A stretch of 64,000 nucleotides of DNA from Albimonas donghaensis (GTDB lineage: Bacteria; Pseudomonadota; Alphaproteobacteria; Rhodobacterales; Rhodobacteraceae): assembly GCF_900106695.1 (NCBI RefSeq), contig NZ_FNMZ01000003.1:372001-436000 (forward strand). The letters run 5' to 3'. A program made the translations under genes and the position numbers. Shown piece by piece: positions 1-64,000 of this stretch. Below the pieces are notes generated by a model, which had not been told where the DNA came from, searched no databases, and saw only the letters and a program-made list of their open reading frames with translations. The stretch's first letter is position 1, and every line of letters begins with the position of its first letter.

Positions 1-2
1 CC

Positions 3-608
3 TTCGCCCGGTCCCGTGCGGTGCTGGATTTCACCACGCCCGCGGCGTCGGTCGCCCATGCCGGGCTCGCCGCCCAGGCGCGCTGCGTGCATGTCATCGG
101 CACCACCGGCTTCGAGGCCGGGCATCTGGCCGCCTTCGCCGCCGCCGCGCGGCACGCGACGATCGTGCGGGCCGGGAACATGAGCCTCGGCGTGAACCTG
201 CTGGCCTCGCTGACCGAGCGGGTGGCGAAGGCCCTGGGCGAGGAATTCGACATCGAGGTGGTGGAGATGCACCACAAGCACAAGGTCGACGCGCCCTCGG
301 GCACCGCGCTGATGCTGGGCGAGGCGGCGGCGCAGGGGCGGGGCGTGTCGCTGACCGACGCCATGGTCTCGGGCCGCGACGGCATCACCGGAGCGCGGGA
401 GACGGGGAGCATCGGGTTCTCGGCGATCCGCGGCGGCGACGTGGTGGGCGAGCATGACGTGATCTTCGCCGGGGCCGGCGAGCGGCTGATCCTGCGCCAT
501 GTGGCCACCGACCGGATGCTGTTCGCCCGCGGCGCGGTGCGCGCGGCGATCTGGGGGCAGGAGAAGCAGCCGGGCGAATATTCGATGGCCGACGTTCTGG
601 GGCTCTGA
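3..608 (+). CDS. dapB: 4-hydroxy-tetrahydrodipicolinate reductase, 3' part
   Basis: This enzyme reduces 4-hydroxy-tetrahydrodipicolinate with NAD(P)H in the diaminopimelate/lysine pathway, in the cytoplasm. The gene is cut by the left edge, so the N-terminal Rossmann glycine motif is missing and translation is open from base 3. What remains shows VLDFTTP, the GTTGF loop and the signature [15 protein letters not shown], which carries the catalytic His and substrate-binding Lys. The end ([11 protein letters not shown]) is the usual DapB C-terminus. About 200 of the expected 265-270 residues are present. The lysine-pathway partner dapA is in the same window at 43.3 kb but is not linked in an operon. 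Identification is firm from the signature. Confidence 0.96.
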
Positions 609-719
609 AGGGTTCGCGCGGCCCCGGGGACGGGAGCCGCGCGGGAACCCGCGCGCCGGTCGCCCCCGGGCGCCCGCGCGGCGTTGCGCCGGGGACGCAT
701 TCGGCGCCGTCTCGGGCGG

Positions 720-1394
720 TCAGCCGGGTTTCTTGAGATAGACGTAGAGCGCGCCGTCGCCGCCATGGCTTTGATGGGCGGGGTAGACGCCGACCACCGT
801 GCCCTCCAGCGGATGAGTGGCGAGCCAGTGCGGGACGGCGTGCTTCAGCACCCCGATCCGGTCCGGCATGAAGGGCGCGTCGTCCACCCGCTTGCGCCCG
901 CCCTTGCCGGTGATGATCAGCACGACCCTTGCGCCGGCTTTCCGCTCCGCCAGGATGAAGCGGATGAGGGCGCGATGCGCGCGATCCGCGGTCATCCCGT
1001 GCAGGTCCAGCCGCGCGTCCGGGCGGCGCAGCCCTCGGCGCAGCTTCTGGGCGGTGTTGCGGTCGAGCCCCGCCGCCGGATCGAAGCCGTCCACCAGCGG
1101 GCGCAGCGGCGCCGGCTGCGGCGGCGGGCGACGCGAGCCGGTGGGGCGCAGGACCCGCGGCGCGGCCGGGGCCGCCGGCGGCTCGGGTTTCGGATCGGTA
1201 TAGGGCGTCGTCGCGTCGGCGGTTCGGGGGAGGCCCCGGGCCGGTCGCACCGGCTCTCCGCTCTCGGCCGAAGGGGTGATCGCCACGCCGGAGCGCAATC
1301 CGCCCCGGGCCAGCGGCGCGGCATCCGCCACCACCCGGTCCCAGAGCGCGCGCTCCTCCGCGGTCAGGCCGCTTCGCCGGCGTCGTCCGGCCAC
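720..1394 (-). CDS. Smr/MutS2-type small domain protein
   Basis: The 224-residue protein has a charged, low-complexity N-terminal half followed by a C-terminal Smr domain (about residues 135-222). Visible Smr marks are LDLHGMTADRAHRAL, the loop VLIITGKGG and the closing YVYLKKPG. Smr domains bind nucleic acid and can have nuclease activity; the role of stand-alone alphaproteobacterial versions is unsettled. A GTG start at 1394 is used here. It is transcribed toward dapB (convergent) and sits 25 bases downstream of the Tim44-like gene, probably in the same transcript. From memory, related genomes have an MltA lytic transglycosylase gene between these two; it is absent here. Confidence 0.88.
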   Translation of the reverse strand: MAGRRRRSGLTAEERALWDRVVADAAPLARGGLRSGVAITPSAESGEPVRPARGLPRTADATTPYTDPKPEPPAAPAAPRVLRPTGSRRPPPQPAPLRPLVDGFDPAAGLDRNTAQKLRRGLRRPDARLDLHGMTADRAHRALIRFILAERKAGARVVLIITGKGGRKRVDDAPFMPDRIGVLKHAVPHWLATHPLEGTVVGVYPAHQSHGGDGALYVYLKKPG

Positions 1395-1419
1395 GCGGCC
1401 TTCCCCCTTCGTGTCCGGA

Positions 1420-2091
1420 TCAGCCGCCGGTGGCGGTCAGGATCCAGTTCGGATCGTCCGCGCCCATGCGACGGGTGAAGGTCCACAGGTCGGTCTGGCG
1501 GCGGATCTCGGTCGGATCGCCCTCGACCACCTGATGCTCGGCGTTGCGCACGACCGAGACCAGTTCGCCCACGAAGCGGACCTCGATATCGGCCTCGCGC
1601 GAGTCATCGGTGAAGATCGCCGAGAAGATCCGGGCCTCCTTCACGCCGATGAAGCGGGCCTCGACGGTCAGGCCTTCCTGCTCGCGGGCGCGGATGGCGG
1701 CGGCGAAGCTTTCGAACACCTCGTCCGACAGCAGCGGGCGCAGGGCGGGAATGTCGCCGGTCTCGAAGGCCATGAGGATGAGCTCATAGGCATGGCGGGC
1801 GCCCTCGACGAACTCGGAGGGGCGGAAGCCGGGCTCCGCGGCGGCCATGCGGCGCAGCGCGACGGCGGATTCGCCGTCGGCGTCGGCCACGCGGGCGATG
1901 TCGGCGTCCAGATCGGCGCCGCCGTCGATCACCTCGAATTCCGGACCCCGCCGGCGCGCATCGGGCGCGGGCGCGGAGGTCGGCCCGGTCGGGCGCTCAT
2001 ACCCCGTGCGGGTCCCCAGAACGCCCTTGAGGCGCCAGAGCACGAAAACCGCGATCGCGGCCAGGATGATCAGTTGCGTCATGTCGTCCAT
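1420..2091 (-). CDS. Tim44/TimA family membrane-associated protein
   Basis: The 223-residue protein starts with a hydrophobic anchor (LIILAAIAVFVLWRLKGVLG, about residues 7-26). A low-complexity linker follows, then a Tim44-like domain (about 95-220) with FVEGARHAYELILMAFETGD, PLLSDEVFESFAAAI and the closing WTFTRRMGADDPNWILTATGG. The domain is related to mitochondrial Tim44; bacterial homologues are membrane-associated and of unclear function. It heads a leftward pair with the Smr gene. The gene diverges from fxsA across 412 bases. Family assignment is good; physiological role is not known. Confidence 0.88.
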   Translation of the reverse strand: MDDMTQLIILAAIAVFVLWRLKGVLGTRTGYERPTGPTSAPAPDARRRGPEFEVIDGGADLDADIARVADADGESAVALRRMAAAEPGFRPSEFVEGARHAYELILMAFETGDIPALRPLLSDEVFESFAAAIRAREQEGLTVEARFIGVKEARIFSAIFTDDSREADIEVRFVGELVSVVRNAEHQVVEGDPTEIRRQTDLWTFTRRMGADDPNWILTATGG

Positions 2092-2503
2092 ATCGCTCGG
2101 CGTCGTCCGGGTGGGCCGCTCTCGTCGCCGGGCGGCGCGAGCGGCGTAAACGCCGCGCAGGCTGCGGGGCGGATCACGGGACTATGTAGGCGCCTGACGG
2201 CTCCGAGTCCAACGGACATGCGGCGATGAGACCGCGCCGATGTCGGTTTCCGGCGAAGCGCAGGCGTCCCGCCCGGCGTTCGCCGGCGACGTTCACGCGG
2301 AAATGACGAGCGGCGCGGGCGCGGGCGACCCCGATCCGCGCGCGGAAAGACCCCGAGTCAGGCGGGATTCGACGCTGCGGAGCGTTCCGGGCTGGGACTT
2401 GACGCCTCGGGCGCCTATATCCGGGGGATCGCGGCGAAAAGCGCCGCCGACCGGGCCGCTGGCCCGCGCCCGTGGAGACCCAGTCCGAAGGAGACGCGCC
2501 GGG
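2092..2503. other. Divergent intergenic region between the Tim44-like gene and fxsA
   Basis: This 412-base stretch separates two divergent genes and must hold both promoters. The fxsA frame stays open back to 2240, but the extension is Arg/Pro-rich and unlike the FxsA family, so I do not include it. A TTGACG hexamer at 2399-2404 is followed by TATATC at 2416-2421, but the 11-base spacing is too short for a standard sigma-70 promoter. No RNA gene or repeat was recognised. Confidence 0.4.
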
Positions 2504-3061
2504 ATGTGGCTTTTCGCCCTTTTCGTGGCCGTGCCGATCGTCGAGATCGCCCTGTTCATCCAGGTGGGAGGGGTGCTCGGCCTGTGGCCGACGCTCGCCA
2601 TCGTGATCCTGACGGCGCTGGCCGGCACCGCGTTGATGCGGGCCGAGGGGCGCGGGGCGATGGCGTCGCTGCAGCGCTCGTTGTCCGAGGGCGGCGATCC
2701 GTCCGGTCCCATCGCCCATGGCGCGATGATCCTGGTCGCGGGCGTGCTGCTGCTGACGCCGGGCTTTTTCACCGACGCGCTGGGACTGGCGCTGCTGCTG
2801 CCGCCGGTGCGCGCGGCGTTGATCCGCTTCGGCGCGGCGCGCATGGCGGCGGGTCTGCGCTCGGGCCGGGTGGTGATGACCACCTCGGGCGGCTTCGGCG
2901 CGGGCCCGGGGGCCGGTCCCGGCGGCCCCGGCGCGTATCCGGGGAATCGCCCCGGCGACATCATCGATGGCGACTACACGCCGGCGGACGAGGCGACGGA
3001 AAAGCCCGCCCAGCCCGGCGAAGCCGACCCCCGCTCGCCCTGGCGCGACGGCGGGACCTGA
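2504..3061 (+). CDS. fxsA: FxsA family membrane protein
   Basis: The 185-residue protein begins MWLFALFVAVPIVEIALFIQ, the typical FxsA start, with further hydrophobic segments (LWPTLAIVILTALAGTALM and AMILVAGVLLLTPGFFTDAL). The LTPGF.TD motif is diagnostic. FxsA in E. coli is an inner-membrane protein whose overproduction affects F-plasmid exclusion of phage T7; its normal role is unknown. The C-terminal 50 residues are Gly/Pro-rich and probably disordered. The ATG at 2504 is chosen because GAAGGAG lies at 2487-2493 and the protein then begins at the family's conserved N-terminus. secB follows 130 bases downstream on the same strand. Confidence 0.92.
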   Translation: MWLFALFVAVPIVEIALFIQVGGVLGLWPTLAIVILTALAGTALMRAEGRGAMASLQRSLSEGGDPSGPIAHGAMILVAGVLLLTPGFFTDALGLALLLPPVRAALIRFGAARMAAGLRSGRVVMTTSGGFGAGPGAGPGGPGAYPGNRPGDIIDGDYTPADEATEKPAQPGEADPRSPWRDGGT

Positions 3062-3191
3062 GGCGAGACCGCCGAGGATCGCCCGCTTTCCGCGCCGCGC
3101 GATTGCGAGCCGCGCCCCGAGACGCTAGACCTGCGCCCGACTTCCGCCGATTTCCGCCCCCCGGGGCGACCGCCAATGCGAGGCCGTTGAC

Positions 3192-3659
3192 ATGTCCGAT
3201 GCCGCCCAGGCGCAGCCGCAGCCGCAGATTTCCATCATTTCCCAGTACGTCCGCGATCTGTCCTTCGAGAACGTGGCCGCCCAGTCCCAGGTCGCGAGCC
3301 AGGACAAGCCGGACATCAAGGTCTCGGTGAACCTCGACGCTCAGCCGCGGGGCGAGGACCGCTACGAGGTCCGCCTGAAGCTGTCCGCCACCTCGACCGC
3401 CGGCGAAGCGACGATGTTCGTCGCCGAGCTGGACTATGCGGGCGTGTTCACGGTGAAGAACGTCCCGCAGGAGCATCTGCACCCGCTGCTGCTGATCGAA
3501 TGCCCGCGCCAGCTCTTCCCCTTCGCGCGGCGCATCATCTCCGACGTGACCCGCGACGGCGGCTACCCGCCGCTGATGCTGGACATGGTGGATTTCGTGG
3601 CGATCTACCGCCAGGAGCTGGCCCGCCGTCAGGCCGAGCAGCCCGCCGGCACCGCCTGA
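3192..3659 (+). CDS. secB: SecB protein-export chaperone
   Basis: SecB binds unfolded precursor proteins in the cytoplasm as a tetramer and hands them to SecA. The 155-residue product matches the family in length. It shows the motifs ISQYVRDLSFENV near the start, MFVAELDYAGVF in the middle and the strongly conserved ECPRQLFPFARRIISDVTRDGGYPPL followed by LMLDMVDFVAIY. The last 15 residues are variable, as usual. It ends in a strong intrinsic terminator (3692-3728), so it is probably transcribed alone or with fxsA. In the related genomes I know, dnaQ lies close by; here an MHYT-GGDEF-EAL gene lies between. Confidence 0.97.
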   Translation: MSDAAQAQPQPQISIISQYVRDLSFENVAAQSQVASQDKPDIKVSVNLDAQPRGEDRYEVRLKLSATSTAGEATMFVAELDYAGVFTVKNVPQEHLHPLLLIECPRQLFPFARRIISDVTRDGGYPPLMLDMVDFVAIYRQELARRQAEQPAGTA

Positions 3660-3691
3660 TCGCCGCCGCCCGCAGGGGCGGGATAATCAAC

Positions 3692-3728
3692 GGCCCGCGC
3701 CCTGTTTCTCCGGGGCGCGGGCCGTTTT
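3692..3728 (+). terminator. Intrinsic terminator of secB
   Basis: An 11-bp perfect GC-rich stem (GGCCCGCGCCC at 3692-3702 pairing with GGGCGCGGGCC at 3713-3723) encloses a 10-base loop and is followed by GTTTTCGTT. This is a classical rho-independent terminator 32 bases after the secB stop. Confidence 0.9.
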
Positions 3729-3813
3729 CGTTCCGGCCGCCGTTCGCGCAAGGTTTCGCGCGACACGGTTCGGAAACCGAATCATGCGAAGTCTCTTTCG
3801 GGTAGGAGACCGC

Positions 3814-3837
3814 ATGATCGGGGTGCGACTTGATTGA
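3814..3837 (+). CDS. Possible seven-residue leader peptide before the MHYT-GGDEF-EAL gene
   Basis: An ATG at 3814 sits five bases after a good ribosome-binding site (AGGAG, 3804-3808) and encodes MIGVRLD before a TGA at 3835-3837. The stop overlaps the beginning of the following large gene, whose best start is TTG at 3830. The arrangement would allow the large gene to be translated by coupling to the short one. It may instead be chance; no experimental support is available from sequence alone. Confidence 0.35.
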   Translation: MIGVRLD

Positions 3838-5938
3838 GGTGATCACATGCCTCCGGGACGGGCATGACGCGACGCTGGTCGCCGCGGCGGCGCTGATCTG
3901 CGCGCTCGGCGCGCTGGTTTCGACGCGCATGTTCAACAAGGTGCCGGGCGGTGAGGTTGCCGGTCGCAAGGCGTGGCACGTCCTCCAGGCAGGGCTGACC
4001 GGCGGCGCCACGATCTGGACCACGCATTTCGTCGCCATGATCGGTTTCGATCCCGGCGTGCCGGTGGCCTATCACCCGCTGCTCACCATGCTGTCGCTCG
4101 TCCTCGCCATCGCCGGGGTGGCCGGCGGGCTCTGGATGATCGCCCGCTCCCGCGGAACCCTGTTGGCGGAAGCCGGGGGCGCGGTCATCGGGCTCGCGGT
4201 GCTGGGGGCCCATTACATCGGCATGGCGGGGCTGCGGCTGTCGGCGGACCTGGTCTGGCATCCCGGAATGGTCATCGCCTCGGTCGTCCTGGCGCTGGGT
4301 TTCGGGGCGCTGACCGCCAATCGCATCGCCCGGCCGCGGACCCGGTTCTGCTGGTACGGCGGGGTGGTCGCCTTCTCGCTGGCCATCGCTTCGGGTCATT
4401 TCACGGCCATGGGCGCGCTGACCGTCGCGCCCCATACGGTCGAGGTTCCGCTAGACGGGCTCGTGCCGGACCGGACCCTGGCCATGCTCGTGCTGCTGGT
4501 GATGGGCCTGTTCCTGCTATTCGGCTTCAGCAGTTTCCTGATCGGCGAAGATGCGCGACGCGACGCCGCCGAACGCCTGCGGCGCCAATCCCTGCACGAT
4601 CCGCTCACCGACCTGCCCAACCGCACCATGCTGCGCAACCGGCTGTCGCAGCTGCTCGATTCCGCCGGCTGCGGCGAGGTGATCGTCGCCGTGGGGATAG
4701 ACCTGGACCGCTTCAAGCCCATCAACGACGTGCACGGTCATGCCGGGGGCGACGCCCTGCTGCTCGCGCTGTCCGATCGGATGACCGGCCTGCTCGGTCC
4801 GCAGGAAATGGTGTGCCGGAACGGCGGAGACGAGTTCATCGCGCTCAAGGCCGATGCCAAGGGACCAGAGGACGCGATCGCCTTCGCGCGACGCCTGCAC
4901 GACGCGCTCACCCGCCCGGTGGACTGGCAGGGTTTCCGGCTGTCGGTGGGCGCGAGCCTCGGCGTGGCGCTCGCGCCCCAGCATGGGGGGGAGGTCGAGA
5001 CGCTGCTGGGGCGCGTCGATCTCGCCATGTATCGCGCCAAGGCGTCGTCCGAGCAGGTGGTGATCTACGACCCCGCCATGGACGAAGTCAGCCGCGCCCG
5101 CAGCCTGATGGCGGTGGAGCTGCGCGCAGCGCTCGAACTCGGCCAGCTCGAAGTGCATTTCCAGGCCCAGAGCGACATCCCCACCCGCGATCTCGTGGGG
5201 TTCGAAGCCCTCGCCCGCTGGCGTCACCCGGAGCGCGGCATGATCCCGCCGTCCGACTTCATCCCGATCGCCGAAGCCACCGGCCTGATCCGGGAGCTTG
5301 GGGTCTGGGTGCTCAACGCCGCCTGCCGCGAGGCCGTCTCCTGGGCGGAGCCGCTGCGCGTCGCGGTCAACGTGGCGCCCCAGCAGCTGGCCCAGCCCGA
5401 TTTCGCGGAAACCGTGCTCGACGCGCTGCTGGTCACGGGGCTGGAGCCCTCGCGCCTGGAGCTGGAGGTGACCGAGGCCAGCCTGATCTCCGACAAGCGA
5501 CGGGCGGAGGAAGTGATGGCCTCGGTCAAGGCCGCCGGCGTGCGCATCGCGATGGACGATTACGGGACGGGCTACGCGTCGCTCTCGACCCTGCAGACCT
5601 TTCCCTTCGACAAGATCAAGATCGACCAGAGCTTCATCAAGCCGCTGGGCCGGGACCGTCAGGCGGCCGCCATCGTGCGCTCCACCCTGATCCTGGGGGA
5701 GGCTCTGGGGATCCCCGTGCTGGCCGAGGGGGTGGAGACGGAGACGCAGCTCGCCTTCCTCGACCGCGCGCGGTGCCGGGAGGCGCAGGGCTACCTGTTC
5801 GGAAAACCCTGCGGCGCCGCCGAAACCGCCGAACGGGTCAGGGAGCAATGGGCCCGCAAGCGCGCCGAGTTCGCGCGGGGCATGTCCGACGCCGCCGCGC
5901 CCGGCGCCGCCGCGGCCGCAGCCGCGGCGGGAAGATGA
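3830..5938 (+). CDS. MHYT-GGDEF-EAL cyclic-di-GMP signalling protein
   Basis: The 702-residue protein has an N-terminal seven-helix MHYT sensor (about 1-235) with three motif copies: THFVAM near residue 64, AHYIGM near 127 and GHFTAM near 188. MHYT domains are thought to bind copper and sense gases. A GGDEF domain follows, with intact GGDEF near residue 331, and then an EAL domain (FEALARW near 458, EVTEA, DDYGTGYASL). The residues four to eight before GGDEF are not RxxD, so the product-inhibition I-site looks absent. Key EAL acids appear kept, so both synthesis and hydrolysis of cyclic-di-GMP are possible. The TTG start is supported by the family-like N-terminus. The C-terminus ends in an alanine tract. 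Confidence 0.93.
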   Translation: MIEVITCLRDGHDATLVAAAALICALGALVSTRMFNKVPGGEVAGRKAWHVLQAGLTGGATIWTTHFVAMIGFDPGVPVAYHPLLTMLSLVLAIAGVAGGLWMIARSRGTLLAEAGGAVIGLAVLGAHYIGMAGLRLSADLVWHPGMVIASVVLALGFGALTANRIARPRTRFCWYGGVVAFSLAIASGHFTAMGALTVAPHTVEVPLDGLVPDRTLAMLVLLVMGLFLLFGFSSFLIGEDARRDAAERLRRQSLHDPLTDLPNRTMLRNRLSQLLDSAGCGEVIVAVGIDLDRFKPINDVHGHAGGDALLLALSDRMTGLLGPQEMVCRNGGDEFIALKADAKGPEDAIAFARRLHDALTRPVDWQGFRLSVGASLGVALAPQHGGEVETLLGRVDLAMYRAKASSEQVVIYDPAMDEVSRARSLMAVELRAALELGQLEVHFQAQSDIPTRDLVGFEALARWRHPERGMIPPSDFIPIAEATGLIRELGVWVLNAACREAVSWAEPLRVAVNVAPQQLAQPDFAETVLDALLVTGLEPSRLELEVTEASLISDKRRAEEVMASVKAAGVRIAMDDYGTGYASLSTLQTFPFDKIKIDQSFIKPLGRDRQAAAIVRSTLILGEALGIPVLAEGVETETQLAFLDRARCREAQGYLFGKPCGAAETAERVREQWARKRAEFARGMSDAAAPGAAAAAAAAGR

Positions 5939-6048
5939 CGCGACGGACGGGTGTCGGACCGGCAGGGCGACGTCAGAAACAGGGGGCCGGGGTCATGACT
6001 TTCGGGGAGCGGGGATCCCGCGGCGCGCCCGTTCGTTCGCCCTGAGCT

Positions 6049-6756
6049 TCAGTCGGCGGACCCGTATTTCGACCAGATCGCGCCGTCGCCCAGCTCGGCC
6101 ACGAAGGCGGCATGGGCCTCCGCCTCCGCCTCGGTCAGGCGTGCGCCAAGCGCGCGCGGGCGCGGCGGCGGGGTCCAGTCGGAGAGACGGCCGGCAGTGC
6201 GCTTCTCCTGCTCGGCGTTCCCCGCGCCGAGGCCGAAATCCGGCTGCCGGCCGCCGATCAGCTCCAGATACACCTCGGCCAGAAGCTCCGAGTCGAGCAA
6301 CGCGCCGTGGTAGTCCCGCCCGGAATTGTCGACCCCGAAGCGTCGGCACAATGCGTCCAGCGTGTTGGGCGACCCCGGATACCGCTTGCGCGCGATGGCC
6401 AGCGTGTCGATGGCCATGTCCGCGGGCAGCCGCGGCCGCCCGCACCATTCCAGTTCCGCGTTCAGGAACCGCATGTCGAATTCGGCGTTGTGGATCACCA
6501 GCTTGGCGTCGCCGACGAACTCCACGAAATCACCCGCGATGGCCGCGAAAACCGGCTTGTCGCGCAGGAAGTCGTTGCCCAGACCGTGCACGCGGAAGGC
6601 GTCCTCGGGCATGTCCCGTTCGGGGTTGATATACTGGTGATAGACCCGCCCGGTGGCGACGTGGTTGAGCAGCTCCACCCCGCCGATCTCGACGATCCGA
6701 TGACCCTCCTTCGGCTCGAAGCCGGTGGTCTCGGTGTCCATCACGATCTCGCGCAT
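6049..6756 (-). CDS. dnaQ: DNA polymerase III epsilon subunit
   Basis: Epsilon is the 3'-5' proofreading exonuclease of the replicative polymerase. The 235-residue protein shows Exo I ([10 protein letters not shown], with the metal-binding Asp and Glu), Exo II ([11 protein letters not shown]) and Exo III ([16 protein letters not shown], with catalytic His and Asp), so all catalytic residues are present. The C-terminal 50 residues would bind the alpha subunit. The ATG at 6756 overlaps the coaE stop by one base (TGATG), so the two are translationally coupled. It is the last gene of the leftward run ppsR-maf-aroE-coaE-dnaQ. Confidence 0.97.
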
Positions 6757-7361
6757 CAGGCGGTCCCGCGCAGTTCGGCGATGATGGCCTGCACCTGCGC
6801 CCTCGCCGCCTCGATCCCCTGGGAGGTGTCGACGACATGGTCGGCGCGCGCCCGTTTCTCGGCATCCGGGGTCTGCTTGGCGAGGATGGTGCGGAAGGTC
6901 CCCTCGGTCATGCCCGGACGGGCCATCACGCGTTCCCGCTGCACCTCGGCGGGGGCGGAGACGACGACGACCGCGTCATAGCGGGTCTCTCCGCCGGTTT
7001 CGTACAACAGCGGCACGTCGCAGACGGCCATGTCGCAGCCCCTGGCTTTGGCGTCGGCGATGAAGGCTTCGCGGTCCTCCCCGACCAGGGGATGCGCGAT
7101 CTTCTCCAGCGCCGGGATCACCGAGGGATCGGACGTCGCCGCGGCGCGCAGGGCGGCGCGATCCACCGCGCGGGCCACGCCCTCGCCGGTCACGCAATCG
7201 GGGAGCAGAGCCGCGATTTTCTCCACCGCCGCGCCGCCGGGACCGTAAAGCCGCGCCACCGCCGCGTCCGCGTCCCAGACCGGGACGCCGGCCTCGGAGA
7301 ACATGGCCGACGTGGTGCTTTTGCCCATGCCGATGGAGCCGGTGAGGCCGATGAGAATCAT
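6756..7361 (-). CDS. coaE: Dephospho-CoA kinase
   Basis: CoaE phosphorylates the 3'-hydroxyl of dephospho-CoA with ATP, the last step of coenzyme A synthesis. The 201-residue protein opens with the Walker A motif [12 protein letters not shown] (residues 5-16). It contains [16 protein letters not shown], where the Asp-Ala-Asp is typical, and [11 protein letters not shown] with the substrate-contacting DVPLLFE-like motif. Length matches the family. It lies ten bases after aroE and overlaps dnaQ by one base, part of the conserved operon to the left of the origin. Confidence 0.97.
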
Positions 7362-7371
7362 GTCGTCCCTC

Positions 7372-8211
7372 TCAATCCGCCAGCATGGCGGCGCGCAGGT
7401 CTTCGTCGACCTCGGGCGCCACGCCGTACCAAGCCTCGAAACCGGGCCGGCCCTGATGCAGAAGCATCCCCAGCCCGTCGACCCAGCGCATGCGCCGGGA
7501 CTGGGCCTCTTCCAGCAGGGGAGTGATCAGCGGCGCGTAGACGATGTCGTTGACCAGGGCCGTGCGCGGCGCGCGCTTCAGCGAAAACGGCAGCGCCTGC
7601 TGGCCGGTCATGCCCAGCGCGGTGGTGTTGACGATGGTGGCGACGCCGTCCATCGCGTCCTCCACATGCAGCCAGTCGACCGTGCGGACCTTGGCGCCGA
7701 ACTGGTCGGCCAGGAAGTCGGCGCGGGACCGGGTGCGATTGGCCAGCCGGATCTCCGGCGCTCCGTCCGACAGAAGCGCGGAGATCACCGCGCGGGCCGC
7801 CCCGCCGGCGCCCAGCACCAGCGCCGGCCCGTCCGAACCCTTCCACCCCGGCGCCCCGGCGCGGAGGTTCTCCAGAAATCCGTAACCGTCGGTGTTATCC
7901 GCGTAGATCGAGCCGTCTTCGCGGAAGGTGATGGTGTTGGCCGCCCCGATCAGCGCCGCGCGGTCGGAGACCTTGGTGGCGAAGCGCAGCACCGTCTCCT
8001 TGTGCGGAATCGTGACGTTCACCCCGCGGAATCCCAGCAGCGGCAGGGACTGGAAGGCGGATTCGAAGTCCCGCGGCTCGATGCCCAGCGAGATGTAGTC
8101 GCCCTCGATCCCGTGACGCGCCAGCCAGTGGCGATGCAGCCGGGGCGAGCGCGTATGCGCGATGGGCCAGCCCAGCACGCCGGCGAGCGGCAGACGGTTG
8201 CGGCTCGTCAT
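7372..8211 (-). CDS. aroE: Shikimate dehydrogenase
   Basis: AroE reduces 3-dehydroshikimate to shikimate with NADPH, in aromatic amino-acid synthesis. The 279-residue protein shows the substrate site [21 protein letters not shown] with the catalytic Lys, NTDGYGF with the catalytic Asp, and the nucleotide-binding GAGGAARAV. The C-terminal GLGMLLHQG is also typical. It overlaps the maf stop by four bases (ATGA) and is followed closely by coaE, which indicates a co-translated operon. Confidence 0.97.
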
Positions 8212-8873
8212 TCTTCCAATCGTCCTCTTGCGCGCAGAAAGCCGAGAAGCTCCAGCAGGGGCAGTCCCAGTACGGTGAAGTGGTCGCCGTCGACGCGTGA
8301 GAAAAGCTGCGCGCCGAGCCCTTCCAGGTGATAGCCGCCGACGGTTCCGGTCACGGTATCGCCCAGCCGCGCAAGATAGTCATCCAGAAATCGTTCCGAC
8401 AGGGGCCGCATGGTAAGGCGCGCGGATCCGACATGCCGCCAGACCGGGCGGGCGTCGAGCGAGATCACCGCCGCCGACAGCAACTGGTGCGCCTTGCCGG
8501 AAAGAGCGCGGAGATGGGCGCGCGCCTCCTCCACGTCGCGGGGCTTGTCGAAAACCCGGCCCTCGCAGCTCAGCACCTGGTCGCAGCCCAGCACCAGTTT
8601 CCCGGGCAGGCGGGCGGAGACGCGGTTGGCCTTCAGCTCGGCGAGCGTGTCGGCGATGTCGCGCGGCGGCGCGGATTCGGCGCGCATCGCGTCCTTCACG
8701 GCCTCCTCGTCGACACGGGCGGGCATGACCTCGATCTCCACCCCCGCCGCGCGCAGCAGGGCGGCGCGGGCCGGTGAGGCGGAGGCCAGCACCAGCGGCC
8801 CGCCATCGTCAGGGGCGGGCGCTTCGGCCGGCGCGAATCCGGGCGCGTCGAAGCGCGGGGGCAGGTCGGTCAC
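8208..8873 (-). CDS. maf: Maf-like nucleoside triphosphate pyrophosphatase
   Basis: Maf proteins hydrolyse non-canonical or methylated nucleoside triphosphates to the monophosphate, thought to sanitise nucleotide pools. The 221-residue protein carries [19 protein letters not shown] and [16 protein letters not shown], with the Lys and Asp residues used for substrate and metal. The first 25 residues are a variable extension; an internal start would give the usual 195-200 residues, but the four-base overlap with the ppsR stop supports the start given. It belongs to the leftward operon ppsR-maf-aroE-coaE-dnaQ. Confidence 0.94.
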
Positions 8874-9724
8874 AGCGCGGGCTCCTCCCCTTCCTTTTCA
8901 CGCAGCACGGCCATGATGGCGGCGGCGGTCTCTTCGATCGAACGGCGGGTGACGTCGATCACCGGCAGGCCCAGCCGGTCGAAGGTCAGGCGGGCCTGGG
9001 CGACTTCCTCGCGCACGCGCTCGGGATCGGCGTAGTCCGCCCCGCGCATATGGGGCGAGGCGCCGATGACCTCCAGCCGCTGACCGCGGATCTGCACCAG
9101 CCGGGACGGCGAGGCGATGAGCCCGACCGCGGGAATGCCCGCGGCGATGGCCTCTTCCAGCGCCGGGGGCATGGAGCGGCCAGGCACCAGCGGCACATTG
9201 GCCGCCATGATCCCGCGCACCGCGAGATAGAGGCAGGTGGGCGTCTTCGACGTCCGCGACACGCCCACGAGGATCACGTCCGCCTTGCGCAGCCGCTCCG
9301 GCGTCGCGCCGTCATCATGGGCCATGGCGTAGTCGATGGCCGCGACCCGGTCGAAATAGCCGCCGTTGACGTCATGCTGCTTGCCGGGCCGCCGGCGGCC
9401 GCGGGTGACGCCGAACTGCTCGGACATCGCGTCGAAAAAGGGTTTCAGGAGCGCGACCATCGGCACGCCGAGCTGCTCGCAGCCATCGCGCAGCCGCGCG
9501 GCGAGGCTCTCGTCCAGAAGGGTGTAGACGACCAGCCCCGGTTCATCCGAGATTTTCTGCAGGGCGGCGTCCACATCGCGTCGCGTGCGGGTGAACACAT
9601 GCACCCGGCGCGTCAGCTCCAGTCCGTCGAACTGGCTGATCACGGCGCCGGCTGCCGCCGATACGGTCTCTCCCGTGGAATCCGAGAGAAGATGCAGGAC
9701 ATGTCGTTCCGTCCGGCCGGTCAC
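8870..9724 (-). CDS. ppsR: Pyruvate, phosphate dikinase regulatory protein (DUF299 family)
   Basis: The family (PDRP/PSRP) comprises bifunctional kinase-pyrophosphorylases that inactivate and reactivate pyruvate phosphate dikinase or PEP synthase, using ADP and phosphate. The 284-residue protein starts [14 protein letters not shown] and contains the P-loop-like [15 protein letters not shown] and the later [13 protein letters not shown]. It is the homologue of the Rickettsia gene RP001, which with hemE flanks the alphaproteobacterial origin. It heads the leftward operon and reads away from the gene-free oriC-like region. I cannot tell from sequence whether the target is PpdK or PpsA; PpdK is more likely in this group. 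Confidence 0.93.
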
Positions 9725-9920
9725 GGCGGGCGGCGCCTCCCCTAAAGCTTTGCGTTTGGTTCGCGCTCAATCTGTCAAAGCCCGAGGCCGGGGATAAGTG
9801 CCAATAGCGGGGATAACCCGGTCGGATTCAGGTATGTGGCCGGGGCGCCTCAGGGACCCTGTGGACGGAGCCCCTTTCCATCCACCTGTGAGGGGAATCC
9901 CCAGCCCGACCCTCGGCACC

Positions 9921-9929
9921 TGTGGATAA
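9921..9929 (-). promoter_or_regulatory. DnaA box, perfect consensus
   Basis: The plus strand reads TGTGGATAA, so the minus strand carries the consensus TTATCCACA exactly. Confidence 0.75.
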
Positions 9930-9953
9930 CTTTCGCCGTCCGTGGAAAGATTA

Positions 9954-9962
9954 TGAGGATAA
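9954..9962 (-). promoter_or_regulatory. DnaA box, one mismatch
   Basis: The minus strand reads TTATCCTCA, one base from consensus, 24 bases from the perfect box and in the same orientation. Confidence 0.5.
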
Positions 9963-10034
9963 CGGGGATAGCGAAAGCGATGCGCGAAGAGCCATCTGCA
10001 AGCCACTGATTTTGCTTGGAGAATTTTGCCCGAT

Positions 10035-10043
10035 TTTTCCACA
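10035..10043 (+). promoter_or_regulatory. DnaA box, one mismatch, in the AT-rich segment
   Basis: The plus strand reads TTTTCCACA, one base from consensus, inside the most AT-rich part of the region. Confidence 0.5.
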
Positions 10044-10134
10044 ATCATATGTGCACAGGGAAAACGGGTCGAATGAGCCTGTTGACACCCGTGGACTAAG
10101 TTGTGGATTTCTCCCCCGCGAGCGGGGATCACCG

Positions 10135-10143
10135 TTATCCACG
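10135..10143 (+). promoter_or_regulatory. DnaA box, one mismatch, before hemE
   Basis: The plus strand reads TTATCCACG, one base from consensus, 53 bases before the hemE start codon. Confidence 0.55.
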
Positions 10144-10195
10144 CCCCTACACACTACTACCACTTATCAAAGAAATCCCCAGCCGAAGGAACGCC

Positions 10196-11230
10196 ATGAC
10201 CCCGAACGCGAAACCGCTGCTCCGGGCCCTGGCGGGCGAGGCGCTGCCAACCCCTCCCGTCTGGCTCATGCGCCAGGCCGGCCGCTACCTGCCCGAGTAT
10301 CGGGCGACACGCGAGAAAGCCGGATCGTTCCTCGATCTTTGCTACAATCCCGAACTCGCGACCGAGGTGACGCTGCAACCGATCCAGCGCTTCGGCTTCG
10401 ATGCGGCGATCCTCTTCGCGGACATCCTGCTGGTGCCCCAGGCGCTGGGGGCCGACGTGACCTTCGTGCAGGGAGAGGGGCCGCGGCTGTCCACCGTGAC
10501 CAGTCCTGAGGATCTCGCGCGCCTGGGCCCCGTCGATGCGATCCATGACACGCTCTCGCCGGTCTATGAGACGGTCAGTCGTCTTTCGACGGCGCTCCCC
10601 TCCGACGTGACCCTGATCGGCTTCGCAGGCGCGCCCTGGACCGTGGCGACCTACATGATCGCCGGGCGCGGGACCCCGAGCCAGGAACCCGCGCGTCGCC
10701 TGCTGATGCAGCAGCCCGAGGTGTTCTTCGCCCTGCTGGACAAGATCACCGACGCGACCATCGAATATCTGTCGCGCCAGGTCGAAGCGGGCGCGGAGGT
10801 CGTGAAGCTGTTCGACAGCTGGGCGGGCTCGCTGAGCGCGCCGGATTTCGGGCCGGTGTGCCTGGAACCCAACCGTCGGATCATCTCGGAGTTGAAATCC
10901 CGTTATCCAAATCTCCCGGTGATCGCATTTCCGCGCGGCGCCGGGGGCGCCTATGAGCGTTTCGTCGCCGAAAGCGGCGCGGATTGCGTCGGGCTCGACC
11001 AGCACGTGCCCCTGGATTGGGCGCGCGAGCGGCTGCAACCGAAGATCTGCGTTCAGGGCAACCTCGATCCGATGCTGATGGTCGAGGGCGGCGAGAAACT
11101 GGACCGCGCCGCGAAGACCATCTGCGAGACGCTGGGCGATGGTCCGTTCGTGTTCAATCTCGGCCACGGGATCACGCCGGACGCCGATCCCGCGAATGTC
11201 GAGCGGCTGTTGCGCGCCGTGCGCGGCTGA
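10196..11230 (+). CDS. hemE: Uroporphyrinogen decarboxylase
   Basis: HemE decarboxylates uroporphyrinogen III to coproporphyrinogen III in haem synthesis, in the cytoplasm. The 344-residue protein has both family signatures: [16 protein letters not shown] near the start with the substrate-binding Arg residues, and [14 protein letters not shown] in the middle. The motif [12 protein letters not shown] carries the conserved catalytic Asp region. The ATG at 10196 follows GAAGGA (10185-10190) and gives the family's usual N-terminus; the frame is open further upstream, but that part runs into the origin-like region. It is followed by hemJ with a ten-base gap. A promoter presumably lies within the oriC-like region, as for Caulobacter hemE. 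Confidence 0.97.
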
Positions 11231-11240
11231 GGGGGCGGAA

Positions 11241-11690
11241 ATGGACCTGCTGGCCTGGTATCCCTGGTTCAAGGCGATCCACGTGATGTCGGTGATCGCC
11301 TGGATGGCGGCGCTGCTCTACCTGCCGCGCCTTTTCGTCTATCATGCGGAGCGCGGCGCGCCGGGCTCCGAGCTGTCCGAAACCTTCAAGGTGATGGAGC
11401 GCAAGTTGCTGCGCGGCATCATGAATCCGGCGATGATCTCATCCTGGACGTTCGGCTTGCTGACGCTCGTGTCGCTCGGACCCGGATTCCTGGCGAATTC
11501 CCCCTGGCTGCATGCGAAACTGCTGCTGGTGGTGCTGATGACCGGCTATCACATGGCCTGCGCGCGGTTCCGCCGCGATTTCGCCGAGGATGCGAACCGG
11601 CGCAGCGGCCGCTTCTATCGCATGATCAACGAAATACCGGCCCTGCTGATGGTCGGCATCGTGATCCTTGTGATCGTGCAGCCGTTCTGA
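11241..11690 (+). CDS. hemJ: HemJ-type protoporphyrinogen IX oxidase
   Basis: HemJ is an inner-membrane, haem-binding enzyme that oxidises protoporphyrinogen IX to protoporphyrin IX, replacing HemG or HemY in most alphaproteobacteria. The 149-residue protein has four hydrophobic helices. It shows [29 protein letters not shown], with the conserved His (AIHVMSVI) and Arg, then [15 protein letters not shown] with a conserved His-Ala-Lys, and closes with [20 protein letters not shown]. It follows hemE directly, coupling two haem-pathway steps. Start chosen at the ATG that gives the family N-terminus. Confidence 0.95.
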
Positions 11691-11745
11691 TCGGCGCTTT
11701 CGCCTCTGTTCACAGGGATATTCGGGGGTGGACGCGGATTTGGGA

Positions 11746-11763
11746 CGAGTCTTGTTTGACTCG
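11746..11763 (+). other. Small hairpin between hemJ and rho
   Basis: CGAGTC and GACTCG form a 6-bp stem around the loop TTGTTT. No T-tract follows, so it is a weak terminator candidate at best. It overlaps the -35 element of the proposed rho promoter. Confidence 0.3.
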
Positions 11764-11784
11764 GGCCCTCTTCTGCGCATATGT
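11756..11784 (+). promoter_or_regulatory. Possible sigma-70 promoter of rho
   Basis: TTGACT (11756-11761) and ATATGT (11779-11784) are separated by 17 bases, about 100 bases before the rho start codon. The -35 is one base from consensus; the -10 is weak. Confidence 0.3.
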
Positions 11785-11886
11785 GCCCCCCAACAGCGCG
11801 CGCCACATCTCTCTGCGCGCGCGGCTCCCCCCCTATTCCCGCGACGCAACGCTCAGATTCCTCTCGCGGGCTCACACAGGCGCCAG

Positions 11887-13158
11887 ATGGATATTCAGGA
11901 ACTCAAGCTCTCCGAGCTGAAGGCGAAGTCGCCTACCGCATTGCTGACCTTCGCGGAAGAGCTGGAGGTCGAGGGCGCCTCGGCCCTGCGCCGCCAGGAC
12001 ATGATGTTCGCCATTCTCAAGGAACTGGCGGACCGCGACGTGGAGATCTCGGGCGGCGGCGTGCTTGAGGTTCTCCAGGACGGGTTCGGCTTTCTGCGTT
12101 CGCCCGAGGCGAACTACCTGCCCGGCCCCGACGACATCTATGTGGCGCCCCAGCAGATCCGGCGCTTCGCGCTGCGCACCGGCGACACGGTTGATGGCCT
12201 GATCCGCGCTCCGAAGGAGGGCGAGCGCTATTTCGCCCTGGTGAAGCTGAACCAGCTGAACTTCGACGATCCGGAGAATGCGCGCCACAAGGTCCATTTC
12301 GACAATCTCACGCCGCTTTATCCCGATCAGCGGTTGCGGCTGGAGATCGAGGATCCGACGATCAAGGACAAGACGGCGCGGGTCATCGACCTGGTGTCGC
12401 CGATCGGCAAGGGCCAGCGCTGCCTGATCGTGGCCCCGCCGCGCACCGGTAAGACGGTGATTTTGCAGAACATTGCGAACTCGATCGAGAAGAACCACCC
12501 CGAGGTCTACCTGATCGTGCTGCTCATCGACGAGCGGCCGGAGGAAGTCACGGACATGCAGCGTTCGGTTCAGGGGGAGGTCGTGGCCTCGACCTTCGAC
12601 GAACCGGCGACGCGGCATGTGGCGGTTTCGGAAATGGTGATCGAGAAGGCCAAGCGCCTGACCGAGCATGGGCGCGACGTGGTGATCCTGCTGGACTCGA
12701 TCACCCGTCTCGGCCGCGCTTACAACACCGTGGTCCCTTCGTCGGGCAAGGTGCTGACCGGCGGTGTCGACGCCAACGCCCTGCAGCGCCCCAAGCGCTT
12801 CTTCGGCGCGGCGCGCAACATCGAGGAAGGCGGCTCGCTGACCATCATCGCCACCGCGCTGATCGACACCGGGTCGCGCATGGACGAGGTGATCTTCGAG
12901 GAGTTCAAGGGCACCGGCAACTCGGAGATCGTGCTGGACCGCAAGGTCTCCGACAAGCGCGTCTATCCTGCGATCGACATCCTCAAGTCCGGCACCCGGA
13001 AAGAGGACCTGCTGGTCGACAAGTCCGAGCTGGCGAAGATCTTCGTGCTGCGCCGGATCCTCAACCCGATGGGTCCGTCCGATGCCATCGAGTTCCTGCT
13101 GGGCAAGCTCAAGCAGACCAAGACCAATGGCGAGTTCTTCGACTCCATGAACACCTGA
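11887..13158 (+). CDS. rho: Transcription termination factor Rho
   Basis: Rho is a hexameric RNA helicase that ends transcription at C-rich unstructured RNA. The 423-residue protein has the N-terminal helical part ([20 protein letters not shown]), an RNA-binding cold-shock-like domain ([23 protein letters not shown]) and the ATPase domain. Walker A is [11 protein letters not shown] near residue 184 and Walker B is [16 protein letters not shown]. The R loop and C-terminal [20 protein letters not shown] are also typical. Length is normal. The 196-base leader may carry its own promoter. mnmE follows after 18 bases. In many relatives rho lies in this same hemE-hemJ-rho order. Confidence 0.98.
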
Positions 13159-13176
13159 TCTCCGGAGGCCCGGAGG

Positions 13177-14490
13177 ATGGAGACCCGCGACACCATCTTC
13201 GCGCCGGCAACGGCGCGAGGACGCGCGGCGGTTTCCATCATCCGGGTATCCGGTCCCGGCGCCGATGCGGCGCTGGCGCGGCTCTGCGGGGCGATTCCCG
13301 AGGCACGGCGCGCCGTCCTGCGCATCCTCCGCGGGCCTGAGGGCGATCCCATCGACCGGGCGCTGGTCATCCGCTTCGAGGCGGGCGCCAGCTTTACCGG
13401 CGAAAACTCCTTTGAAATTCAATGTCATGGCGGAAGAGCCGTGCTGGCCGCGGTTCTGGATGCGCTGGCGTCCTGTCCTGGGCTGAGACTGGCCGAACCC
13501 GGTGAGTTCACGCGTCGGGCGCTGGAGAACGGACGTCTGGATCTGCTGGAGGCCGAGGGCCTCGCCGATCTGGTGAACGCCGAGACCGAGGGTCAGCGTC
13601 GCCAGGCGCTTCGCGCCATGCGGGGCGCGCTGGGGGACCAGGCCGCGGCATGGCGGACGTCCTTGATCCGGGCGAGGGCGCTGGTCGAAGCGGTGATGGA
13701 CTTCGCTGACGAAGAAGTGCCGGAAGATGTCGGACCGGAGGTCTCCGCCCTGATCGACCAGACCGCCACCGCCATGCGGTTGGCTCTGGCCGGCGCCGCG
13801 GCGGCGGAGCGGGTGCGCGAAGGGTTCGAGGTCGCTCTGGTCGGCGCGCCGAATGCCGGAAAATCCACCCTGCTCAATGCGTTGGCCCGGCGTGAGGCGG
13901 CGATCACCTCGGCGACCGCGGGAACCACGCGGGACGTGATCGAGGTGCAGATGGACCTCCGCGGGCTTCCGGTCACGCTGCTGGATACCGCGGGATTGCG
14001 TGAGACGGCGGATGATATCGAGGCGATCGGCGTCGCCCGCGCGCGGGAACGTGCCGATGCCGCGGATCTGCGGATCTGGCTTCAGGCGCCGGGCTCGGCC
14101 GGGATCGCGCCGCCTGAGGCCTGGCTGCGAGAGGGCGACCTTTGGCTCGGGAGCATGGCGGACGTGGGAGACGGGCCTGAAGGGGCGATTCCCGTGTCCG
14201 CGCGCACTGGGGAGGGGCTCGACCGCTTGATCGATCGGATCGCGTCGGAGCTGGAATCCCGGGCGGCGGGCGCTTCGGCGGTGGTGCGCGCGCGTCATCG
14301 GAAGGCGCTGGAGGCGGGGCTGGCCCATCTCGACCGCGCTACGCTATGGTTGGGGCGCGGCGAAGCCTTGCTGGATCTCGCCGCGGAGGAACTTCGGCTG
14401 GCCTCAGCTATGCTGGAGACGCTGCTCGGGCGGGTTGATGCGGAGCGGGTTCTGGACGATATCTTCGCGGAGTTCTGCCTCGGCAAGTGA
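13177..14490 (+). CDS. mnmE: tRNA modification GTPase MnmE
   Basis: MnmE works with MnmG to add the aminomethyl group at the 5 position of wobble uridine, using tetrahydrofolate, GTP and FAD. The 437-residue protein has the N-terminal folate-binding domain beginning [22 protein letters not shown], helical region, and an inserted G domain with [14 protein letters not shown] (near residue 222), TAGTTRD and LLDTAGLRE. The C-terminal FCLGK holds the catalytic Cys of the C-x-G-K motif. It is slightly shorter than E. coli MnmE (454). It is followed by mnmG, its functional partner, 52 bases downstream. Confidence 0.97.
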
Positions 14491-14542
14491 ATCCGGGCGT
14501 CCAGCATCGGCGCGCAAGGCGCCAGGTTCGGGTCAGGGACCC

Positions 14543-16423
14543 ATGTTTCACGTGAAACACGACTTCGATGTCATTGTGATCGGCGGCGGTCACGCGGGAA
14601 CCGAGGCGGCCGACGCCGCCGCCCGGATGGGCGCTGCGGCGGCGCTGGTTACGCATGATCTGGCACGATTGGGCGAAATGTCCTGCAATCCGGCCATCGG
14701 CGGACTGGGCAAGGGCCATCTTGTCCGGGAAATCGATGCGTTGGATGGCGTTATGGCGCGTGCGGCCGATGCCGCGGGCATCCAGTTCCGCCTGCTCAAT
14801 CGCCGCAAAGGGCCCGCGGTGCAGGGCCCGCGGGCGCAATGCGACCGGCGACTGTATCGAACCGCCGTCCGAAAGTTCCTTGAGGCAGCGGCCGGCCTGA
14901 GCTTGATCGCCGGCGAGGCGGTTGACCTGGTGATGGACGGCGACCGGGTGGCAGGCGTCGCGCTGGCGGATGGCATGCGCCTGACAGCCCGTGCCGTAGT
15001 GCTGACCACGGGGACGTTCCTGCGGGGTGTCATACACATCGGGGACCGTCGGATCGAAGCGGGGCGGATGGGAGACAAGGCCTCCGTTCGTCTGGCGCAG
15101 CGCATCGACGATTTCGCCCTGCCCCTCGGCCGTCTGAAAACGGGCACCCCGCCGCGCCTCGATGGAAGAACCATCGACTGGGCGAGCCTGGAGGAACAGC
15201 CGGGGGACGAGACGCCGGAGCGTTTCTCCTTTCTGCCCGGAGGCCCTCTGCCCCGGCAGGTTCCCTGCCACATCACGCGAACCACTCAGCGGACCCACGA
15301 GATCATCAGCGCCAATCTTTCGCGCTCCGCCATGTATGGCGGGCATATCGACGGGATCGGACCACGCTATTGCCCGTCGATCGAAGACAAGGTGGTGCGT
15401 TTCGCCGACAAGTCCTCGCATCAGATCTTTCTGGAACCTGAAGGGCTTGGCGATCACACGATCTATCCCAACGGGATCTCCACCTCGCTTCCCGAGGAGG
15501 TGCAGCGCGAATACGTCGCCTCTATCCCCGGGCTGGAGGCCGCCACGATCCTGCAGCCGGGATATGCCATCGAGTATGATTACGTTGATCCGCGAGCGCT
15601 GACCGCGACGCTGGCCACGAAGGATGTCCCCGGATTGTGGTTGGCCGGGCAGATCAACGGGACCACCGGGTATGAAGAAGCGGGAGCGCAGGGCCTCGTC
15701 GCGGGGATCAATGCGGCGCTTGCCGCCCAGGACCGAGCGCCGGAGACGTTTGATCGGGCCGAGGGCTATCTTGGCGTGATGATCGATGACCTCGTGACCC
15801 GCGGCGTGGCCGAACCCTATCGCATGTTCACGTCGCGGGCCGAGTATCGGTTGACCCTGCGCGCCGACAATGCCGACCAGAGGCTGACGCCGCGGGGGAT
15901 GGAGCTGGGCTGCGTCGGCGATGCGCGGGCTGAGGCGTTCACCGGAAAGATGGAGGCTTTGGCCCAGGCCAGGTCGCTCGCCGAAGCGCATACATTGACC
16001 CCGCAGGAGGCGCGGGCTCAGGGGATCGTGGTTTCGCTGGATGGCCAGCGCCGCGATGTGGCGCAGCTTCTGGCCCATGAGGGCGCCAGCTTCGCGCGGT
16101 TGGCGGAGATCTGGCCGGACCTGGCCGCACTCGATCCCACCATCGCGCGCCAGCTTGAGATCGAGGCGCGTTATGCGCAGTATTCGGAAAGGCAGGAGGC
16201 GGATGTGTTGGCGCTGCGGCGGGACGCGGCGCATCCGTTGCCGCCGGGCCTGAGATTCGACGAAATTTCCGGTCTTTCGCGTGAACTGCAGGACAAATTG
16301 AACCGAGCCCGGCCGGAGACGCTGGCTCAAGCTGGCAATATAGAGGGCATGACCCCGGCGGCATTGACCCTGCTTCTGATCCACGCCCGCCGCGCGTCGG
16401 CGCTTCAGGCTGCGTCGCGATGA
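14543..16423 (+). CDS. mnmG: tRNA uridine 5-carboxymethylaminomethyl modification enzyme MnmG
   Basis: MnmG is the FAD- and NADH-dependent partner of MnmE. The 626-residue protein starts [30 protein letters not shown]: the dinucleotide motif GGGHAGTE is exact. Further signatures are [15 protein letters not shown] with NPAIGG-like context, and [16 protein letters not shown]-like [13 protein letters not shown]. Cys residues used for catalysis lie in MSCNPAIGG and around RYCPSIE. The first codons after ATG overlap a perfect parS palindrome (14544-14559), which explains the unusual FHVKH start. It overlaps rsmG by four bases. Confidence 0.97.
14544..14559. promoter_or_regulatory. parS centromere site 1, inside the start of mnmG
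   Basis: TGTTTCACGTGAAACA is an exact 16-bp palindrome and an exact match to the bacterial parS consensus bound by ParB. It is read as codons 1-6 of mnmG (MFHVKH). It lies about 4.4 kb from the oriC-like region and 3.3 kb from parB. Confidence 0.9.
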
Positions 16424-17055
16424 GTGCCGAGGCGATTCTCGAGGGCCTCGGTGTTTCACGTGAAACACGGGAACGGCTGGAGTTGCTGGCCGCCCTGCTC
16501 GCCAAGTGGAATCCGAAGATCAATCTGGTCTCGAATTCGACGCTGGCCCATGTCTGGACCCGTCATATCGCGGATTCCGCGCAGATTTACGGCCTTGCGC
16601 CGGCATCCGCCCGGACCTGGATCGATCTCGGCTCCGGCGGAGGTTTTCCCGGCCTGGTGATCGGCGCGCTTGCCGCGCAGTTCAACCCGGATCTGGAGCT
16701 TACGCTGGTCGAATCGGACCAACGGAAATGCGCCTTTCTCGCGACGGCTTCACGTGAAATGGGCATTCGGACGACGGTTCTGCCCCGGCGGATCGAAACG
16801 CTGACCCCTGGCGCCCGCGACATAATCTCGGCGCGGGCCCTGGCTGCGCTGCCCAAGTTGCTGGAACTGGCCGCGCCATTGGCCGGACCGGACACCATCG
16901 CGCTGTTTCCCAAGGGGGCGGACGCCGCGTCCGAATTGACCTCCGCCGCTAGGGACTGGCATATTCGGCACAGAGCGCATCCGAGCGCCACCGACCCGAA
17001 TGCGGTCATCCTGGAAATACTGGAGTTTCGGCGTGGGCCTCTCGAACGCGCGTGA
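16420..17055 (+). CDS. rsmG: 16S rRNA (guanine527-N7) methyltransferase RsmG
   Basis: RsmG (GidB) methylates N7 of G527 in 16S rRNA using S-adenosylmethionine. The 211-residue protein shows [28 protein letters not shown], the common RsmG start region, and the SAM site [14 protein letters not shown]. Later come [11 protein letters not shown] and a PKG motif (LFPKGAD). The ATG overlaps the mnmG stop by four bases. Codons 11-16 (VSRET) are encoded by a second parS palindrome (16452-16467). The end overlaps the likely parA start by 23 bases. Confidence 0.96.
16452..16467. promoter_or_regulatory. parS centromere site 2, inside rsmG
   Basis: A second exact TGTTTCACGTGAAACA, extended by matching G and C to an 18-bp palindrome (16451-16468). 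It is read in frame in rsmG, 1.9 kb from site 1. Confidence 0.9.
16746..16761. promoter_or_regulatory. Degenerate parS-like site in rsmG
   Basis: GGCTTCACGTGAAATG keeps the core TTCACGTGAA but differs from parS at four outer positions. It may be a weak ParB site or a chance match. Confidence 0.3.
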
Positions 17056-17845
17056 CGGCGCTACTCGCCGTATCCTGGCCATCGTCAATCAGAAGGGCGG
17101 GGTCGGTAAGACCACTACGGCGATCAATCTCGCCGCCGCGCTGGTGGAATCCGGAAAGCGGGTGCTGATCGTCGATCTCGACCCCCAGGGGAACGCCTCG
17201 ACGGGGCTGGGCATCCCGCATTCCCGCCGTGTGCGGAACTCCTACGATCTTCTGGTCAAGGAGGCGACGGCCTCGTCCTTGGTGCAGCCGACGACGGTGG
17301 AGAACCTGTCGGTGATCCCGGCCAAGGGCGATCTCAGCTCCGCCGATGTGGAACTGGTGAGCGATGCGGGGCGCGCGCGGCGGTTGCAGAAGTCATTGCG
17401 GGAACCTGAATTGCTCGCCGCCTGGGACTATATCGTCATCGATTGCCCCCCGTCGCTGAGCCTTCTGACGGTCAACGCCATGGCGGCTGCGGACGCGGTT
17501 CTGGTGCCGCTGCAATGCGAGTTCTTCGCCATGGAGGGGCTGAGCCAGCTCCTGACCACGGTGAAGGAGATCCGGCGCGGATTGAACCCGGCGCTGACGG
17601 TGGAGGGCGTGATCCTCACCATGTACGACCGCCGCAACAACCTGTCGGAACTGGTGGCCAACGATGTCAGGGCCAATCTCGGCGATGTGGTGTATCGGAC
17701 CGTGATTCCGCGGAACGTGCGCCTGTCCGAAGCCCCGTCCTACGCCGTGCCGGCGACGGTTTACGACCCGACGTCGACCGGAAGCCTGGCCTATCGCGCC
17801 CTGGCGCGGGAGTTGCTGGAGCGTGGAACCCGCTCGGCGGCGTGA
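17033..17845 (+). CDS. parA: Chromosome-partitioning ATPase ParA
   Basis: ParA is the Walker-type ATPase that moves ParB-parS complexes along the nucleoid. From the GTG at 17033 the protein has 270 residues. The deviant Walker A KGGVGKTT is at residues 21-28 and includes the signature first Lys. Further motifs are LIVDLDPQGNASTGLG, YIVIDCPPSLSLLTVNAM and VPLQCEFFAMEGLSQLL, all typical of chromosomal ParA/Soj. The frame is open for 11 more codons upstream inside rsmG, so the exact start is uncertain. parB follows 28 bases downstream. Confidence 0.96.
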   Translation: MGLSNARDGATRRILAIVNQKGGVGKTTTAINLAAALVESGKRVLIVDLDPQGNASTGLGIPHSRRVRNSYDLLVKEATASSLVQPTTVENLSVIPAKGDLSSADVELVSDAGRARRLQKSLREPELLAAWDYIVIDCPPSLSLLTVNAMAAADAVLVPLQCEFFAMEGLSQLLTTVKEIRRGLNPALTVEGVILTMYDRRNNLSELVANDVRANLGDVVYRTVIPRNVRLSEAPSYAVPATVYDPTSTGSLAYRALARELLERGTRSAA

Positions 17846-17873
17846 TGATGACGTTGAAAACAAAGGAAAAACC

Positions 17874-18737
17874 GTGAAGCGACCGCAGGGTAAAGGGCTT
17901 GGCCGGGGACTGTCGGCGCTGATCGGGGAATCCGAGCCGGAGGAGGGGCTGGCCAGTCCCGAGGCCGATGCCATCGCCATCGACCTGATCAAGCCGAACC
18001 CGGACCAGCCGCGCCGTCGCTTCTCGGATGACGAGATCGACGAGCTGGCGGCCTCGATCCGCGAGCGCGGGGTGATCCAGCCGCTGGTTCTGCGCCCCGA
18101 CCCGTCCGGCGAGGGCTACCAGATCGTCGCCGGCGAACGGCGCTGGCGGGCTGCGCAGCGTGCACAGTTGCATGAAGTGCCGGCGGTGGTGCGCGATCTC
18201 GACGACCAGACGGTTCTGGAAGTCGCGATCATCGAGAACGTCCAGCGGGCCGATCTCACTCCGGTTGAGGAGGCCCGCGGCTACTCCCGCTTGATGCAGG
18301 ATTTCGGGCATACGCAGGAAAAGTTGGCGAGCATCGTGGGCAAGAGCCGTCCGCATATCGCCAACGCCCTGCGGCTGTTGACCCTGCCGGAGACGGTGCT
18401 GGGCTACCTGGACGAGGGGCGGATCTCCGCCGGTCATGCGCGTGCGCTGGTGACGGCGGAGAACCCGGTGGCGCTGGCCGAGCAGGTGATCGCCCGCAAT
18501 CTCTCGGTGCGGGAAACCGAGGCGCTGGCCCGGCGCGCCAAGCCGGAGGGACCGGCGCGTCCCTCGGGCGGGGCGGGCAAGGATGCGGATACCAAGGCGC
18601 TGGAGATGGACCTTTCGGCCAATCTCGGCATGAAGGTGCGCATCGACCACAAGAGCGAGAAGGACGGCGGAGAACTTCGAATCCGCTATGCGACTCTCGA
18701 TGAGCTCGACGCCATCTGCCAGCTGATTTCGCGCTGA
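17874..18737 (+). CDS. parB: Chromosome-partitioning CTPase/DNA-binding protein ParB
   Basis: ParB binds parS, spreads as a CTP-dependent clamp and interacts with ParA. The GTG at 17874 follows AAAGGA (17862-17867) and gives a 287-residue protein starting MKRPQGKGLGRGLSALIGE, the ParA-contacting N-terminus. The CTP-binding region shows PDQPRRRF and the motif GERRWRAAQ, then ENVQRADLTPVEEA. A helix-turn-helix follows (TQEKLASIVGKSRPHIANALRLL), which reads parS, and the C-terminal dimerisation domain. Its target sites are 1.4 and 3.3 kb upstream in rsmG and mnmG. Confidence 0.97.
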   Translation: MKRPQGKGLGRGLSALIGESEPEEGLASPEADAIAIDLIKPNPDQPRRRFSDDEIDELAASIRERGVIQPLVLRPDPSGEGYQIVAGERRWRAAQRAQLHEVPAVVRDLDDQTVLEVAIIENVQRADLTPVEEARGYSRLMQDFGHTQEKLASIVGKSRPHIANALRLLTLPETVLGYLDEGRISAGHARALVTAENPVALAEQVIARNLSVRETEALARRAKPEGPARPSGGAGKDADTKALEMDLSANLGMKVRIDHKSEKDGGELRIRYATLDELDAICQLISR

Positions 18738-18750
18738 GGGACCCGGGGCC

Positions 18751-19767
18751 TCAGGGCCTCAGGGTCGCCAGCCGGACGATCAGCCGCTCGACCGATGCGC
18801 GCTCCGGCGCGGGGGCGGAGGAGCGCAGGCCCAGTTCGGCTTCCAGGATCATCGACAGCGCCGCTTCGCAGGGGCGGATCGGCCAACCGCGGGCCGCGCG
18901 CAGCATGGCGTCGCGGCGCTGGCCGTAGAGCGGCGGCCGCATCCGTCCGACCGCAGCGTCCGGGCCGTCCGGAGAGGCCGCCAGCGCGTGCAACTGGCGG
19001 AACTGACGCCCCAGAGCCAGGGCCACGGAAGTCGCGGTCGCGCCCTTGGCCGCCAGCCGTCCATGGGCGGCCAGCGCAGCGTCCGGGCGACGGGCGAGCA
19101 CCGCCTCCACAACGCCGTCCACATCGCCCTCCTGCGTTTCCGGCGCAAGGGAGAGGACGTCCGCCGCCTCCAAAGGAGACGTAGCGTCAAGGGCATAGAG
19201 CGCCAGCGTCCGGACCAGTCCCCGAACCTCGGCGGGTTCCAGGAAGGCGGCGAGGTCCAGCAGGGCGTCGCGACCGCCGTCCGAGATGCGGTCGAGCCCG
19301 GCCTCGGACAACATCGCGCTCAGCCCGTCGCGGTCCAGCTCCTGCGGATAGATCGCGAGAGACGCGCAATTCCCAGAATCTTCGAACAATTTCCGTAGCT
19401 TGGACCGCGCGTTGAGCTGCCCGGCCGTGACCAGCAAGGCGCCTTCGCCGGGTTGCAGCCCCTCGATCGCGCTGGAAACGGCGTCGGTCGCGCCATCCGC
19501 GGCGCCCTCGATGACCACGACGGGCCGCCCGCCGAACAGCCCGCCGGAGCGCAGGGCGTCGCGCAGGGCGGCGGGATCGCGGCGCGCCTCCCCGGGATCC
19601 ATGGCGGTGATCTCCGCGCCCTCTCCGGCCGCCTTGAGCAGCGTGGAGGACAGGCGCACGCGCAGGTCGTCTATTTCCAGCGCGTCGGGGCCGTGCAGAA
19701 GCAGCGCCACCACGGCCGGGTCGGGGCGGGCGGCGAAGCCCCGGATGCGGCCGCTGGGAATTTTCAT
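18751..19767 (-). CDS. holA: DNA polymerase III delta subunit
   Basis: Delta opens the beta sliding clamp as part of the clamp loader. The 338-residue protein matches the family in length. It shows ALLLHGPDALEIDDL, the GGLFGGRPVVVIEGA region where the clamp-contact element lies, and PQELDRDGLSAMLSEAGL with FLEPAEVRGLVRTLALYA in domain III. HolA is weakly conserved, so the call rests on overall pattern and on position: in the related genomes I know it lies between parB and lptE-leuS. It is convergent with parB, 13 bases between stops. Confidence 0.9.
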   Translation of the reverse strand: MKIPSGRIRGFAARPDPAVVALLLHGPDALEIDDLRVRLSSTLLKAAGEGAEITAMDPGEARRDPAALRDALRSGGLFGGRPVVVIEGAADGATDAVSSAIEGLQPGEGALLVTAGQLNARSKLRKLFEDSGNCASLAIYPQELDRDGLSAMLSEAGLDRISDGGRDALLDLAAFLEPAEVRGLVRTLALYALDATSPLEAADVLSLAPETQEGDVDGVVEAVLARRPDAALAAHGRLAAKGATATSVALALGRQFRQLHALAASPDGPDAAVGRMRPPLYGQRRDAMLRAARGWPIRPCEAALSMILEAELGLRSSAPAPERASVERLIVRLATLRP

Positions 19768-19780
19768 CGCACGCGCGCTC

Positions 19781-20308
19781 TCAGCCGGCGCCGAGACGGG
19801 CGGCGATCTCGACCCAGATGCGTTCGCCCAGTTCTCGGGCCACGCGGGCCTCGGTGTCGCGACGGGCGGCGCGGGTGGCGTAGACCGAGCCGGTCGCGGA
19901 ATAGGCGGACATCGCCTCCACGGTCCCGCCGAGCGCCTCGAAGTCCCTGGGGCCGTCCAGGGTCCAGATAGATTGTCCGCGGACCACGTAGCGGGTGGTG
20001 TCGCTGTCCTGGGTGATGACCAGCCCGGTCTGGGTCATCACCAGGTCGGCGGTCAGCAGGTAGACGCTGTCCTCCCCCGCCTTGCCCATGCGGCTTTGCA
20101 GGGAGGCGCGAAGCTCGAAGCCCAGCCGGCCCTCGGGCACGTTGTAGACAGTGGCGCCGTTGACGGCGGTGGCGCCGCCGCCCTCGCGCAGGGCCGGGGT
20201 GAACCCGCAGGCCGCGAGCCCCCCCGCCCCCGCGCCCAGCAACGCCAGGCGCAGAAGCGCCCGGCGGGGGACAAGGGCCTTGCAGGCGGTGGGATCAGGC
20301 GACGACAT
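19781..20308 (-). CDS. lptE: LPS-assembly lipoprotein LptE
   Basis: LptE plugs the LptD barrel that inserts lipopolysaccharide in the outer membrane. The 175-residue protein has a basic N-terminus and a hydrophobic stretch ending in the lipobox LAAC at residues 31-34, so Cys34 should be lipidated. The mature part begins GFTPALREG, and the family pattern [10 protein letters not shown] is present. The start overlaps the leuS stop by 14 bases, the usual leuS-lptE-holA arrangement. Sequence conservation of LptE is low, so context carries weight. Confidence 0.88.
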
Positions 20309-22865
20309 TCACGATCCGCCCGGGCACCACGATGACCTTGCGCGGCCCGTTTTCGCCCAGATGTTTGCGCACGCCGTCCTCGGCCAGGGCCAGGGCCTCG
20401 ATCTCCTCCTTGGAGGCGGTTTTCGCCACGCGGATCTCGGCGCGTTTCTTGCCGTTGACCTGCACGGGCATCAGGACCTGATCGTCCTCCAGCAGCGCGG
20501 GATCGGGCTCGGGCCAGGCGGCGCCGGTCAGCAGCGTGTCGTGACCCAGCGAGGCCCAGAGCTCCTCCGCGAAATGCGGGACGAAGGGGGACATGAGCCG
20601 GGCGATCAGCTCGAACGCCTCGCGCAGGGCGAATCCGGCGCCGGCGTCCCCGGCCTTCACCTGGGAGATGGCCGCCGCAAGCTCGTAGAGCCGCGCGATG
20701 GCCTTGTTGAAGGCGAAGCCCTCGATGTCCCCGGTCAGGTCGCGGACGGCCCTGTGGGCGGCCCTGCGCAGCCCCATGGGGCCATCGGCGATCTCCGCCG
20801 GCGCGTCGGACCCGGCGGGGGGCAGATCGGCCTCCGCGTAGAGCCGCCAGACCCGGTTGAGAAAGCGGTTGGCGGCCTCGGCCCCGGCGGCGGTCCACTC
20901 CACGTCCCGCTCCGGAGGGCTGTCGGACATGATGAACCAGCGCGCGGTGTCGGCGCCGAACTTCTCGATGATGTCCTCGGGGGCGACCACGTTCTTCTTG
21001 GACTTGGACATCTTGATCGACGGTCCGGTGGTCACCGGCGCGCCGTCCAGCGTCACCCAGCCGCCGCCCTCGGCTGACTTGACCTCCTCGGGCGCGAGCC
21101 ATTTGCCGGCTGCGTCCTGGTAGGTCTCGTGGCAGACCATGCCCTGGGTGAACAGCGCCTCGAAGGGCTCGATCGCGGTGTCGGGCAGGTGGCCGGTGCG
21201 GGCCATGGCGCGGGCGAAAAAGCGGGAATAGAGCAGGTGGAGAATCGCGTGCTCCACCCCGCCGATATACTGGTCCACATTCATCCAGTAGGCGGCGTCG
21301 TCCGGTTCCGTCGGCGTGGTCGCGCGGGGCGCGGTGAAGCGGGCGAAATACCAGGACGAATCCACGAACGTGTCCATGGTGTCCGTCTCCCGCCGCGCAT
21401 CGGCGGCGCAGACGGGACAGGCCACGTGCTTCCAGGTCGGGTGCCGGTCCAGCGGGTTTCCGGGCTGGGAGATGTCCACGTCCCTGGGCAGCTCGACCGG
21501 GAGATTCTCCTTCTTCTCCGGGACGGTGCCGCAGGCGTCGCAATGCACCACCGGAATCGGACAGCCCCAGTAGCGCTGGCGGCTGACGCCCCAGTCGCGC
21601 AGGCGGTAGTTCACCTTGCGCTCGCCCTGGCCGGCGGCCTCCATGCGTTCGGCGACGGCGGCCTTGGCGTCCTCGATGCTCATGCCGTCGAGGAAGTCGG
21701 AATTGATCAGCCGGCCCGGGCCCACATAGGCCTCATCGGCCACCGCGAAACTGGCGGCGACGGCGTCCGAGGGGGCCACGACGGGGACCACTTCCAGCCC
21801 GTATTTCCGAGCGAAATCAAGGTCGCGCTGGTCATGCGCCGGGCAGCCGAAGATGGCGCCGGTGCCGTAGTCCATCAGGATGAAATTGGCGATCCACACC
21901 GGCAGCGTCTTGCCGGGGATCAGCGGGTGATCGACGGTGATCCCGGTGTCGCGGCCCAGCTTCGGCGCGGTCTGGATCACCTCCTCCGAGGTGCCGGTGC
22001 GGCGGCACTCGTCGCAGAAGGCGGCGATCTCGGGGTCGGAGGCGGCCAGCTTCACGGCCAGCGGATGATCCGCCGAGACCGCGCAGAACGAGGCGCCGTA
22101 GAGCGTGTCGGGCCGGGTCGTGTAGACCTCCAGCGCCTCGAACCCCTCGGGCGCGCCGGCGGTCTTCCAGGAGAACTGCAGCCCCTCCGAGCGTCCGATC
22201 CAGTTGCGCTGCATGGCGCGGACCTTGTCGGGCCACTTCTCCAGCCCGTCGATGGCGCTCAGCAGCTCATCGGCGAATTCGGTGATCTTGAAGAACCACT
22301 GCACCAGCTCGCGGCGCTCGACCTGGGCGCCGGAGCGCCAGCCCTTGCCGTCGATCACCTGCTCGTTGGCGAGCACGGTCATGTCCACCGGATCCCAGTT
22401 CACCACCGACTTGCGGCGGTAGACCAGCCCGGCTTCGAGGAAGTCGAGGAACAGGGCCTGCTGCTGGGCGTAATACTCCGGGTCGCAGGTGGCGAATTCG
22501 CGGGACCAGTCGAGCGACAGGCCCATCGGCGCCATCTGCTCCTTCATCACGGCGATGTTCTGATAGGTCCAGTCGCCGGGATGCACGTTGCGTTCCATGG
22601 CGGCGTTTTCGGCGGGCATCCCGAAGGCGTCCCAGCCCATCGGATGCAGCACGTTGAAGCCGCGGGCCATCTTGTAGCGGGCCACCACGTCGCCCATGAC
22701 GTAGTTGCGCACGTGCCCGATATGGATGCGCCCCGACGGATAGGGGAACATCTCCAGCACGTAGTATTTCGGCTTTTCAGGGTCGACTCGGGCGCGGAAC
22801 AGCTCCGCCTCGTCCCAGGCCTTCCGCCATTTCGGCTCCGCTGCGCGGTGGTCGTAGCGCGTCAT
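20295..22865 (-). CDS. leuS: Leucyl-tRNA synthetase
   Basis: LeuS charges tRNA-Leu. The 856-residue class I synthetase has the HIGH motif in [15 protein letters not shown], the editing CP1 domain with [10 protein letters not shown], and the zinc-type segment [11 protein letters not shown]. The KMSKS loop is [12 protein letters not shown]. The tRNA-binding end reads [27 protein letters not shown]. Length is normal. It leads a leftward transcript leuS-lptE-holA; the DUF3576 gene lies 216 bases upstream on the same strand. Confidence 0.98.
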
Positions 22866-23081
22866 CCGTCGTCCCCGGTTCCCTGGCCGCGGGCGAAGGG
22901 CGCGCGCGGCCGGCCATATGCCTAGGCCGGCGCCTGGTCCGACAGGCCCGGTCAGGGACCCGGCGGACGCGCACGGCGGTCGCTGGCCGTCTTAGGCCGG
23001 CGCGCGGGGCTTTTCAATGAGGCCGGGACGGACAGGCGGGCCGGGGGGAGGGCCGCGCAGGGTGATGCGCGGCCGTCCGGT

Positions 23082-23609
23082 TCAACCGTCGGCTTCCAGC
23101 TCCGCCACGCGAAGCTGGCGGGCGCGGGTCAGGATCGCGTCCTCAAGACGCCGCGGCGTCGCGTCGGACACGTCGGCGGGCGCCCAGGCGCCGTCGCCGC
23201 TCTTCACCTCGCGGTAGACCGCGACGCGCAGCGACCGGGCCTCCAGCTTGTAGTCGGTGATGTAGGCGGTGACCTTGAAGCGCTCGTCCGGGGTCTGGGC
23301 GGAGTTCGACCAGTCGGTGACGATCACGCCCGAGAACGGATCGGTCGAAGCCAGAGGCAGGAATTCCAGGGTCTGCAGCGACGCCCGCCACAGATACTTG
23401 TTGACCGGCAGCGATCCGCCTTCGCCATCGGGGCCGGTGGGTCGCCCGGTCGCGAAGAGATCGCCGACCACGGTCGGGGTCTCGAACCGCGAGCCCGACT
23501 GCACGGCCTCCCGGTCGGTAAGGGGTGTCGGCTCTTCGCCATCGAGCCCGCATCCGGCGAGCGCCGCCGCCGCCGCAAGGCAGACGAGTCCGTTCCGCAT
23601 CAGCCGCAT
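23082..23609 (-). CDS. DUF3576 lipoprotein
   Basis: The 175-residue protein begins MRLMRNGLVCLAAAAALAGC, a lipoprotein signal with lipid-modified Cys20. The mature part includes VNKYLWRASLQTLEFLPLASTDPFSGVIVTDW and KVTAYITDYKLEARSLRV, typical of DUF3576. The ATG at 23609 is chosen because it follows AGGAG on the minus strand and starts a clean signal peptide, although the frame is open to 23918. DUF3576 genes commonly sit just upstream of leuS in Rhodobacterales. The function is unknown; an envelope role is inferred from the lipobox and leuS-lptE context. Confidence 0.9.
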   Translation of the reverse strand: MRLMRNGLVCLAAAAALAGCGLDGEEPTPLTDREAVQSGSRFETPTVVGDLFATGRPTGPDGEGGSLPVNKYLWRASLQTLEFLPLASTDPFSGVIVTDWSNSAQTPDERFKVTAYITDYKLEARSLRVAVYREVKSGDGAWAPADVSDATPRRLEDAILTRARQLRVAELEADG

Positions 23610-23994
23610 AGGCTCCTGTTCCTTCGCCCAAACCGCACGATGCGTCTGTCTATCCGCCGAGGCCGAGCGATGCAAAGGGGTTGGGCCCCCGCGCGGATGA
23701 CGATCCGGCGATGCCGCAGGGACCCGCGCGTCGCCCGCCCCGCGGGGGCCCCGCACGGTCATCGGTCCGGGCTCCGCGTCGACGCGCAGGACGGTCGCGA
23801 CAGCGGTTCGGTCGCGCCCGGCGCAGGGACCGCTTGTGGCGCCGTTGCTACAAGTCGAAGGGCTCGCATCGGGGGGAGGGACCATCAGCGTTGACCGGCC
23901 GGGCGCTTTGGACGACACAACGTCTCGTATTCATCGGACAAACCGATGGATGGGAACACATCGACTCACAAAGAACCCATCTGCGAGGGACACT
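23610..23994. other. Divergent intergenic region between DUF3576 and the porin
   Basis: This 385-base stretch holds the promoters of two divergent envelope genes. A hairpin with 8-bp arms (23833-23840 with 23847-23854, including one G-U pair) and a TTGACC hexamer at 23891-23896 are visible, but no convincing -10 follows. The porin frame is open upstream of its start without a signal-like sequence. No RNA gene was recognised. Confidence 0.4.
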
Positions 23995-24987
23995 ATGAAG
24001 AAGATTCTCTTCGCGACGACCGCGCTCGTCGCTGGCGCCGCTGCCGGCATCGCGTCCGCCGCTGAGCGCCCGACCGGCTCCGTCGGCGGTTACATGTTCT
24101 TCGGCGCCGGCCTGACCGACGTGACCGCCACCGGCGACACCGAAGTCGCGCTGCTGCGTGACGGCGAAATGCACCTCAAGTTCTCGGGTTCTTCCGACAA
24201 CGGCCTGACCTTCGCCGGCCGCGTCGAGCTCGAGGCCTTCACCACCGGCGACCAGATCGATGAGAACTGGGCCACCGTGTCCGGCTCCTTCGGTGAGATC
24301 CTCGTCGGCTCGAACGACACCGCCGGCGACAACTACGGCGACGTCGGCATCTTCTGCGCCGCCGGCTGCCGCATCGCCTACTACGACGGTTTCGGCGAAG
24401 TGCCGATGGCCGGTTCGGATGACGGCTTCGACGCCCTCATGATCATGTACGCGACCCCGACGATCGCCGGCTTCACCGCCGCCGTGTCGTTCACGCCGGA
24501 CGCGGGCTATGACGGCGCCAACGACGGCGCGCGCGTCACCACCGGTGACCGTCCCTATGCCGGCGCTTCCAACGTCGTCTCGCTGGCCGCCAACTACTCG
24601 GGCGAGTTCTCGGGCTTCGGCGTCGCGCTGGGCGGTGACTACACCTTCGGCGATGCGACCACCGGTTCGGGCGGTCAGGACATCGACGTCTGGTCGCTGG
24701 GCGCCGAGCTGGGCTATGCCGGCTTCACCGGCGGCGTGCACTACGAGAACAACGAAGCCACGTCCTCCGACGACGTCGCGATCGGCTTCCGCTACCGCAC
24801 CGGTCCCTGGACCTTCGGTGGTGGCTACGCCTTCTCCGACACCGCCGCTTCGGACATCGACACCTTCGCCGGCTGGGTCTCCTACGCCCTGGCCCCGGGT
24901 GTGACCGGCCACGTCGCCGCCATGTATGGCGACAACGGCGCCACCGACGGCTACAACATCTACACCATCCTCCAGGTTGGCTTCTGA
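23995..24987 (+). CDS. Outer-membrane porin of the Rhodobacter type
   Basis: The 330-residue protein has a Sec signal (MKKILFATTALVAGAAAGIASA) cleaved near residue 22. It then has alternating beta-strand segments, many Gly, Asp and aromatic residues, and the C-terminal Phe (ILQVGF) recognised by the BAM complex. Strands such as MHLKFSGSSDNGLTFAGRVELEAFT and SFGEILVGSND match Rhodobacter porins, which form trimeric 16-strand barrels. A loop carries two cysteines (FCAAGCR), which may form a disulfide. Codon use is strongly biased to a few codons (GGC, GAC, ACC), which suggests high expression. A strong terminator follows. SecB encoded at 3.2 kb is a plausible export chaperone. Confidence 0.94.
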   Translation: MKKILFATTALVAGAAAGIASAAERPTGSVGGYMFFGAGLTDVTATGDTEVALLRDGEMHLKFSGSSDNGLTFAGRVELEAFTTGDQIDENWATVSGSFGEILVGSNDTAGDNYGDVGIFCAAGCRIAYYDGFGEVPMAGSDDGFDALMIMYATPTIAGFTAAVSFTPDAGYDGANDGARVTTGDRPYAGASNVVSLAANYSGEFSGFGVALGGDYTFGDATTGSGGQDIDVWSLGAELGYAGFTGGVHYENNEATSSDDVAIGFRYRTGPWTFGGGYAFSDTAASDIDTFAGWVSYALAPGVTGHVAAMYGDNGATDGYNIYTILQVGF

Positions 24988-25011
24988 TCTTTCGATCAGT
25001 CGGATGTGATG

Positions 25012-25042
25012 GGGAGCGGGCCTTGGCCCGCTCCCTTTTCGT
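25012..25042 (+). terminator. Intrinsic terminator of the porin gene
   Basis: GGGAGCGGG (25012-25020) pairs with CCCGCTCCC (25027-25035) across a CCTTGG loop and is followed by TTTTCGTTT. It lies 24 bases after the porin stop. Confidence 0.92.
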
Positions 25043-25117
25043 TTGGGGGGCCGCTTTCCGTGCGGCGCCGCGCCGTGGGCCTTGCGATCCGCCCCGGCTC
25101 CTGCGATTCCGTTGGGC

Positions 25118-25774
25118 ATGAGCCTGACCGATATCCAGACCCGACTCAGCGACGCCGCCCGCAAGGCCGGCCGCGATCCCGCGGACGTCACCCTGGTGGC
25201 CGTCTCCAAGGTGCAGCCCGAGGATCGGGTGCAGGCCGTGCTCGACGCCGGCCAGCGGATCTTCGGGGAAAACCGGGTGCAGGAGGCCGAGGGCCGTTGG
25301 ACCGACCGACGCGCCGCCATGCCCGACCTGGAATTGCACCTGATCGGGCCGCTGCAGACCAACAAGCTCAACAAGGCGATGGAGCTCTTCGACGTGATCC
25401 AGTCCGTCGATCGCCCGAGACTCGCCCGCAAGATCGCCGACGCCGTGCAGACCGCCGGCCGCTCGCCCCGCCTGTTCGTGCAGGTCAACACGGGGGAGGA
25501 GCCGCAGAAGGCCGGAATCGCCCCCGCCGACCTGGACGCCTTCCTCGCCGAATGCCGCGGGCCGATGGGCCTGACGGTCGAGGGGCTGATGTGCATCCCC
25601 CCGGTGGACGAAGCCCCGGCCCTGCATTTCGCCCTGCTCCGCAAACTGGCGGAGCGCAACGGGCTGACCGGGCTGTCGATGGGCATGAGCTCGGATTTCG
25701 AGACGGCGGTGGAGTTCGGAGCCACCCATGTCCGCGTCGGCTCCGCCATTTTCGGCGAGCGCGCCTACGACTGA
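25118..25774 (+). CDS. YggS/PLPHP family pyridoxal-phosphate homeostasis protein
   Basis: This cytoplasmic protein binds pyridoxal phosphate as a single alpha/beta barrel and helps vitamin B6 and amino-acid balance rather than catalysing a known reaction. The 218-residue sequence shows VTLVAVSKVQPEDRV with the PLP Lys, IFGENRVQEAEGRW, HLIGPLQTNKL and the phosphate-binding GLSMGMSSDFETAVEFGATHVRVGSAIFG. The start at 25118 gives the usual N-terminus; the frame is open 75 bases further, through non-family sequence. It is convergent with the L,D-transpeptidase gene, three bases between stops. Confidence 0.95.
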   Translation: MSLTDIQTRLSDAARKAGRDPADVTLVAVSKVQPEDRVQAVLDAGQRIFGENRVQEAEGRWTDRRAAMPDLELHLIGPLQTNKLNKAMELFDVIQSVDRPRLARKIADAVQTAGRSPRLFVQVNTGEEPQKAGIAPADLDAFLAECRGPMGLTVEGLMCIPPVDEAPALHFALLRKLAERNGLTGLSMGMSSDFETAVEFGATHVRVGSAIFGERAYD

Positions 25775-25777
25775 GGC

Positions 25778-26314
25778 TCAGGGGCGGACGATGATCCGTC
25801 CCCAGGGCCGCCAATGGGCGAGAATCCAGCGCAGATGCAGGGGGTCGAAGGCCACGCAGCCCTCGGTCGGCCGTCCCGGCGCCCGCCAGCAATGCACGAA
25901 GATCGCCGAGCCCCGGCCCGGATTCGCGTCCGGCCAGTTGTGGTCGGTGATCGCCACCAGATCATAGAGACGATCCCGCCGCCGCATCCGCTCATGCGAA
26001 TAGCCGCGCGCGTCGCGGATCTCGTGGTTGTAGCGCGGATCGGCGGGGTCGTCCGACCAAAGGTCATGGGGGCCGATGGGTTTCGCGGGCAGTTGTCCGG
26101 CGGGTCGCGTCCCGCGATCCGCCCGCCAGCGCAGCGCCGCCAGCCGCAAGGGGCCGGTGGGGGTCCCGCCATCGCCCTCGCGCTTGTCCGCCACCAGCCC
26201 GCCGCGCCCGATCACGCAGGGAAACCGGCGTCCGAGGTAGAAGGCGGCGCGGTTGCGGACAATCATGTCGTCAGATCGTGTCCCCGCCGCCACGCCGAGA
26301 CGCGAATCAGTCAC
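25778..26314 (-). CDS. L,D-transpeptidase family protein (YkuD fold)
   Basis: L,D-transpeptidases make 3-3 peptidoglycan cross-links or attach proteins to peptidoglycan. The 178-residue protein has the catalytic signature HCWRAPGRPTEGCVAF, with His and Cys in the family H-x(n)-GC spacing, and the upstream GRGGLVADKREGDGGTPTGPL, the typical YkuD opening. No clear signal peptide is visible, so export is uncertain. The GTG at 26314 overlaps the ribA stop by four bases (GTGA), supporting coupling; an ATG at 26266 would begin directly at MIVRNRAAFYLG and is a realistic alternative. Confidence 0.85.
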   Translation of the reverse strand: MTDSRLGVAAGTRSDDMIVRNRAAFYLGRRFPCVIGRGGLVADKREGDGGTPTGPLRLAALRWRADRGTRPAGQLPAKPIGPHDLWSDDPADPRYNHEIRDARGYSHERMRRRDRLYDLVAITDHNWPDANPGRGSAIFVHCWRAPGRPTEGCVAFDPLHLRWILAHWRPWGRIIVRP

Positions 26315-27408
26315 AGAAGATGCCCGCTCTTCGCCGCCTTGGTGGCCAGGTAATGCGCGTTCTGCGGAGTCTCGCCCACTTGCAGCGGCACCCGCTCGAT
26401 CACCCGCAGCCCGGCATTGCCCATCATCCCCACCTTGCGGGGATTGTTGGTCAGCAGCCGCACCGCGCGATAGCCGAGCCGACGGAGAATCGTCCCGCCG
26501 ATGCGGAAATCGCGCTCGTCATCCTCGAATCCCAGCCGGTGGTTGGCCTCGACCGTATCGAATCCCTGATCCTGCAACGAATAGGCCCGCATCTTGTTGG
26601 CCAGCCCGATCCCCCGCCCCTCCTGATTCAGGTAAAGCAGCACCCCCGCGCCCTCGTCCGCCATGGCTTTCATGGCGGCGCGCAGCTGCGGGCCGCAATC
26701 GCATTTGAGAGAGCCCAGAACATCCCCGGTGAAACAGGCCGAATGCAGCCGGGTCAGCACGGGTTTGGCGCGGTCCGGGGCGCCGATCTCGATGGCGTAG
26801 TGCTCCTCCGAGCCGTCCTCGGGGCGGAAGACATGCACGCGCCCGCGCTCCGACACCTCCATCGGAACCCGCGCGGCGGAGATCGGGCGCATGCCGATGG
26901 CGTTGACCTCCGCCGCCAGCAGCGCGTCCGCGTCGATCAGGGACAGGCCGTGCTCGCGGGCCACGGCCTCGGCCGCCTTGCGCGAGGGCAGGGTCGCGAC
27001 CAGCGCGGCGGGCAGAAGCTGGGCCTGCTTGGCCAGCCGAACGGCGGCGCGGTGCAGACCGGCGTCGCCCTCGCGCCGCGTGTGAAACGGGCCCTTCATC
27101 GGGTCGGAAAGGTCGCGCGCCGGGTCCGCGGTCGCCCGGATCCGCGCCAGGTCGTAATCCGCATCCACCGCGATCCGCGCGATGTCGCCGTCATAGGCCC
27201 GCGCCTTCAGCGTGGTCGCCCGCCGCGCCGTCACGGCCAGATCCACGGGCCCGGCCTCGCGCAGGTCATCGAGCCGCTCGGCCGGCAGCGTCTCCGCCCC
27301 CGCCGCCAGGACGCCCGCGCCGCCTCGCACCAGCACCACGACGGCGCCGAGGCGCAGGTCGGCCCGCGCCCGCGCGGCCTGTTCCCAGATGCTCAGCTTC
27401 AGACCCAT
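26311..27408 (-). CDS. ribA: GTP cyclohydrolase II with degenerate N-terminal domain
   Basis: RibA opens GTP to the pyrimidine precursor of riboflavin. The C-terminal half of this 365-residue protein holds the full catalytic set: zinc ligands in CFTGDVLGSLKCDCG (about residues 221-235), YLNQEGRGIGLANKM and LLTNNPRKVG. The first 160 residues resemble the RibB (dihydroxybutanone-phosphate synthase) fold in position and length. However, they lack its acidic catalytic motif; the corresponding place reads LVRGGAGVLAAGAETL. So only GTP cyclohydrolase activity is expected, and ribB must be elsewhere. It is followed by the transpeptidase gene with a four-base overlap. Confidence 0.93.
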   Translation of the reverse strand: MGLKLSIWEQAARARADLRLGAVVVLVRGGAGVLAAGAETLPAERLDDLREAGPVDLAVTARRATTLKARAYDGDIARIAVDADYDLARIRATADPARDLSDPMKGPFHTRREGDAGLHRAAVRLAKQAQLLPAALVATLPSRKAAEAVAREHGLSLIDADALLAAEVNAIGMRPISAARVPMEVSERGRVHVFRPEDGSEEHYAIEIGAPDRAKPVLTRLHSACFTGDVLGSLKCDCGPQLRAAMKAMADEGAGVLLYLNQEGRGIGLANKMRAYSLQDQGFDTVEANHRLGFEDDERDFRIGGTILRRLGYRAVRLLTNNPRKVGMMGNAGLRVIERVPLQVGETPQNAHYLATKAAKSGHLL

Positions 27409-27610
27409 CGCGCCCTCCGGTCCCGGGGAAAGGCCGCGGGGGCCTCTCGATCAAGCCCCCTGCATATAGCGCCAACCCCGGCTGAGTGAAACAAAGCCCG
27501 GCCTCCGGCCACGTCTCCGTGAAACTTCGACATGAAACCTCGCGCGCGGGGGCGGCTCACGCCAGATCACATTGACCGACGCAATCAAGAGCCGGGGAGA
27601 GCCGAACGAC

Positions 27611-28297
27611 ATGGCCGCGCTGAAGAAAATCCTGCTGGTTGACGATGATCCGGACCTGCGCGACGCGCTGGCCGATCAGTTGGTGCTGACCGAAGACTAC
27701 GACGTGTTCGAGGCCGAGACCGGCGGCGCGGGGCTGGAGAAATCCCGCGGCGCGGCGCATGACCTGGTGATCCTCGACGTGGGCCTGCCCGACATGGACG
27801 GGCGTGAGGTCTGCCGGCTGATGCGCAAGCAGGGCGTGAAATGCCCGGTGATCATGCTGACCGGGCACACCTCGGACAGCGACACGATCCTGGGGCTCGA
27901 CGCCGGGGCCAACGACTACATCGCCAAGCCCTTCAAGTTCCCGGTGCTTCTGGCCCGCATCCGCGCCCAGCTTCGCCAGCATGAGCAGTCGGAGGACGCG
28001 GTCTTCGCCATCGGCCCCTACACGTTCAAGCCGGCGATGAAGATGCTGCTGGACGAGGCGGAGAAGAAGATCCGCCTGACCGAGAAAGAGACCAACATTC
28101 TCAAGTTCCTCTACCGCGCCAACGATGCGGTGGTGGCGCGCGACGTGCTGCTGCACGAGGTCTGGGGCTACAACGCCGGCGTCACCACCCACACGCTGGA
28201 GACGCATATCTACCGGCTGCGCCAGAAGATCGAGCCCAACCCCTCCGAGGCCCGGCTGCTGGTCACGGAATCGGGAGGTTACCGTCTGGTCGTGTAA
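27611..28297 (+). CDS. OmpR-family response regulator, CenR-like
   Basis: The 228-residue protein has a receiver domain (ILLVDDDPDLRDAL, phosphorylated Asp in LVILDVGLPDMDG, conserved Thr in MLTGHTS and Lys in YIAKPFKFP). A winged-helix DNA-binding domain follows (LTEKETNILKFLYRANDAVVARDVLLHEVWGYN and the closing ESGGYRLVV). The receiver and linker strongly resemble CenR, an essential envelope and cell-division regulator in Caulobacter and Rhodobacter. I recognise this by memory only. No kinase gene is adjacent. The ATG at 27611 gives the conserved MAALKKILLVDD start. A terminator-like stem follows at 28408. Confidence 0.9.
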   Translation: MAALKKILLVDDDPDLRDALADQLVLTEDYDVFEAETGGAGLEKSRGAAHDLVILDVGLPDMDGREVCRLMRKQGVKCPVIMLTGHTSDSDTILGLDAGANDYIAKPFKFPVLLARIRAQLRQHEQSEDAVFAIGPYTFKPAMKMLLDEAEKKIRLTEKETNILKFLYRANDAVVARDVLLHEVWGYNAGVTTHTLETHIYRLRQKIEPNPSEARLLVTESGGYRLVV

Positions 28298-28407
28298 CCC
28301 GCGGGCCGGCGCCGCTTGAATGGCGCGTGCGGCTCCCCAGATATGACTCAACCTTGGAGCGCCGCTGCGCCGCAACCCCTCGCGGCGCGCGCGCTCGGAC
28401 CAAGGTG

Positions 28408-28439
28408 GCGCCCGGCGGTCCCCTCCCGCCGGGCGCTTT
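28408..28439 (+). terminator. Terminator-like hairpin after the response regulator
   Basis: GCGCCCGGCGG (28408-28418) pairs perfectly with CCGCCGGGCGC (28426-28436) across a 7-base loop, followed by TTT. The stem is strong but the T-tract is short. Confidence 0.65.
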
Positions 28440-28578
28440 GGGTTCCAAGGGGTCGCTGCGCGCCATGCCGGGCGCCGCGCCGGCGCCGCGGCGAAGCGGT
28501 CCGCCCTGGGCTTGTCCCCGCGCGCGCGCCCGCGCATGGTGCGCCCCGCGCCCAGATCCCGCCGCCGGAGCCTGCCCC

Positions 28579-29355
28579 ATGCCGTTCACCATCTGCACCT
28601 GGAACATCAACTCGGTCCGCCTGCGCGCGCCCATCGTGCGCCACCTGCTGGAGACCGAGGCGCCCGACGTGCTCTGCCTGCAGGAGACCAAGTGCCCGGC
28701 GGAGAAATTCCCCGCCGAGACCTTCGCGGAGATCGGCTACACCCATCTCGCGGTCCGCGGCGACAAGGGCTACAACGGCGTGGCGATCCTGTCGCGGATC
28801 CCGCTGGAGGATGCCGGCCGACATGATTTCTGCGGCAAGGGCGATGCGCGGCATGTCTCCGCGCGGCTGGCCGACGGCACGATGATCCACAATCTCTACG
28901 TCCCTGCAGGCGGGGACGAGCCGGATCGGGAGGTGAACCCGAAATTCGGCCACAAGCTTGATTTCGTGGATGAAATGGCGGCGATCTACCGGGATCAGAG
29001 CGGGCCGGCGGTGCTGGTCGGCGATCTCAACATCGCGCCGGGCGAGGACGATGTCTGGTCCCACAAGCAGCTTCTCAAGATCGTCAGCCACACGCCGGTG
29101 GAGATCGAGAAGCTGACCGCCGCCCAGACCGCGGGGGGCTGGGTCGACGCGGTGCGCAAGCATGCGCCCGAAGGCAAGCTCTATTCCTGGTGGTCGTATC
29201 GGGCGAAGGACTGGGCGGCGGCGGACAAGGGCCGGCGGCTCGATCATGTCTGGACCACGCCCGACCTTCCCACCCATGGCGCCCGGATCCTGAAGGACGC
29301 CCGGGGCTGGGAGAAACCTTCGGATCACGCCCCGGTCTTCGTCACTCTGGGCTGA
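28579..29355 (+). CDS. xthA: Exodeoxyribonuclease III (AP endonuclease)
   Basis: This Mg-dependent enzyme cuts DNA at abasic sites in base-excision repair and degrades 3' ends. The 258-residue protein starts MPFTICTWNINSVRLRA and has LCLQETKCP with the metal-binding Glu, GYNGVAILSR, VGDLNIAPGEDD with catalytic Asp and Asn, RLDHVW and SDHAPV with catalytic Asp-His. The ATG at 28579 is chosen because the peptide begins at the family N-terminus; the frame is open 250 bases upstream through Arg/Pro-rich noise. It is convergent with lolA. Confidence 0.96.
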   Translation: MPFTICTWNINSVRLRAPIVRHLLETEAPDVLCLQETKCPAEKFPAETFAEIGYTHLAVRGDKGYNGVAILSRIPLEDAGRHDFCGKGDARHVSARLADGTMIHNLYVPAGGDEPDREVNPKFGHKLDFVDEMAAIYRDQSGPAVLVGDLNIAPGEDDVWSHKQLLKIVSHTPVEIEKLTAAQTAGGWVDAVRKHAPEGKLYSWWSYRAKDWAAADKGRRLDHVWTTPDLPTHGARILKDARGWEKPSDHAPVFVTLG

Positions 29356-29372
29356 AGACCGGCCGCGTCGGC

Positions 29373-29396
29373 GCCGTCGCCCCTGCGGGCGACGGC
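29373..29396. terminator. Bidirectional hairpin between xthA and lolA
   Basis: GCCGTCGCCC (29373-29382) and GGGCGACGGC (29387-29396) form a perfect 10-bp stem with a CTGC loop between two convergent stops. No T-tract is visible on either strand. Confidence 0.6.
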
Positions 29397-29404
29397 TCGG
29401 GGCG

Positions 29405-30025
29405 TCAGTTGCACTCGTCCATCTCGATGCGGGCGGGCAGGAACTTGGCGACGTTGATGTCGACGCCGCGGGTGATCTCGTTCAGCGCGACGGTGGTGTT
29501 GCGGCCCTCGGGATCGGTGACGATCCACTGCCGCAGTTCCAGCGGGTTGTCGTTGAAGATCAGCGTGATGGACCCGCCGTTGGGGTCGGACGGATTGACT
29601 GCGGTGACCCGCATCTGCCCGGCCTGACGCTCGATCGCGCTGACCGCGCCTTCGGCGCGCAGGTCCACCCGCTCCTGCAGGAACAGGTTCAGCGGGGTGG
29701 AGGACAGGGGCGCCGTCTGCTTGCCGCAGTCGCGCATGTCGTAGACCACCACCCAGGTGCCGTCAGACACCACCAGCGACGGGTTCGGCGGCGTGTATTC
29801 GAAGCGGATGCGGCCGGGGCGGTCGATATAGAACCGCCCGTCCGAGGTCTCGCCATCCGGGGCGATCTGCACGAAACCGCCCTCGGCGGTGTCGAGCGCG
29901 TTGAGATAGGCGGAGATGCGCGCGAGATCGCGGCCGTCCTGGGCCGCGGCGGGCGCGGGCGCGAGGGCGGGCAGCAATGCGGCGAGCGCCAGCGCGGCGG
30001 CGGCGAGGGGAGCGCGTCGGGTCAT
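29405..30025 (-). CDS. lolA: LolA-like outer-membrane lipoprotein carrier
   Basis: LolA shuttles lipoproteins across the periplasm from LolCDE to the outer membrane. The 206-residue protein has a signal peptide cleaved near residue 28 (LAPAPAAAQ). It then has the LolA fold pattern: GGFVQIAPDGETSDGRFYIDRPGRIRFEYTPPNPSLVVSDGTWVVVYD, and later LIFNDNPLELRQWIVTDPEGRNTTV. All are typical of alphaproteobacterial LolA. Other lipoprotein genes, lptE and DUF3576, lie in the same window. It stands alone here; I did not see ftsK, its neighbour in some relatives. Confidence 0.9.
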   Translation of the reverse strand: MTRRAPLAAAALALAALLPALAPAPAAAQDGRDLARISAYLNALDTAEGGFVQIAPDGETSDGRFYIDRPGRIRFEYTPPNPSLVVSDGTWVVVYDMRDCGKQTAPLSSTPLNLFLQERVDLRAEGAVSAIERQAGQMRVTAVNPSDPNGGSITLIFNDNPLELRQWIVTDPEGRNTTVALNEITRGVDINVAKFLPARIEMDECN

Positions 30026-30160
30026 GGCGTCCTTTGTAGTCTATCCGCGGGCCGGCCCCAAGGGCCGCCCTGACTGCGGATCACATAGGCGCCGATCGGG
30101 GCGATTCCACGACCTGCGAATGTCGCTTTTCAGGGGGGCGAGGGTATGTGAGGGGGGAGT

Positions 30161-30195
30161 CGTCGGGGCGGGGGCATCGAGCCCCCGCCCCGACG
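30161..30195. terminator. Strong hairpin downstream of the fad gene block
   Basis: A perfect 15-bp stem (CGTCGGGGCGGGGGC at 30161-30175 with its complement at 30181-30195) has a 5-base loop. It lies 25 bases past the fadB-like stop, so it probably ends the leftward fad transcript, although no T-tract follows. Confidence 0.65.
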
Positions 30196-30219
30196 GGCCG
30201 GCGTCGCCGGCCGGGCGCC

Positions 30220-32433
30220 TTACGCGGCGGCCTTGGCCTGCGGGCCGAAGCGGCCGTAGAAAGTCTCGCCCTTCGCGGCCATCTCGGTCAGCAGCGGGGG
30301 TGTGGCGAAACGCTCGCCGAACTTCGCGGTCAGCGCGTCGGTGATCGCCGCCGCCTTGTCGGCGCCCAGGATGTCGAGCCAGGAGAACGGGCCCCCCGAC
30401 CAGGGCGCGAAGCCCCAGCCGAGGATCGCGCCCACGTCGCCCTCGCGGATGTCCTCCAGCACGCCCTGCTCCAGCGCGCGCACGGCCTCCAGGCTCTGGG
30501 CCATCATCAGGCGGTGCTGCACCTCGGTGACGTCGGGCTGATCGTCGGCCACCGGGTACTTGGCCGCCAGACCGTCCCACAGGCCCTGCCGCTTGCCCTT
30601 GTCGTCATAGGCGTAGAAGCCGGCCTTGGCCTTCCGACCAAGCCGTCCCTCCCCGACCATCCAGTCGATCAGCGGATCGGCGGGGTTTTCGGGATAGGCG
30701 TCGCCCATCGCGGCCTTGGTCGCCTTGGCGATCTTCTGGCCCAGATCCAGCGCGGTCTCATCCACCAGCTGCAGCGGGCCGAGCGGCATGCCCATCTGCT
30801 TGGCGGCGTTCTCGATCAGCGCGGGCGCGACGCCCTCGGTGACCATCCGCGTGCCCTCGTTGATATAGGGGATGATGCAGCGGTTGGCGTAGAAGAAGCG
30901 GGCGTCGTTGACCACGATCGGGGTCTTGCGGATCTGGCGCACGAAATCGAGCGCCTTGGCCACGGCTTCCGGCCCGGTCTTCTTGCCCTTGATGATCTCC
31001 ACCAGCATCATCTTGTGAACCGGTGAGAAGAAGTGGATGCCGATGAACTTCTCGGGGTCCTTGTAGTTCCCGGCCAGGTCGGTGATCGGCAGGGTCGAGG
31101 TGTTGGAGGCGAAGATCGCGTCCGGGCCCAGATGGGCCTGCGCGGCCTCGGTCACGATCTTCTTGACGCCCGGATCCTCGAACACCGCCTCGATCACGAG
31201 GTCGCAGCCCGACAGGGCGGCGTAATCCGCGGTGGCGGTGATCTGGCCGAGGATCGCGGTTTTCTTGTCCTCGGTCAGGCGCTTTTTCTTCAGCGCGTCG
31301 TCCAGCAGGCCGGTGACGAAGTCCACCCCCTTGGCGGCCGAGGCGTCGTCCCGGTCGATCAGCACCACCTCGATGCCGGCCATGGCCGAGACATAGCCGA
31401 TGCCGGCGCCCATGAAGCCGCCGCCGCCGAGAATGCCGATCTTCTTCACCCGCATGTCGGCCACGTCCTTGGGCCGGACCGCGCCCTTTTCCAGCGCCTC
31501 CTTGTTGAGGAAGAGCGAGCGGATCATGGCGCCGGAGGACGGGTTCATCAGGATCTTGGTGAACCAGCGGGCCTCGATGCGCAGGGCGGTGTCGAAATCG
31601 ACCATCGCCCCTTCGTAGACCGCGGCCAGCAGCGCCTTGTGGGCGGGATAGGCGCCCTGGGTCTTGCCGTGGATCATGGCGGCGGCGCCGACGAAGGTTT
31701 CGAACCCCTGGGCGGAATAGGGGGCGCCGCCGGGCATCTTCCAGCCCTTGGCGTCCCAGGGCTTCACGATGTCGGCGGCCTTGGCGGCCAGCACCCAGGC
31801 CTTGGCGGCGGGGATCAGGTCATCCGCCGGCACGACCTCGTCGACCAGCCCCGCGGCCTTCACCTTGGCGGGGGCCATCATCTTGCCTTCCATCAGGAAG
31901 GGGGCGGCGGCCATCGCGCCCAGCATCCGGGACACGCGGGTCGCCCCGCCGGCGCCGGGGAAGATGCCGACCATGATCTCGGGCAGGCCGATCTTCGCCT
32001 TGGGATTGTCCGCCGCGAACCGGCGATGGCAGGCCAGGCCCAGCTCCAGCCCGATTCCCGCGGCGGTGCCCGGGCAGGCCCAGGCGACCGGCTTGCCGCC
32101 CTTGCGGGTCTTGCGGTCCATGCCGGCCAGTTCCAGCTTGCGCAGCAGGGCGTGCATCCGCATCACGCCCTCGAACAGGCCCTTGGCCGGGTCGTCGCCG
32201 GCCTGATCCTTCATCCCCTGCAGGATGTTGAGGTCCATGCCCCCCGCGAAATCGGGTTTGGCGGAGGTCAGCACGATCCCCTTCACCGCGTCGTCGGCCA
32301 GCAGGGCGTCGATGGCGGCGTCGAGCTCGGCCAGACCCTCCATCGTCATCACGTTCATCGAACGCCCGGGCAGGTCCCAGCTCAGGACGGCCACGCCGTC
32401 GGCGTCGATCTCGGTATGGAAAATCTCGGTCAT
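30220..32433 (-). CDS. fadJ: Fatty-acid oxidation multifunctional enzyme (enoyl-CoA hydratase/3-hydroxyacyl-CoA dehydrogenase)
   Basis: The 737-residue protein joins a crotonase-fold hydratase/isomerase (about 1-310; VLTSAKPDFAGGMDLNILQG, GIFPGAGGATRVSRMLG) to an NAD-dependent 3-hydroxyacyl-CoA dehydrogenase. The Rossmann motif GILGGGGFMGAGIGYVSAMAG begins near residue 331, and NTSTLPITDLA and GIHFFSPVHKMMLVEII follow. Length and order match FadB/FadJ. It carries out steps two and three of beta-oxidation; the thiolase gene lies 79 bases upstream on the same strand. FadB and FadJ cannot be separated with certainty by eye. The ATG at 32433 removes a non-family extension. Confidence 0.93.
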   Translation of the reverse strand: MTEIFHTEIDADGVAVLSWDLPGRSMNVMTMEGLAELDAAIDALLADDAVKGIVLTSAKPDFAGGMDLNILQGMKDQAGDDPAKGLFEGVMRMHALLRKLELAGMDRKTRKGGKPVAWACPGTAAGIGLELGLACHRRFAADNPKAKIGLPEIMVGIFPGAGGATRVSRMLGAMAAAPFLMEGKMMAPAKVKAAGLVDEVVPADDLIPAAKAWVLAAKAADIVKPWDAKGWKMPGGAPYSAQGFETFVGAAAMIHGKTQGAYPAHKALLAAVYEGAMVDFDTALRIEARWFTKILMNPSSGAMIRSLFLNKEALEKGAVRPKDVADMRVKKIGILGGGGFMGAGIGYVSAMAGIEVVLIDRDDASAAKGVDFVTGLLDDALKKKRLTEDKKTAILGQITATADYAALSGCDLVIEAVFEDPGVKKIVTEAAQAHLGPDAIFASNTSTLPITDLAGNYKDPEKFIGIHFFSPVHKMMLVEIIKGKKTGPEAVAKALDFVRQIRKTPIVVNDARFFYANRCIIPYINEGTRMVTEGVAPALIENAAKQMGMPLGPLQLVDETALDLGQKIAKATKAAMGDAYPENPADPLIDWMVGEGRLGRKAKAGFYAYDDKGKRQGLWDGLAAKYPVADDQPDVTEVQHRLMMAQSLEAVRALEQGVLEDIREGDVGAILGWGFAPWSGGPFSWLDILGADKAAAITDALTAKFGERFATPPLLTEMAAKGETFYGRFGPQAKAAA

Positions 32434-32512
32434 GTCAGTCTCCCGTGGGGGGGAATCGGTCGAGGGCGGGCCGTCGTCGGCGACGGCGCCCGGGTCTGAG
32501 TCGGATCCGGGG

Positions 32513-33724
32513 TCACACGCGCTCGATGATCGTCGCGGCGCCCATGCCGGAGGCGACGCAGAGCGTGGCCATCCCGACGCCCTTGCCGGTGCGCTCCAGC
32601 TCATCGAGCACCGTGCCGATGATCATCGCCCCGGTGGCGCCCAGCGGGTGCCCCAGCGCGATGGCCCCGCCATTGGGGTTCACCTTGGCATGGTCCACGT
32701 CGAAGGCCTGCATGAAGCGCAGGACGACGGCGGAGAACGCCTCGTTCACCTCGAACAGGTCGATGTCGGAGATCGACATGCCGCTGACCTTCAACGCCTT
32801 TTCCGTCGCAGGAACCGGGCCGGTGAGCATGATCGTCGGGTCCGAGCCGACCTTGACCGAGGTCCGGATCCGCGCCCGCGGCTTCAGCCCCAGCGCCTCT
32901 CCGGCCTCTTTCGAGCCGATCAGAACCGCGGTCGCCCCGTCCACGATGCCCGAGGAGTTGCCGGCGTGGTGGACGTGGTTCACCCGCTCCAGCTCGGGGT
33001 ATTTCAGCTTGGCGATGGCGTCGAAGCCGGGCATGGCCTCGCCGATCATCTGGAAGGCCGGGCGCAGGGCGCCGAGCGCCTGCATGTCGGTGCCCGGGCG
33101 GGGATATTCGTCATGGTCGAGGATCGGCAGGCCGTTCTGGTCGCGCACCGTCATCACGGACTTCTTGAAACGGCCTTCCTCGATGGCGACGCCGGCGCGG
33201 CGCTGGCTCTCCATGGCGTAAGCGTCAACGTCGTCGCGCGAAAAGCCGTATTTGGTGGCGATGATGTCGGCGCCCACGCCCTGCGGCACGAAATAGGCGT
33301 TCATCGCCAGGGTCGGGTCCGCGGCCACCGCGGCGCCGTCCGAGCCCATGGGCACGCGGGACATCATCTCGACCCCGCCGGCCACGTAAAGGTCTCCGGC
33401 CCCGCCCTTCACCTGGTTGGCGGCGAGGTTCACCGCTTCCATGCCCGAGGCGCAGAAGCGGTTGATGCTCAGCCCCGGCACCCGCTCGTCCCAGCCCGCG
33501 TAAAGCACCGCGGACCGGGCGAGACAGGCGCCCTGCTCGCCGACCTGGGTGGCGTTGCCCCAGATCACGTCCTCCACCTTCGAAGTGTCGAGGTCGTTCC
33601 GGGCCTTCAGCTCGTTCAGCACCTCGGCGGAGAGACGCACCGAGGTGACTTCGTGCAGCGAGCCGTCGGCCCGCCCCTTGCCCCGCGGCGTGCGCACGGC
33701 GTCGAAGATGTAAGCGTCGGTCAT
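32513..33724 (-). CDS. fadA: Acetyl-CoA C-acyltransferase (thiolase)
   Basis: Thiolase cleaves 3-ketoacyl-CoA to acetyl-CoA and a shortened acyl-CoA, ending each beta-oxidation round. The 403-residue protein has the nucleophile Cys in INRFCASGMEAVNLAA (near residue 92), NEAFSAVVLRF, GGAIALGHPLGATGA with the catalytic His, and the second Cys in CVASGMGAA. Length is normal. It is between the GST and the multifunctional dehydrogenase in a leftward row. Partner of the downstream gene as the two halves of the fatty-acid oxidation complex. Confidence 0.95.
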   Translation of the reverse strand: MTDAYIFDAVRTPRGKGRADGSLHEVTSVRLSAEVLNELKARNDLDTSKVEDVIWGNATQVGEQGACLARSAVLYAGWDERVPGLSINRFCASGMEAVNLAANQVKGGAGDLYVAGGVEMMSRVPMGSDGAAVAADPTLAMNAYFVPQGVGADIIATKYGFSRDDVDAYAMESQRRAGVAIEEGRFKKSVMTVRDQNGLPILDHDEYPRPGTDMQALGALRPAFQMIGEAMPGFDAIAKLKYPELERVNHVHHAGNSSGIVDGATAVLIGSKEAGEALGLKPRARIRTSVKVGSDPTIMLTGPVPATEKALKVSGMSISDIDLFEVNEAFSAVVLRFMQAFDVDHAKVNPNGGAIALGHPLGATGAMIIGTVLDELERTGKGVGMATLCVASGMGAATIIERV

Positions 33725-33771
33725 GGGGAAAGGTCCTTTCCGGTCGGCGTTCCGGGGTCGGGGAGGAGGCG

Positions 33772-34395
33772 TCAGCCCCTGGGCATCAGCTCATAGGGCA
33801 TCACGAAGCCAGGCAGGGCCGCGAGGCGGTCCTTCCAGGCGAGGATGTTGGGGTAGTCGTTGAAATCGAACGGAACTTCGTCGCCGTAATAGCAGTAGCC
33901 GGCGATCGAAATGTCCGCGATGGTCGGCCGGTCCAGCGCCACCCAGTCGCGACCGGCCAGGCGGGCGTCGAGGGTTTTCAGGGCGTTGGCCATGCGCATT
34001 TCCATGAACTTCATGGCGCCGGGGTCGCGTTTGTCCTCGGGCACGAAGGCGGCGAAGAAGCGGAACGGGGCGAACATCGAGGTGAAGGAGTAGTTGTCCC
34101 ACATCACCCAGCGCCAGATCTCGCGTTTTTCGGCGGCGGTCTCCCAGCCGAACTTGCCTTCCTGCTCGACCAGATAGTCGAGGATCACGGCGCTTTGCGA
34201 CAGCACCAGGTCGCCATGCTCCAGCACCGGCACCTGCGCCATGTCGTTCTTGACGGCGAAGGCGGGCTCCTTGTGGGCGCCCTTGAAGAAGTTGATCCAG
34301 ACCGGCTCCCAGTCGATGCCGCCCAGCGCGAAATAGAGCGCGGGTTTGTAGGCGTTTCCGGACTGGGCGAAGCAGGTGAGCTTGTAGGCGGACAT
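33772..34395 (-). CDS. Glutathione S-transferase family protein
   Basis: The 207-residue protein has an N-terminal thioredoxin-fold half (YKLTCFAQSGNAYKPALYFALGGIDWEPVWINFFKG, with MAQVPVLEHGDLVLSQSAVILDYL giving the cis-Pro and the Ser of the glutathione site). The helical C-terminal half contains DRPTIADISIAGY. It lies between an acyl-CoA dehydrogenase and the thiolase, a conserved-looking but unexplained position; removal of reactive enals formed during lipid oxidation is one idea. The substrate cannot be told from sequence. The ATG at 34395 starts the domain cleanly. Confidence 0.92.
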   Translation of the reverse strand: MSAYKLTCFAQSGNAYKPALYFALGGIDWEPVWINFFKGAHKEPAFAVKNDMAQVPVLEHGDLVLSQSAVILDYLVEQEGKFGWETAAEKREIWRWVMWDNYSFTSMFAPFRFFAAFVPEDKRDPGAMKFMEMRMANALKTLDARLAGRDWVALDRPTIADISIAGYCYYGDEVPFDFNDYPNILAWKDRLAALPGFVMPYELMPRG

Positions 34396-34457
34396 GCGGG
34401 GTTCTCCCTGAAATCGGATCCGCGGCCGGGAACGCGCCCCGGCCGCGCGGCGCAGTG

Positions 34458-35612
34458 TTACAGGCTGCGCGAGATCAGTTCCTTCATGATTTCGTTGGTC
34501 CCGCCATAGATGCGCTGGACGCGGGCGTCGGCCCACATCTCGGCGATGGGATATTCCATCATGTAGCCATAGCCGCCGAAGACCTGCTGGCAGCTGTCGA
34601 TCACCTTCCCCTGCAGGTCGGTGAGCCAGTATTTCTGCATGGCCGCGGCTTCGACCGTCAGTTCGCCCTTCAGATGCGCGACGCAGCAGCTGTCGAAGAA
34701 GGCGCGGCCCACCACCATGTCGGTCTTGCACTCGGCCAGCTTGTGGGCGAGCGCCTGGTTCTGGATGATCGGCTTGCCGAAGGCCTCCCGCTCCTTCGCA
34801 TAGGCGGTGGCGAGCGCCACGGCGCCCTCGATCGCGCCGATGGCGGTGGCGCCGATCGACAGGCGTTCCTGGGGCAGCTGCTCCATCATCTGGTAGAAGC
34901 CGCGGCCCTCGACGCCGCCCAGCAGGTTCTCCGGCGGCACCTGCACGTCGTCGAAGAACAGCTCGGACGTGTCGGCGGCGTGCATGCCGACCTTTTCCAG
35001 GTTGCGGCCGCGGCGGAAGCCCTCGGCCCCCTCGGTCTCGACCATGATCAGCGACACGCCCTTGGCGCCCTGGCTGACATCGGTCTTGCAGGCCAGCAGG
35101 ATCAGGTCCGCGGTCTGGCCGTTGGTGATGAAGGTCTTCTGGCCGTTGATCTTGTAGCCGTTGCCGTTCTTGTCGGCCCGCGTGCGGATGCGCTGGAGAT
35201 CCGATCCCGTGCCCGGCTCGGTCATGCCGATGGCGGCGACCAGCTCTCCGGACGCCATTTTCGGCAGCCATTTGGCCTTCTGCGCCTCCGACCCGTAGGC
35301 GAGGATGTAATGGGCGACGATGGCCGAATGCACGCCGATGCCCCAGGAGGCGAGGTTCAGCCGCGCGGCGACCATGTGGATGATCGCCTCATGCCCGAAA
35401 TCGCCGCCGGCGCCGCCGTATTCCTCGGGGATCGAGGCCAGCAGCAGCCCGTTCTCGCCGGCCTGGTTCCAGGCCTCGCGGTCCATGATCCCGTTGGCGC
35501 GCCACTTGGCGTAGTTCGGGGTCCAGGCGTCGGTGATGAACTTGGACGTCATGTCCTCGAGCATCTGGTGCTCGTCGTTCATCCAGGCGGAGGCGAGGAT
35601 AGGGGCGGTCAT
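34458..35612 (-). CDS. Acyl-CoA dehydrogenase, long-chain (ACADL)-like
   Basis: The 384-residue flavoprotein makes the first double bond of beta-oxidation. It shows [31 protein letters not shown] (FAD-binding), [13 protein letters not shown], and the end [17 protein letters not shown]. At the place where medium-chain enzymes have catalytic Glu (IYEGT) this has Gly. The segment [20 protein letters not shown] resembles the human long-chain enzyme, whose base sits there on another helix, so the Glu in AIEGAV is the likely base. It is followed by the GST gene 62 bases downstream. A second Met, at residue 11, could also be the start. Confidence 0.94.
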
Positions 35613-35711
35613 GCGGGTCTCCCTTGGATGCGTCGGTAGTGTCGGACTCTGTCGGCCCGATCACCTTGTTACGCAGGTGCGCTCGCGGTGGCGAGCGCGC
35701 AAGCCCCCGAG

Positions 35712-35739
35712 CGAACGCAGGCGCCCGAACGCAGGCGCC
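35712..35739. repeat. Two tandem 14-bp repeats between acyl-CoA dehydrogenase genes
   Basis: CGAACGCAGGCGCC occurs twice back to back (35712-35725 and 35726-35739). It lies between two stem-forming sequences, one at 35679-35698 (GCGCTCGC, GGTG loop) and one at 35784-35815. No function is evident. Confidence 0.7.
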
Positions 35740-35783
35740 CGTCCCGGCCCTCCCCGCCATGCGCGGGAGAGGGCGGCGGGGGC

Positions 35784-35815
35784 GGCGCCGTCGCCCCCTC
35801 CCGGGGGACGGCGCC
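35784..35815 (-). terminator. Terminator-like hairpin after the 592-residue acyl-CoA dehydrogenase gene
   Basis: GGCGCCGT (35784-35791) pairs with ACGGCGCC (35808-35815), and five C pair with five G inside, with a two-base bulge. It sits seven bases past the stop of the minus-strand gene. There is no T-tract. Confidence 0.55.
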
Positions 35816-35821
35816 GCTGGA

Positions 35822-37600
35822 TCAGAACGCCTCGGCGGGCATGTCCATGACCGGCTCCGGACCCGACTGGATACGCGCGAGGTTCAGCGCGGTCTCGGGC
35901 AGGAGGCGGGCCATGTAGTAGCGGCCGGTGCGGATCTTGTTGGCGTAGAACGCTTCGTCCGAGGTCCCCGCCGCCAGCGCCGCATTGGCCGCGACCGCCA
36001 TCTGCGCCCAGGCGTAGCCAAGGCAGACATGGCCGAACAGGTGCAGGAAGTCGGTGGAGCCCGCCAGCGCCGCGTTGGGGTTCTTCATGCCGTTCTGCAT
36101 GAAATACATCGCCGCGCCCTGCAGGTCCTTGGAGGCCGCCTTCAGGGGGTCGAGGAAGTCTTTCTTCAGGGCTTCGTCGCCCTCGTTGGCCTTGATGAAA
36201 GCCTTGATCATCTCGAAGAAGGCCATGGCCGGCTTGCCGCCGTTGGCCGCCAGCTTGCGCCCCACGAGGTCGAGCGCCTGCACGCCGTTGGCGCCCTCGT
36301 AGATCATGGCGATGCGGGCGTCGCGGACGAACTGGGACATGCCCTGCTCTTCGATATAGCCGTGCCCGCCATAGACCTGCTGGGCCTGGGTCGCGGACTG
36401 GTAGCCCTTGTCGGTCAGGAAGCCCTTGATCACCGGGGTGAGCAGGGAGATCAGCCCCTCCGCCTCCGCGTCGCCCATGCGGTGCGAGCGGTCGATCATC
36501 ATCGCCCCCCACATGGCGAAGAAGCGGGCGCCTTCGACGAAGGCCTTCTGATCCATCAGCATCCGGCGGATGTCGGGATGCACGATCAGCGGGTCGGCGG
36601 GCTTGTCCGGGGCCTCGACGCCGGTGACGGCGCGGCCCTGGAGGCGGTCGCGGGCGTATTCCACCGCGTTGTCATAGGCCGCCGCGGCCTGCGAAAGCCC
36701 CTGCATGCCGACGCCGATGCGGGCCTCGTTCATCATGGTGAACATGGCGCGAAGGCCCTTGTGCGCCTCCCCGATCAGGTAGCCGGTGGCGCCGTCGTAG
36801 TTCATCACGCAGGTGGCGTTGCCGTGAATGCCCATCTTCTCTTCGAGCTTGCCGACCGCGAGCGCGTTGCGGGCGCCGAGGCTTCCGTCCTCGCCGACCA
36901 TGAACTTGGGCACGATGAACAGCGAAATGCCCTTCACCCCGTCCGGGCCGCCGGGGATCTTCGCCAGCACCAGGTGAATGATGTTCTCGGACATGTCGTG
37001 CTCGCCGGCCGAGATGAAGATCTTCTGGCCGGTGATCTTGTAGGAGCCGTCGTCCTGCGGCTCGGCCTTGGTGCGCAGCAGGCCGAGATCGGTGCCGCAA
37101 TGCGGCTCGGTCAGGTTCATGGTGCCGGTCCACTCTCCGGACACCATTCTGGGCAGATACATCGCCTTCTGGTCGTCCGAACCATGGGTGTGGATCGCCG
37201 AATAGGCGCCGTGGGTCAGGCCCGGATACATCATCAGCGCCATGTTGGCGGCGGAGTGCATCTCGCCGACCGCGGTGGCGATGACGTAGGGCATGCCCTG
37301 GCCGCCGAATTCGGGATCGCAGTCGAGCCCGGTCCAGCCGCCCTCACGCAGGGTGTCGAAAGCCGCCTTGAACCCGTCGGGGGTGCGCACCACGCCGTTC
37401 TCCAGCACGCAGCCCTGCCGGTCGCCGACCAGGTTCAGGGGGGCGAGCACGTCGCGGGCGATCTTGCCGGCCTCATCGAGGATCGCCGCGGTGAAGTCGC
37501 GGTCGAGCTCGGAATAGCCGTCGATCTCCTGCGTCGACACCTGGAGGGCGTCATGCAGGATGAAATCCATGTCGCGGAGCGGCGGGTTGTAGATGGGCAT
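35822..37600 (-). CDS. Acyl-CoA dehydrogenase with C-terminal extension
   Basis: The 592-residue protein starts [19 protein letters not shown] and is longer than standard dehydrogenases because of a C-terminal helical domain (about 470-590) typical of this subfamily. It shows [57 protein letters not shown] and [18 protein letters not shown], where the Glu is the expected base. Related proteins include DmdC, the methylmercaptopropionyl-CoA dehydrogenase of marine roseobacters, so the substrate may be a fatty acyl-CoA or this sulfur compound. The start at 37600 has GGGAGGA upstream. A MerR-type palindrome lies at 37705-37719, about 105 bases upstream. Confidence 0.93.
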
Positions 37601-37704
37601 TCGATCGTCCTCCCAAGGGCGGGCGAGGCGCTTGCGGCGCGTCCACGCTTCCGAAAACCATACAAGGCCTGTTGCGGCCTGTCCGCGATGGATATGGCGT
37701 AAGT

Positions 37705-37719
37705 TGACGCGCACGTAAA
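37705..37719. promoter_or_regulatory. Probable operator for the MerR-family regulator, upstream of the acyl-CoA dehydrogenase gene
   Basis: TTGACGCGCACGTAA is an imperfect palindrome (TTGACG facing ACGTAA with flexible centre). It is 13 of 15 identical to the site before the MerR gene at 38632. MerR regulators of fatty-acid or branched-chain catabolism (LiuR type) bind palindromes of this general kind. Confidence 0.55.
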
Positions 37720-38106
37720 GAGCGCCGTGGCGTCAGGTCGCGCCATGCGGGGCCGGATCCGGACGGGTATGCGAAGCGATCTAAGCGCCAACGCCCCGCC
37801 TGGCGAGGAGTCCGTAGATGGCATTCGACGGACCTGACCGCCGGATCGGGGGCCGTCGCAACGGGGCCGCCGCATCCGGGGGGCCGGATAGGGGCCGCCG
37901 GATCGGGGGGGCCTGACGAGGCGGTCGAAAAGGGGGACTCGGGCGTCGGGTCGTTCGGCGCCCGGCCGGCGAAACCCTTGAGGGAGCTGGACGGACCCAG
38001 AGGGGGGCCCGGGCCGGCGACGCGCTCCCCGCTCGTCGCCGGCATCGCGGACCGGGATGCTCCCGGCCGATCAGGTCGCGCCGGCGTGGGGCCCGGCGAA
38101 ACGCAG

Positions 38107-38126
38107 CGCCGGGGTCATCCCCGGCG
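38107..38126 (-). terminator. Hairpin downstream of the MerR gene
   Basis: CGCCGGGG and CCCCGGCG form a perfect 8-bp stem with a TCAT loop, 36 bases beyond the MerR stop. No clear T-tract follows on the minus strand. Confidence 0.45.
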
Positions 38127-38161
38127 TCTTCCCTTGCGGTCCGGCCTCGGCCGGGCCGGTC

Positions 38162-38572
38162 TTACTCCGCCGCAGCCTTGACGCCGCGCTGCTCCAGCAT
38201 CTGGGAAACCATGTCGAGGTTCCGCTGAAGATCGTCGATGGCGACGTCCAGCTCGGCCCGCTGTTCGCGCATGGCTTTCATGCGGAGCAGGGCCCGCTCA
38301 TAGGTCCGCGCCAGCTGGGTCGCCTGCTGATCGCCCACATAATAGAGGTCCAGCAGCTCGCGGATCTCGTCCAGCGAGAAGCCGAAGCGCTTGCCGCGCA
38401 GGATCAGCTTCAGGCGGGCCTTGTCGCGCTTGGTGAACAGACGCTTCTGGCCCTCGCGGCGCGGCTGCAGCAGTTCCTTGTACTCGTAGAACCGCAGCGT
38501 GCGGGGCGTGACGTCGAACTCGGCGCACATTTCGCTGATGGTGGTGTAGGTTTCTGTCTCGGTGTCGTTCAC
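38162..38572 (-). CDS. MerR-family transcriptional regulator of the fad block
   Basis: From the GTG at 38572 the protein has 136 residues. The MerR winged helix reads TISEMCAEFDVTPRTLRFYEYKELLQPRREGQKRLFTKRDKARLKLILRGKRFGFSLDEIRELLDLY, with a C-terminal coiled coil. There are no Cys ligands for metal, so it is not a metal sensor. Its position beside beta-oxidation genes and the paired palindromes suggest it represses them, as LiuR-type MerR proteins do. The frame is open 32 codons upstream, but that part has no family match and would cover the operator. Confidence 0.9.
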   Translation of the reverse strand: MNDTETETYTTISEMCAEFDVTPRTLRFYEYKELLQPRREGQKRLFTKRDKARLKLILRGKRFGFSLDEIRELLDLYYVGDQQATQLARTYERALLRMKAMREQRAELDVAIDDLQRNLDMVSQMLEQRGVKAAAE

Positions 38573-38882
38573 TTGTCTCTCCGTGATGAGCCCTTCGCGC
38601 CGCGTTCGGTTCGCGTCTCGAGCCCCGCTGGTTGACGTGGACGTAAGACGCGGCGACGATAATGACAAGACCGGGTAGGATTAATGCTGCCTGCTCCGCG
38701 CTGCGTCTCGCAGCCGCAGCATACCGCTGCGACAGTTCGCGCATGCCTGCGCCGACCGCTGCTTTCCGACGCAACAGCGCGTGGGGACGGTCCGGGCCGC
38801 GTGGTGGACGCGCCCCATGCTCCGGGCTAGACCGGCCTTGTGGCGCGGTTACGACGAAGCGGCGCCGAGCGAAAGGCCGATT
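38573..38882. other. Divergent intergenic region between MerR and thioesterase genes
   Basis: This 310-base stretch separates divergent genes and includes the palindrome at 38632-38646. Downstream of it, repeated GCTGCG and GCAGC words around 38690-38790 could form local hairpins, but no tRNA or known RNA fold is recognisable. Confidence 0.4.
38632..38646. promoter_or_regulatory. Probable autoregulatory operator of the MerR regulator
   Basis: TTGACGTGGACGTAA lies 60 bases upstream of the MerR start codon and matches the 37705 site at 13 of 15 bases, which suggests one regulator binds both. Confidence 0.55.
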
Positions 38883-39431
38883 ATGACAGAGTCCGACCCG
38901 CGATCCGACGCGGCCCGCCCCATTTCCGCCGACCCCAGGACCGAAGCCCGCTCCACGCCGTTGAGCGCCGATCAAGTCGCCGAGATCGGGCGGCGGTTCA
39001 TGGAACGGGTGCGCTGGAACAGCGAACTGGGCATGAAGCTCGAATCGCTTTTCGCCGGCGTGGCGGAAATGCGGGTGCCCTTCGACCCGCGCTTCGTGGG
39101 CGATCCGCAGTCCGGCGTGCTGCATGGCGGCGTGGTCACGGCCCTGCTCGACGGCTGTTCCGGGGCCGCGGTGATGAGCCACCCGACCGGCGCCGCGGGC
39201 ACCTCGACCCTTGACCTGCGCATTGACTACATGCGTCCGGCGAAGCCCGGAGCGGACATCGTGGCGCGGGCCGAATGCTACAAGGCCACCCGCCACGTGG
39301 CCTTCGTGCGCTCGGTCGCCCATGACGGCGACATCGACGACCCCATCGCCACCGCCGCCGGGGCCTTCGTGCTGGAGCGCCCGCGCCCCGCCGCGAAGGC
39401 CGCCGCCGCGAAGCCGGAGGACAAGGCATGA
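38883..39431 (+). CDS. PaaI-type hotdog thioesterase
   Basis: The 182-residue protein has one hotdog domain (about 30-165). Its active-site stretch GDPQSGVLHGGVVTALLDGCSGAAVM is typical of PaaI/YigI thioesterases, which hydrolyse acyl- or aryl-CoA. STLDLRIDYMRPAKPGADIVARAE follows. N- and C-terminal extensions are Ala/Pro-rich. The ATG at 38883 gives a sensible start. It overlaps the next thioesterase gene by four bases, so the pair is co-translated. Divergent from the MerR regulator, it may belong to the same fatty-acid regulon. Confidence 0.9.
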   Translation: MTESDPRSDAARPISADPRTEARSTPLSADQVAEIGRRFMERVRWNSELGMKLESLFAGVAEMRVPFDPRFVGDPQSGVLHGGVVTALLDGCSGAAVMSHPTGAAGTSTLDLRIDYMRPAKPGADIVARAECYKATRHVAFVRSVAHDGDIDDPIATAAGAFVLERPRPAAKAAAAKPEDKA

Positions 39432-39949
39432 GCGCCGTCCGTCCCCCCCGCCCCCGGCGCGAGCCCGCCCATGTGGTCGAAGCCCGGCGCGACGCGGCGC
39501 TGGAGGCGCTGGTCGCCACGGTGCCTTTCGCCGGCGTGCTGGGCATCCATTTCGACCGGCTGGGCGATGAGCTGACCGCCCGCCTCGCCTTCGACGAGAA
39601 GCTGATCGGCAACCCGGTCCTGCCGGCCCTGCATGGCGGCGCCACCGGGGCCTTCCTGGAGATCACCGCCCAGATCGGGCTCGCCTGGACCCTGGTCTGG
39701 GCGCGGATGGAGCAGGGGGGCGAACCCGCCGCCGCCATCGGCCGCGGAGAGTTCCCGCCCCTGCCCAAGACCATCGACTTCACGCTGGACTACCTGCGCT
39801 CCGCCGGGCCGCGGGACGCCTATGCGCGGGCCGAGATCCGCCGGGCCGGGCGCCGCTACGCTTCCGTGGCGGTCGAGGCCTGGCAGGAGGAGCGGGCGCG
39901 GCCCTTCCTCTCCGCCGTCGGCCATTTCCTGATGCCCTCCGAGGCCTGA
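39428..39949 (+). CDS. Second PaaI-type hotdog thioesterase
   Basis: The 173-residue protein resembles its upstream neighbour in fold: PVLPALHGGATGAFLEITAQIGLAW is the active-site helix, then KTIDFTLDYLRSAGPRDAYARAEIRRAGRRYASVAVEAW. An insertion of about 15 residues (EQGGEPAAAIGRGEFPPLP) follows the helix. Paired thioesterases of this type often form heteromeric enzymes or diverged paralogues. The start overlaps the previous stop (ATGA). Substrate unknown. Confidence 0.88.
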   Translation: MSAVRPPRPRREPAHVVEARRDAALEALVATVPFAGVLGIHFDRLGDELTARLAFDEKLIGNPVLPALHGGATGAFLEITAQIGLAWTLVWARMEQGGEPAAAIGRGEFPPLPKTIDFTLDYLRSAGPRDAYARAEIRRAGRRYASVAVEAWQEERARPFLSAVGHFLMPSEA

Positions 39950-39954
39950 CCTCC

Positions 39955-41301
39955 ATGAACGACGCGCCCGCCTCTCCCGTCGCGGCGGGAGAGGCGCCCG
40001 CCCCGCTGACCCATCGCCGGGTCCTGGCCATCGCCGTGCCGATCATGCTGTCCAACGCCACCACGCCCCTGCTGGGGGCGGTGGATACCGGCGTGATCGG
40101 GCAGCTCGGCGCGGCCGCGCCGATCGGGGCGGTGGGCATGGGGGCGGTGATCCTCAGCTTCATCTACTGGACCATGGGCTTTCTGCGCATGGGCACCTCG
40201 GGGCTGGTGGCGCAGGCCCGCGGGCGCGGGGATTCCGCCGAATGCGCCGCCCTGCTGCTGCGCGGAATGCTGATCGCCGGCGCCTCGGGGCTGATCTTCA
40301 TCCTGTTGCAGGCGCCCCTGTTCTGGGCGGCCTTCGAGCTTTCCCCCGCCTCGGCCGAGGTCGAGGACATGGCCCGCGATTACCTCTCCCTTCGGATCTG
40401 GGGCGGACCCTTCGCGATTTCGGTCTACGCGCTGACCGGCTGGCTGATCGCGATGGAGCGGACGCGCGGCGTGCTGATCCTCCAGATCGCCATGAACGGG
40501 CTGAACATCGCGCTGGACCTGCTCTTCGTGCTCGGCTTCGGCTGGGGGGTGGAGGGCGTGGCGGCGGCCACCCTGATCTCCGAGGTCGGGGGCGCGGCGC
40601 TGGGTCTGTGGATGTGCCGCGACGCCTTCGCCGGCGACGGCTGGCGCGACCCGGCCCGGATCTTCGACCGGGTGCGGCTGATCAACATGGCGAAGGTCAA
40701 CGGGGATATCCTGATCCGGTCCTGCCTGCTGCAGTTCGGCTTCGGCTTCTTCCTGTTCCGCTCGGCCGACTGGGGGGACGTGTCGCTGGCCGCCAATCAG
40801 GTGCTGATGCAGTTCCTCGCGATCTCGGCCTATGCGCTGGACGGCTTCGCCTTCGCGGCCGAGGCGCTGGTCGGGCAGTTCTTCGGGGCGAGGCGGCCGG
40901 ACCTCTTGCGGCGCGCCTCCAGGCTGACCTCGGCCTGGGGGCTGGCCTGCGTGGCGACGCTGGGGGCGGGGTTCTGGCTGCTGGGGGGCGCGATCATCGA
41001 CCTGATGACCACGGCGCCCGAAGTGCGGGCGGCGGCGCGCGAATACCTGCCCTGGGCGGCGCTGGCCCCGGTGGTCGGCCTGCCGGCCTTCATGCTGGAC
41101 GGGATCTTCATCGGCGCCACGCGGACCCGGGACATGCGCAACGCCATGCTGTGGTCGCTGGCGCTGTATCTCGCGGCCTGGGCGGCGCTGGTTCCGCTGT
41201 TCGGCCTGCACGGGCTGTGGGCCGCGCTGATGTGCTTTTTCGTGCTGCGCGCCATCACGCTGGGCCTGCGCTATCCGGCGCTGGTGCGGGCGGCGGCCTG
41301 A
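39955..41301 (+). CDS. MATE-family efflux transporter (DinF-like)
   Basis: The 448-residue inner-membrane protein has about twelve helices and the two MATE repeats: AIAVPIMLSNATTPLLGAVDTGVIGQLG near the start and KVNGDILIRSCLLQFGFGFFLFRSAD at mid-length. MATE proteins export cationic compounds by Na or H antiport. The similarity to DinF-type members (MGFLRMGTSGLVAQARG, YALDGFAFAAEALVGQ) is good. It follows the thioesterase gene by five bases, probably in the same operon. The substrate cannot be inferred. Confidence 0.93.
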   Translation: MNDAPASPVAAGEAPAPLTHRRVLAIAVPIMLSNATTPLLGAVDTGVIGQLGAAAPIGAVGMGAVILSFIYWTMGFLRMGTSGLVAQARGRGDSAECAALLLRGMLIAGASGLIFILLQAPLFWAAFELSPASAEVEDMARDYLSLRIWGGPFAISVYALTGWLIAMERTRGVLILQIAMNGLNIALDLLFVLGFGWGVEGVAAATLISEVGGAALGLWMCRDAFAGDGWRDPARIFDRVRLINMAKVNGDILIRSCLLQFGFGFFLFRSADWGDVSLAANQVLMQFLAISAYALDGFAFAAEALVGQFFGARRPDLLRRASRLTSAWGLACVATLGAGFWLLGGAIIDLMTTAPEVRAAAREYLPWAALAPVVGLPAFMLDGIFIGATRTRDMRNAMLWSLALYLAAWAALVPLFGLHGLWAALMCFFVLRAITLGLRYPALVRAAA

Positions 41302-41325
41302 AAGGCCCCCGCCCGCGGGCGGCCC

Positions 41326-41952
41326 CTAGCGGGCCATCCCGTGATATTCGTCGTTCGGCCGCATATCGACGGCCGAGCTCATCCGGTTGGTCATGTTGTA
41401 GAACCCCGCCACCGCGGCGATGTCCCAGATGTCCTTGTCGGTGAACCCGACCTCGCGCAGCGCCTCGCGGTCGGATTCCTCGATGCGGTGGCTCTCCTCG
41501 GTCATCTTCACCGAGAAATCCAGCATCGCCCGCTGGCGCGCATCCAGCGGGGCCGCGCGGTAGTTCATCACCATCAACTCGCCCAGCTTCGGATCGCCCG
41601 AGAGCTGGCGCACCGCGGCGCCATGGGCGGTGAGGCAGTAGAAGCAGCGGTTCACCGAAGACACGGCGACCGCGATCATCTCCCGCTCCAGCTTGGTGAG
41701 GCCGGAATCCGCCAGCATCAGGTCGTTGTAGAGCGCCGAGAACGCCCGCAGCTTCTCCGGCGCGAAGGCGTAGGAGAGGAGCACGTTGGGGATCATCCCC
41801 AGCTTGTCGTTGCAGACGTTGAAATACTTGGCGATGTCGTCGGGCAGCGGCTGCTCCGGCGGCAGGTTCAGCGCGGTCGGCAGGCCATCGGGCAGCTCGG
41901 GCTGCGGGATCGGGCCGGCGTCGGGCTTCTTGGCGGCGGGGGTGTCGCTCAT
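41326..41952 (-). CDS. AhpD-like peroxidase-related protein (carboxymuconolactone decarboxylase family)
   Basis: The 208-residue helical protein carries the redox signature SVNRCFYCLTAHGAAV, a C-x-x-C plus His active site as in AhpD alkylhydroperoxidases. It also has the typical FNVCNDKLGMIPNVLLSYAFAPEKLRAFSALYNDLM. It probably reduces peroxides in the cytoplasm with a thiol partner. The ATG at 41952 gives the usual start. The GNAT gene begins upstream on the same strand, 28 bases away. Convergent with the MATE gene. Confidence 0.92.
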   Translation of the reverse strand: MSDTPAAKKPDAGPIPQPELPDGLPTALNLPPEQPLPDDIAKYFNVCNDKLGMIPNVLLSYAFAPEKLRAFSALYNDLMLADSGLTKLEREMIAVAVSSVNRCFYCLTAHGAAVRQLSGDPKLGELMVMNYRAAPLDARQRAMLDFSVKMTEESHRIEESDREALREVGFTDKDIWDIAAVAGFYNMTNRMSSAVDMRPNDEYHGMAR

Positions 41953-41980
41953 CTGGGTCCTCCTTGGAGGGCCGTCCGAT

Positions 41981-42712
41981 TCAGCGGCCCTGCTTCGGGG
42001 CCAGACGGTAATGATAGCGTCCGACATTTTCCATGCCTGCGCTGTGGTAAAGCGCGCGGGCGGGGGCGTTGGCCTCGGTGACGGCGAGCGCGAGCCATTG
42101 CGCGCCGTTCTCCGCCGCGAAGCGGGCGGCGGCGGAGAGCCCGGCGCGGGCGACGCCGCGGCGACGCGCCTCGGGGCGCACCTCGACCGCGTGGATCATC
42201 GCCACGTCGCCATCCACCGCCACGTAGGACAGGCCGCCGACGATGTCGTCGGTGCGGGTCATGATCGTGGCTTTGGGCAGGGCGCAGCGGTCCATCAGGG
42301 CGCGGCGGGCCGGGCCGATGCCGCCGGCGTCCCAGATCTCGTCCAGCAGCGCCAGGCGGGTGCGCACCAGCACCGATTTCACGCCCCGCGGGGCCTCCAT
42401 GTCGACCAGCTTGGCGACGGGGGCGGCCAGCAGCAGGGTGGGATCGACGATCTCCCAGCCCGCGGCGTCCAGCCTGGCGTCGAGATCGGGGTCCGAAGCG
42501 ACCTGGATCAGCGGCCGGCGGCCGGCGGCGCGCATGGCGGCGGCGGCGGCCTCGAAATCGGAGGCGCCGAGCGAGCGCGCCGAGTCCACCCGCTTGCCCG
42601 CCCCCGCGCCGTCGCGCAGGCGCCAGCCGGGGGCCGAGGTCTCGTCGATCGCGGCAGGGGGCCAGGTGGCTTCCAGCGCGGCCAGAAGCCGGGTTTCGTC
42701 GGGTGCGGTCAT
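41981..42712 (-). CDS. GNAT-family N-acetyltransferase
   Basis: The 243-residue protein has a C-terminal GNAT domain: MIHAVEVRPEARRRGVARAGLSAAARFA is the acetyl-CoA-binding R-x-x-G-x-A type motif, and LALAVTEANAPARALYHSAGMENVGRYHYRL the last motif. The N-terminal half is a variable acceptor region. The acceptor substrate is unknown. The start at 42712 is chosen since upstream residues overlap noise that runs toward smpB. It probably shares a transcript with the AhpD-like gene. Confidence 0.9.
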   Translation of the reverse strand: MTAPDETRLLAALEATWPPAAIDETSAPGWRLRDGAGAGKRVDSARSLGASDFEAAAAAMRAAGRRPLIQVASDPDLDARLDAAGWEIVDPTLLLAAPVAKLVDMEAPRGVKSVLVRTRLALLDEIWDAGGIGPARRALMDRCALPKATIMTRTDDIVGGLSYVAVDGDVAMIHAVEVRPEARRRGVARAGLSAAARFAAENGAQWLALAVTEANAPARALYHSAGMENVGRYHYRLAPKQGR

Positions 42713-42837
42713 GCTCGGGTCTCCTCCCCCCAAATCCGGCGCCGATCCGCGCCGACCCGGCCGGCGCCCCGTTCCGCCCTTCGGGCCGGTCCGGGGGACG
42801 CGCCGAGGGCGGGGGACGGCGCGGGGGGCGCCCGGCG

Positions 42838-43311
42838 TCAGCCGTGCTGCTTGAGCAGACGCGCCTTGTCGCGCTGCCAGTCGCGCTGCTTCTGGCCCTC
42901 GCGCTTGTCGACGGTCTTCTTGCCCTTGGCGATGCCGATCTTCAGCTTCGCCATGCCGCGTTCGTTGAAATACATGCGCAGCGGCACGATGGTCATGCCG
43001 CCGCGCTTGGTCTCGTTCCACAGCCGCGCCAGTTCTCGCCGCGAAACCAGCAGCTTGCGCCGCCGACGTTCCTCATGCTTGAACTTGTCGGCCTGGCCGT
43101 AGGGGGCGATGTAGCAGTTGATCAGCCACAATTCGCCCCCCTCGACCGAGGCGTAGCTCTCCGCGATGTTGGCCTGCGCGGTGCGCAGGGCCTTCACCTC
43201 GGAGCCATGCAGCACGATCCCGGCCTCGAGATCGTCCTCGATGGCGTAGTCGAAACGGGCGCGGCGGTTCTCCGCGATCACCTTCGAATTGGGATCGGAC
43301 TTCTTGGCCAT
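42838..43311 (-). CDS. smpB: SsrA-binding protein SmpB
   Basis: SmpB binds tmRNA and delivers it to stalled ribosomes. The 157-residue protein shows [77 protein letters not shown] and the basic C-terminal tail [26 protein letters not shown]. All are highly conserved. Length is normal. It follows dapA by 25 bases on the same strand. The tmRNA gene itself was not seen in this window. Confidence 0.98.
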
Positions 43312-43336
43312 GGCTCTTATATAGGCGCGTTCGGGC

Positions 43337-44209
43337 TCAGATCAGCCCGGCATGCGCCATCGCTCCCCGAATCTCGGCCTTAGTCGATTCCTCGATGGGG
43401 ACCATCGGGGACCGCACCTCGTCCGTGCACACGCCCAGCAGCGACAGGGCGTATTTCGGCCCGGTCGGGTTGGGCTCGCGGAACAGGGCGACATGCAGGG
43501 GCATCAGCCGGTCCTGGTAGTCGAGCGCCTTGCCGTAATCCCCCTGCAGGGTGGCCGCCTGGAACTCGGCGCAGAGCTTCGGCGCCACATTGGCGGTCAC
43601 CGAGATGCAGCCGACCCCGCCATGGGCGTTGTGCCCCAGCGCCATGTCGTCATTGCCCGAAAGCTGGATGAAATCCCGCCCGCAGGTCAGCCGCTGCTTC
43701 GACACCCGGGTGATGTCGCCGGTGGCGTCCTTGACGCCCACGATGCGCGGCAGGGTGGCGAGCTGGCCCATGGTCTCGGGCGTCATGTCGACGACCGAGC
43801 GCGGGGGGATGTTGTAGATGATGATCGGCAGCTTGCAGGCGTCGTGCAACGCCGTGAAATGCGCGATCATCCCCCGCTGGGACGGCTTGTTGTAATAGGG
43901 CGTGACGATCAGCACCGCATCGGCGCCCGCGTCCTCGGCGTGCTGGCAGAAGTCCACCGCCTCGGCGGTGTTGTTCGACCCGGCGCCGGCGATCACCGGC
44001 ACGCGGCCGGCGGCGGTCTCGACCACCAGCGACACGACGCGGCGATGCTCCTCATGGGAGAGGGTCGGGCTCTCGCCCGTGGTGCCGACCGGGACGAGGC
44101 CGTTGGAGCCCTCGGCGATCTGCCATTCCACGAGTTTTTTGAGCGCGGCCTCGTCCAGCCTGCCGTCCTTGAACGGCGTCACCAGGGCTGTGATCGACCC
44201 CTTGAACAT
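43337..44209 (-). CDS. dapA: 4-hydroxy-tetrahydrodipicolinate synthase
   Basis: DapA condenses pyruvate with aspartate semialdehyde, the step before DapB in lysine and diaminopimelate synthesis. The 290-residue TIM barrel has [39 protein letters not shown], the Schiff-base Lys in [10 protein letters not shown], and the catalytic Tyr in [10 protein letters not shown]. Length matches the family. It is followed by smpB, an order found in many alphaproteobacteria. The 3' end of dapB is at the left edge of the window, about 43 kb away. Confidence 0.97.
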
Positions 44210-44343
44210 GGCGCGCTCCTTTGCGTGGTTCGTCTCCGCGGGGATATCCGCGGGAGTTTGTGCATACGAGCCGAGGCGACTCGCGTCTTCGCGGGCCGCC
44301 TCGACAGGGCGCGGACCCTAACCGCGGCGCGGCGGGGCGGCAA

Positions 44344-44397
44344 GGAGGGGATTCGGCGAGGGCGCCGGGGGGAGGGGATTCGGCGCGGGCGCCGGGC
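44344..44397. repeat. Two tandem 27-bp repeats
   Basis: The unit begins GGAGGGGATTCGGCG and ends GGGCGCCGGG; copy 1 is 44344-44370 and copy 2 is 44371-44397, differing at two positions. It lies ten bases past the flavin reductase stop, so it may be a local duplication in the terminator region. Confidence 0.75.
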
Positions 44398-44406
44398 GGG
44401 CCGGGA

Positions 44407-44946
44407 TCAGCCTTCCTCCGCGGGCGGGCGGTATTCGCCCAGCAGCGTGAAGAAGCCGCCGCCGAAGAAGGTCAGCGGGTCTCCGGGGGTTTCGGTCACC
44501 CGCTCGACCCGGCCGATGAAAAGCTCATGGTCGCCGGCGGGATAGACCGCCTCATGGGCGCATTCGAACACCGCCAGCGCCCCGGCCAGCACCGGGGCGC
44601 CGCCGAGACCCTCGCGCCAGTCGACGTCCCGGAACCGGGTTTCGGCCGGGCCGGCGAACTGGCGGGCGAGGCCTTCCTGGTGGGCGGCGAGCACGTTGAC
44701 GGCGTAGGAATCCGCGCCGCGATAGGCGCCCAGCCGCTCGGACTTGCGGGCCAGCGACCACAGGATCAGCGGCGGGTTCAGCGACACCGAGTTGAAGGAA
44801 TTGGCCGTGAAGCCCAGGGCCGCGCCGTCGGGGGCGCGGGTGGTGATCACGGTGACGCCGGTGGCGAAGCGGCCCAGCGCGCGGCGCAGGCGGTCGGCGG
44901 CCTCGGCGTCCGCGGCGCGGTCGGGATGGGGGATGGGATCGGCCAT
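44407..44946 (-). CDS. Flavin reductase-like domain protein
   Basis: The 179-residue protein has the FMN-binding flavin-reductase fold: LRRALGRFATGVTVITTRAPDGAALGFTANSFNSVSLNPPLILWSLAR and later ECAHEAVYPAGDHELFIGRVERV. Such enzymes supply reduced flavin to a two-component monooxygenase. No monooxygenase gene is adjacent, so its partner is unknown. The ATG at 44946 begins the domain cleanly; the upstream frame is non-family. A 27-bp tandem repeat follows the gene and a GGGGAA repeat precedes it. Confidence 0.92.
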   Translation of the reverse strand: MADPIPHPDRAADAEAADRLRRALGRFATGVTVITTRAPDGAALGFTANSFNSVSLNPPLILWSLARKSERLGAYRGADSYAVNVLAAHQEGLARQFAGPAETRFRDVDWREGLGGAPVLAGALAVFECAHEAVYPAGDHELFIGRVERVTETPGDPLTFFGGGFFTLLGEYRPPAEEG

Positions 44947-45065
44947 GGCGGGTCCTCCGTTGCGGGCGGCGCGGCGGCGTCCCGGATGCTGCGGCGCCGG
45001 GGTCGGGTCCCGGAGCCTGACCCAGAGATATGCCGCGCAGCGCGAAGGCAAGGCCCGGAGGCCCG

Positions 45066-45102
45066 GGAAGGGGGAAGGGGAAGGGGAAGGGGAAAGGGGA
45101 AG
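45066..45102. repeat. Polypurine GGGGAA repeat upstream of the flavin reductase gene
   Basis: Five G-runs of four or five bases separated by AA or AAA make a short purine tract on the plus strand. It fits a parallel G-quadruplex pattern with very short loops. It lies between the DjlA-like stop (45113) and the flavin reductase start (44946). Confidence 0.8.
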
Positions 45103-45112
45103 CCGGCGCGGA

Positions 45113-45814
45113 TCAGCCCGGGGCGGAGCCCGCTGCGCGGCTCATCGCGGAGATCTCCTCCCACGCCTTGTTGATGTCGACCAGTCGCTGGGTGGCGAGG
45201 CGCACGGCCTCCTCCGGCACGCCGCGGGCCATCATCCGGTCGGGATGGCTGTCGCGCACCAGCGCCCGCCAGGCGCGCCGGATCTCGGGCAGGGGCGTGT
45301 CGGGGGTCACGCCCAGCACCGCCCAGGGATCGGGCTCGGCGTCCGGCGCGTAGCGGGAGCGGAGACCGCGGAACAGGGTCTCGGGCAGGCCGAAGATCTC
45401 CCACACCCGGCGCAGGAACCGTTCTTCGTCGGGGTGGAATTCGCCGTCGGCGGCGGCGATGTGGAACAGGCCCTCCAGCAGATCGGCGAGCGGGTCCGAG
45501 CGGTCGCCGAACATCCGCGCGACTGAGGCCGCGTAGCCCTCGAACCCCGCCACGTCGCGACGGGCGAGGTTGAAGACGCGGGCGGCCTGGCGTTCGGCCT
45601 CGGGGGGGATGTGGAACACGTCGCGGAAGGCGGTGACCTCGGTGCGGGTCACCTGCCCGTCGGCCTTGGCCATCTTGGCGCCGAGCGCGATGACCGCGAT
45701 CGCGAAGCCCACCGACTGCTCGGGCGGGGTCTTCAGACGGCCGAAGACGTCCGAGAGGCTTTCGCCCTCGCGCAGCGCCTGAAGCGCCTCGCCTATGCGG
45801 GTCCAGATCGACAT
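45113..45814 (-). CDS. DjlA-like co-chaperone with TerB and J domains
   Basis: The 233-residue protein has an N-terminal TerB-type helical region (FAIAVIALGAKMAKADGQVTRTEVTAFRDVFHIPPE and GLFHIAAADGEFHPDEERFLRRVWEIFGL). A C-terminal J domain follows (DPWAVLGVTPDTPLPEIRRAWRALVRDSHPDRMMARGV) with the HPD motif that activates DnaK. This is the DjlA layout without a transmembrane anchor, which DjlA of E. coli has; the N-terminus is not hydrophobic enough for one. So a soluble DnaK partner is likely. Confidence 0.92.
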   Translation of the reverse strand: MSIWTRIGEALQALREGESLSDVFGRLKTPPEQSVGFAIAVIALGAKMAKADGQVTRTEVTAFRDVFHIPPEAERQAARVFNLARRDVAGFEGYAASVARMFGDRSDPLADLLEGLFHIAAADGEFHPDEERFLRRVWEIFGLPETLFRGLRSRYAPDAEPDPWAVLGVTPDTPLPEIRRAWRALVRDSHPDRMMARGVPEEAVRLATQRLVDINKAWEEISAMSRAAGSAPG

Positions 45815-46002
45815 GGGGGGAGCATAGCCGGGCTGCGCCCCGGCGGCGAGGCGGGGGCGCCGGGTCGCGGTCGGTCAGGTTGACGCGCGCCGCGCGGGAA
45901 CCGTCCCGCGGGTTGGGGCCGGGCGCCCGCGCGGCGGGTCGACGGCGCGCCAGGCGGAACCGGGGCGGGGCGGCGGACGGGGGCTCACGGGCGAACGGGG
46001 GC

Positions 46003-46404
46003 TCACGGGCGATAGGTCAGCGCGGCGCGCAGACAGAGCCCGAGGGGGACGCGCGGCCATGGCCCCTCGGCGGGGAGGATCAGCGCGCGGGTCCCCTCGA
46101 AGCGGAACAGCCCGGCGAAGTCCCGGCGAAAGCCCTCGATCAGGGTCGTGCGGCAGTGGAACAGGACCGCGCAGGCGTCGGGCGCGGCGCGGACCCGGCC
46201 CAGGCGGATCGCGGCGCCCCGGGGCGGGGACGCGAGGCGGTAGGACGGCTCCCCCCAGGCCAGGGATTCCGCGACGGGGGCGGCGCCCTCGGCCTCGGCC
46301 GCCCGGAAGATGTCCGCGCGGATCTCGGCCAGGCGGGCGGCGATGGCGGGCGGATGGCGGGACAGCGCCTCCGCAACGGCAGGGGGGACGGGCGGCGGCG
46401 TCAC
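46003..46404 (-). CDS. DUF1801 domain protein
   Basis: From the GTG at 46404 the protein has 133 residues and one DUF1801 domain (SLAWGEPSYRL, AVLFHCRTTLIEGFRRDFAGLFRFEGTRALIL). The family is small and its function is unknown; some members sit beside AraC regulators. The start overlaps the AraC gene stop by four bases (GTGA), which fixes it. Co-transcription with the regulator is likely. Confidence 0.82.
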   Translation of the reverse strand: MTPPPVPPAVAEALSRHPPAIAARLAEIRADIFRAAEAEGAAPVAESLAWGEPSYRLASPPRGAAIRLGRVRAAPDACAVLFHCRTTLIEGFRRDFAGLFRFEGTRALILPAEGPWPRVPLGLCLRAALTYRP

Positions 46405-47291
46405 GAAAGGGCGCGCAACGGCAGGTGGATGTCGGTGCGCAGCGCGGCGGGGGCCGTGTCGCGGGGATCGTCCAGATAGGCCTCGAAGATCGGCGCGTCC
46501 GCGGGCTCCCGCCCCGATCCCGGCAGCCACGTCCCCAGCAACCAGCGATAGGCGCCCGGCATGTCCGCGTAGGGCCCGGCGTAGCGCAGGCGCGCCCAGT
46601 CTCCGCCGCGCAGCGTCTCCGCGCTCAGCGGCGGGGCCGGCGGGGCGGAGCCATCCTCCAGCGGCAGGCAGGCGAGGGAGCGGAGCGCCTCGACCGGGCC
46701 GATGCCGGGATCGGAGAGGAACACGCCGATCATCTCCGCCCGCGTCCGCACGCCGGGCTGAACGCCGAGCGCCGAGATCAGGCGGCCCATGGCGTGATCG
46801 ATCTTCATGTAATCGCCGTGATGCGGCATCGCCGCCAGCCTGCGCGCGGGCAGGGCGACGATCTCCACCGGAAAGCCGGCCGCGTCCGCGGCCTGCGTCG
46901 CGGCGCGGAAGGCGGCGTGCGAGCCCGCGCGCCGATAGGCCCCCGGCGCCATCCCGTAGGCGTCGCGAAACGCCCGCCCGAACGCGTCGGCGGAGCCGTA
47001 GCCCGCCCGCGTCGCCACCTCCGCCACCGCCATCCCGGTATTGGCCAGCCGGTCCGCGGCGCGTTGCAGGCGCAGGCGGCGGATGGTGGCGACGACGGTT
47101 TCGCCCCGCATGGCCGCGTAGACCCGGCTCCAGTGCCAGGGGGAGAGGCAGGCGATCTCGGCCATCCGGTCGAAGGACAGATCCTCCTCCAGATGGGCGT
47201 GGATATGGTCCAGCACCCGGTCGAGCCGGGCGGCGTAGGGGTCGGGGCCGGGAAGCGGGCGGGTGCGCGGGTCGGGTCGGGCATCGGTCAT
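46401..47291 (-). CDS. AraC-family regulator with GyrI-like ligand domain
   Basis: The 296-residue protein has two N-terminal helix-turn-helix units (LDRVLDHIHAHLEEDLSFDRMAEIACLSPWHWSRVYAAMRGETVVATIRRLRLQRAADRL and VATRAGYGSADAFGRAFRDAYGMAPGAYR). A C-terminal GyrI-like small-molecule-binding domain follows (about 130-290; FPVEIVALPARRLAAMPHHGDYMKI). This is the layout of Rob/SbmC-like sensors. It likely controls genes for drug or aromatic stress, but no target is visible. It is co-translated with the DUF1801 gene. The start at 47291 drops 17 upstream codons. Confidence 0.92.
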   Translation of the reverse strand: MTDARPDPRTRPLPGPDPYAARLDRVLDHIHAHLEEDLSFDRMAEIACLSPWHWSRVYAAMRGETVVATIRRLRLQRAADRLANTGMAVAEVATRAGYGSADAFGRAFRDAYGMAPGAYRRAGSHAAFRAATQAADAAGFPVEIVALPARRLAAMPHHGDYMKIDHAMGRLISALGVQPGVRTRAEMIGVFLSDPGIGPVEALRSLACLPLEDGSAPPAPPLSAETLRGGDWARLRYAGPYADMPGAYRWLLGTWLPGSGREPADAPIFEAYLDDPRDTAPAALRTDIHLPLRALS

Positions 47292-47359
47292 CGCGGGTCT
47301 CCGTCCGGGGTCGCCCCTGTCTGCCACGGCCCGACCCGACAAATCCTGCGGAACCGTGG

Positions 47360-47836
47360 CTAGAGCCGCTTCTCCATCAGCACCAGCTCATGCCACTGGC
47401 CGAACTTCCATCCGGACTCGGCCATCCGCCCGACCTCGACGAAGCCCAGCCGCGCGTGAAACGCCAGCGAAACATGGTTGTCCCCGGTGATCGCCCCGAT
47501 CAGCGTATGCGCGCCCCAGGGCCTGAGGGCCGCGTAAAGCGCCTCCATCAACGCCCGCCCGGCGCCCTTGCCCCGCGCCTCGGGCGCCAGATGCACCGAA
47601 TGCTCGAACGTGTAGCGATAGCCCGGCCCCGGCCGGAACTGACCGGCGGAGACGAAGCCCAGCAGGCGCCCGCCCTCGAACGCCCCCAGCCGCGGACCGC
47701 CCGAGACCAGCCAGTCCGCCATCGACTCCGGCGTCCGCTCGATATCGGTGAAGGTGATGTTGGTGTCCCGGATGATCGCGTTCCAGATCGCCCGGGCCGC
47801 CTCCAGATCGCCCGTCTCAAGCGCCCTAAGCTCCAT
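47360..47836 (-). CDS. GNAT-family acetyltransferase, phosphinothricin-acetyltransferase-like
   Basis: The 158-residue protein begins MELRALETGDLEAARAIWNAIIRDTNITFTD and has HSVHLAPEARGKGAGRALMEALYAALRPWGAHTLIGAITGDNHVSLAFHARLGFVEVGRM. This pattern is typical of the PAT/MddA group that acetylates small amines such as methionine sulfone or phosphinothricin analogues. The true acceptor is uncertain. It diverges from the oxoprolinase gene with about 80 bases between starts. Confidence 0.92.
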   Translation of the reverse strand: MELRALETGDLEAARAIWNAIIRDTNITFTDIERTPESMADWLVSGGPRLGAFEGGRLLGFVSAGQFRPGPGYRYTFEHSVHLAPEARGKGAGRALMEALYAALRPWGAHTLIGAITGDNHVSLAFHARLGFVEVGRMAESGWKFGQWHELVLMEKRL

Positions 47837-47915
47837 CGTCGCACCCCGCCCCGGTTGCCTCCGCCGAAAACCAAGCGATAGTCCGGACAACACGCTTGGC
47901 AAAGGGGATGCGCAC

Positions 47916-51560
<3,645 letters not shown>

Positions 51561-51625
51561 ACCTCGCCGGTCTCCGGCCGGGCGATCCGCTGTCGCCCGG
51601 CCGCCGCGCCGACTAGGATGGGCGG

Positions 51626-52822
51626 ATGACTCGTCCCGTGCTCGACAACCGGCGCGCGCGCCGCCTGTTCCTCGACCGTCACCTGCTGCTGCGGGCCGAA
51701 TCCGGTCCCGGCGCCGGGGCGGACCTGGAATCGGTGCTGCACGGGCTGGGCTTCGTGCAGGTGGACAGCGTCCTGACCCTGGCGCGGGCCCATGACCTGA
51801 TCCTGTGGTCGCGGCGCGGCCGCTTCCGTCCGCCGGCGCTGCAACGGCTGGTGGCCCGCGACCGCGCGGCGTTCGAACACTGGACCCATGACGCCGCGGT
51901 CATCCCCATGGACTTCCACCCGATGTGGCGGCTGAAATTCGCCCGCGACGAAGCCCGGATGCAGGCGCGCTGGCCGCAATGGCGGGGCGAGGGCTGGGCC
52001 GCCGAGATCGACGCCGTGTTGCGCCATGTCGCGGATCACGGCCCCGCCTGCACCCGCGACGTGGCGGGCGAGGAGGCCGGCGGCGGCGGCGGGTGGTGGG
52101 ACTGGCAGCCCTCCAAGACGGCGCTGGAGTTCCTCTGGCGCTCCGGCCGGCTGTCGATATGCCACCGCCAGGGTTTTCGGAAGTTCTACGACCTGACCGA
52201 GCGGGTGATCCCGCAAGCGCATCTCGCCGACCGCCGCGACGACGCCGAGATCGTCGACTGGGCGATGTCGGCGGCGCTGGACCGGCTGGGCTTCGGCACG
52301 GCGGGCGAGCTGGCCGACTTCTTCGCCATCGTCACGCGGGAGGAGGCCCGGACGTGGTGCGCGCAGGCGCTCGCCTCGGGCCGCATCCTGGAGGCGGAGG
52401 TCGAGATGGCCGACGGCGTCCGCCGCCGCGCCTTCTCCACCCAGGCCGCGCTGGACGAGGCCGCCTCACTGCCCGAGCCGGGGTCGCGCGTGCGCCTGCT
52501 GTCGCCCTTCGACCCGGCCTTGCGGGACCGGGCGCGGGCCGAACGGCTGTTCGGCTTCCATTTCCGCATCGAGATCTTCGTGCCCGAGGCCCGGCGCCGC
52601 TACGGCTACTACGTGTTCCCGGTGATGCAGGGGGACCGCATGATCGGCCGACTGGACGCGAAGCGGGACGGCGGCGCGATGGCGGTGCGGGCGTTCTGGC
52701 CGGAGGCGGGGGTGCGGATGGGCGCCGGCCGGGTCGCCGGGCTGACGGCGGAGCTGACGCGGGCCGCCCGGCTTGCCGAATGCGACAGGCTGACCTTCGC
52801 GCCCGACTGGCTCCGGAGCTGA
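51626..52822 (+). CDS. YcaQ/AlkX-type DNA glycosylase (winged helix)
   Basis: The 398-residue protein matches the YcaQ family: RRLFLDRHLLL near the start, LGFVQVDSVLTLARAHDLILWSRRGRF, EHWTHDAAVIPMDFHPMWRLK, and the C-terminal LLSPFDPALRDRARAERLFGFHFRIEIFVPEARRRYGYYVFPVMQGDRMIGRLDAKRD. YcaQ in E. coli unhooks interstrand cross-links and excises bulky alkylated bases; related actinobacterial members protect against genotoxic natural products. Whether it acts the same here is inferred. It is 66 bases after the oxoprolinase gene. Confidence 0.93.
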   Translation: MTRPVLDNRRARRLFLDRHLLLRAESGPGAGADLESVLHGLGFVQVDSVLTLARAHDLILWSRRGRFRPPALQRLVARDRAAFEHWTHDAAVIPMDFHPMWRLKFARDEARMQARWPQWRGEGWAAEIDAVLRHVADHGPACTRDVAGEEAGGGGGWWDWQPSKTALEFLWRSGRLSICHRQGFRKFYDLTERVIPQAHLADRRDDAEIVDWAMSAALDRLGFGTAGELADFFAIVTREEARTWCAQALASGRILEAEVEMADGVRRRAFSTQAALDEAASLPEPGSRVRLLSPFDPALRDRARAERLFGFHFRIEIFVPEARRRYGYYVFPVMQGDRMIGRLDAKRDGGAMAVRAFWPEAGVRMGAGRVAGLTAELTRAARLAECDRLTFAPDWLRS

Positions 52823-53012
52823 GCCGCGCGTCGACGGAGGCGCTTTCGGCGCCGGGGCGCCCGCGCGGCGCGGAACCGGGGACGCGGGCGGGGAAGGCGA
52901 GGGCGGGGGGCGAGGGCGACGGGGTGGGCGGTCCCGCGGAAACGCGGCGCGGCTTGCCTCCGCGCGCCGAAGCGGGCATCAGGCCGCGGACCCGGGCACG
53001 GAGGATTTGGGC

Positions 53013-53228
53013 ATGGCGATACTGGTATGGATCGGCGCGATCACCGCGGTGGCGGGGCTGATCGGCCTGTTCTGGTGCATTCGCCAGGCCATGTCCCTGC
53101 GCGGCGCCGCGACGGACCCCGAGGAGGTCCGCCGCATCCTGCGCCGCGTGCAGCTGGTGAACTTCGCCGCCGTGGGCGTGGCCTTCTTCGGCCTCGCCAT
53201 GGTCGCGGTGGGCGTGATCCTCAGCTGA
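53013..53228 (+). CDS. Small two-helix membrane protein
   Basis: The 71-residue protein has two hydrophobic helices (ILVWIGAITAVAGLIGLFWCI and VQLVNFAAVGVAFFGLAMVAVGVIL) joined by a charged loop (RGAATDPEEVRRILRR). The ATG at 53013 has GGAGGA seven bases upstream; a TTG at 53007 would add two residues. I do not recognise a named family, but similar short proteins are common in Rhodobacterales. The function is unknown. Confidence 0.8.
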   Translation: MAILVWIGAITAVAGLIGLFWCIRQAMSLRGAATDPEEVRRILRRVQLVNFAAVGVAFFGLAMVAVGVILS

Positions 53229-53244
53229 GCGGCCGGGATCCGCC

Positions 53245-53254
53245 TGTGATCACA
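53245..53254. promoter_or_regulatory. TGTGATCACA palindrome at the aminotransferase stop codon
   Basis: The perfect 10-bp palindrome contains the TGA stop of the minus-strand aminotransferase gene. It is the leftmost of twelve similar palindromes in 53.2-62.9 kb. Confidence 0.4.
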
Positions 53255-54644
53255 TCAGCCCTTCGCGGGTGAGCTGATCGGCCAGATCGTCCAGCGTCTT
53301 GCGGGCGCGGGCGGCCATGTCGTCCATCTCGTCTTCCGTGATCACAAAGGGCGGGCACAGGATCATGGTGTCGCCCACGGCCCGCATCACCAACCCGTTG
53401 GCCACGCAGAGATCCCGGCAACGCGCCCCGGCCCCGACTTCCTCGCCGAAGCGTTCGCCCGTCGCGGGGTTCTTCGCCAGCTCGATGGCGCCGAGGAAGC
53501 CCCTGGTCCGGGTCTCCCCCACCATCGGATGATCCGCGAGCCCGCCCCACAGCGTCGCCAGCTTCGGGGCCAGCACGTCGCGCACCCGCTCCACCAGCTT
53601 CTCCTCCTGCAGGATCCGCAGGCTCGCGAGTCCCGCCGCCGCCGCCGCCGGATGCCCGGAATAGGTGTAGCCGTGGTAGAACTCGCCGGCCTTCTCCATC
53701 ACCGGCCCCGCCACGCGGTCGGAGATCAGCACGCCCCCCATCGGCTGATAGCCCGAGGTCATGCCCTTGGCGATCGGCATCAGGTCGGGGGTCACGCCAT
53801 AGGTCTCCGAGCCCCACCAGGACCCGGTGCGCCCGAAGCCGCAGATCACCTCGTCGGCGACCAGAAGGATGTTCCGCTCCCGACAGATACGCGCGATTTC
53901 AGGCCAGTAGCTCTCGGGCGGGATGATGACCCCGCCGGCGCCCTGGATCGGCTCGGCGATGAAGGCGGCGACGTTGTCTTCGCCCAGCTCGTCGATCTTC
54001 GCTTCGAGCTGGCGGGCGCGGGCGAGCCCGAATTCCTCCGGCGAAAGGCCGGTGTCGCGACCCTCGCCATACCAGTAGGGCTGGTCGATATGGGCGAAAC
54101 CGGGAAAGGGCAGGCCGGATTGCGCATGCATCCCGGACATCCCGCCGAGGCTCGCCGCCGCCGCCGTCGAGCCGTGATAGCCGTTATGCCGGCCGATGAA
54201 GATCTTCTTCGACGGCTGGCCCATGCAGTCCCAGTAGACCCGGGCCATGCGGAACACGGTGTCGTTGGATTCCGAGCCCGAGTTGGTGAAGAACACCCGG
54301 TTCATATGCGGCGGCGCGACCTGGGCCAGCGCCTCCGAGAACTCGGCGGCCGCGGGATGGGTGCACTGGAAAAAGGTGTTGTAGTAGGGCAGTTGGCGGA
54401 GCTGGCGGGTCACCGCCTCGACGATTTCCTCACGCCCGTAGCCGACATTCACGCACCACAGGCCGGACATGCCGTCCATGATCCGGGCGCCCTCGGAATC
54501 GGTCAGCCACACGCCCTGCGCGGATGTGATCACACGCGCGCCCTTCGCCGCCAGGTCGGCGGTGTCGGTGAACGGGTGCCAGTGATGGGCGGCGTCCATC
54601 GCCTGGTAATCGGCGGTCGAGCGGGGGTTGCTCAGAACATTCAT
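53250..54644 (-). CDS. Class III aminotransferase, putrescine/diamine-type candidate
   Basis: The 464-residue PLP enzyme has FFTNSGSESNDTVFRMARVYW, the catalytic-Lys segment MPIAKGMTSGYQPMGGVLISD (Lys near residue 292), ADEVICGFGRTGSWWG and the end FVITEDEMDDM. It fits omega-aminotransferases that act on diamines or omega-amino acids with pyruvate or 2-oxoglutarate, such as SpuC. The adjacent agmatinase-type gene and GntR regulator point to polyamine degradation, but beta-alanine or aromatic amines are possible. ATG at 54644 chosen. A 74-base gap separates it from the GntR gene; both read leftward. Confidence 0.93.
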   Translation of the reverse strand: MNVLSNPRSTADYQAMDAAHHWHPFTDTADLAAKGARVITSAQGVWLTDSEGARIMDGMSGLWCVNVGYGREEIVEAVTRQLRQLPYYNTFFQCTHPAAAEFSEALAQVAPPHMNRVFFTNSGSESNDTVFRMARVYWDCMGQPSKKIFIGRHNGYHGSTAAAASLGGMSGMHAQSGLPFPGFAHIDQPYWYGEGRDTGLSPEEFGLARARQLEAKIDELGEDNVAAFIAEPIQGAGGVIIPPESYWPEIARICRERNILLVADEVICGFGRTGSWWGSETYGVTPDLMPIAKGMTSGYQPMGGVLISDRVAGPVMEKAGEFYHGYTYSGHPAAAAAGLASLRILQEEKLVERVRDVLAPKLATLWGGLADHPMVGETRTRGFLGAIELAKNPATGERFGEEVGAGARCRDLCVANGLVMRAVGDTMILCPPFVITEDEMDDMAARARKTLDDLADQLTREGLM

Positions 54645-54718
54645 GGCGAGGTCCTTGGCGGGTGGGTCGCCGCCGCCCCGGGTCGGAGGCGGTTCCAGCG
54701 AGTCGTGATCGGGTCCGG

Positions 54719-55426
54719 TCAGGCCTGGTCGAGGCCCTCGTTGGACAGCATGGTCAGGCCCTGGCGCACGTCGGCGCGGATGGCGAGGCGCAGTCCCGCC
54801 TCGTCCCCCGCGGCCAGCGCGGCGATGGCCTTGCGGTGATAGTCGGCGACCCGCCCCATGCCGATCCGGGCGTAGAGCGCGCGCATCGAGGGGCCGGTCT
54901 GCAGCCACACCGTCTCCGCGAGCGCGAGCATGGCGGGGGCGTGGGCGCGCAGGTAAAGCGTCCGGTGAAACTCAAGGTTTCCGCGCACATAGGCGGCGGC
55001 GTCGCCGGATTTCAGGTGCTGGTCGATCTCGGCATCCATGCGTTTCAGCCGCTCGATCAGGCTGAAATGGGCGCGCGGCAGGGCCCGGGCGGCGAGCTCG
55101 GGTTCCAGCAGCGCGCGGATCGAGGCCAGCTCCTCCACCCGCGCCGGGCTGAGGATCGGGGCGGAGACGCGGCCCGAGGCCGAGATCGCCAGCGCGCCCT
55201 CGGCGGCCAGCCGGCGCACCGCCTCGCGCGCCGGGGTCATGGAGACGCCGAGTTCCCCCGCGACGCCGCGCAGGGTGACATGTTCGCCGGGCGCCATCTC
55301 TCCGTGCAGGATTCGGCGGCGCAGGGCCTTGTAGACGCGCTCATGCGCAGGGCCGGCGCCCTCGTCCAGGAGCGCGCGGACCGGGCGAACGGCCGGAGAC
55401 GGAGTGGTTGCATCGGCGAGGGTCAT
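54719..55426 (-). CDS. GntR-family transcriptional regulator with FCD domain
   Basis: The 235-residue protein has an N-terminal winged helix (RVYKALRRRILHGEMAPGEHVTLRGVAGELGVSMTPAREAVRRLAAEGAL, about 30-85). An FCD-type ligand domain follows (about 100-225; RALLEPELAARAL, NLEFHRTLYLRAHAPAMLALAE and DYHRKAIAALAAGDEAGLRLAIRADVRQG), with His and Asp residues able to bind a metal. It lies between the aminotransferase and agmatinase-type genes. A 12-bp palindrome starts eight bases before its start codon, so it very likely represses itself. Its inducer is unknown; polyamine or purine-derived acids fit the surroundings. Confidence 0.94.
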   Translation of the reverse strand: MTLADATTPSPAVRPVRALLDEGAGPAHERVYKALRRRILHGEMAPGEHVTLRGVAGELGVSMTPAREAVRRLAAEGALAISASGRVSAPILSPARVEELASIRALLEPELAARALPRAHFSLIERLKRMDAEIDQHLKSGDAAAYVRGNLEFHRTLYLRAHAPAMLALAETVWLQTGPSMRALYARIGMGRVADYHRKAIAALAAGDEAGLRLAIRADVRQGLTMLSNEGLDQA

Positions 55427-55433
55427 GGGCTAA

Positions 55434-55445
55434 TTGTGATCACAA
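55434..55445. promoter_or_regulatory. Probable GntR operator between divergent gntR and agmatinase genes
   Basis: TTGTGATCACAA is a perfect 12-bp palindrome, eight bases upstream of the GntR ATG and 63 bases before the agmatinase-type ATG. Its core recurs as TGTGATCACA or a one-base variant at eleven other places in 53.2-62.9 kb. Placement over the ribosome-binding site suggests repression of the regulator. Confidence 0.7.
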
Positions 55446-55508
55446 ATGGGCGGCCTGTCAATCCGGGCCTTGCCCCCCCGCCTTTGCCCGCCGTTTCCGG
55501 AGCCCGTC

Positions 55509-56468
55509 ATGTCCGATCCGCACCGCCGCGACTACGCCTTCCTCGCCGAAGGAAACCAGGCCGTGACCCATGACGAGCCCATGTGGTCCGGGGCGCTCAG
55601 CTTCTGCCGCCGACGCTATGCGCGCGACCTGGCGGGCGTCGACGTGGCGGTGGTGGGCGTGCCCTACGACCAGTCGGTGACCAACCGGCCGGGCGCGCGA
55701 TTCGGGCCGCGGGGGGTGCGCGCCGCGTCCTCGCAACTGGGCTGGTCGCGGGCCTGGCCCTCGGCCTTCGACCCGTTCGAGCGCATGGCCGTGGTCGACT
55801 GGGGCGACGTCCTGATCCCCCATGGCCATCCGGCCGAGGTGCCCGCGGCGATCGAGGCGGCGATGACTTCGATCCTCGACGCCGGCGCGACTCCGCTGGC
55901 CATCGGCGGCGACCATTTCACCACCTATCCCAGCATCAAGGCCCATGCGAAACGGCTCGGCCGCCCGGTGGCGCTGGTGCATTTCGATGCGCATTCAGAC
56001 CTTTGGGATGGCGGCGGGCCGGACTGGATCGACCACGGCACCATGTTCCGCGACGGGATCGCGGGCGGAGAGATCGACGCCGCGCGCTCCATCCAGGTGG
56101 GCATCCGCACCACCAATGACGACACGATGGGGGTCGAGACCTATGACGCGATCAAGGTCCATGAGACCGGGATCGCCGCCACCATCGCCGCGATCCGGGC
56201 GCGGGTCGGGGACGCGCCGGTCTACCTGACCTTCGACATCGACTGCCTCGACCCGGCCTTCGCGCCGGGCACCGGCACGCCGGTCTGCGGCGGGCTGGCG
56301 AGCTGGCAGGCGCTGGGCATCCTGCGCGGGCTGAGCGGGCTGAACCTGGTCGGCATGGACGTGGTGGAGGTGGCGCCGGCCTATGACGTGGGCGAGATCA
56401 CCGCGCTCGCCGGCGCCACCGTGGCGCTGCAGCTCCTGTGCCTTTACGCCGAGCGCAAGCCGGCGTGA
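55509..56468 (+). CDS. speB: Agmatinase-family ureohydrolase
   Basis: The 319-residue protein is a manganese ureohydrolase that removes urea from a guanidino compound; agmatine to putrescine is the usual assignment. It shows the three metal signatures: IGGDHFTTYP, VHFDAHSDLWDG and TFDIDCLDPAFAPGTGTPVCGG. The latter also holds the substrate loop. Guanidinopropionase and guanidinobutyrase are close relatives, so the exact substrate is not certain. The ATG at 55509 starts the family N-terminus. Putrescine made here could feed the neighbouring aminotransferase. Its stop codon lies inside a copy of the palindrome. Confidence 0.93.
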   Translation: MSDPHRRDYAFLAEGNQAVTHDEPMWSGALSFCRRRYARDLAGVDVAVVGVPYDQSVTNRPGARFGPRGVRAASSQLGWSRAWPSAFDPFERMAVVDWGDVLIPHGHPAEVPAAIEAAMTSILDAGATPLAIGGDHFTTYPSIKAHAKRLGRPVALVHFDAHSDLWDGGGPDWIDHGTMFRDGIAGGEIDAARSIQVGIRTTNDDTMGVETYDAIKVHETGIAATIAAIRARVGDAPVYLTFDIDCLDPAFAPGTGTPVCGGLASWQALGILRGLSGLNLVGMDVVEVAPAYDVGEITALAGATVALQLLCLYAERKPA

Positions 56469-56498
56469 TCACACCCCCGGCGACAGGGGTGTGATCAC
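56465..56498. terminator. Bidirectional hairpin between speB and ade built from two palindromes
   Basis: GTGATCACACCCC (56465-56477) pairs perfectly with GGGGTGTGATCAC (56486-56498), a 13-bp stem with an 8-base loop, between convergent stops. Each arm contains a GTGATCAC palindrome. It can act as a terminator in both directions, but no T-tract follows. Confidence 0.65.
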
Positions 56499-56501
56499 AG
56501 G

Positions 56502-58295
56502 TCATACGGTCACGGAAACCGGCTGGAAGGCGGTGACGTCCACCAATCCCTGATCGGAGATCCGCAGCGCCGGGATCACCACCAGCGCCAGCAGCGAATG
56601 CTGCATGAAGGCGTTGTTGAGCGTGCAGCCGCAGGCCCGCATGGCGTCGGCCATGGCGTCGGCTTGGGCGGCGACCTCCTCGGCCGGGGAATCCGACATC
56701 AGGCCGGCGACCGGCAGGGGCACCAGGGCCGCCTCCGCCCCGTCCTTCCATACCGCGACGCCGCCGCCGATGTCCTGCAAGCGGTTGGCGGCGGCGGCCA
56801 TATCCTCGGCCGAGGTGCCCACCACGATCAGGTGGTGGCTGTCATGCGCGACCGTCGAGGCCACCGCGCAGGGCCCCTCATAGCCGAAGCCCGAGACCAG
56901 CGCCGTCACCACCCTGCCCTCGCCGCGATGCCGCTCGACCACCGCGATCAGGCAGACGTCGCCCTCCGCCCCCTCGGGCGCGAGACGGCCGTCGCGGACA
57001 GGGATCTCCATCTCCAGCGCCTTTGTGGGGGCCTGGTTCTCCACCACCCCGATGACCCGGGCGCGCGTCGCGTTGGCCCCTTCGGGCGCTGTGATCACGA
57101 AATCCTCGGCCACGACCTTGCGGCCGACCTTCACGGTGTTCTTGGCCTCCGCCGGATAGACGAAGCCCGGCCGCGGCGCGACCATCGCGCCCTTCTCGGC
57201 CACCACCTCGCCCCGCGACACCACCAGCTCCGCCGAGAACCCGGCCAGCGAGGGTGTGATCACGAAATCCGCCCGCCGACCCGGCGCGATGGAGCCGATC
57301 TCCCGCTCCATCCCGAAATGGGTGGCGGCGTTCAGCGTCGCCATCTGCAGGGCCGTGATCGGGCGCAGGCCCTGGGCGATCGCATGGCGCAGCACCCGGT
57401 CCATATGCCCGTCGCGCACCAGCGTCGCCGCATAGCAGTCGTCGGTGCAGAGCACGAAGTTGCGCGGGTCCGCCCCGCCCTCGGTCACCGCGCGCACCTG
57501 CTCGGCGACGTCGTGCCAGGCGGAGCCCAGCCGCAGCATCGCCCGCATCCCCTGCCGCACGCGGGCCAGCGCGTCCTCGGCCCGCGTGCCCTCATGGTCG
57601 TCGGCCGGCCCCGCGGCGGCGTAGGCGTGGAAATCGCGCCCCAGGTCGGGCGAGGCGTAGTGCCCGCCGACCGTCTTGCCGGCCCGCATCGCCTCGGCGA
57701 TCTCGCCGACCATGCGGGCGTCGCCGGCCGCCACGCCGGGGAAATTCATCACCTCGCCCAGACCGACGATATTGGGCCAGGTCATCATCTCGGCGATCTC
57801 GTCCGGCCCGAACTCGGCCCCCGCCACCTCCAGTCCGGGGGCGGAGGGCACGCAGGACGGCGCCTGCACGAAAACATTGGTCGGTTGCAGCATGGCCTCG
57901 TCATGCATCAGCCGAACGCCCTTCAATCCCAGCACGTTGGCGATCTCATGCGGGTCGATGAACAGCGAGGTCGAGCCATGCGGCGCCACCGCGCGCACGA
58001 ATTCGGTGACCGTCAGCATCCCCGATTCCACGTGCATATGCGCGTCGATCAGGCCCGGAGACAGCACCCGCCCGGCGGCCTCGATCACCACCGTGTCGGG
58101 CCCGATGCAGGGCGAGGCGTCCGGCCCGCAATAGGCGAAGCGCCCGTCGGCGATGGCCAGATCGGTGGCCGGGATCATCTCTCCCGACTGCACATTGGCC
58201 CAGGTTCCGCCCCGCACGACCATGTCGGCGGGGGCGCGTCCGGCGGCGACGGCGATCAGGCGGGGGGCGGCGTCGGCCCAGCTTTTCGGGGACAT
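56502..58295 (-). CDS. ade: Adenine deaminase
   Basis: Adenine deaminase of the amidohydrolase type converts adenine to hypoxanthine with a binuclear metal site. The 597-residue protein shows GLIDAHMHVESGMLTV (first metal His pair, about residues 84-88), FIDPHEIANVLG, GLGEVMNFPGV with the bridging-type Glu, GGHYA and VLCTDDCYAATL. It also has the C-terminal domain typical of this long form (HDSHHLIVVGTS). It is convergent with speB and separated from the MFS gene by 73 bases. Two of its V-I-T codon triplets form palindrome copies (57090 and 57255). Confidence 0.95.
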   Translation of the reverse strand: MSPKSWADAAPRLIAVAAGRAPADMVVRGGTWANVQSGEMIPATDLAIADGRFAYCGPDASPCIGPDTVVIEAAGRVLSPGLIDAHMHVESGMLTVTEFVRAVAPHGSTSLFIDPHEIANVLGLKGVRLMHDEAMLQPTNVFVQAPSCVPSAPGLEVAGAEFGPDEIAEMMTWPNIVGLGEVMNFPGVAAGDARMVGEIAEAMRAGKTVGGHYASPDLGRDFHAYAAAGPADDHEGTRAEDALARVRQGMRAMLRLGSAWHDVAEQVRAVTEGGADPRNFVLCTDDCYAATLVRDGHMDRVLRHAIAQGLRPITALQMATLNAATHFGMEREIGSIAPGRRADFVITPSLAGFSAELVVSRGEVVAEKGAMVAPRPGFVYPAEAKNTVKVGRKVVAEDFVITAPEGANATRARVIGVVENQAPTKALEMEIPVRDGRLAPEGAEGDVCLIAVVERHRGEGRVVTALVSGFGYEGPCAVASTVAHDSHHLIVVGTSAEDMAAAANRLQDIGGGVAVWKDGAEAALVPLPVAGLMSDSPAEEVAAQADAMADAMRACGCTLNNAFMQHSLLALVVIPALRISDQGLVDVTAFQPVSVTV

Positions 58296-58368
58296 CTCGG
58301 GCGCTCCGGGGTTCGAGGAAACCGGCGCGGAGCCTGCCCTGCGGGGCTCCGGCGCGCAAGCGTGGGCG

Positions 58369-59517
58369 TCAGGCCGGCAGCGGCCCGCCGTCCCACATCT
58401 TGCGCGCGGAGACGGCGAGGATCAGCGCGGCGGCGGACATCGCGACGGCGATCCACCAGGCGCCGGCGCCCAGCCAGGGATAGGCGATCGCGGCGGCGCC
58501 CGAGGCCACGGCCATCAGGATGCCGGTGCCGAAGGCCTGCATCACCGCCTGCGCCGCGCCGGCCAGCCGGTCTGGCGCGCCGCGGGCGATGAAGGCGATG
58601 ATCCCCAGATGCGCCGCCGCGAAGGTCAGCGCGTGGCTGGCCTGCAGGACCCACAGGAAGGCGCCCTCCGGATCGAAGGTCATCGCGGCCCAACGCACCA
58701 CGCCGACGCCGCCGGCCAGCGCGATGGCGCCGGAGGGGCGGAACCGGCGCACCAGCCACGGCCCGAACGCGGCCATCAGCACGACCTCGACCGCGACCCC
58801 TGCGGCCCAGAGCATCCCGATGGTCGCCTCCGGCACGCCCAGAGCCCGCCAATGCACGGATCCATATGCGTAAATCACCCCGTGCGAGGCCTGCGCCAGC
58901 CCCGCCGCGGCGGTGAAGGTCAGGAACACGCGGCCGGTGACCAGCCGCCGCATTTCGGCGAGCGTCGGCCGCTCGGCGCCCTTGACCTTGCCGCCGCCGG
59001 GATGGGTGGCCCCGAGCGCCGCGGCGGCCAGAAGGCACAACACGATGACCCACAGGATCGCGTCCGTCCCGGCGAAGGCCAGCGCCGCGCCCAGCCCGAG
59101 ATTCATCGCGAGGAAGGCGGCCGAGCCCACCGCCCGCACCGGCGCGTATTCGAACCGGTGAACCCGTGCCGCGGCCCCGGTCAGCGCGTCCGAGATCGGG
59201 ATCATCGCCGAGAACACGCCCGCCGTCAGCATGGTCAGCGCCAGCAGCGCCAGCTTCGAGCCGACCGCCAGATGCGCGACGAACAGCGCCGCCCCGACCC
59301 CCGCGACCAGCCCCAGCGTCAGCCGCCGCGCCTCGCGTCGGTCGGCCAGCACCGGCAGGCCGAGCCCCGCGGCCAGCCGCAACACGATTCCCGCGCCCAG
59401 ATAGGCCCCGATCTCGCCATCCGACAGGCCCCAGTCGGACAGCCACAGCGGCCAGAACGGCAGATGCGCGCCCAATGCGCCGAACAGCGCGGCGTAGAAG
59501 CCGCCGGTACGGATCAT
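58369..59517 (-). CDS. MFS transporter, MFS_1-like (HcaT/nucleoside type)
   Basis: The inner-membrane protein has about twelve helices. It starts MIRTGGFYAALFGALGAHLPFWPLWLSDWGLSDGEIGAYLG, the usual opening of the MFS_1-like group that includes HcaT and nucleoside permeases. RFEYAPVRAVGSAAFLAMN and LGVPEATIGMLWAAGVAVEVVLMA follow. From the ATG at 59517 it has 382 residues. A GTG at 59541 would add eight residues and overlap the moeA stop by four bases; this coupled start is a serious alternative and lies in a palindrome copy. The substrate is unknown; a purine or nucleoside fits the adjacent ade. Confidence 0.9.
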   Translation of the reverse strand: MIRTGGFYAALFGALGAHLPFWPLWLSDWGLSDGEIGAYLGAGIVLRLAAGLGLPVLADRREARRLTLGLVAGVGAALFVAHLAVGSKLALLALTMLTAGVFSAMIPISDALTGAAARVHRFEYAPVRAVGSAAFLAMNLGLGAALAFAGTDAILWVIVLCLLAAAALGATHPGGGKVKGAERPTLAEMRRLVTGRVFLTFTAAAGLAQASHGVIYAYGSVHWRALGVPEATIGMLWAAGVAVEVVLMAAFGPWLVRRFRPSGAIALAGGVGVVRWAAMTFDPEGAFLWVLQASHALTFAAAHLGIIAFIARGAPDRLAGAAQAVMQAFGTGILMAVASGAAAIAYPWLGAGAWWIAVAMSAAALILAVSARKMWDGGPLPA

Positions 59518-59532
59518 GGCGGCGGCGCGGGG

Positions 59533-59542
59533 TGTGATCACA
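59533..59542. promoter_or_regulatory. TGTGATCACA palindrome at the moeA-MFS junction
   Basis: A perfect copy covers the moeA stop codon and the possible GTG start of the MFS gene. Part of the clustered palindrome family of 53.2-62.9 kb. Confidence 0.4.
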
Positions 59543-60812
59543 AACCGAAACTCGCATAGGGGATGAAGCGGACCGGATCGCCCTCGGCCACGTCGGGGCC
59601 GGGATCGGGCAGGTCGATCAGCCCCGTGGACCATGCGAGGCCCGAGATCAAGCCCGAGCCCTCGGAGCGGAACGGCTCGGCCCGACCCTCGGCGGAGATG
59701 CGGGCGCGCAGGAACTCGCGACGTCCGGGTTTGCGGGTCTTGGCGAAGCCGGCGGGGAGATCGAAGCCCTGGGGCGCCCGCCATCCCGCGCCCGCCAGCG
59801 CCAGCAGCGCCGGGCGGGCGAAGATCAGCGCGCAGGTGAAGGCGGCGACCGGGTTGCCCGGCAGGCCGAACACCGCGGCGCCGTTCCATGCGGCCAGCGC
59901 CAGCGGCCGTCCCGGCTTCACCGCGATGCGCCATGCGGTCAGCGCGCCGGCCGCGCGCAGGGTGGCGGAGACGTGGTCCTCGTCCCCCGCGCTGGCCCCG
60001 CCGGAGGTCAGGATCGCGTCGGCCTCCGCCCCCCCGCGATCCAGCGCGGCGCGCACCGCGCCCGCGTCGTCGCGCGCCCGGCCGAGGTCCACCGGATCGA
60101 ACCCCCAGGCCCGGATCAGCGCCAGCAGCATGGGTCGGTTGGCGTCGATGGTGGCCTCGGGCGGTCCCGGCGGATCGGCGAGCTCGTCCCCGGTGGAGAG
60201 CACCGCCACCCGCAGCCGCCGGCGCACGGGAACGCGGTCCAGCCCCCCCGCCGCCAGCAGCGCCAGGTCCTGCGGGCGCAGGACATGGCCCGCGGGCAGA
60301 AGCGGGGCGCCGGCGGCGAAGTCCTCGCCCCTGGCGCGCGTGTTGGCCCCGCGCTTCAGGCCGGGGCGGAGCCGCAATTCACCCCCGGCCAGCCCGATAT
60401 CCTCTTGCAATACAACGGTATCCGTCCTAGCGGGAAGCGCGGCGCCGGTCAGGATGCGCACGCCCTCGCCGGGGCCGGCCTGGCCCTGGAACGCCGCGCC
60501 GGCGGCCGCGCGGCCGGGGATCAGCCGCAGACGCTCGGGGTCCGCTCCGGTCAGCGAGGCATGGGCGAAGGCGTAGCCGTCCACCGCCGAATTCGCCGCC
60601 GGAGGGTTGGGCCGGCCCGCCGCGACCGGCGCCGCCAGCACGCGGCCCGCGCCCTGGGTCAGCGGAACCGTCTCCGCCCCCGTCACCACCGCGCAGCGTT
60701 CGCGCAGCAGGTCCAGCGCCCGGTCCACCGCCAGCCAGTCCACTCCCGGCGGCAACGCGAAGCAGTCGTTGCGCAGGGCCGGCGGATCGGCGGGAGGGGG
60801 CGGCGCGTTCAT
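59538..60812 (-). CDS. moeA: Molybdopterin molybdenumtransferase MoeA
   Basis: MoeA inserts molybdate into adenylated molybdopterin. The 424-residue protein shows NPPAANSAVDGYAFAHA, with the catalytic Asp region, GEGVRILTGAALPARTDTVVLQED, VLSTGDEL and TSGGASAGDEDHV, and VAIKPG-like RIAVKPGRPLALA with VFGLPGNPVAAF. Length is normal. It overlaps the mobB stop by four bases and is the third gene of the leftward mobA-mobB-moeA run. Confidence 0.96.
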   Translation of the reverse strand: MNAPPPPADPPALRNDCFALPPGVDWLAVDRALDLLRERCAVVTGAETVPLTQGAGRVLAAPVAAGRPNPPAANSAVDGYAFAHASLTGADPERLRLIPGRAAAGAAFQGQAGPGEGVRILTGAALPARTDTVVLQEDIGLAGGELRLRPGLKRGANTRARGEDFAAGAPLLPAGHVLRPQDLALLAAGGLDRVPVRRRLRVAVLSTGDELADPPGPPEATIDANRPMLLALIRAWGFDPVDLGRARDDAGAVRAALDRGGAEADAILTSGGASAGDEDHVSATLRAAGALTAWRIAVKPGRPLALAAWNGAAVFGLPGNPVAAFTCALIFARPALLALAGAGWRAPQGFDLPAGFAKTRKPGRREFLRARISAEGRAEPFRSEGSGLISGLAWSTGLIDLPDPGPDVAEGDPVRFIPYASFGL

Positions 60813-61312
60813 CCGATCCCCAGCTCGTCCAGGATGAAATCGGCGATGGAGGGCACGTCGTTGAGGTCCAGCACCGGCCGGTCCGTGATCACATCCGCAT
60901 CCGCCGCCACCGCCCGCACCGTCGGGTCGCCCGGAGCCATCAGCTCCCGCCCCAGGCCGGGGCGATGCACCTCCACCTTGGGCTGAGGGCCGCGCTTCCA
61001 TCCTTCCGTGATCACAAGATCCGCGGGGGCCATCTGCGCCAGCAGTTCGTCCAGCGAGGGCTCGGGCGCCCCGCGCAGCTCGCGCATCAGCGCCCAGCGG
61101 GTTCCGGACGCGATCAGCACCTCGCGCGCCCCGGCCTCGCGGTGGCGATAGCTGTCCGCCCCCTCCCGGTCCAGGTCGAAGCCGTGATGCGCGTGCTTGA
61201 GGGTCGATACCGCCAGCCCGCGGCCGGAAATCTCCGCCACCAGCCGCTCCACCAGCGTGGTCTTGCCGGCGTTCTTCCAGCCGGTGATCCCCCAGACCGG
61301 CGAGCGGCTCAT
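60809..61312 (-). CDS. mobB: Molybdopterin-guanine dinucleotide synthesis protein MobB
   Basis: MobB is a GTP-binding protein that assists MobA in making the guanine dinucleotide form of the cofactor. The 167-residue protein has the P-loop GWKNAGKTTLVERLV, LKHAHHGFDLDREGADSYRHREAGA (typical of MobB) and VITEGWKRG. It overlaps mobA by four bases upstream and moeA by four downstream, so the three are co-translated. Two V-I-T triplets coincide with palindrome copies at 60884 and 61007. Confidence 0.95.
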   Translation of the reverse strand: MSRSPVWGITGWKNAGKTTLVERLVAEISGRGLAVSTLKHAHHGFDLDREGADSYRHREAGAREVLIASGTRWALMRELRGAPEPSLDELLAQMAPADLVITEGWKRGPQPKVEVHRPGLGRELMAPGDPTVRAVAADADVITDRPVLDLNDVPSIADFILDELGIG

Positions 61313-61965
61313 CGCCCCGCCTCCTCCGCCGTCGGCCCGGGGGCGAGATGCGCGGCCCACAGGCGCTCGGCCTCGGCCAGGTCCTCGGGGGCGTTGACGT
61401 TGAAGAAAGGGTCGAAGGGCTCGGCCTCGAACATCGCCTCGGCGCAGCCATGCCGCGCGGTCCATTCCACCACCCGCCGCATCCCGCCGGCCAGGCAGGC
61501 GCGCAGATCCTCGCGCAGGCCCGCGTCCCAGAGCCCGAAGGTCGGATGCCGCGCGGTCCCGAGCCGGGGATCCGGGGTCACGGCCATGGCCAGCGGGGTC
61601 CCCGCCGCCTCCGCCGCGTCGATCAGCCGGGGCACGAGGTCGCGCGGGAAGAAGGGCGTGTCCCAGGCCACGGTGACGATCCCGCGCGCCCCGCGCTCCG
61701 CCGCCCAGTCCAGGCCGGCCAGCACGCCGGCCAGCGGTCCGGGCCGGTCGGGGGCGGCATCGGGGATCACCTCCAGCCCCCAGGCCGAGAACCGCGCCCG
61801 CGGCCCGTTGGCGTTCAGCGCGAAGGCGGGGACCTGAGGGGACAGGCGGGCGAGCGCATGGGCGAGCAGCGGCTGGCGGCCCACCATCTCCAGCCCCTTG
61901 TCGCCTCCGCCCATGCGGCGGGATTCGCCTCCGGCGAGGATCACCCCGTAAATGTCGGTCAGCAT
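61309..61965 (-). CDS. mobA: Molybdenum cofactor guanylyltransferase MobA
   Basis: MobA attaches GMP to molybdopterin, forming the guanine dinucleotide cofactor used by DMSO-reductase-family enzymes such as formate dehydrogenase. The 218-residue protein has the nucleotidyltransferase motif VILAGGESRRMGGGDKGLE, GPLAGVLAGLDWA, VAWDTPFFP and FFNVNAPEDLAEAE. The ATG at 61965 gives a normal length; the frame is open upstream through noise. A 233-base GC-rich gap separates it from fdhD. Confidence 0.95.
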   Translation of the reverse strand: MLTDIYGVILAGGESRRMGGGDKGLEMVGRQPLLAHALARLSPQVPAFALNANGPRARFSAWGLEVIPDAAPDRPGPLAGVLAGLDWAAERGARGIVTVAWDTPFFPRDLVPRLIDAAEAAGTPLAMAVTPDPRLGTARHPTFGLWDAGLREDLRACLAGGMRRVVEWTARHGCAEAMFEAEPFDPFFNVNAPEDLAEAERLWAAHLAPGPTAEEAGR

Positions 61966-62198
61966 CGCGTCTCCTTCGCGCGGCGCGCCGGTCGCCCATG
62001 TCGAGGGCGAACCCTGGAAAGGGGGTCCGGCGGCGCGCCGTTTTCGCCGGGCATCATCGGCGCCCTCGCCGCCAACGCAACGCCCGGCGCCCGGAATTCG
62101 CGTCGCCGCCCGCCCCGGCGCCGCCGGGCGCCCCGGGCGACAGGCCGCGCGGGCGCCCGGGCGCGGTTCGCGAGCGGGTGGTCGCGCGGCCCTCGGGG

Positions 62199-63098
62199 TC
62201 AGGCCTCGGCGCCTCGCCCGCCCTTGCGCCCGGACCGTCGCGGCTCGTCCGCCACGCCGGCCGGATCGGCGTCGCGCAGCAGCCGCGCTTCTCCCGACAG
62301 GCACAGGAACCGCCGCCCGCGCAGCCGTCCGACCAGGGTCAGCCCCACCTGCCGCGCGATCTCCACCCCCCAGGCCGTGAACCCGGAGCGCGAGGCCAGC
62401 GCCGGCGCCCCGATCAGCGCGCATTTGATCACCATCTCCGAGGTCAGCCGCCCGGTGGTGTAGATCAGCTTGTCCGACGCGTCCTCGCCCCGCAGCCGCA
62501 GCCAGCCGGCGATCTTGTCCACCGCGTTGTGGCGGCCGACATCCTCCATGTAGACCAGCGGCTCGGCCCCCCTGCACAGCACCGTGCCGTGGATCGCGCC
62601 GGCCTCCAGGTAGAGGCTGGGCATCTGGTTGATGGCCTTCGACAGGGCGTAGAGATCCGAGGTCCGCACCTCCAGCTCCGGCAGGACCAGGCCGTCCAAC
62701 CCCTCCATCATGTCGCCGAAAACCGTGCCCACCGCGCAGCCCGAGGTGCGGGTGCGCCGCGCCAGCTTGTCCTCGTAGTCGGTTTCGCGCGCGGTGCGGA
62801 CCACGACCACTTCCAGGTCGTCGTCATGCTCCACGGCCGTGATCACATCGTCCGGGCGCAGCATCCCCTGGTTGGCGAGATAGCCGACCGCCAGGCATTC
62901 CGGGTGGTCGCCGATGGTCATCACCGTCACGATCTCGCGGCCGTTGAGCCAGAGCGTCAGGGGACGTTCCTCGATCACCCGCGTCGCGCGAGGGGCGCCG
63001 GTTTCGTCGAACCCCTCGACCTCGCGGGTCAGGCCGGGCGCGTGCGGGTCGGGGAGGATGCGGGCGGGCGGGCGAAGCATCGCCGGCGCTGGGGTCAT
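62199..63098 (-). CDS. fdhD: Formate dehydrogenase accessory sulfurtransferase FdhD
   Basis: FdhD passes sulfur to the molybdenum cofactor of formate dehydrogenases. The 299-residue protein shows LTLWLNGREIVTVMTIGDHPECLAVGYLANQG, SGCAVGTVFGDMMEG, the VYMEDVGRHNAVDKIAGWL motif and YTTGRLTSEMVIKCA. Its active-site loop has one Cys (SGCAVG) rather than the two separated by two residues described for the E. coli protein. It is one gene upstream of mobA on the same strand, consistent with joint maturation of a formate dehydrogenase encoded elsewhere. A V-I-T palindrome lies at 62838. Confidence 0.95.
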   Translation of the reverse strand: MTPAPAMLRPPARILPDPHAPGLTREVEGFDETGAPRATRVIEERPLTLWLNGREIVTVMTIGDHPECLAVGYLANQGMLRPDDVITAVEHDDDLEVVVVRTARETDYEDKLARRTRTSGCAVGTVFGDMMEGLDGLVLPELEVRTSDLYALSKAINQMPSLYLEAGAIHGTVLCRGAEPLVYMEDVGRHNAVDKIAGWLRLRGEDASDKLIYTTGRLTSEMVIKCALIGAPALASRSGFTAWGVEIARQVGLTLVGRLRGRRFLCLSGEARLLRDADPAGVADEPRRSGRKGGRGAEA

Positions 63099-63149
63099 GG
63101 GTCACAATCCGTGATTTGCGCGGAGAGGCGGGATAGGTAAGCTTTGCTG

Positions 63150-63962
63150 ATGAAAGATCTCCCCCCCGACCCGAGCATGAGCGCGGCCGAGCCGGTCCGC
63201 AACCCGTCCGCATCGCCGTTCCGCGGGGACGGCGAATTCCTGCGCGGCTTCCGCTCCGGCGCGCTGGCGGGCATCCCCTTCATGGTGGTGGTGTGGCCCT
63301 TCGGCCTGCTGTTCGGGGTGGTGGCGACGGCGGCCGGCATGGACCTGACCGGGATCATGGTGCTGACCAGCTTCGTGATCGCGGGCGCGTCGCAATTCGT
63401 GCTGATCGAGCTGATTTCCGACGGCGCGCCGGTCATCGTGGCGATCCTGGCGGCGCTGGCGGTGAATCTGCGGCTGGCGATGTATTCCGCGTCGCTCGCG
63501 CCCTACTTCACCGGGACGTCGAGCTGGGTGCGGGCGATCGCGGGCTATTTCGTGGTCGACCAGGTCTATGGGCTGGCGCTGCGGCGCTACCAGGACCGGC
63601 CGGAGGAAAGCCGGGCCCGACGCATCGGCTATTATTTCGGGTCCGGCGCCCCGATCCTGCCGAGCTGGATCGCGGGCACGGCCGTGGGCGCGTTGGCGGG
63701 CTCGGCGATTCCGGCGAGCCTGCCGATCGACTTCGCGCCGCCGCTGACCTTCTTCGCGCTGGCCGCGCCGATGATCCGGGGCGTGCCGAATCTCTGCGCG
63801 GCGGCGGTGGCGGTGACGGCGGCGCTGCTGCTGGCGGAGTTGCCGTGGTCGCTTGGGCTGCTGGCCGCCTCGGGACTGGGCATGGGGACCGGCGCGGCGG
63901 TCGAGATCGCGCTGGCCCGGCGGGCGGCGGCGCGTGCGGACGCGGGGGGGGCGGCGCGATGA
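63150..63962 (+). CDS. azlC: AzlC-family branched-chain amino-acid exporter, large subunit
   Basis: AzlC and AzlD form a two-subunit inner-membrane exporter of branched-chain amino acids or analogues. From the ATG at 63150 the protein has 270 residues and shows FRSGALAGIPFMVVVWPFGLLFGVVA, GIMVLTSFVIAGASQFVLIELI and NLRLAMYSASLAPYF, all typical of AzlC. A TTG at 63144 and an ATG at 63177 are other possible starts. It overlaps azlD by four bases and diverges from fdhD with 51 bases between. Confidence 0.93.
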   Translation: MKDLPPDPSMSAAEPVRNPSASPFRGDGEFLRGFRSGALAGIPFMVVVWPFGLLFGVVATAAGMDLTGIMVLTSFVIAGASQFVLIELISDGAPVIVAILAALAVNLRLAMYSASLAPYFTGTSSWVRAIAGYFVVDQVYGLALRRYQDRPEESRARRIGYYFGSGAPILPSWIAGTAVGALAGSAIPASLPIDFAPPLTFFALAAPMIRGVPNLCAAAVAVTAALLLAELPWSLGLLAASGLGMGTGAAVEIALARRAAARADAGGAAR

Positions 63963-64000
63963 CCGGGATTTCGGACGTCACCGCCTGGGCGGCGATCATC
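63959..64000 (+). CDS. azlD: AzlD-family small subunit, 5' end only
   Basis: An ATG at 63959 overlaps the azlC stop (ATGA) and reads MTGISDVTAWAAII to the window edge. Position, overlap and the hydrophobic start fit AzlD, the small partner of AzlC. Only 14 residues are visible, so the call rests mainly on context. Confidence 0.7.
   Translation, partial: MTGISDVTAWAAII

Follow-up and report, generated by a model that had tools for sequence, protein, structure and literature searches.

Why should 9.6 kb of the genome of Albimonas donghaensis, an alphaproteobacterium of the Rhodobacteraceae, hold twelve copies of one palindrome? The window, the whole 64,000-nucleotide stretch analysed here, contains twelve GTGATCAC cores between positions 53,245 and 62,847 and three elsewhere. 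Five of the twelve are perfect copies of TGTGATCACA and seven have one outer base altered, at exactly the starts (Table 1) listed by a first-pass annotation of this DNA. That annotation had also counted three cores outside the array; their number and the start at 3839 hold, while the other two begin at 44843 and 48180, a few bases from the 44844 and 48176 it gave. Its estimate of less than one core expected by chance in 64 kb was borne out, as 100 dinucleotide shuffles of the window produced a mean of 0.69 cores (maximum 5). Nor is the 10-mer dense genome-wide; the 5.01-Mb genome has 134 cores and 23 places of the YGTGATCACA type, 12 of which are in the array. When 23 sites were placed randomly, none of 20,000 trials put 12 within 9.6 kb. 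Exact cores are enriched approximately 16-fold (12 in the 9.7-kb array vs 19 in 253 kb), whereas near-matches are not (five one-mismatch cores in the array vs six expected). We looked for helical phasing of the array sites and found none.

Seven of the sites are in-frame Val-Ile-Thr codons (the genes for the aminotransferase, adenine deaminase and MobB have two apiece, and fdhD has one), three lie on stop codons (aminotransferase, agmatinase and moeA), one lies 2 bp past a stop codon, and one is the putative gntR operator. The earlier reading of the codons was also right: the threonine codon at the seven sites is ACA three times, ACG four times and never ACC. Insertion of a mobile repeat was rejected, as the flanks, read by eye, share little past the motif. 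The two adenine deaminase sites have 16 bp in common, and the flanks at 56464 and 56490 are inverted.

Table 1. Sites and genes of the locus, in window coordinates.
Feature	Position	Strand	Context or basis
TGTGATCACA	53245..53254	.	on aminotransferase stop codon; missing in both congeners
CGTGATCACA	53337..53346	.	aminotransferase V-I-T codons 434-436; both congeners VMT
TGTGATCACA	54525..54534	.	aminotransferase V-I-T codons 38-40; both congeners VIS
TGTGATCACA	55435..55444	.	conserved putative operator, 8 bases upstream of gntR; TTGAC box begins 17 bases before
CGTGATCACA	56464..56473	.	on agmatinase stop codon; hairpin arm, partner 56490
TGTGATCACA	56490..56499	.	2 bp past adenine deaminase stop; hairpin arm, partner 56464
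CGTGATCACA (minus-strand reading)	57090..57099	.	adenine deaminase V-I-T codons 400-402; VIT in 0/31 orthologs
CGTGATCACA (minus-strand reading)	57255..57264	.	adenine deaminase V-I-T codons 345-347; orthologs VIT 0/31, ILT 20/31
TGTGATCACA	59533..59542	.	on moeA stop codon; ~16 bp upstream of MFS gene
CGTGATCACA	60884..60893	.	mobB V-I-T codons 141-143; VIT in 0/29 orthologs
CGTGATCACA	61007..61016	.	mobB V-I-T codons 100-102; orthologs VLV/VLI 26/29, ILI/ILV 3/29
CGTGATCACA	62838..62847	.	fdhD V-I-T codons 85-87; orthologs VIT 3/29, ACA/ACG in none
gntR, GntR/FCD regulator of AkgR clade	54719..55426	-	Pfam PF00392 + PF07729 above cut-off; tree; orthologs
class-III aminotransferase, PRK07480 type	53250..54644	-	
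agmatinase-family ureohydrolase	55509..56468	+	
adenine deaminase	56502..58295	-	TIGR01178 above cut-off
MFS transporter, no internal site	58369..59517	-	
MoeA-like molybdotransferase	59538..60812	-	best models below their cut-offs
MobB	60809..61312	-	TIGR00176 above cut-off
MobA, no internal site	61309..61965	-	TIGR02665 above cut-off
FdhD	62199..63098	-	PF02634

The GntR protein of the window carries GntR and FCD domains (PF00392, PF07729), and in our tree it groups with AkgR rows that include Cereibacter, separated from a paralog by a branch with 97/100 support; the Cereibacter rows are Cereibacter ovatus and C. flavus, the characterised R. sphaeroides AkgR being outside the tree. In Rhodobacter sphaeroides, AkgR is a GntR-family activator (Imam et al. 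2015, as cited in PMC6365646), and a passage in PMC6365646 lists GTGATCAC among its binding sites. A core lies directly upstream of the gntR ortholog at 50 of 80 named Rhodobacteraceae loci, 43 of them perfect, and in 11/18 further relatives; at the other 30 named loci and in the other seven relatives no exact core was found there. TTGAC starts exactly 17 bases ahead of the site in 37 of the 50 site-bearing loci. Sites paired at 20-21 bp were found in every case (36/36 rows, approximately 24 distinct places) within 600 bp upstream of sucC or sdhC, a pairing that is absent among the array sites. GTGATCAC sites at the regulator's own promoter and at TCA-cycle promoters are what marks an AkgR-type regulator, and such sites are present in both places; the array motif is, by this comparative evidence, the predicted operator of the GntR/FCD regulator encoded within the array. 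The first-pass annotation had assigned one copy to the GntR gene as its apparent operator, which the conservation of the 55435 site in many relatives supports. Its broader suggestion, that the cluster may mark a regulon or a nucleoprotein array, is partly supported and can be refined: the cluster is a real feature at the DNA level, and its motif is of the AkgR type, with conserved sites elsewhere at suc, sdh and the regulator's own gene.

We consider the most likely reading, though with clear room for doubt, to be that the sites are AkgR operators and that the array acts on the locus in which it lies. AkgR dimers would bind the array sites. At the gntR promoter, the regulator probably represses its own gene, since the site lies just downstream of the TTGAC box and adjoins the start codon. 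Protein made on the spot would use the sites within and at the ends of genes to occupy the 9.6 kb around it, and could there hinder or loop transcription of the genes for amines, purines and the molybdenum cofactor. Such occupancy would also tighten the regulator's own feedback. Some observations count against this reading: the array sites show neither helical phasing nor the 20-21 bp pairing seen at suc and sdh, and an exact core is missing upstream at 30 of the named loci and in seven of the further relatives.

How widespread is this arrangement? In two congeners, the locus has the operator and one site inside gntR, with no array, and none of the 80 named Rhodobacteraceae ortholog loci has an array. 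No sites were found in relatives' loci for adenine deaminase, fdhD or mobB (29 of each). Of the eleven extra sites, all but 59533 were checked against orthologs, which have no site at any of these ten positions. As far as tested, the array thus appears to be an addition in this species, mostly within coding sequence, and on these genome comparisons it is seen so far only here. The same aminotransferase has another GntR paralog, GntR2, as its neighbour in several related genomes (GntR2 is near the aminotransferase in 10/11 paralog loci), while in Albimonas AkgR is in that place; the array may therefore reflect a regulator taking over a new locus. Sites were found in 0/9 GntR2 loci; the GntR2 loci of two genomes rich in the motif, G187 and G257, have one aminotransferase site apiece.

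Could Val-Ile-Thr residues and ordinary codon use produce the sites by coincidence? Synonymous-codon shuffling within the array genes gave a mean of 4.68 cores vs the seven observed, and seven were reached in 267 of 5000 shuffles, which makes codon choice by itself no more than slightly unusual. That result, with the proteins held fixed, also counts against the main reading. Furthermore, G187 and G257 have V-I-T at the same aminotransferase positions, there also as the site. However, five sites are outside V-I-T, the enrichment of exact cores is not shared by near-matches, and the tripeptides themselves are unusual. In a family-wide comparison of five V-I-T positions, no ortholog has VIT at four of them (0/29 at both MobB positions and 0/31 at both adenine deaminase positions); fdhD 85 is the exception, with V-I-T in 3/29 orthologs. 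The protein residues thus changed along with the DNA motif at these positions. Alignments of 2-9 orthologs per position are gap-free at six of the seven V-I-T positions, with small indels in 3/9 orthologs at MobB 141. The V-I-T codons exceed the mean substitution level of their genes only modestly (percentile 0.59-0.98), a further point against the main reading. VIT density was set aside, because in part of the moeA-fdhD region the automatic gene calls were frames on the opposite strand. The codon-shuffle check proposed earlier is therefore mixed in outcome; we reject coincidence, which now seems very improbable, on the ortholog residues, the codon shuffle alone being weak evidence.

Four other genomes were chosen for high motif counts, and three of them (G143, G187 and G257) have many in-frame V-I-T copies, which make up most of the 29-85 motif copies in each. 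Such abundance might suggest an iterated palindrome like HIP1 of cyanobacteria, arising from a mutational or repair drive, perhaps linked to a DNA methyltransferase, with no regulator involved. Like HIP1 as described in PMC4390886, the motif is a sharp, GATC-centred palindrome with deviations biased to the outer bases; in our case (the A. donghaensis genome and G257) only the outer base deviates in excess. HIP1, however, is frequent over whole genomes (same source), whereas here the excess is limited to 9.6 kb and regulator promoters, and more than half of the genome's 23 places are in the array. Outside the array and the suc/sdh pairs, 7 places are left in approximately 5 Mb vs about 12 expected from an extrapolated Markov model, and hence there is no genome-wide excess. 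A mutational drive would not be expected to halt at 9.6 kb, and the suc, sdh and gntR sites are promoter-placed. We regard this explanation as unlikely.

In G143, G187 and G257 the abundant intragenic copies are not centred on akgR, and closeness of the sites to the regulator gene is thus not general; a nearby GntR gene as the general cause of these clusters is unsupported. A more speculative extension, to which we give tentative credence, is that the AkgR operator can spread through Rhodobacteraceae coding sequence as an in-frame Val-Ile-Thr 'word', with selection on the DNA overriding conserved residues. It would form a regulator-centred, locus-wide nucleoprotein switch here and be scattered across the genome in those three.

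The extra sites might instead be decoys that bind AkgR and soak up protein, setting its free level and leaving the host genes unaffected. The twelve array sites do roughly equal the eleven other such places in the genome, and several lie well inside genes or at their ends, away from promoters. A decoy needs no special place, yet the array surrounds the regulator gene (a random block of its size touches gntR with a chance of 0.002), and changed protein residues do not fit it either; we consider it rather improbable, if the strongest of the alternatives. A chromosome-organising array in the style of parS, matS or Noc sites is a further alternative: the sites are spread across coding and intergenic DNA, and all eight perfect copies in the genome sit on a single 593-kb contig. 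Such a role for another protein is quite unlikely, however, given that the motif is identical to the AkgR operator, that the relatives examined have no array at the locus (the two congeners do not show conservation of the parS/matS type), and that no partition-type gene is among those annotated from 47.9 to 64.0 kb.

Bacterial operators are normally few and promoter-placed, and intragenic binding is often regarded as noise. Here an exact operator is repeated in coding sequence around its own regulator gene, against protein conservation, which suggests that regulatory DNA may reshape coding sequence over a whole locus. The array is a natural test case for the function of intragenic binding and for the way in which a regulator can take over a new locus. 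A literature search on the motif letters returned nothing on the subject, and no report of a comparable array, among the matches listed.

Among known systems, lac O2 is an auxiliary operator inside a regulated gene. The array resembles it in having putative operator copies within genes that it may regulate, but its eleven additional copies extend across several genes and nine kilobases. Two E. coli studies that map transcription factors mention intragenic sites. In Pseudomonas simiae, the GntR regulator PS417_07240 (deoxyribonate cluster) has the same palindrome, GTGATCAC, ahead of its own gene, although the passage in PMC6365646 describes a promoter-region site and a protein 32% identical to AkgR. 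A further counterpart is AkgR of R. sphaeroides itself, which shares the core (PMC6365646) and with whose Cereibacter (former Rhodobacter) relatives the window protein groups. Many family members likewise have sites at suc, sdh and their own promoter, but A. donghaensis has eleven more across the regulator locus, mostly within coding sequence.

All 12 palindromes listed by the first-pass annotation were recovered at their places by a motif search of the window, where they form an array around gntR, a gene encoding a GntR/FCD protein. The genome of Albimonas donghaensis (5.01 Mb, 30 contigs) contains 134 copies of the palindrome core GTGATCAC. The perfect 10-mer TGTGATCACA, its one-outer-base variant CGTGATCACA or the complement of that variant (together, YGTGATCACA-type sites) occur at 23 distinct places, and 12 of these lie inside the array; the 10-mer is thus not dense genome-wide, whereas equal density would have spoken for coincidence. 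Placing 23 places at random put 12 within 9.6 kb in none of 20,000 trials. All eight perfect copies are on the window's contig (C9, of which the window takes up 372,001-436,000), including two outside both the array and the suc promoter. Outside the array, four places are arranged as two pairs, spaced 21 and 20 bp, ahead of sucC (L001) and sdhC (L002).

One array site lies 8 bases upstream of the gntR start, and the proposal that it is the gene's operator is borne out in relatives: a core is retained just upstream of the gntR ortholog in 11/18 relatives and 50/80 named loci. TTGAC starts exactly 17 bases before this site in 37 of the 50 core-bearing named loci, a spacing that fits a repressor site over the promoter. 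Orthologs at 60-66% identity were found in 16/22 other Rhodobacteraceae genomes searched. In the family loci examined, all 36 rows of sites paired at 20-21 bp (about 24 distinct places, since loci overlap) fall no more than 600 bp ahead of sucC or sdhC. In a tree, the window protein groups with orthologs from Cereibacter and other family members, apart from its nearest paralog, GntR2. Because of the shared operator sites, the published AkgR core and this placement, the protein is likely an ortholog of AkgR. AkgR is linked to 2-oxoglutarate.

The motif is sharp. Exact cores number 12 in 9,693 array positions vs 19 in 253,123 positions of a background that includes loci picked for their sites. 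Array cores with one mismatch (5 vs 6.05 expected) or two (47 vs 44 expected) occur at expectation, and weak or decaying sites are therefore not visible. Among 10-mer variants, an excess is seen solely for outer-base C (15 vs 0.6 expected in the window and ten loci; 8 vs 1.6 and 2 vs 1.1 in the family genomes G257 and G187, respectively). This sharpness is compatible either with strong, recent selection favouring perfect sites or with a process making exact copies.

Away from the operator, seven of the 11 array sites encode in-frame Val-Ile-Thr (V-I-T), three overlap stop codons and one lies 2 bp past a stop. Codon shuffling, proposed earlier as a check on the clustering, does not by itself reveal the effect. 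We compared the V-I-T positions with orthologs; for adenine deaminase, MobB and FdhD these were the 29 best loci each when 61 family genomes were searched, joined by the two congeners in the case of adenine deaminase. The two aminotransferase positions read VIS and VMT in both congeners. Adenine deaminase 345 reads ILT in 20, ILS in 5, VLT in 4 and otherwise in 2 of 31 orthologs, and position 400 is variable, with VIT in 0/31. MobB 100 reads VLV (14), VLI (12), ILI (2) or ILV (1) in the 29 orthologs, and MobB 141 is VIT in 0/29. FdhD 85 is VIT in 3/29, with Thr codons ACC or ACT, so none of the three forms the site. These positions are mostly gap-free in the alignments (MobB 141 has small indels in 3/9 orthologs shown), and their substitution is above the gene average, though not extreme.

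Across the family, TGTGATCACA is present in 236/248 genomes searched (that of Albimonas donghaensis included), mostly at 1-15 copies. These counts cover the perfect 10-mer only; in another genus, an array made up of one-off copies and lying far from akgR would thus escape detection. We read sites in the four genomes picked for the highest counts, G257 (85), G187 (35), G143 (29) and G060 (20), calling genes by simple ORF rules and letting the ORF be chosen automatically. Copies encoding V-I-T in frame made up 26/34 read plus 2/4 further ones in G257, 19/24 read in G187, 17/29 in G143 and 0/4 read in G060, where the sites read lie mostly at promoters. Eight control palindromes had no matches in the 40 loci (~0.8 Mb). 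The codons GTG ATC ACA were used at 23/42 V-I-T in G257 (1.1 expected from codon use) and 14/24 in G187 (0.6 expected), in regions chosen for their sites. A glutamine amidotransferase gene of G143 has three sites. The site clusters of G143, G187 and G257 are not centred on their own akgR genes. In-frame copies are thus a trait of some Rhodobacteraceae lineages, and an array centred on the regulator gene is so far special to Albimonas donghaensis.

Coordinates of the array and of other features carrying the palindrome or lying near related genes
Feature	Location	Coordinates	Remarks
Array	Window	53,245-62,847	12 sites
Two sites between convergent agmatinase and adenine deaminase genes	Window	56464-56499	Perfect inverted repeat (13 bp) with the sites as its arms; hairpin -28.8 kcal/mol, z -3.7; possible two-way terminator, without T run
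Perfect copy	L003, contig C9	10048	In-frame V-I-T, LysR-like reading frame
Perfect copy	L006, contig C9	10001	In-frame V-I-T, frame reading GADLVITGRIADPAL
Second operator copy, congener	L061	2486-2590	95 bp from promoter site; absent from window gntR
Second operator copy, congener	L062	3643-3747	As for L061
Adenine deaminase gene, G143	L313	7037-8902	39% identical to the window's; four TGTGATCACA sites, three starting within 42 bp
Regional TGTGATCACA concentration, G257	C1 (L317-L332)	5.08-5.40 Mb	23 sites in 320 kb
Regional TGTGATCACA concentration, G187	C18 (L297-L310)		20 sites in 280 kb
GntR paralog near aminotransferase	L337-L344, L311, L323		39-45% identical

The two congeners compared (G001 and G002) keep the aminotransferase-gntR-agmatinase order at 79-86% protein identity, and their gntR loci carry only the operator and one site within gntR (R-V-I-T-E). 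The gene-end sites at aminotransferase, agmatinase and adenine deaminase are absent in both; their adenine deaminase region lies on a separate contig from gntR, with no cores in the 20 kb read. No array was found in the gntR regions of 17 relatives (16-20 kb each), where the most extra sites was three (G014), two of these being the suc pair. Of the 80 named loci, which total 1.35 Mb and often break off early at contig ends, none had more than two extra YGTGATCACA-type sites, and the ten with two had them 21 bp apart. Such sites were also absent from the relatives' adenine deaminase, MobB and FdhD loci (29 each) and from nine GntR2 loci.

Most likely, AkgR binds the array sites. The promoter site would serve gntR autoregulation. 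Neighbouring genes carry sites internally or at their ends, and there AkgR could block transcription or loop it, affecting the aminotransferase, agmatinase, adenine deaminase, MFS and molybdenum-cofactor genes; we infer both the binding and its effect on transcription. Less likely readings take the array as a decoy, as a product of drive or as a chromosome-structure element. GntR2 lies within ~2 kb of the aminotransferase gene in 10 of the 11 loci fetched for it (eight relatives, G187 and G257, not G015). In Albimonas, AkgR occupies this place, and the array may therefore mark AkgR taking over the aminotransferase locus. According to a published account (PMC6365646), the Rhodobacter sphaeroides activator AkgR has the same core, GTGATCAC, among its binding sites.
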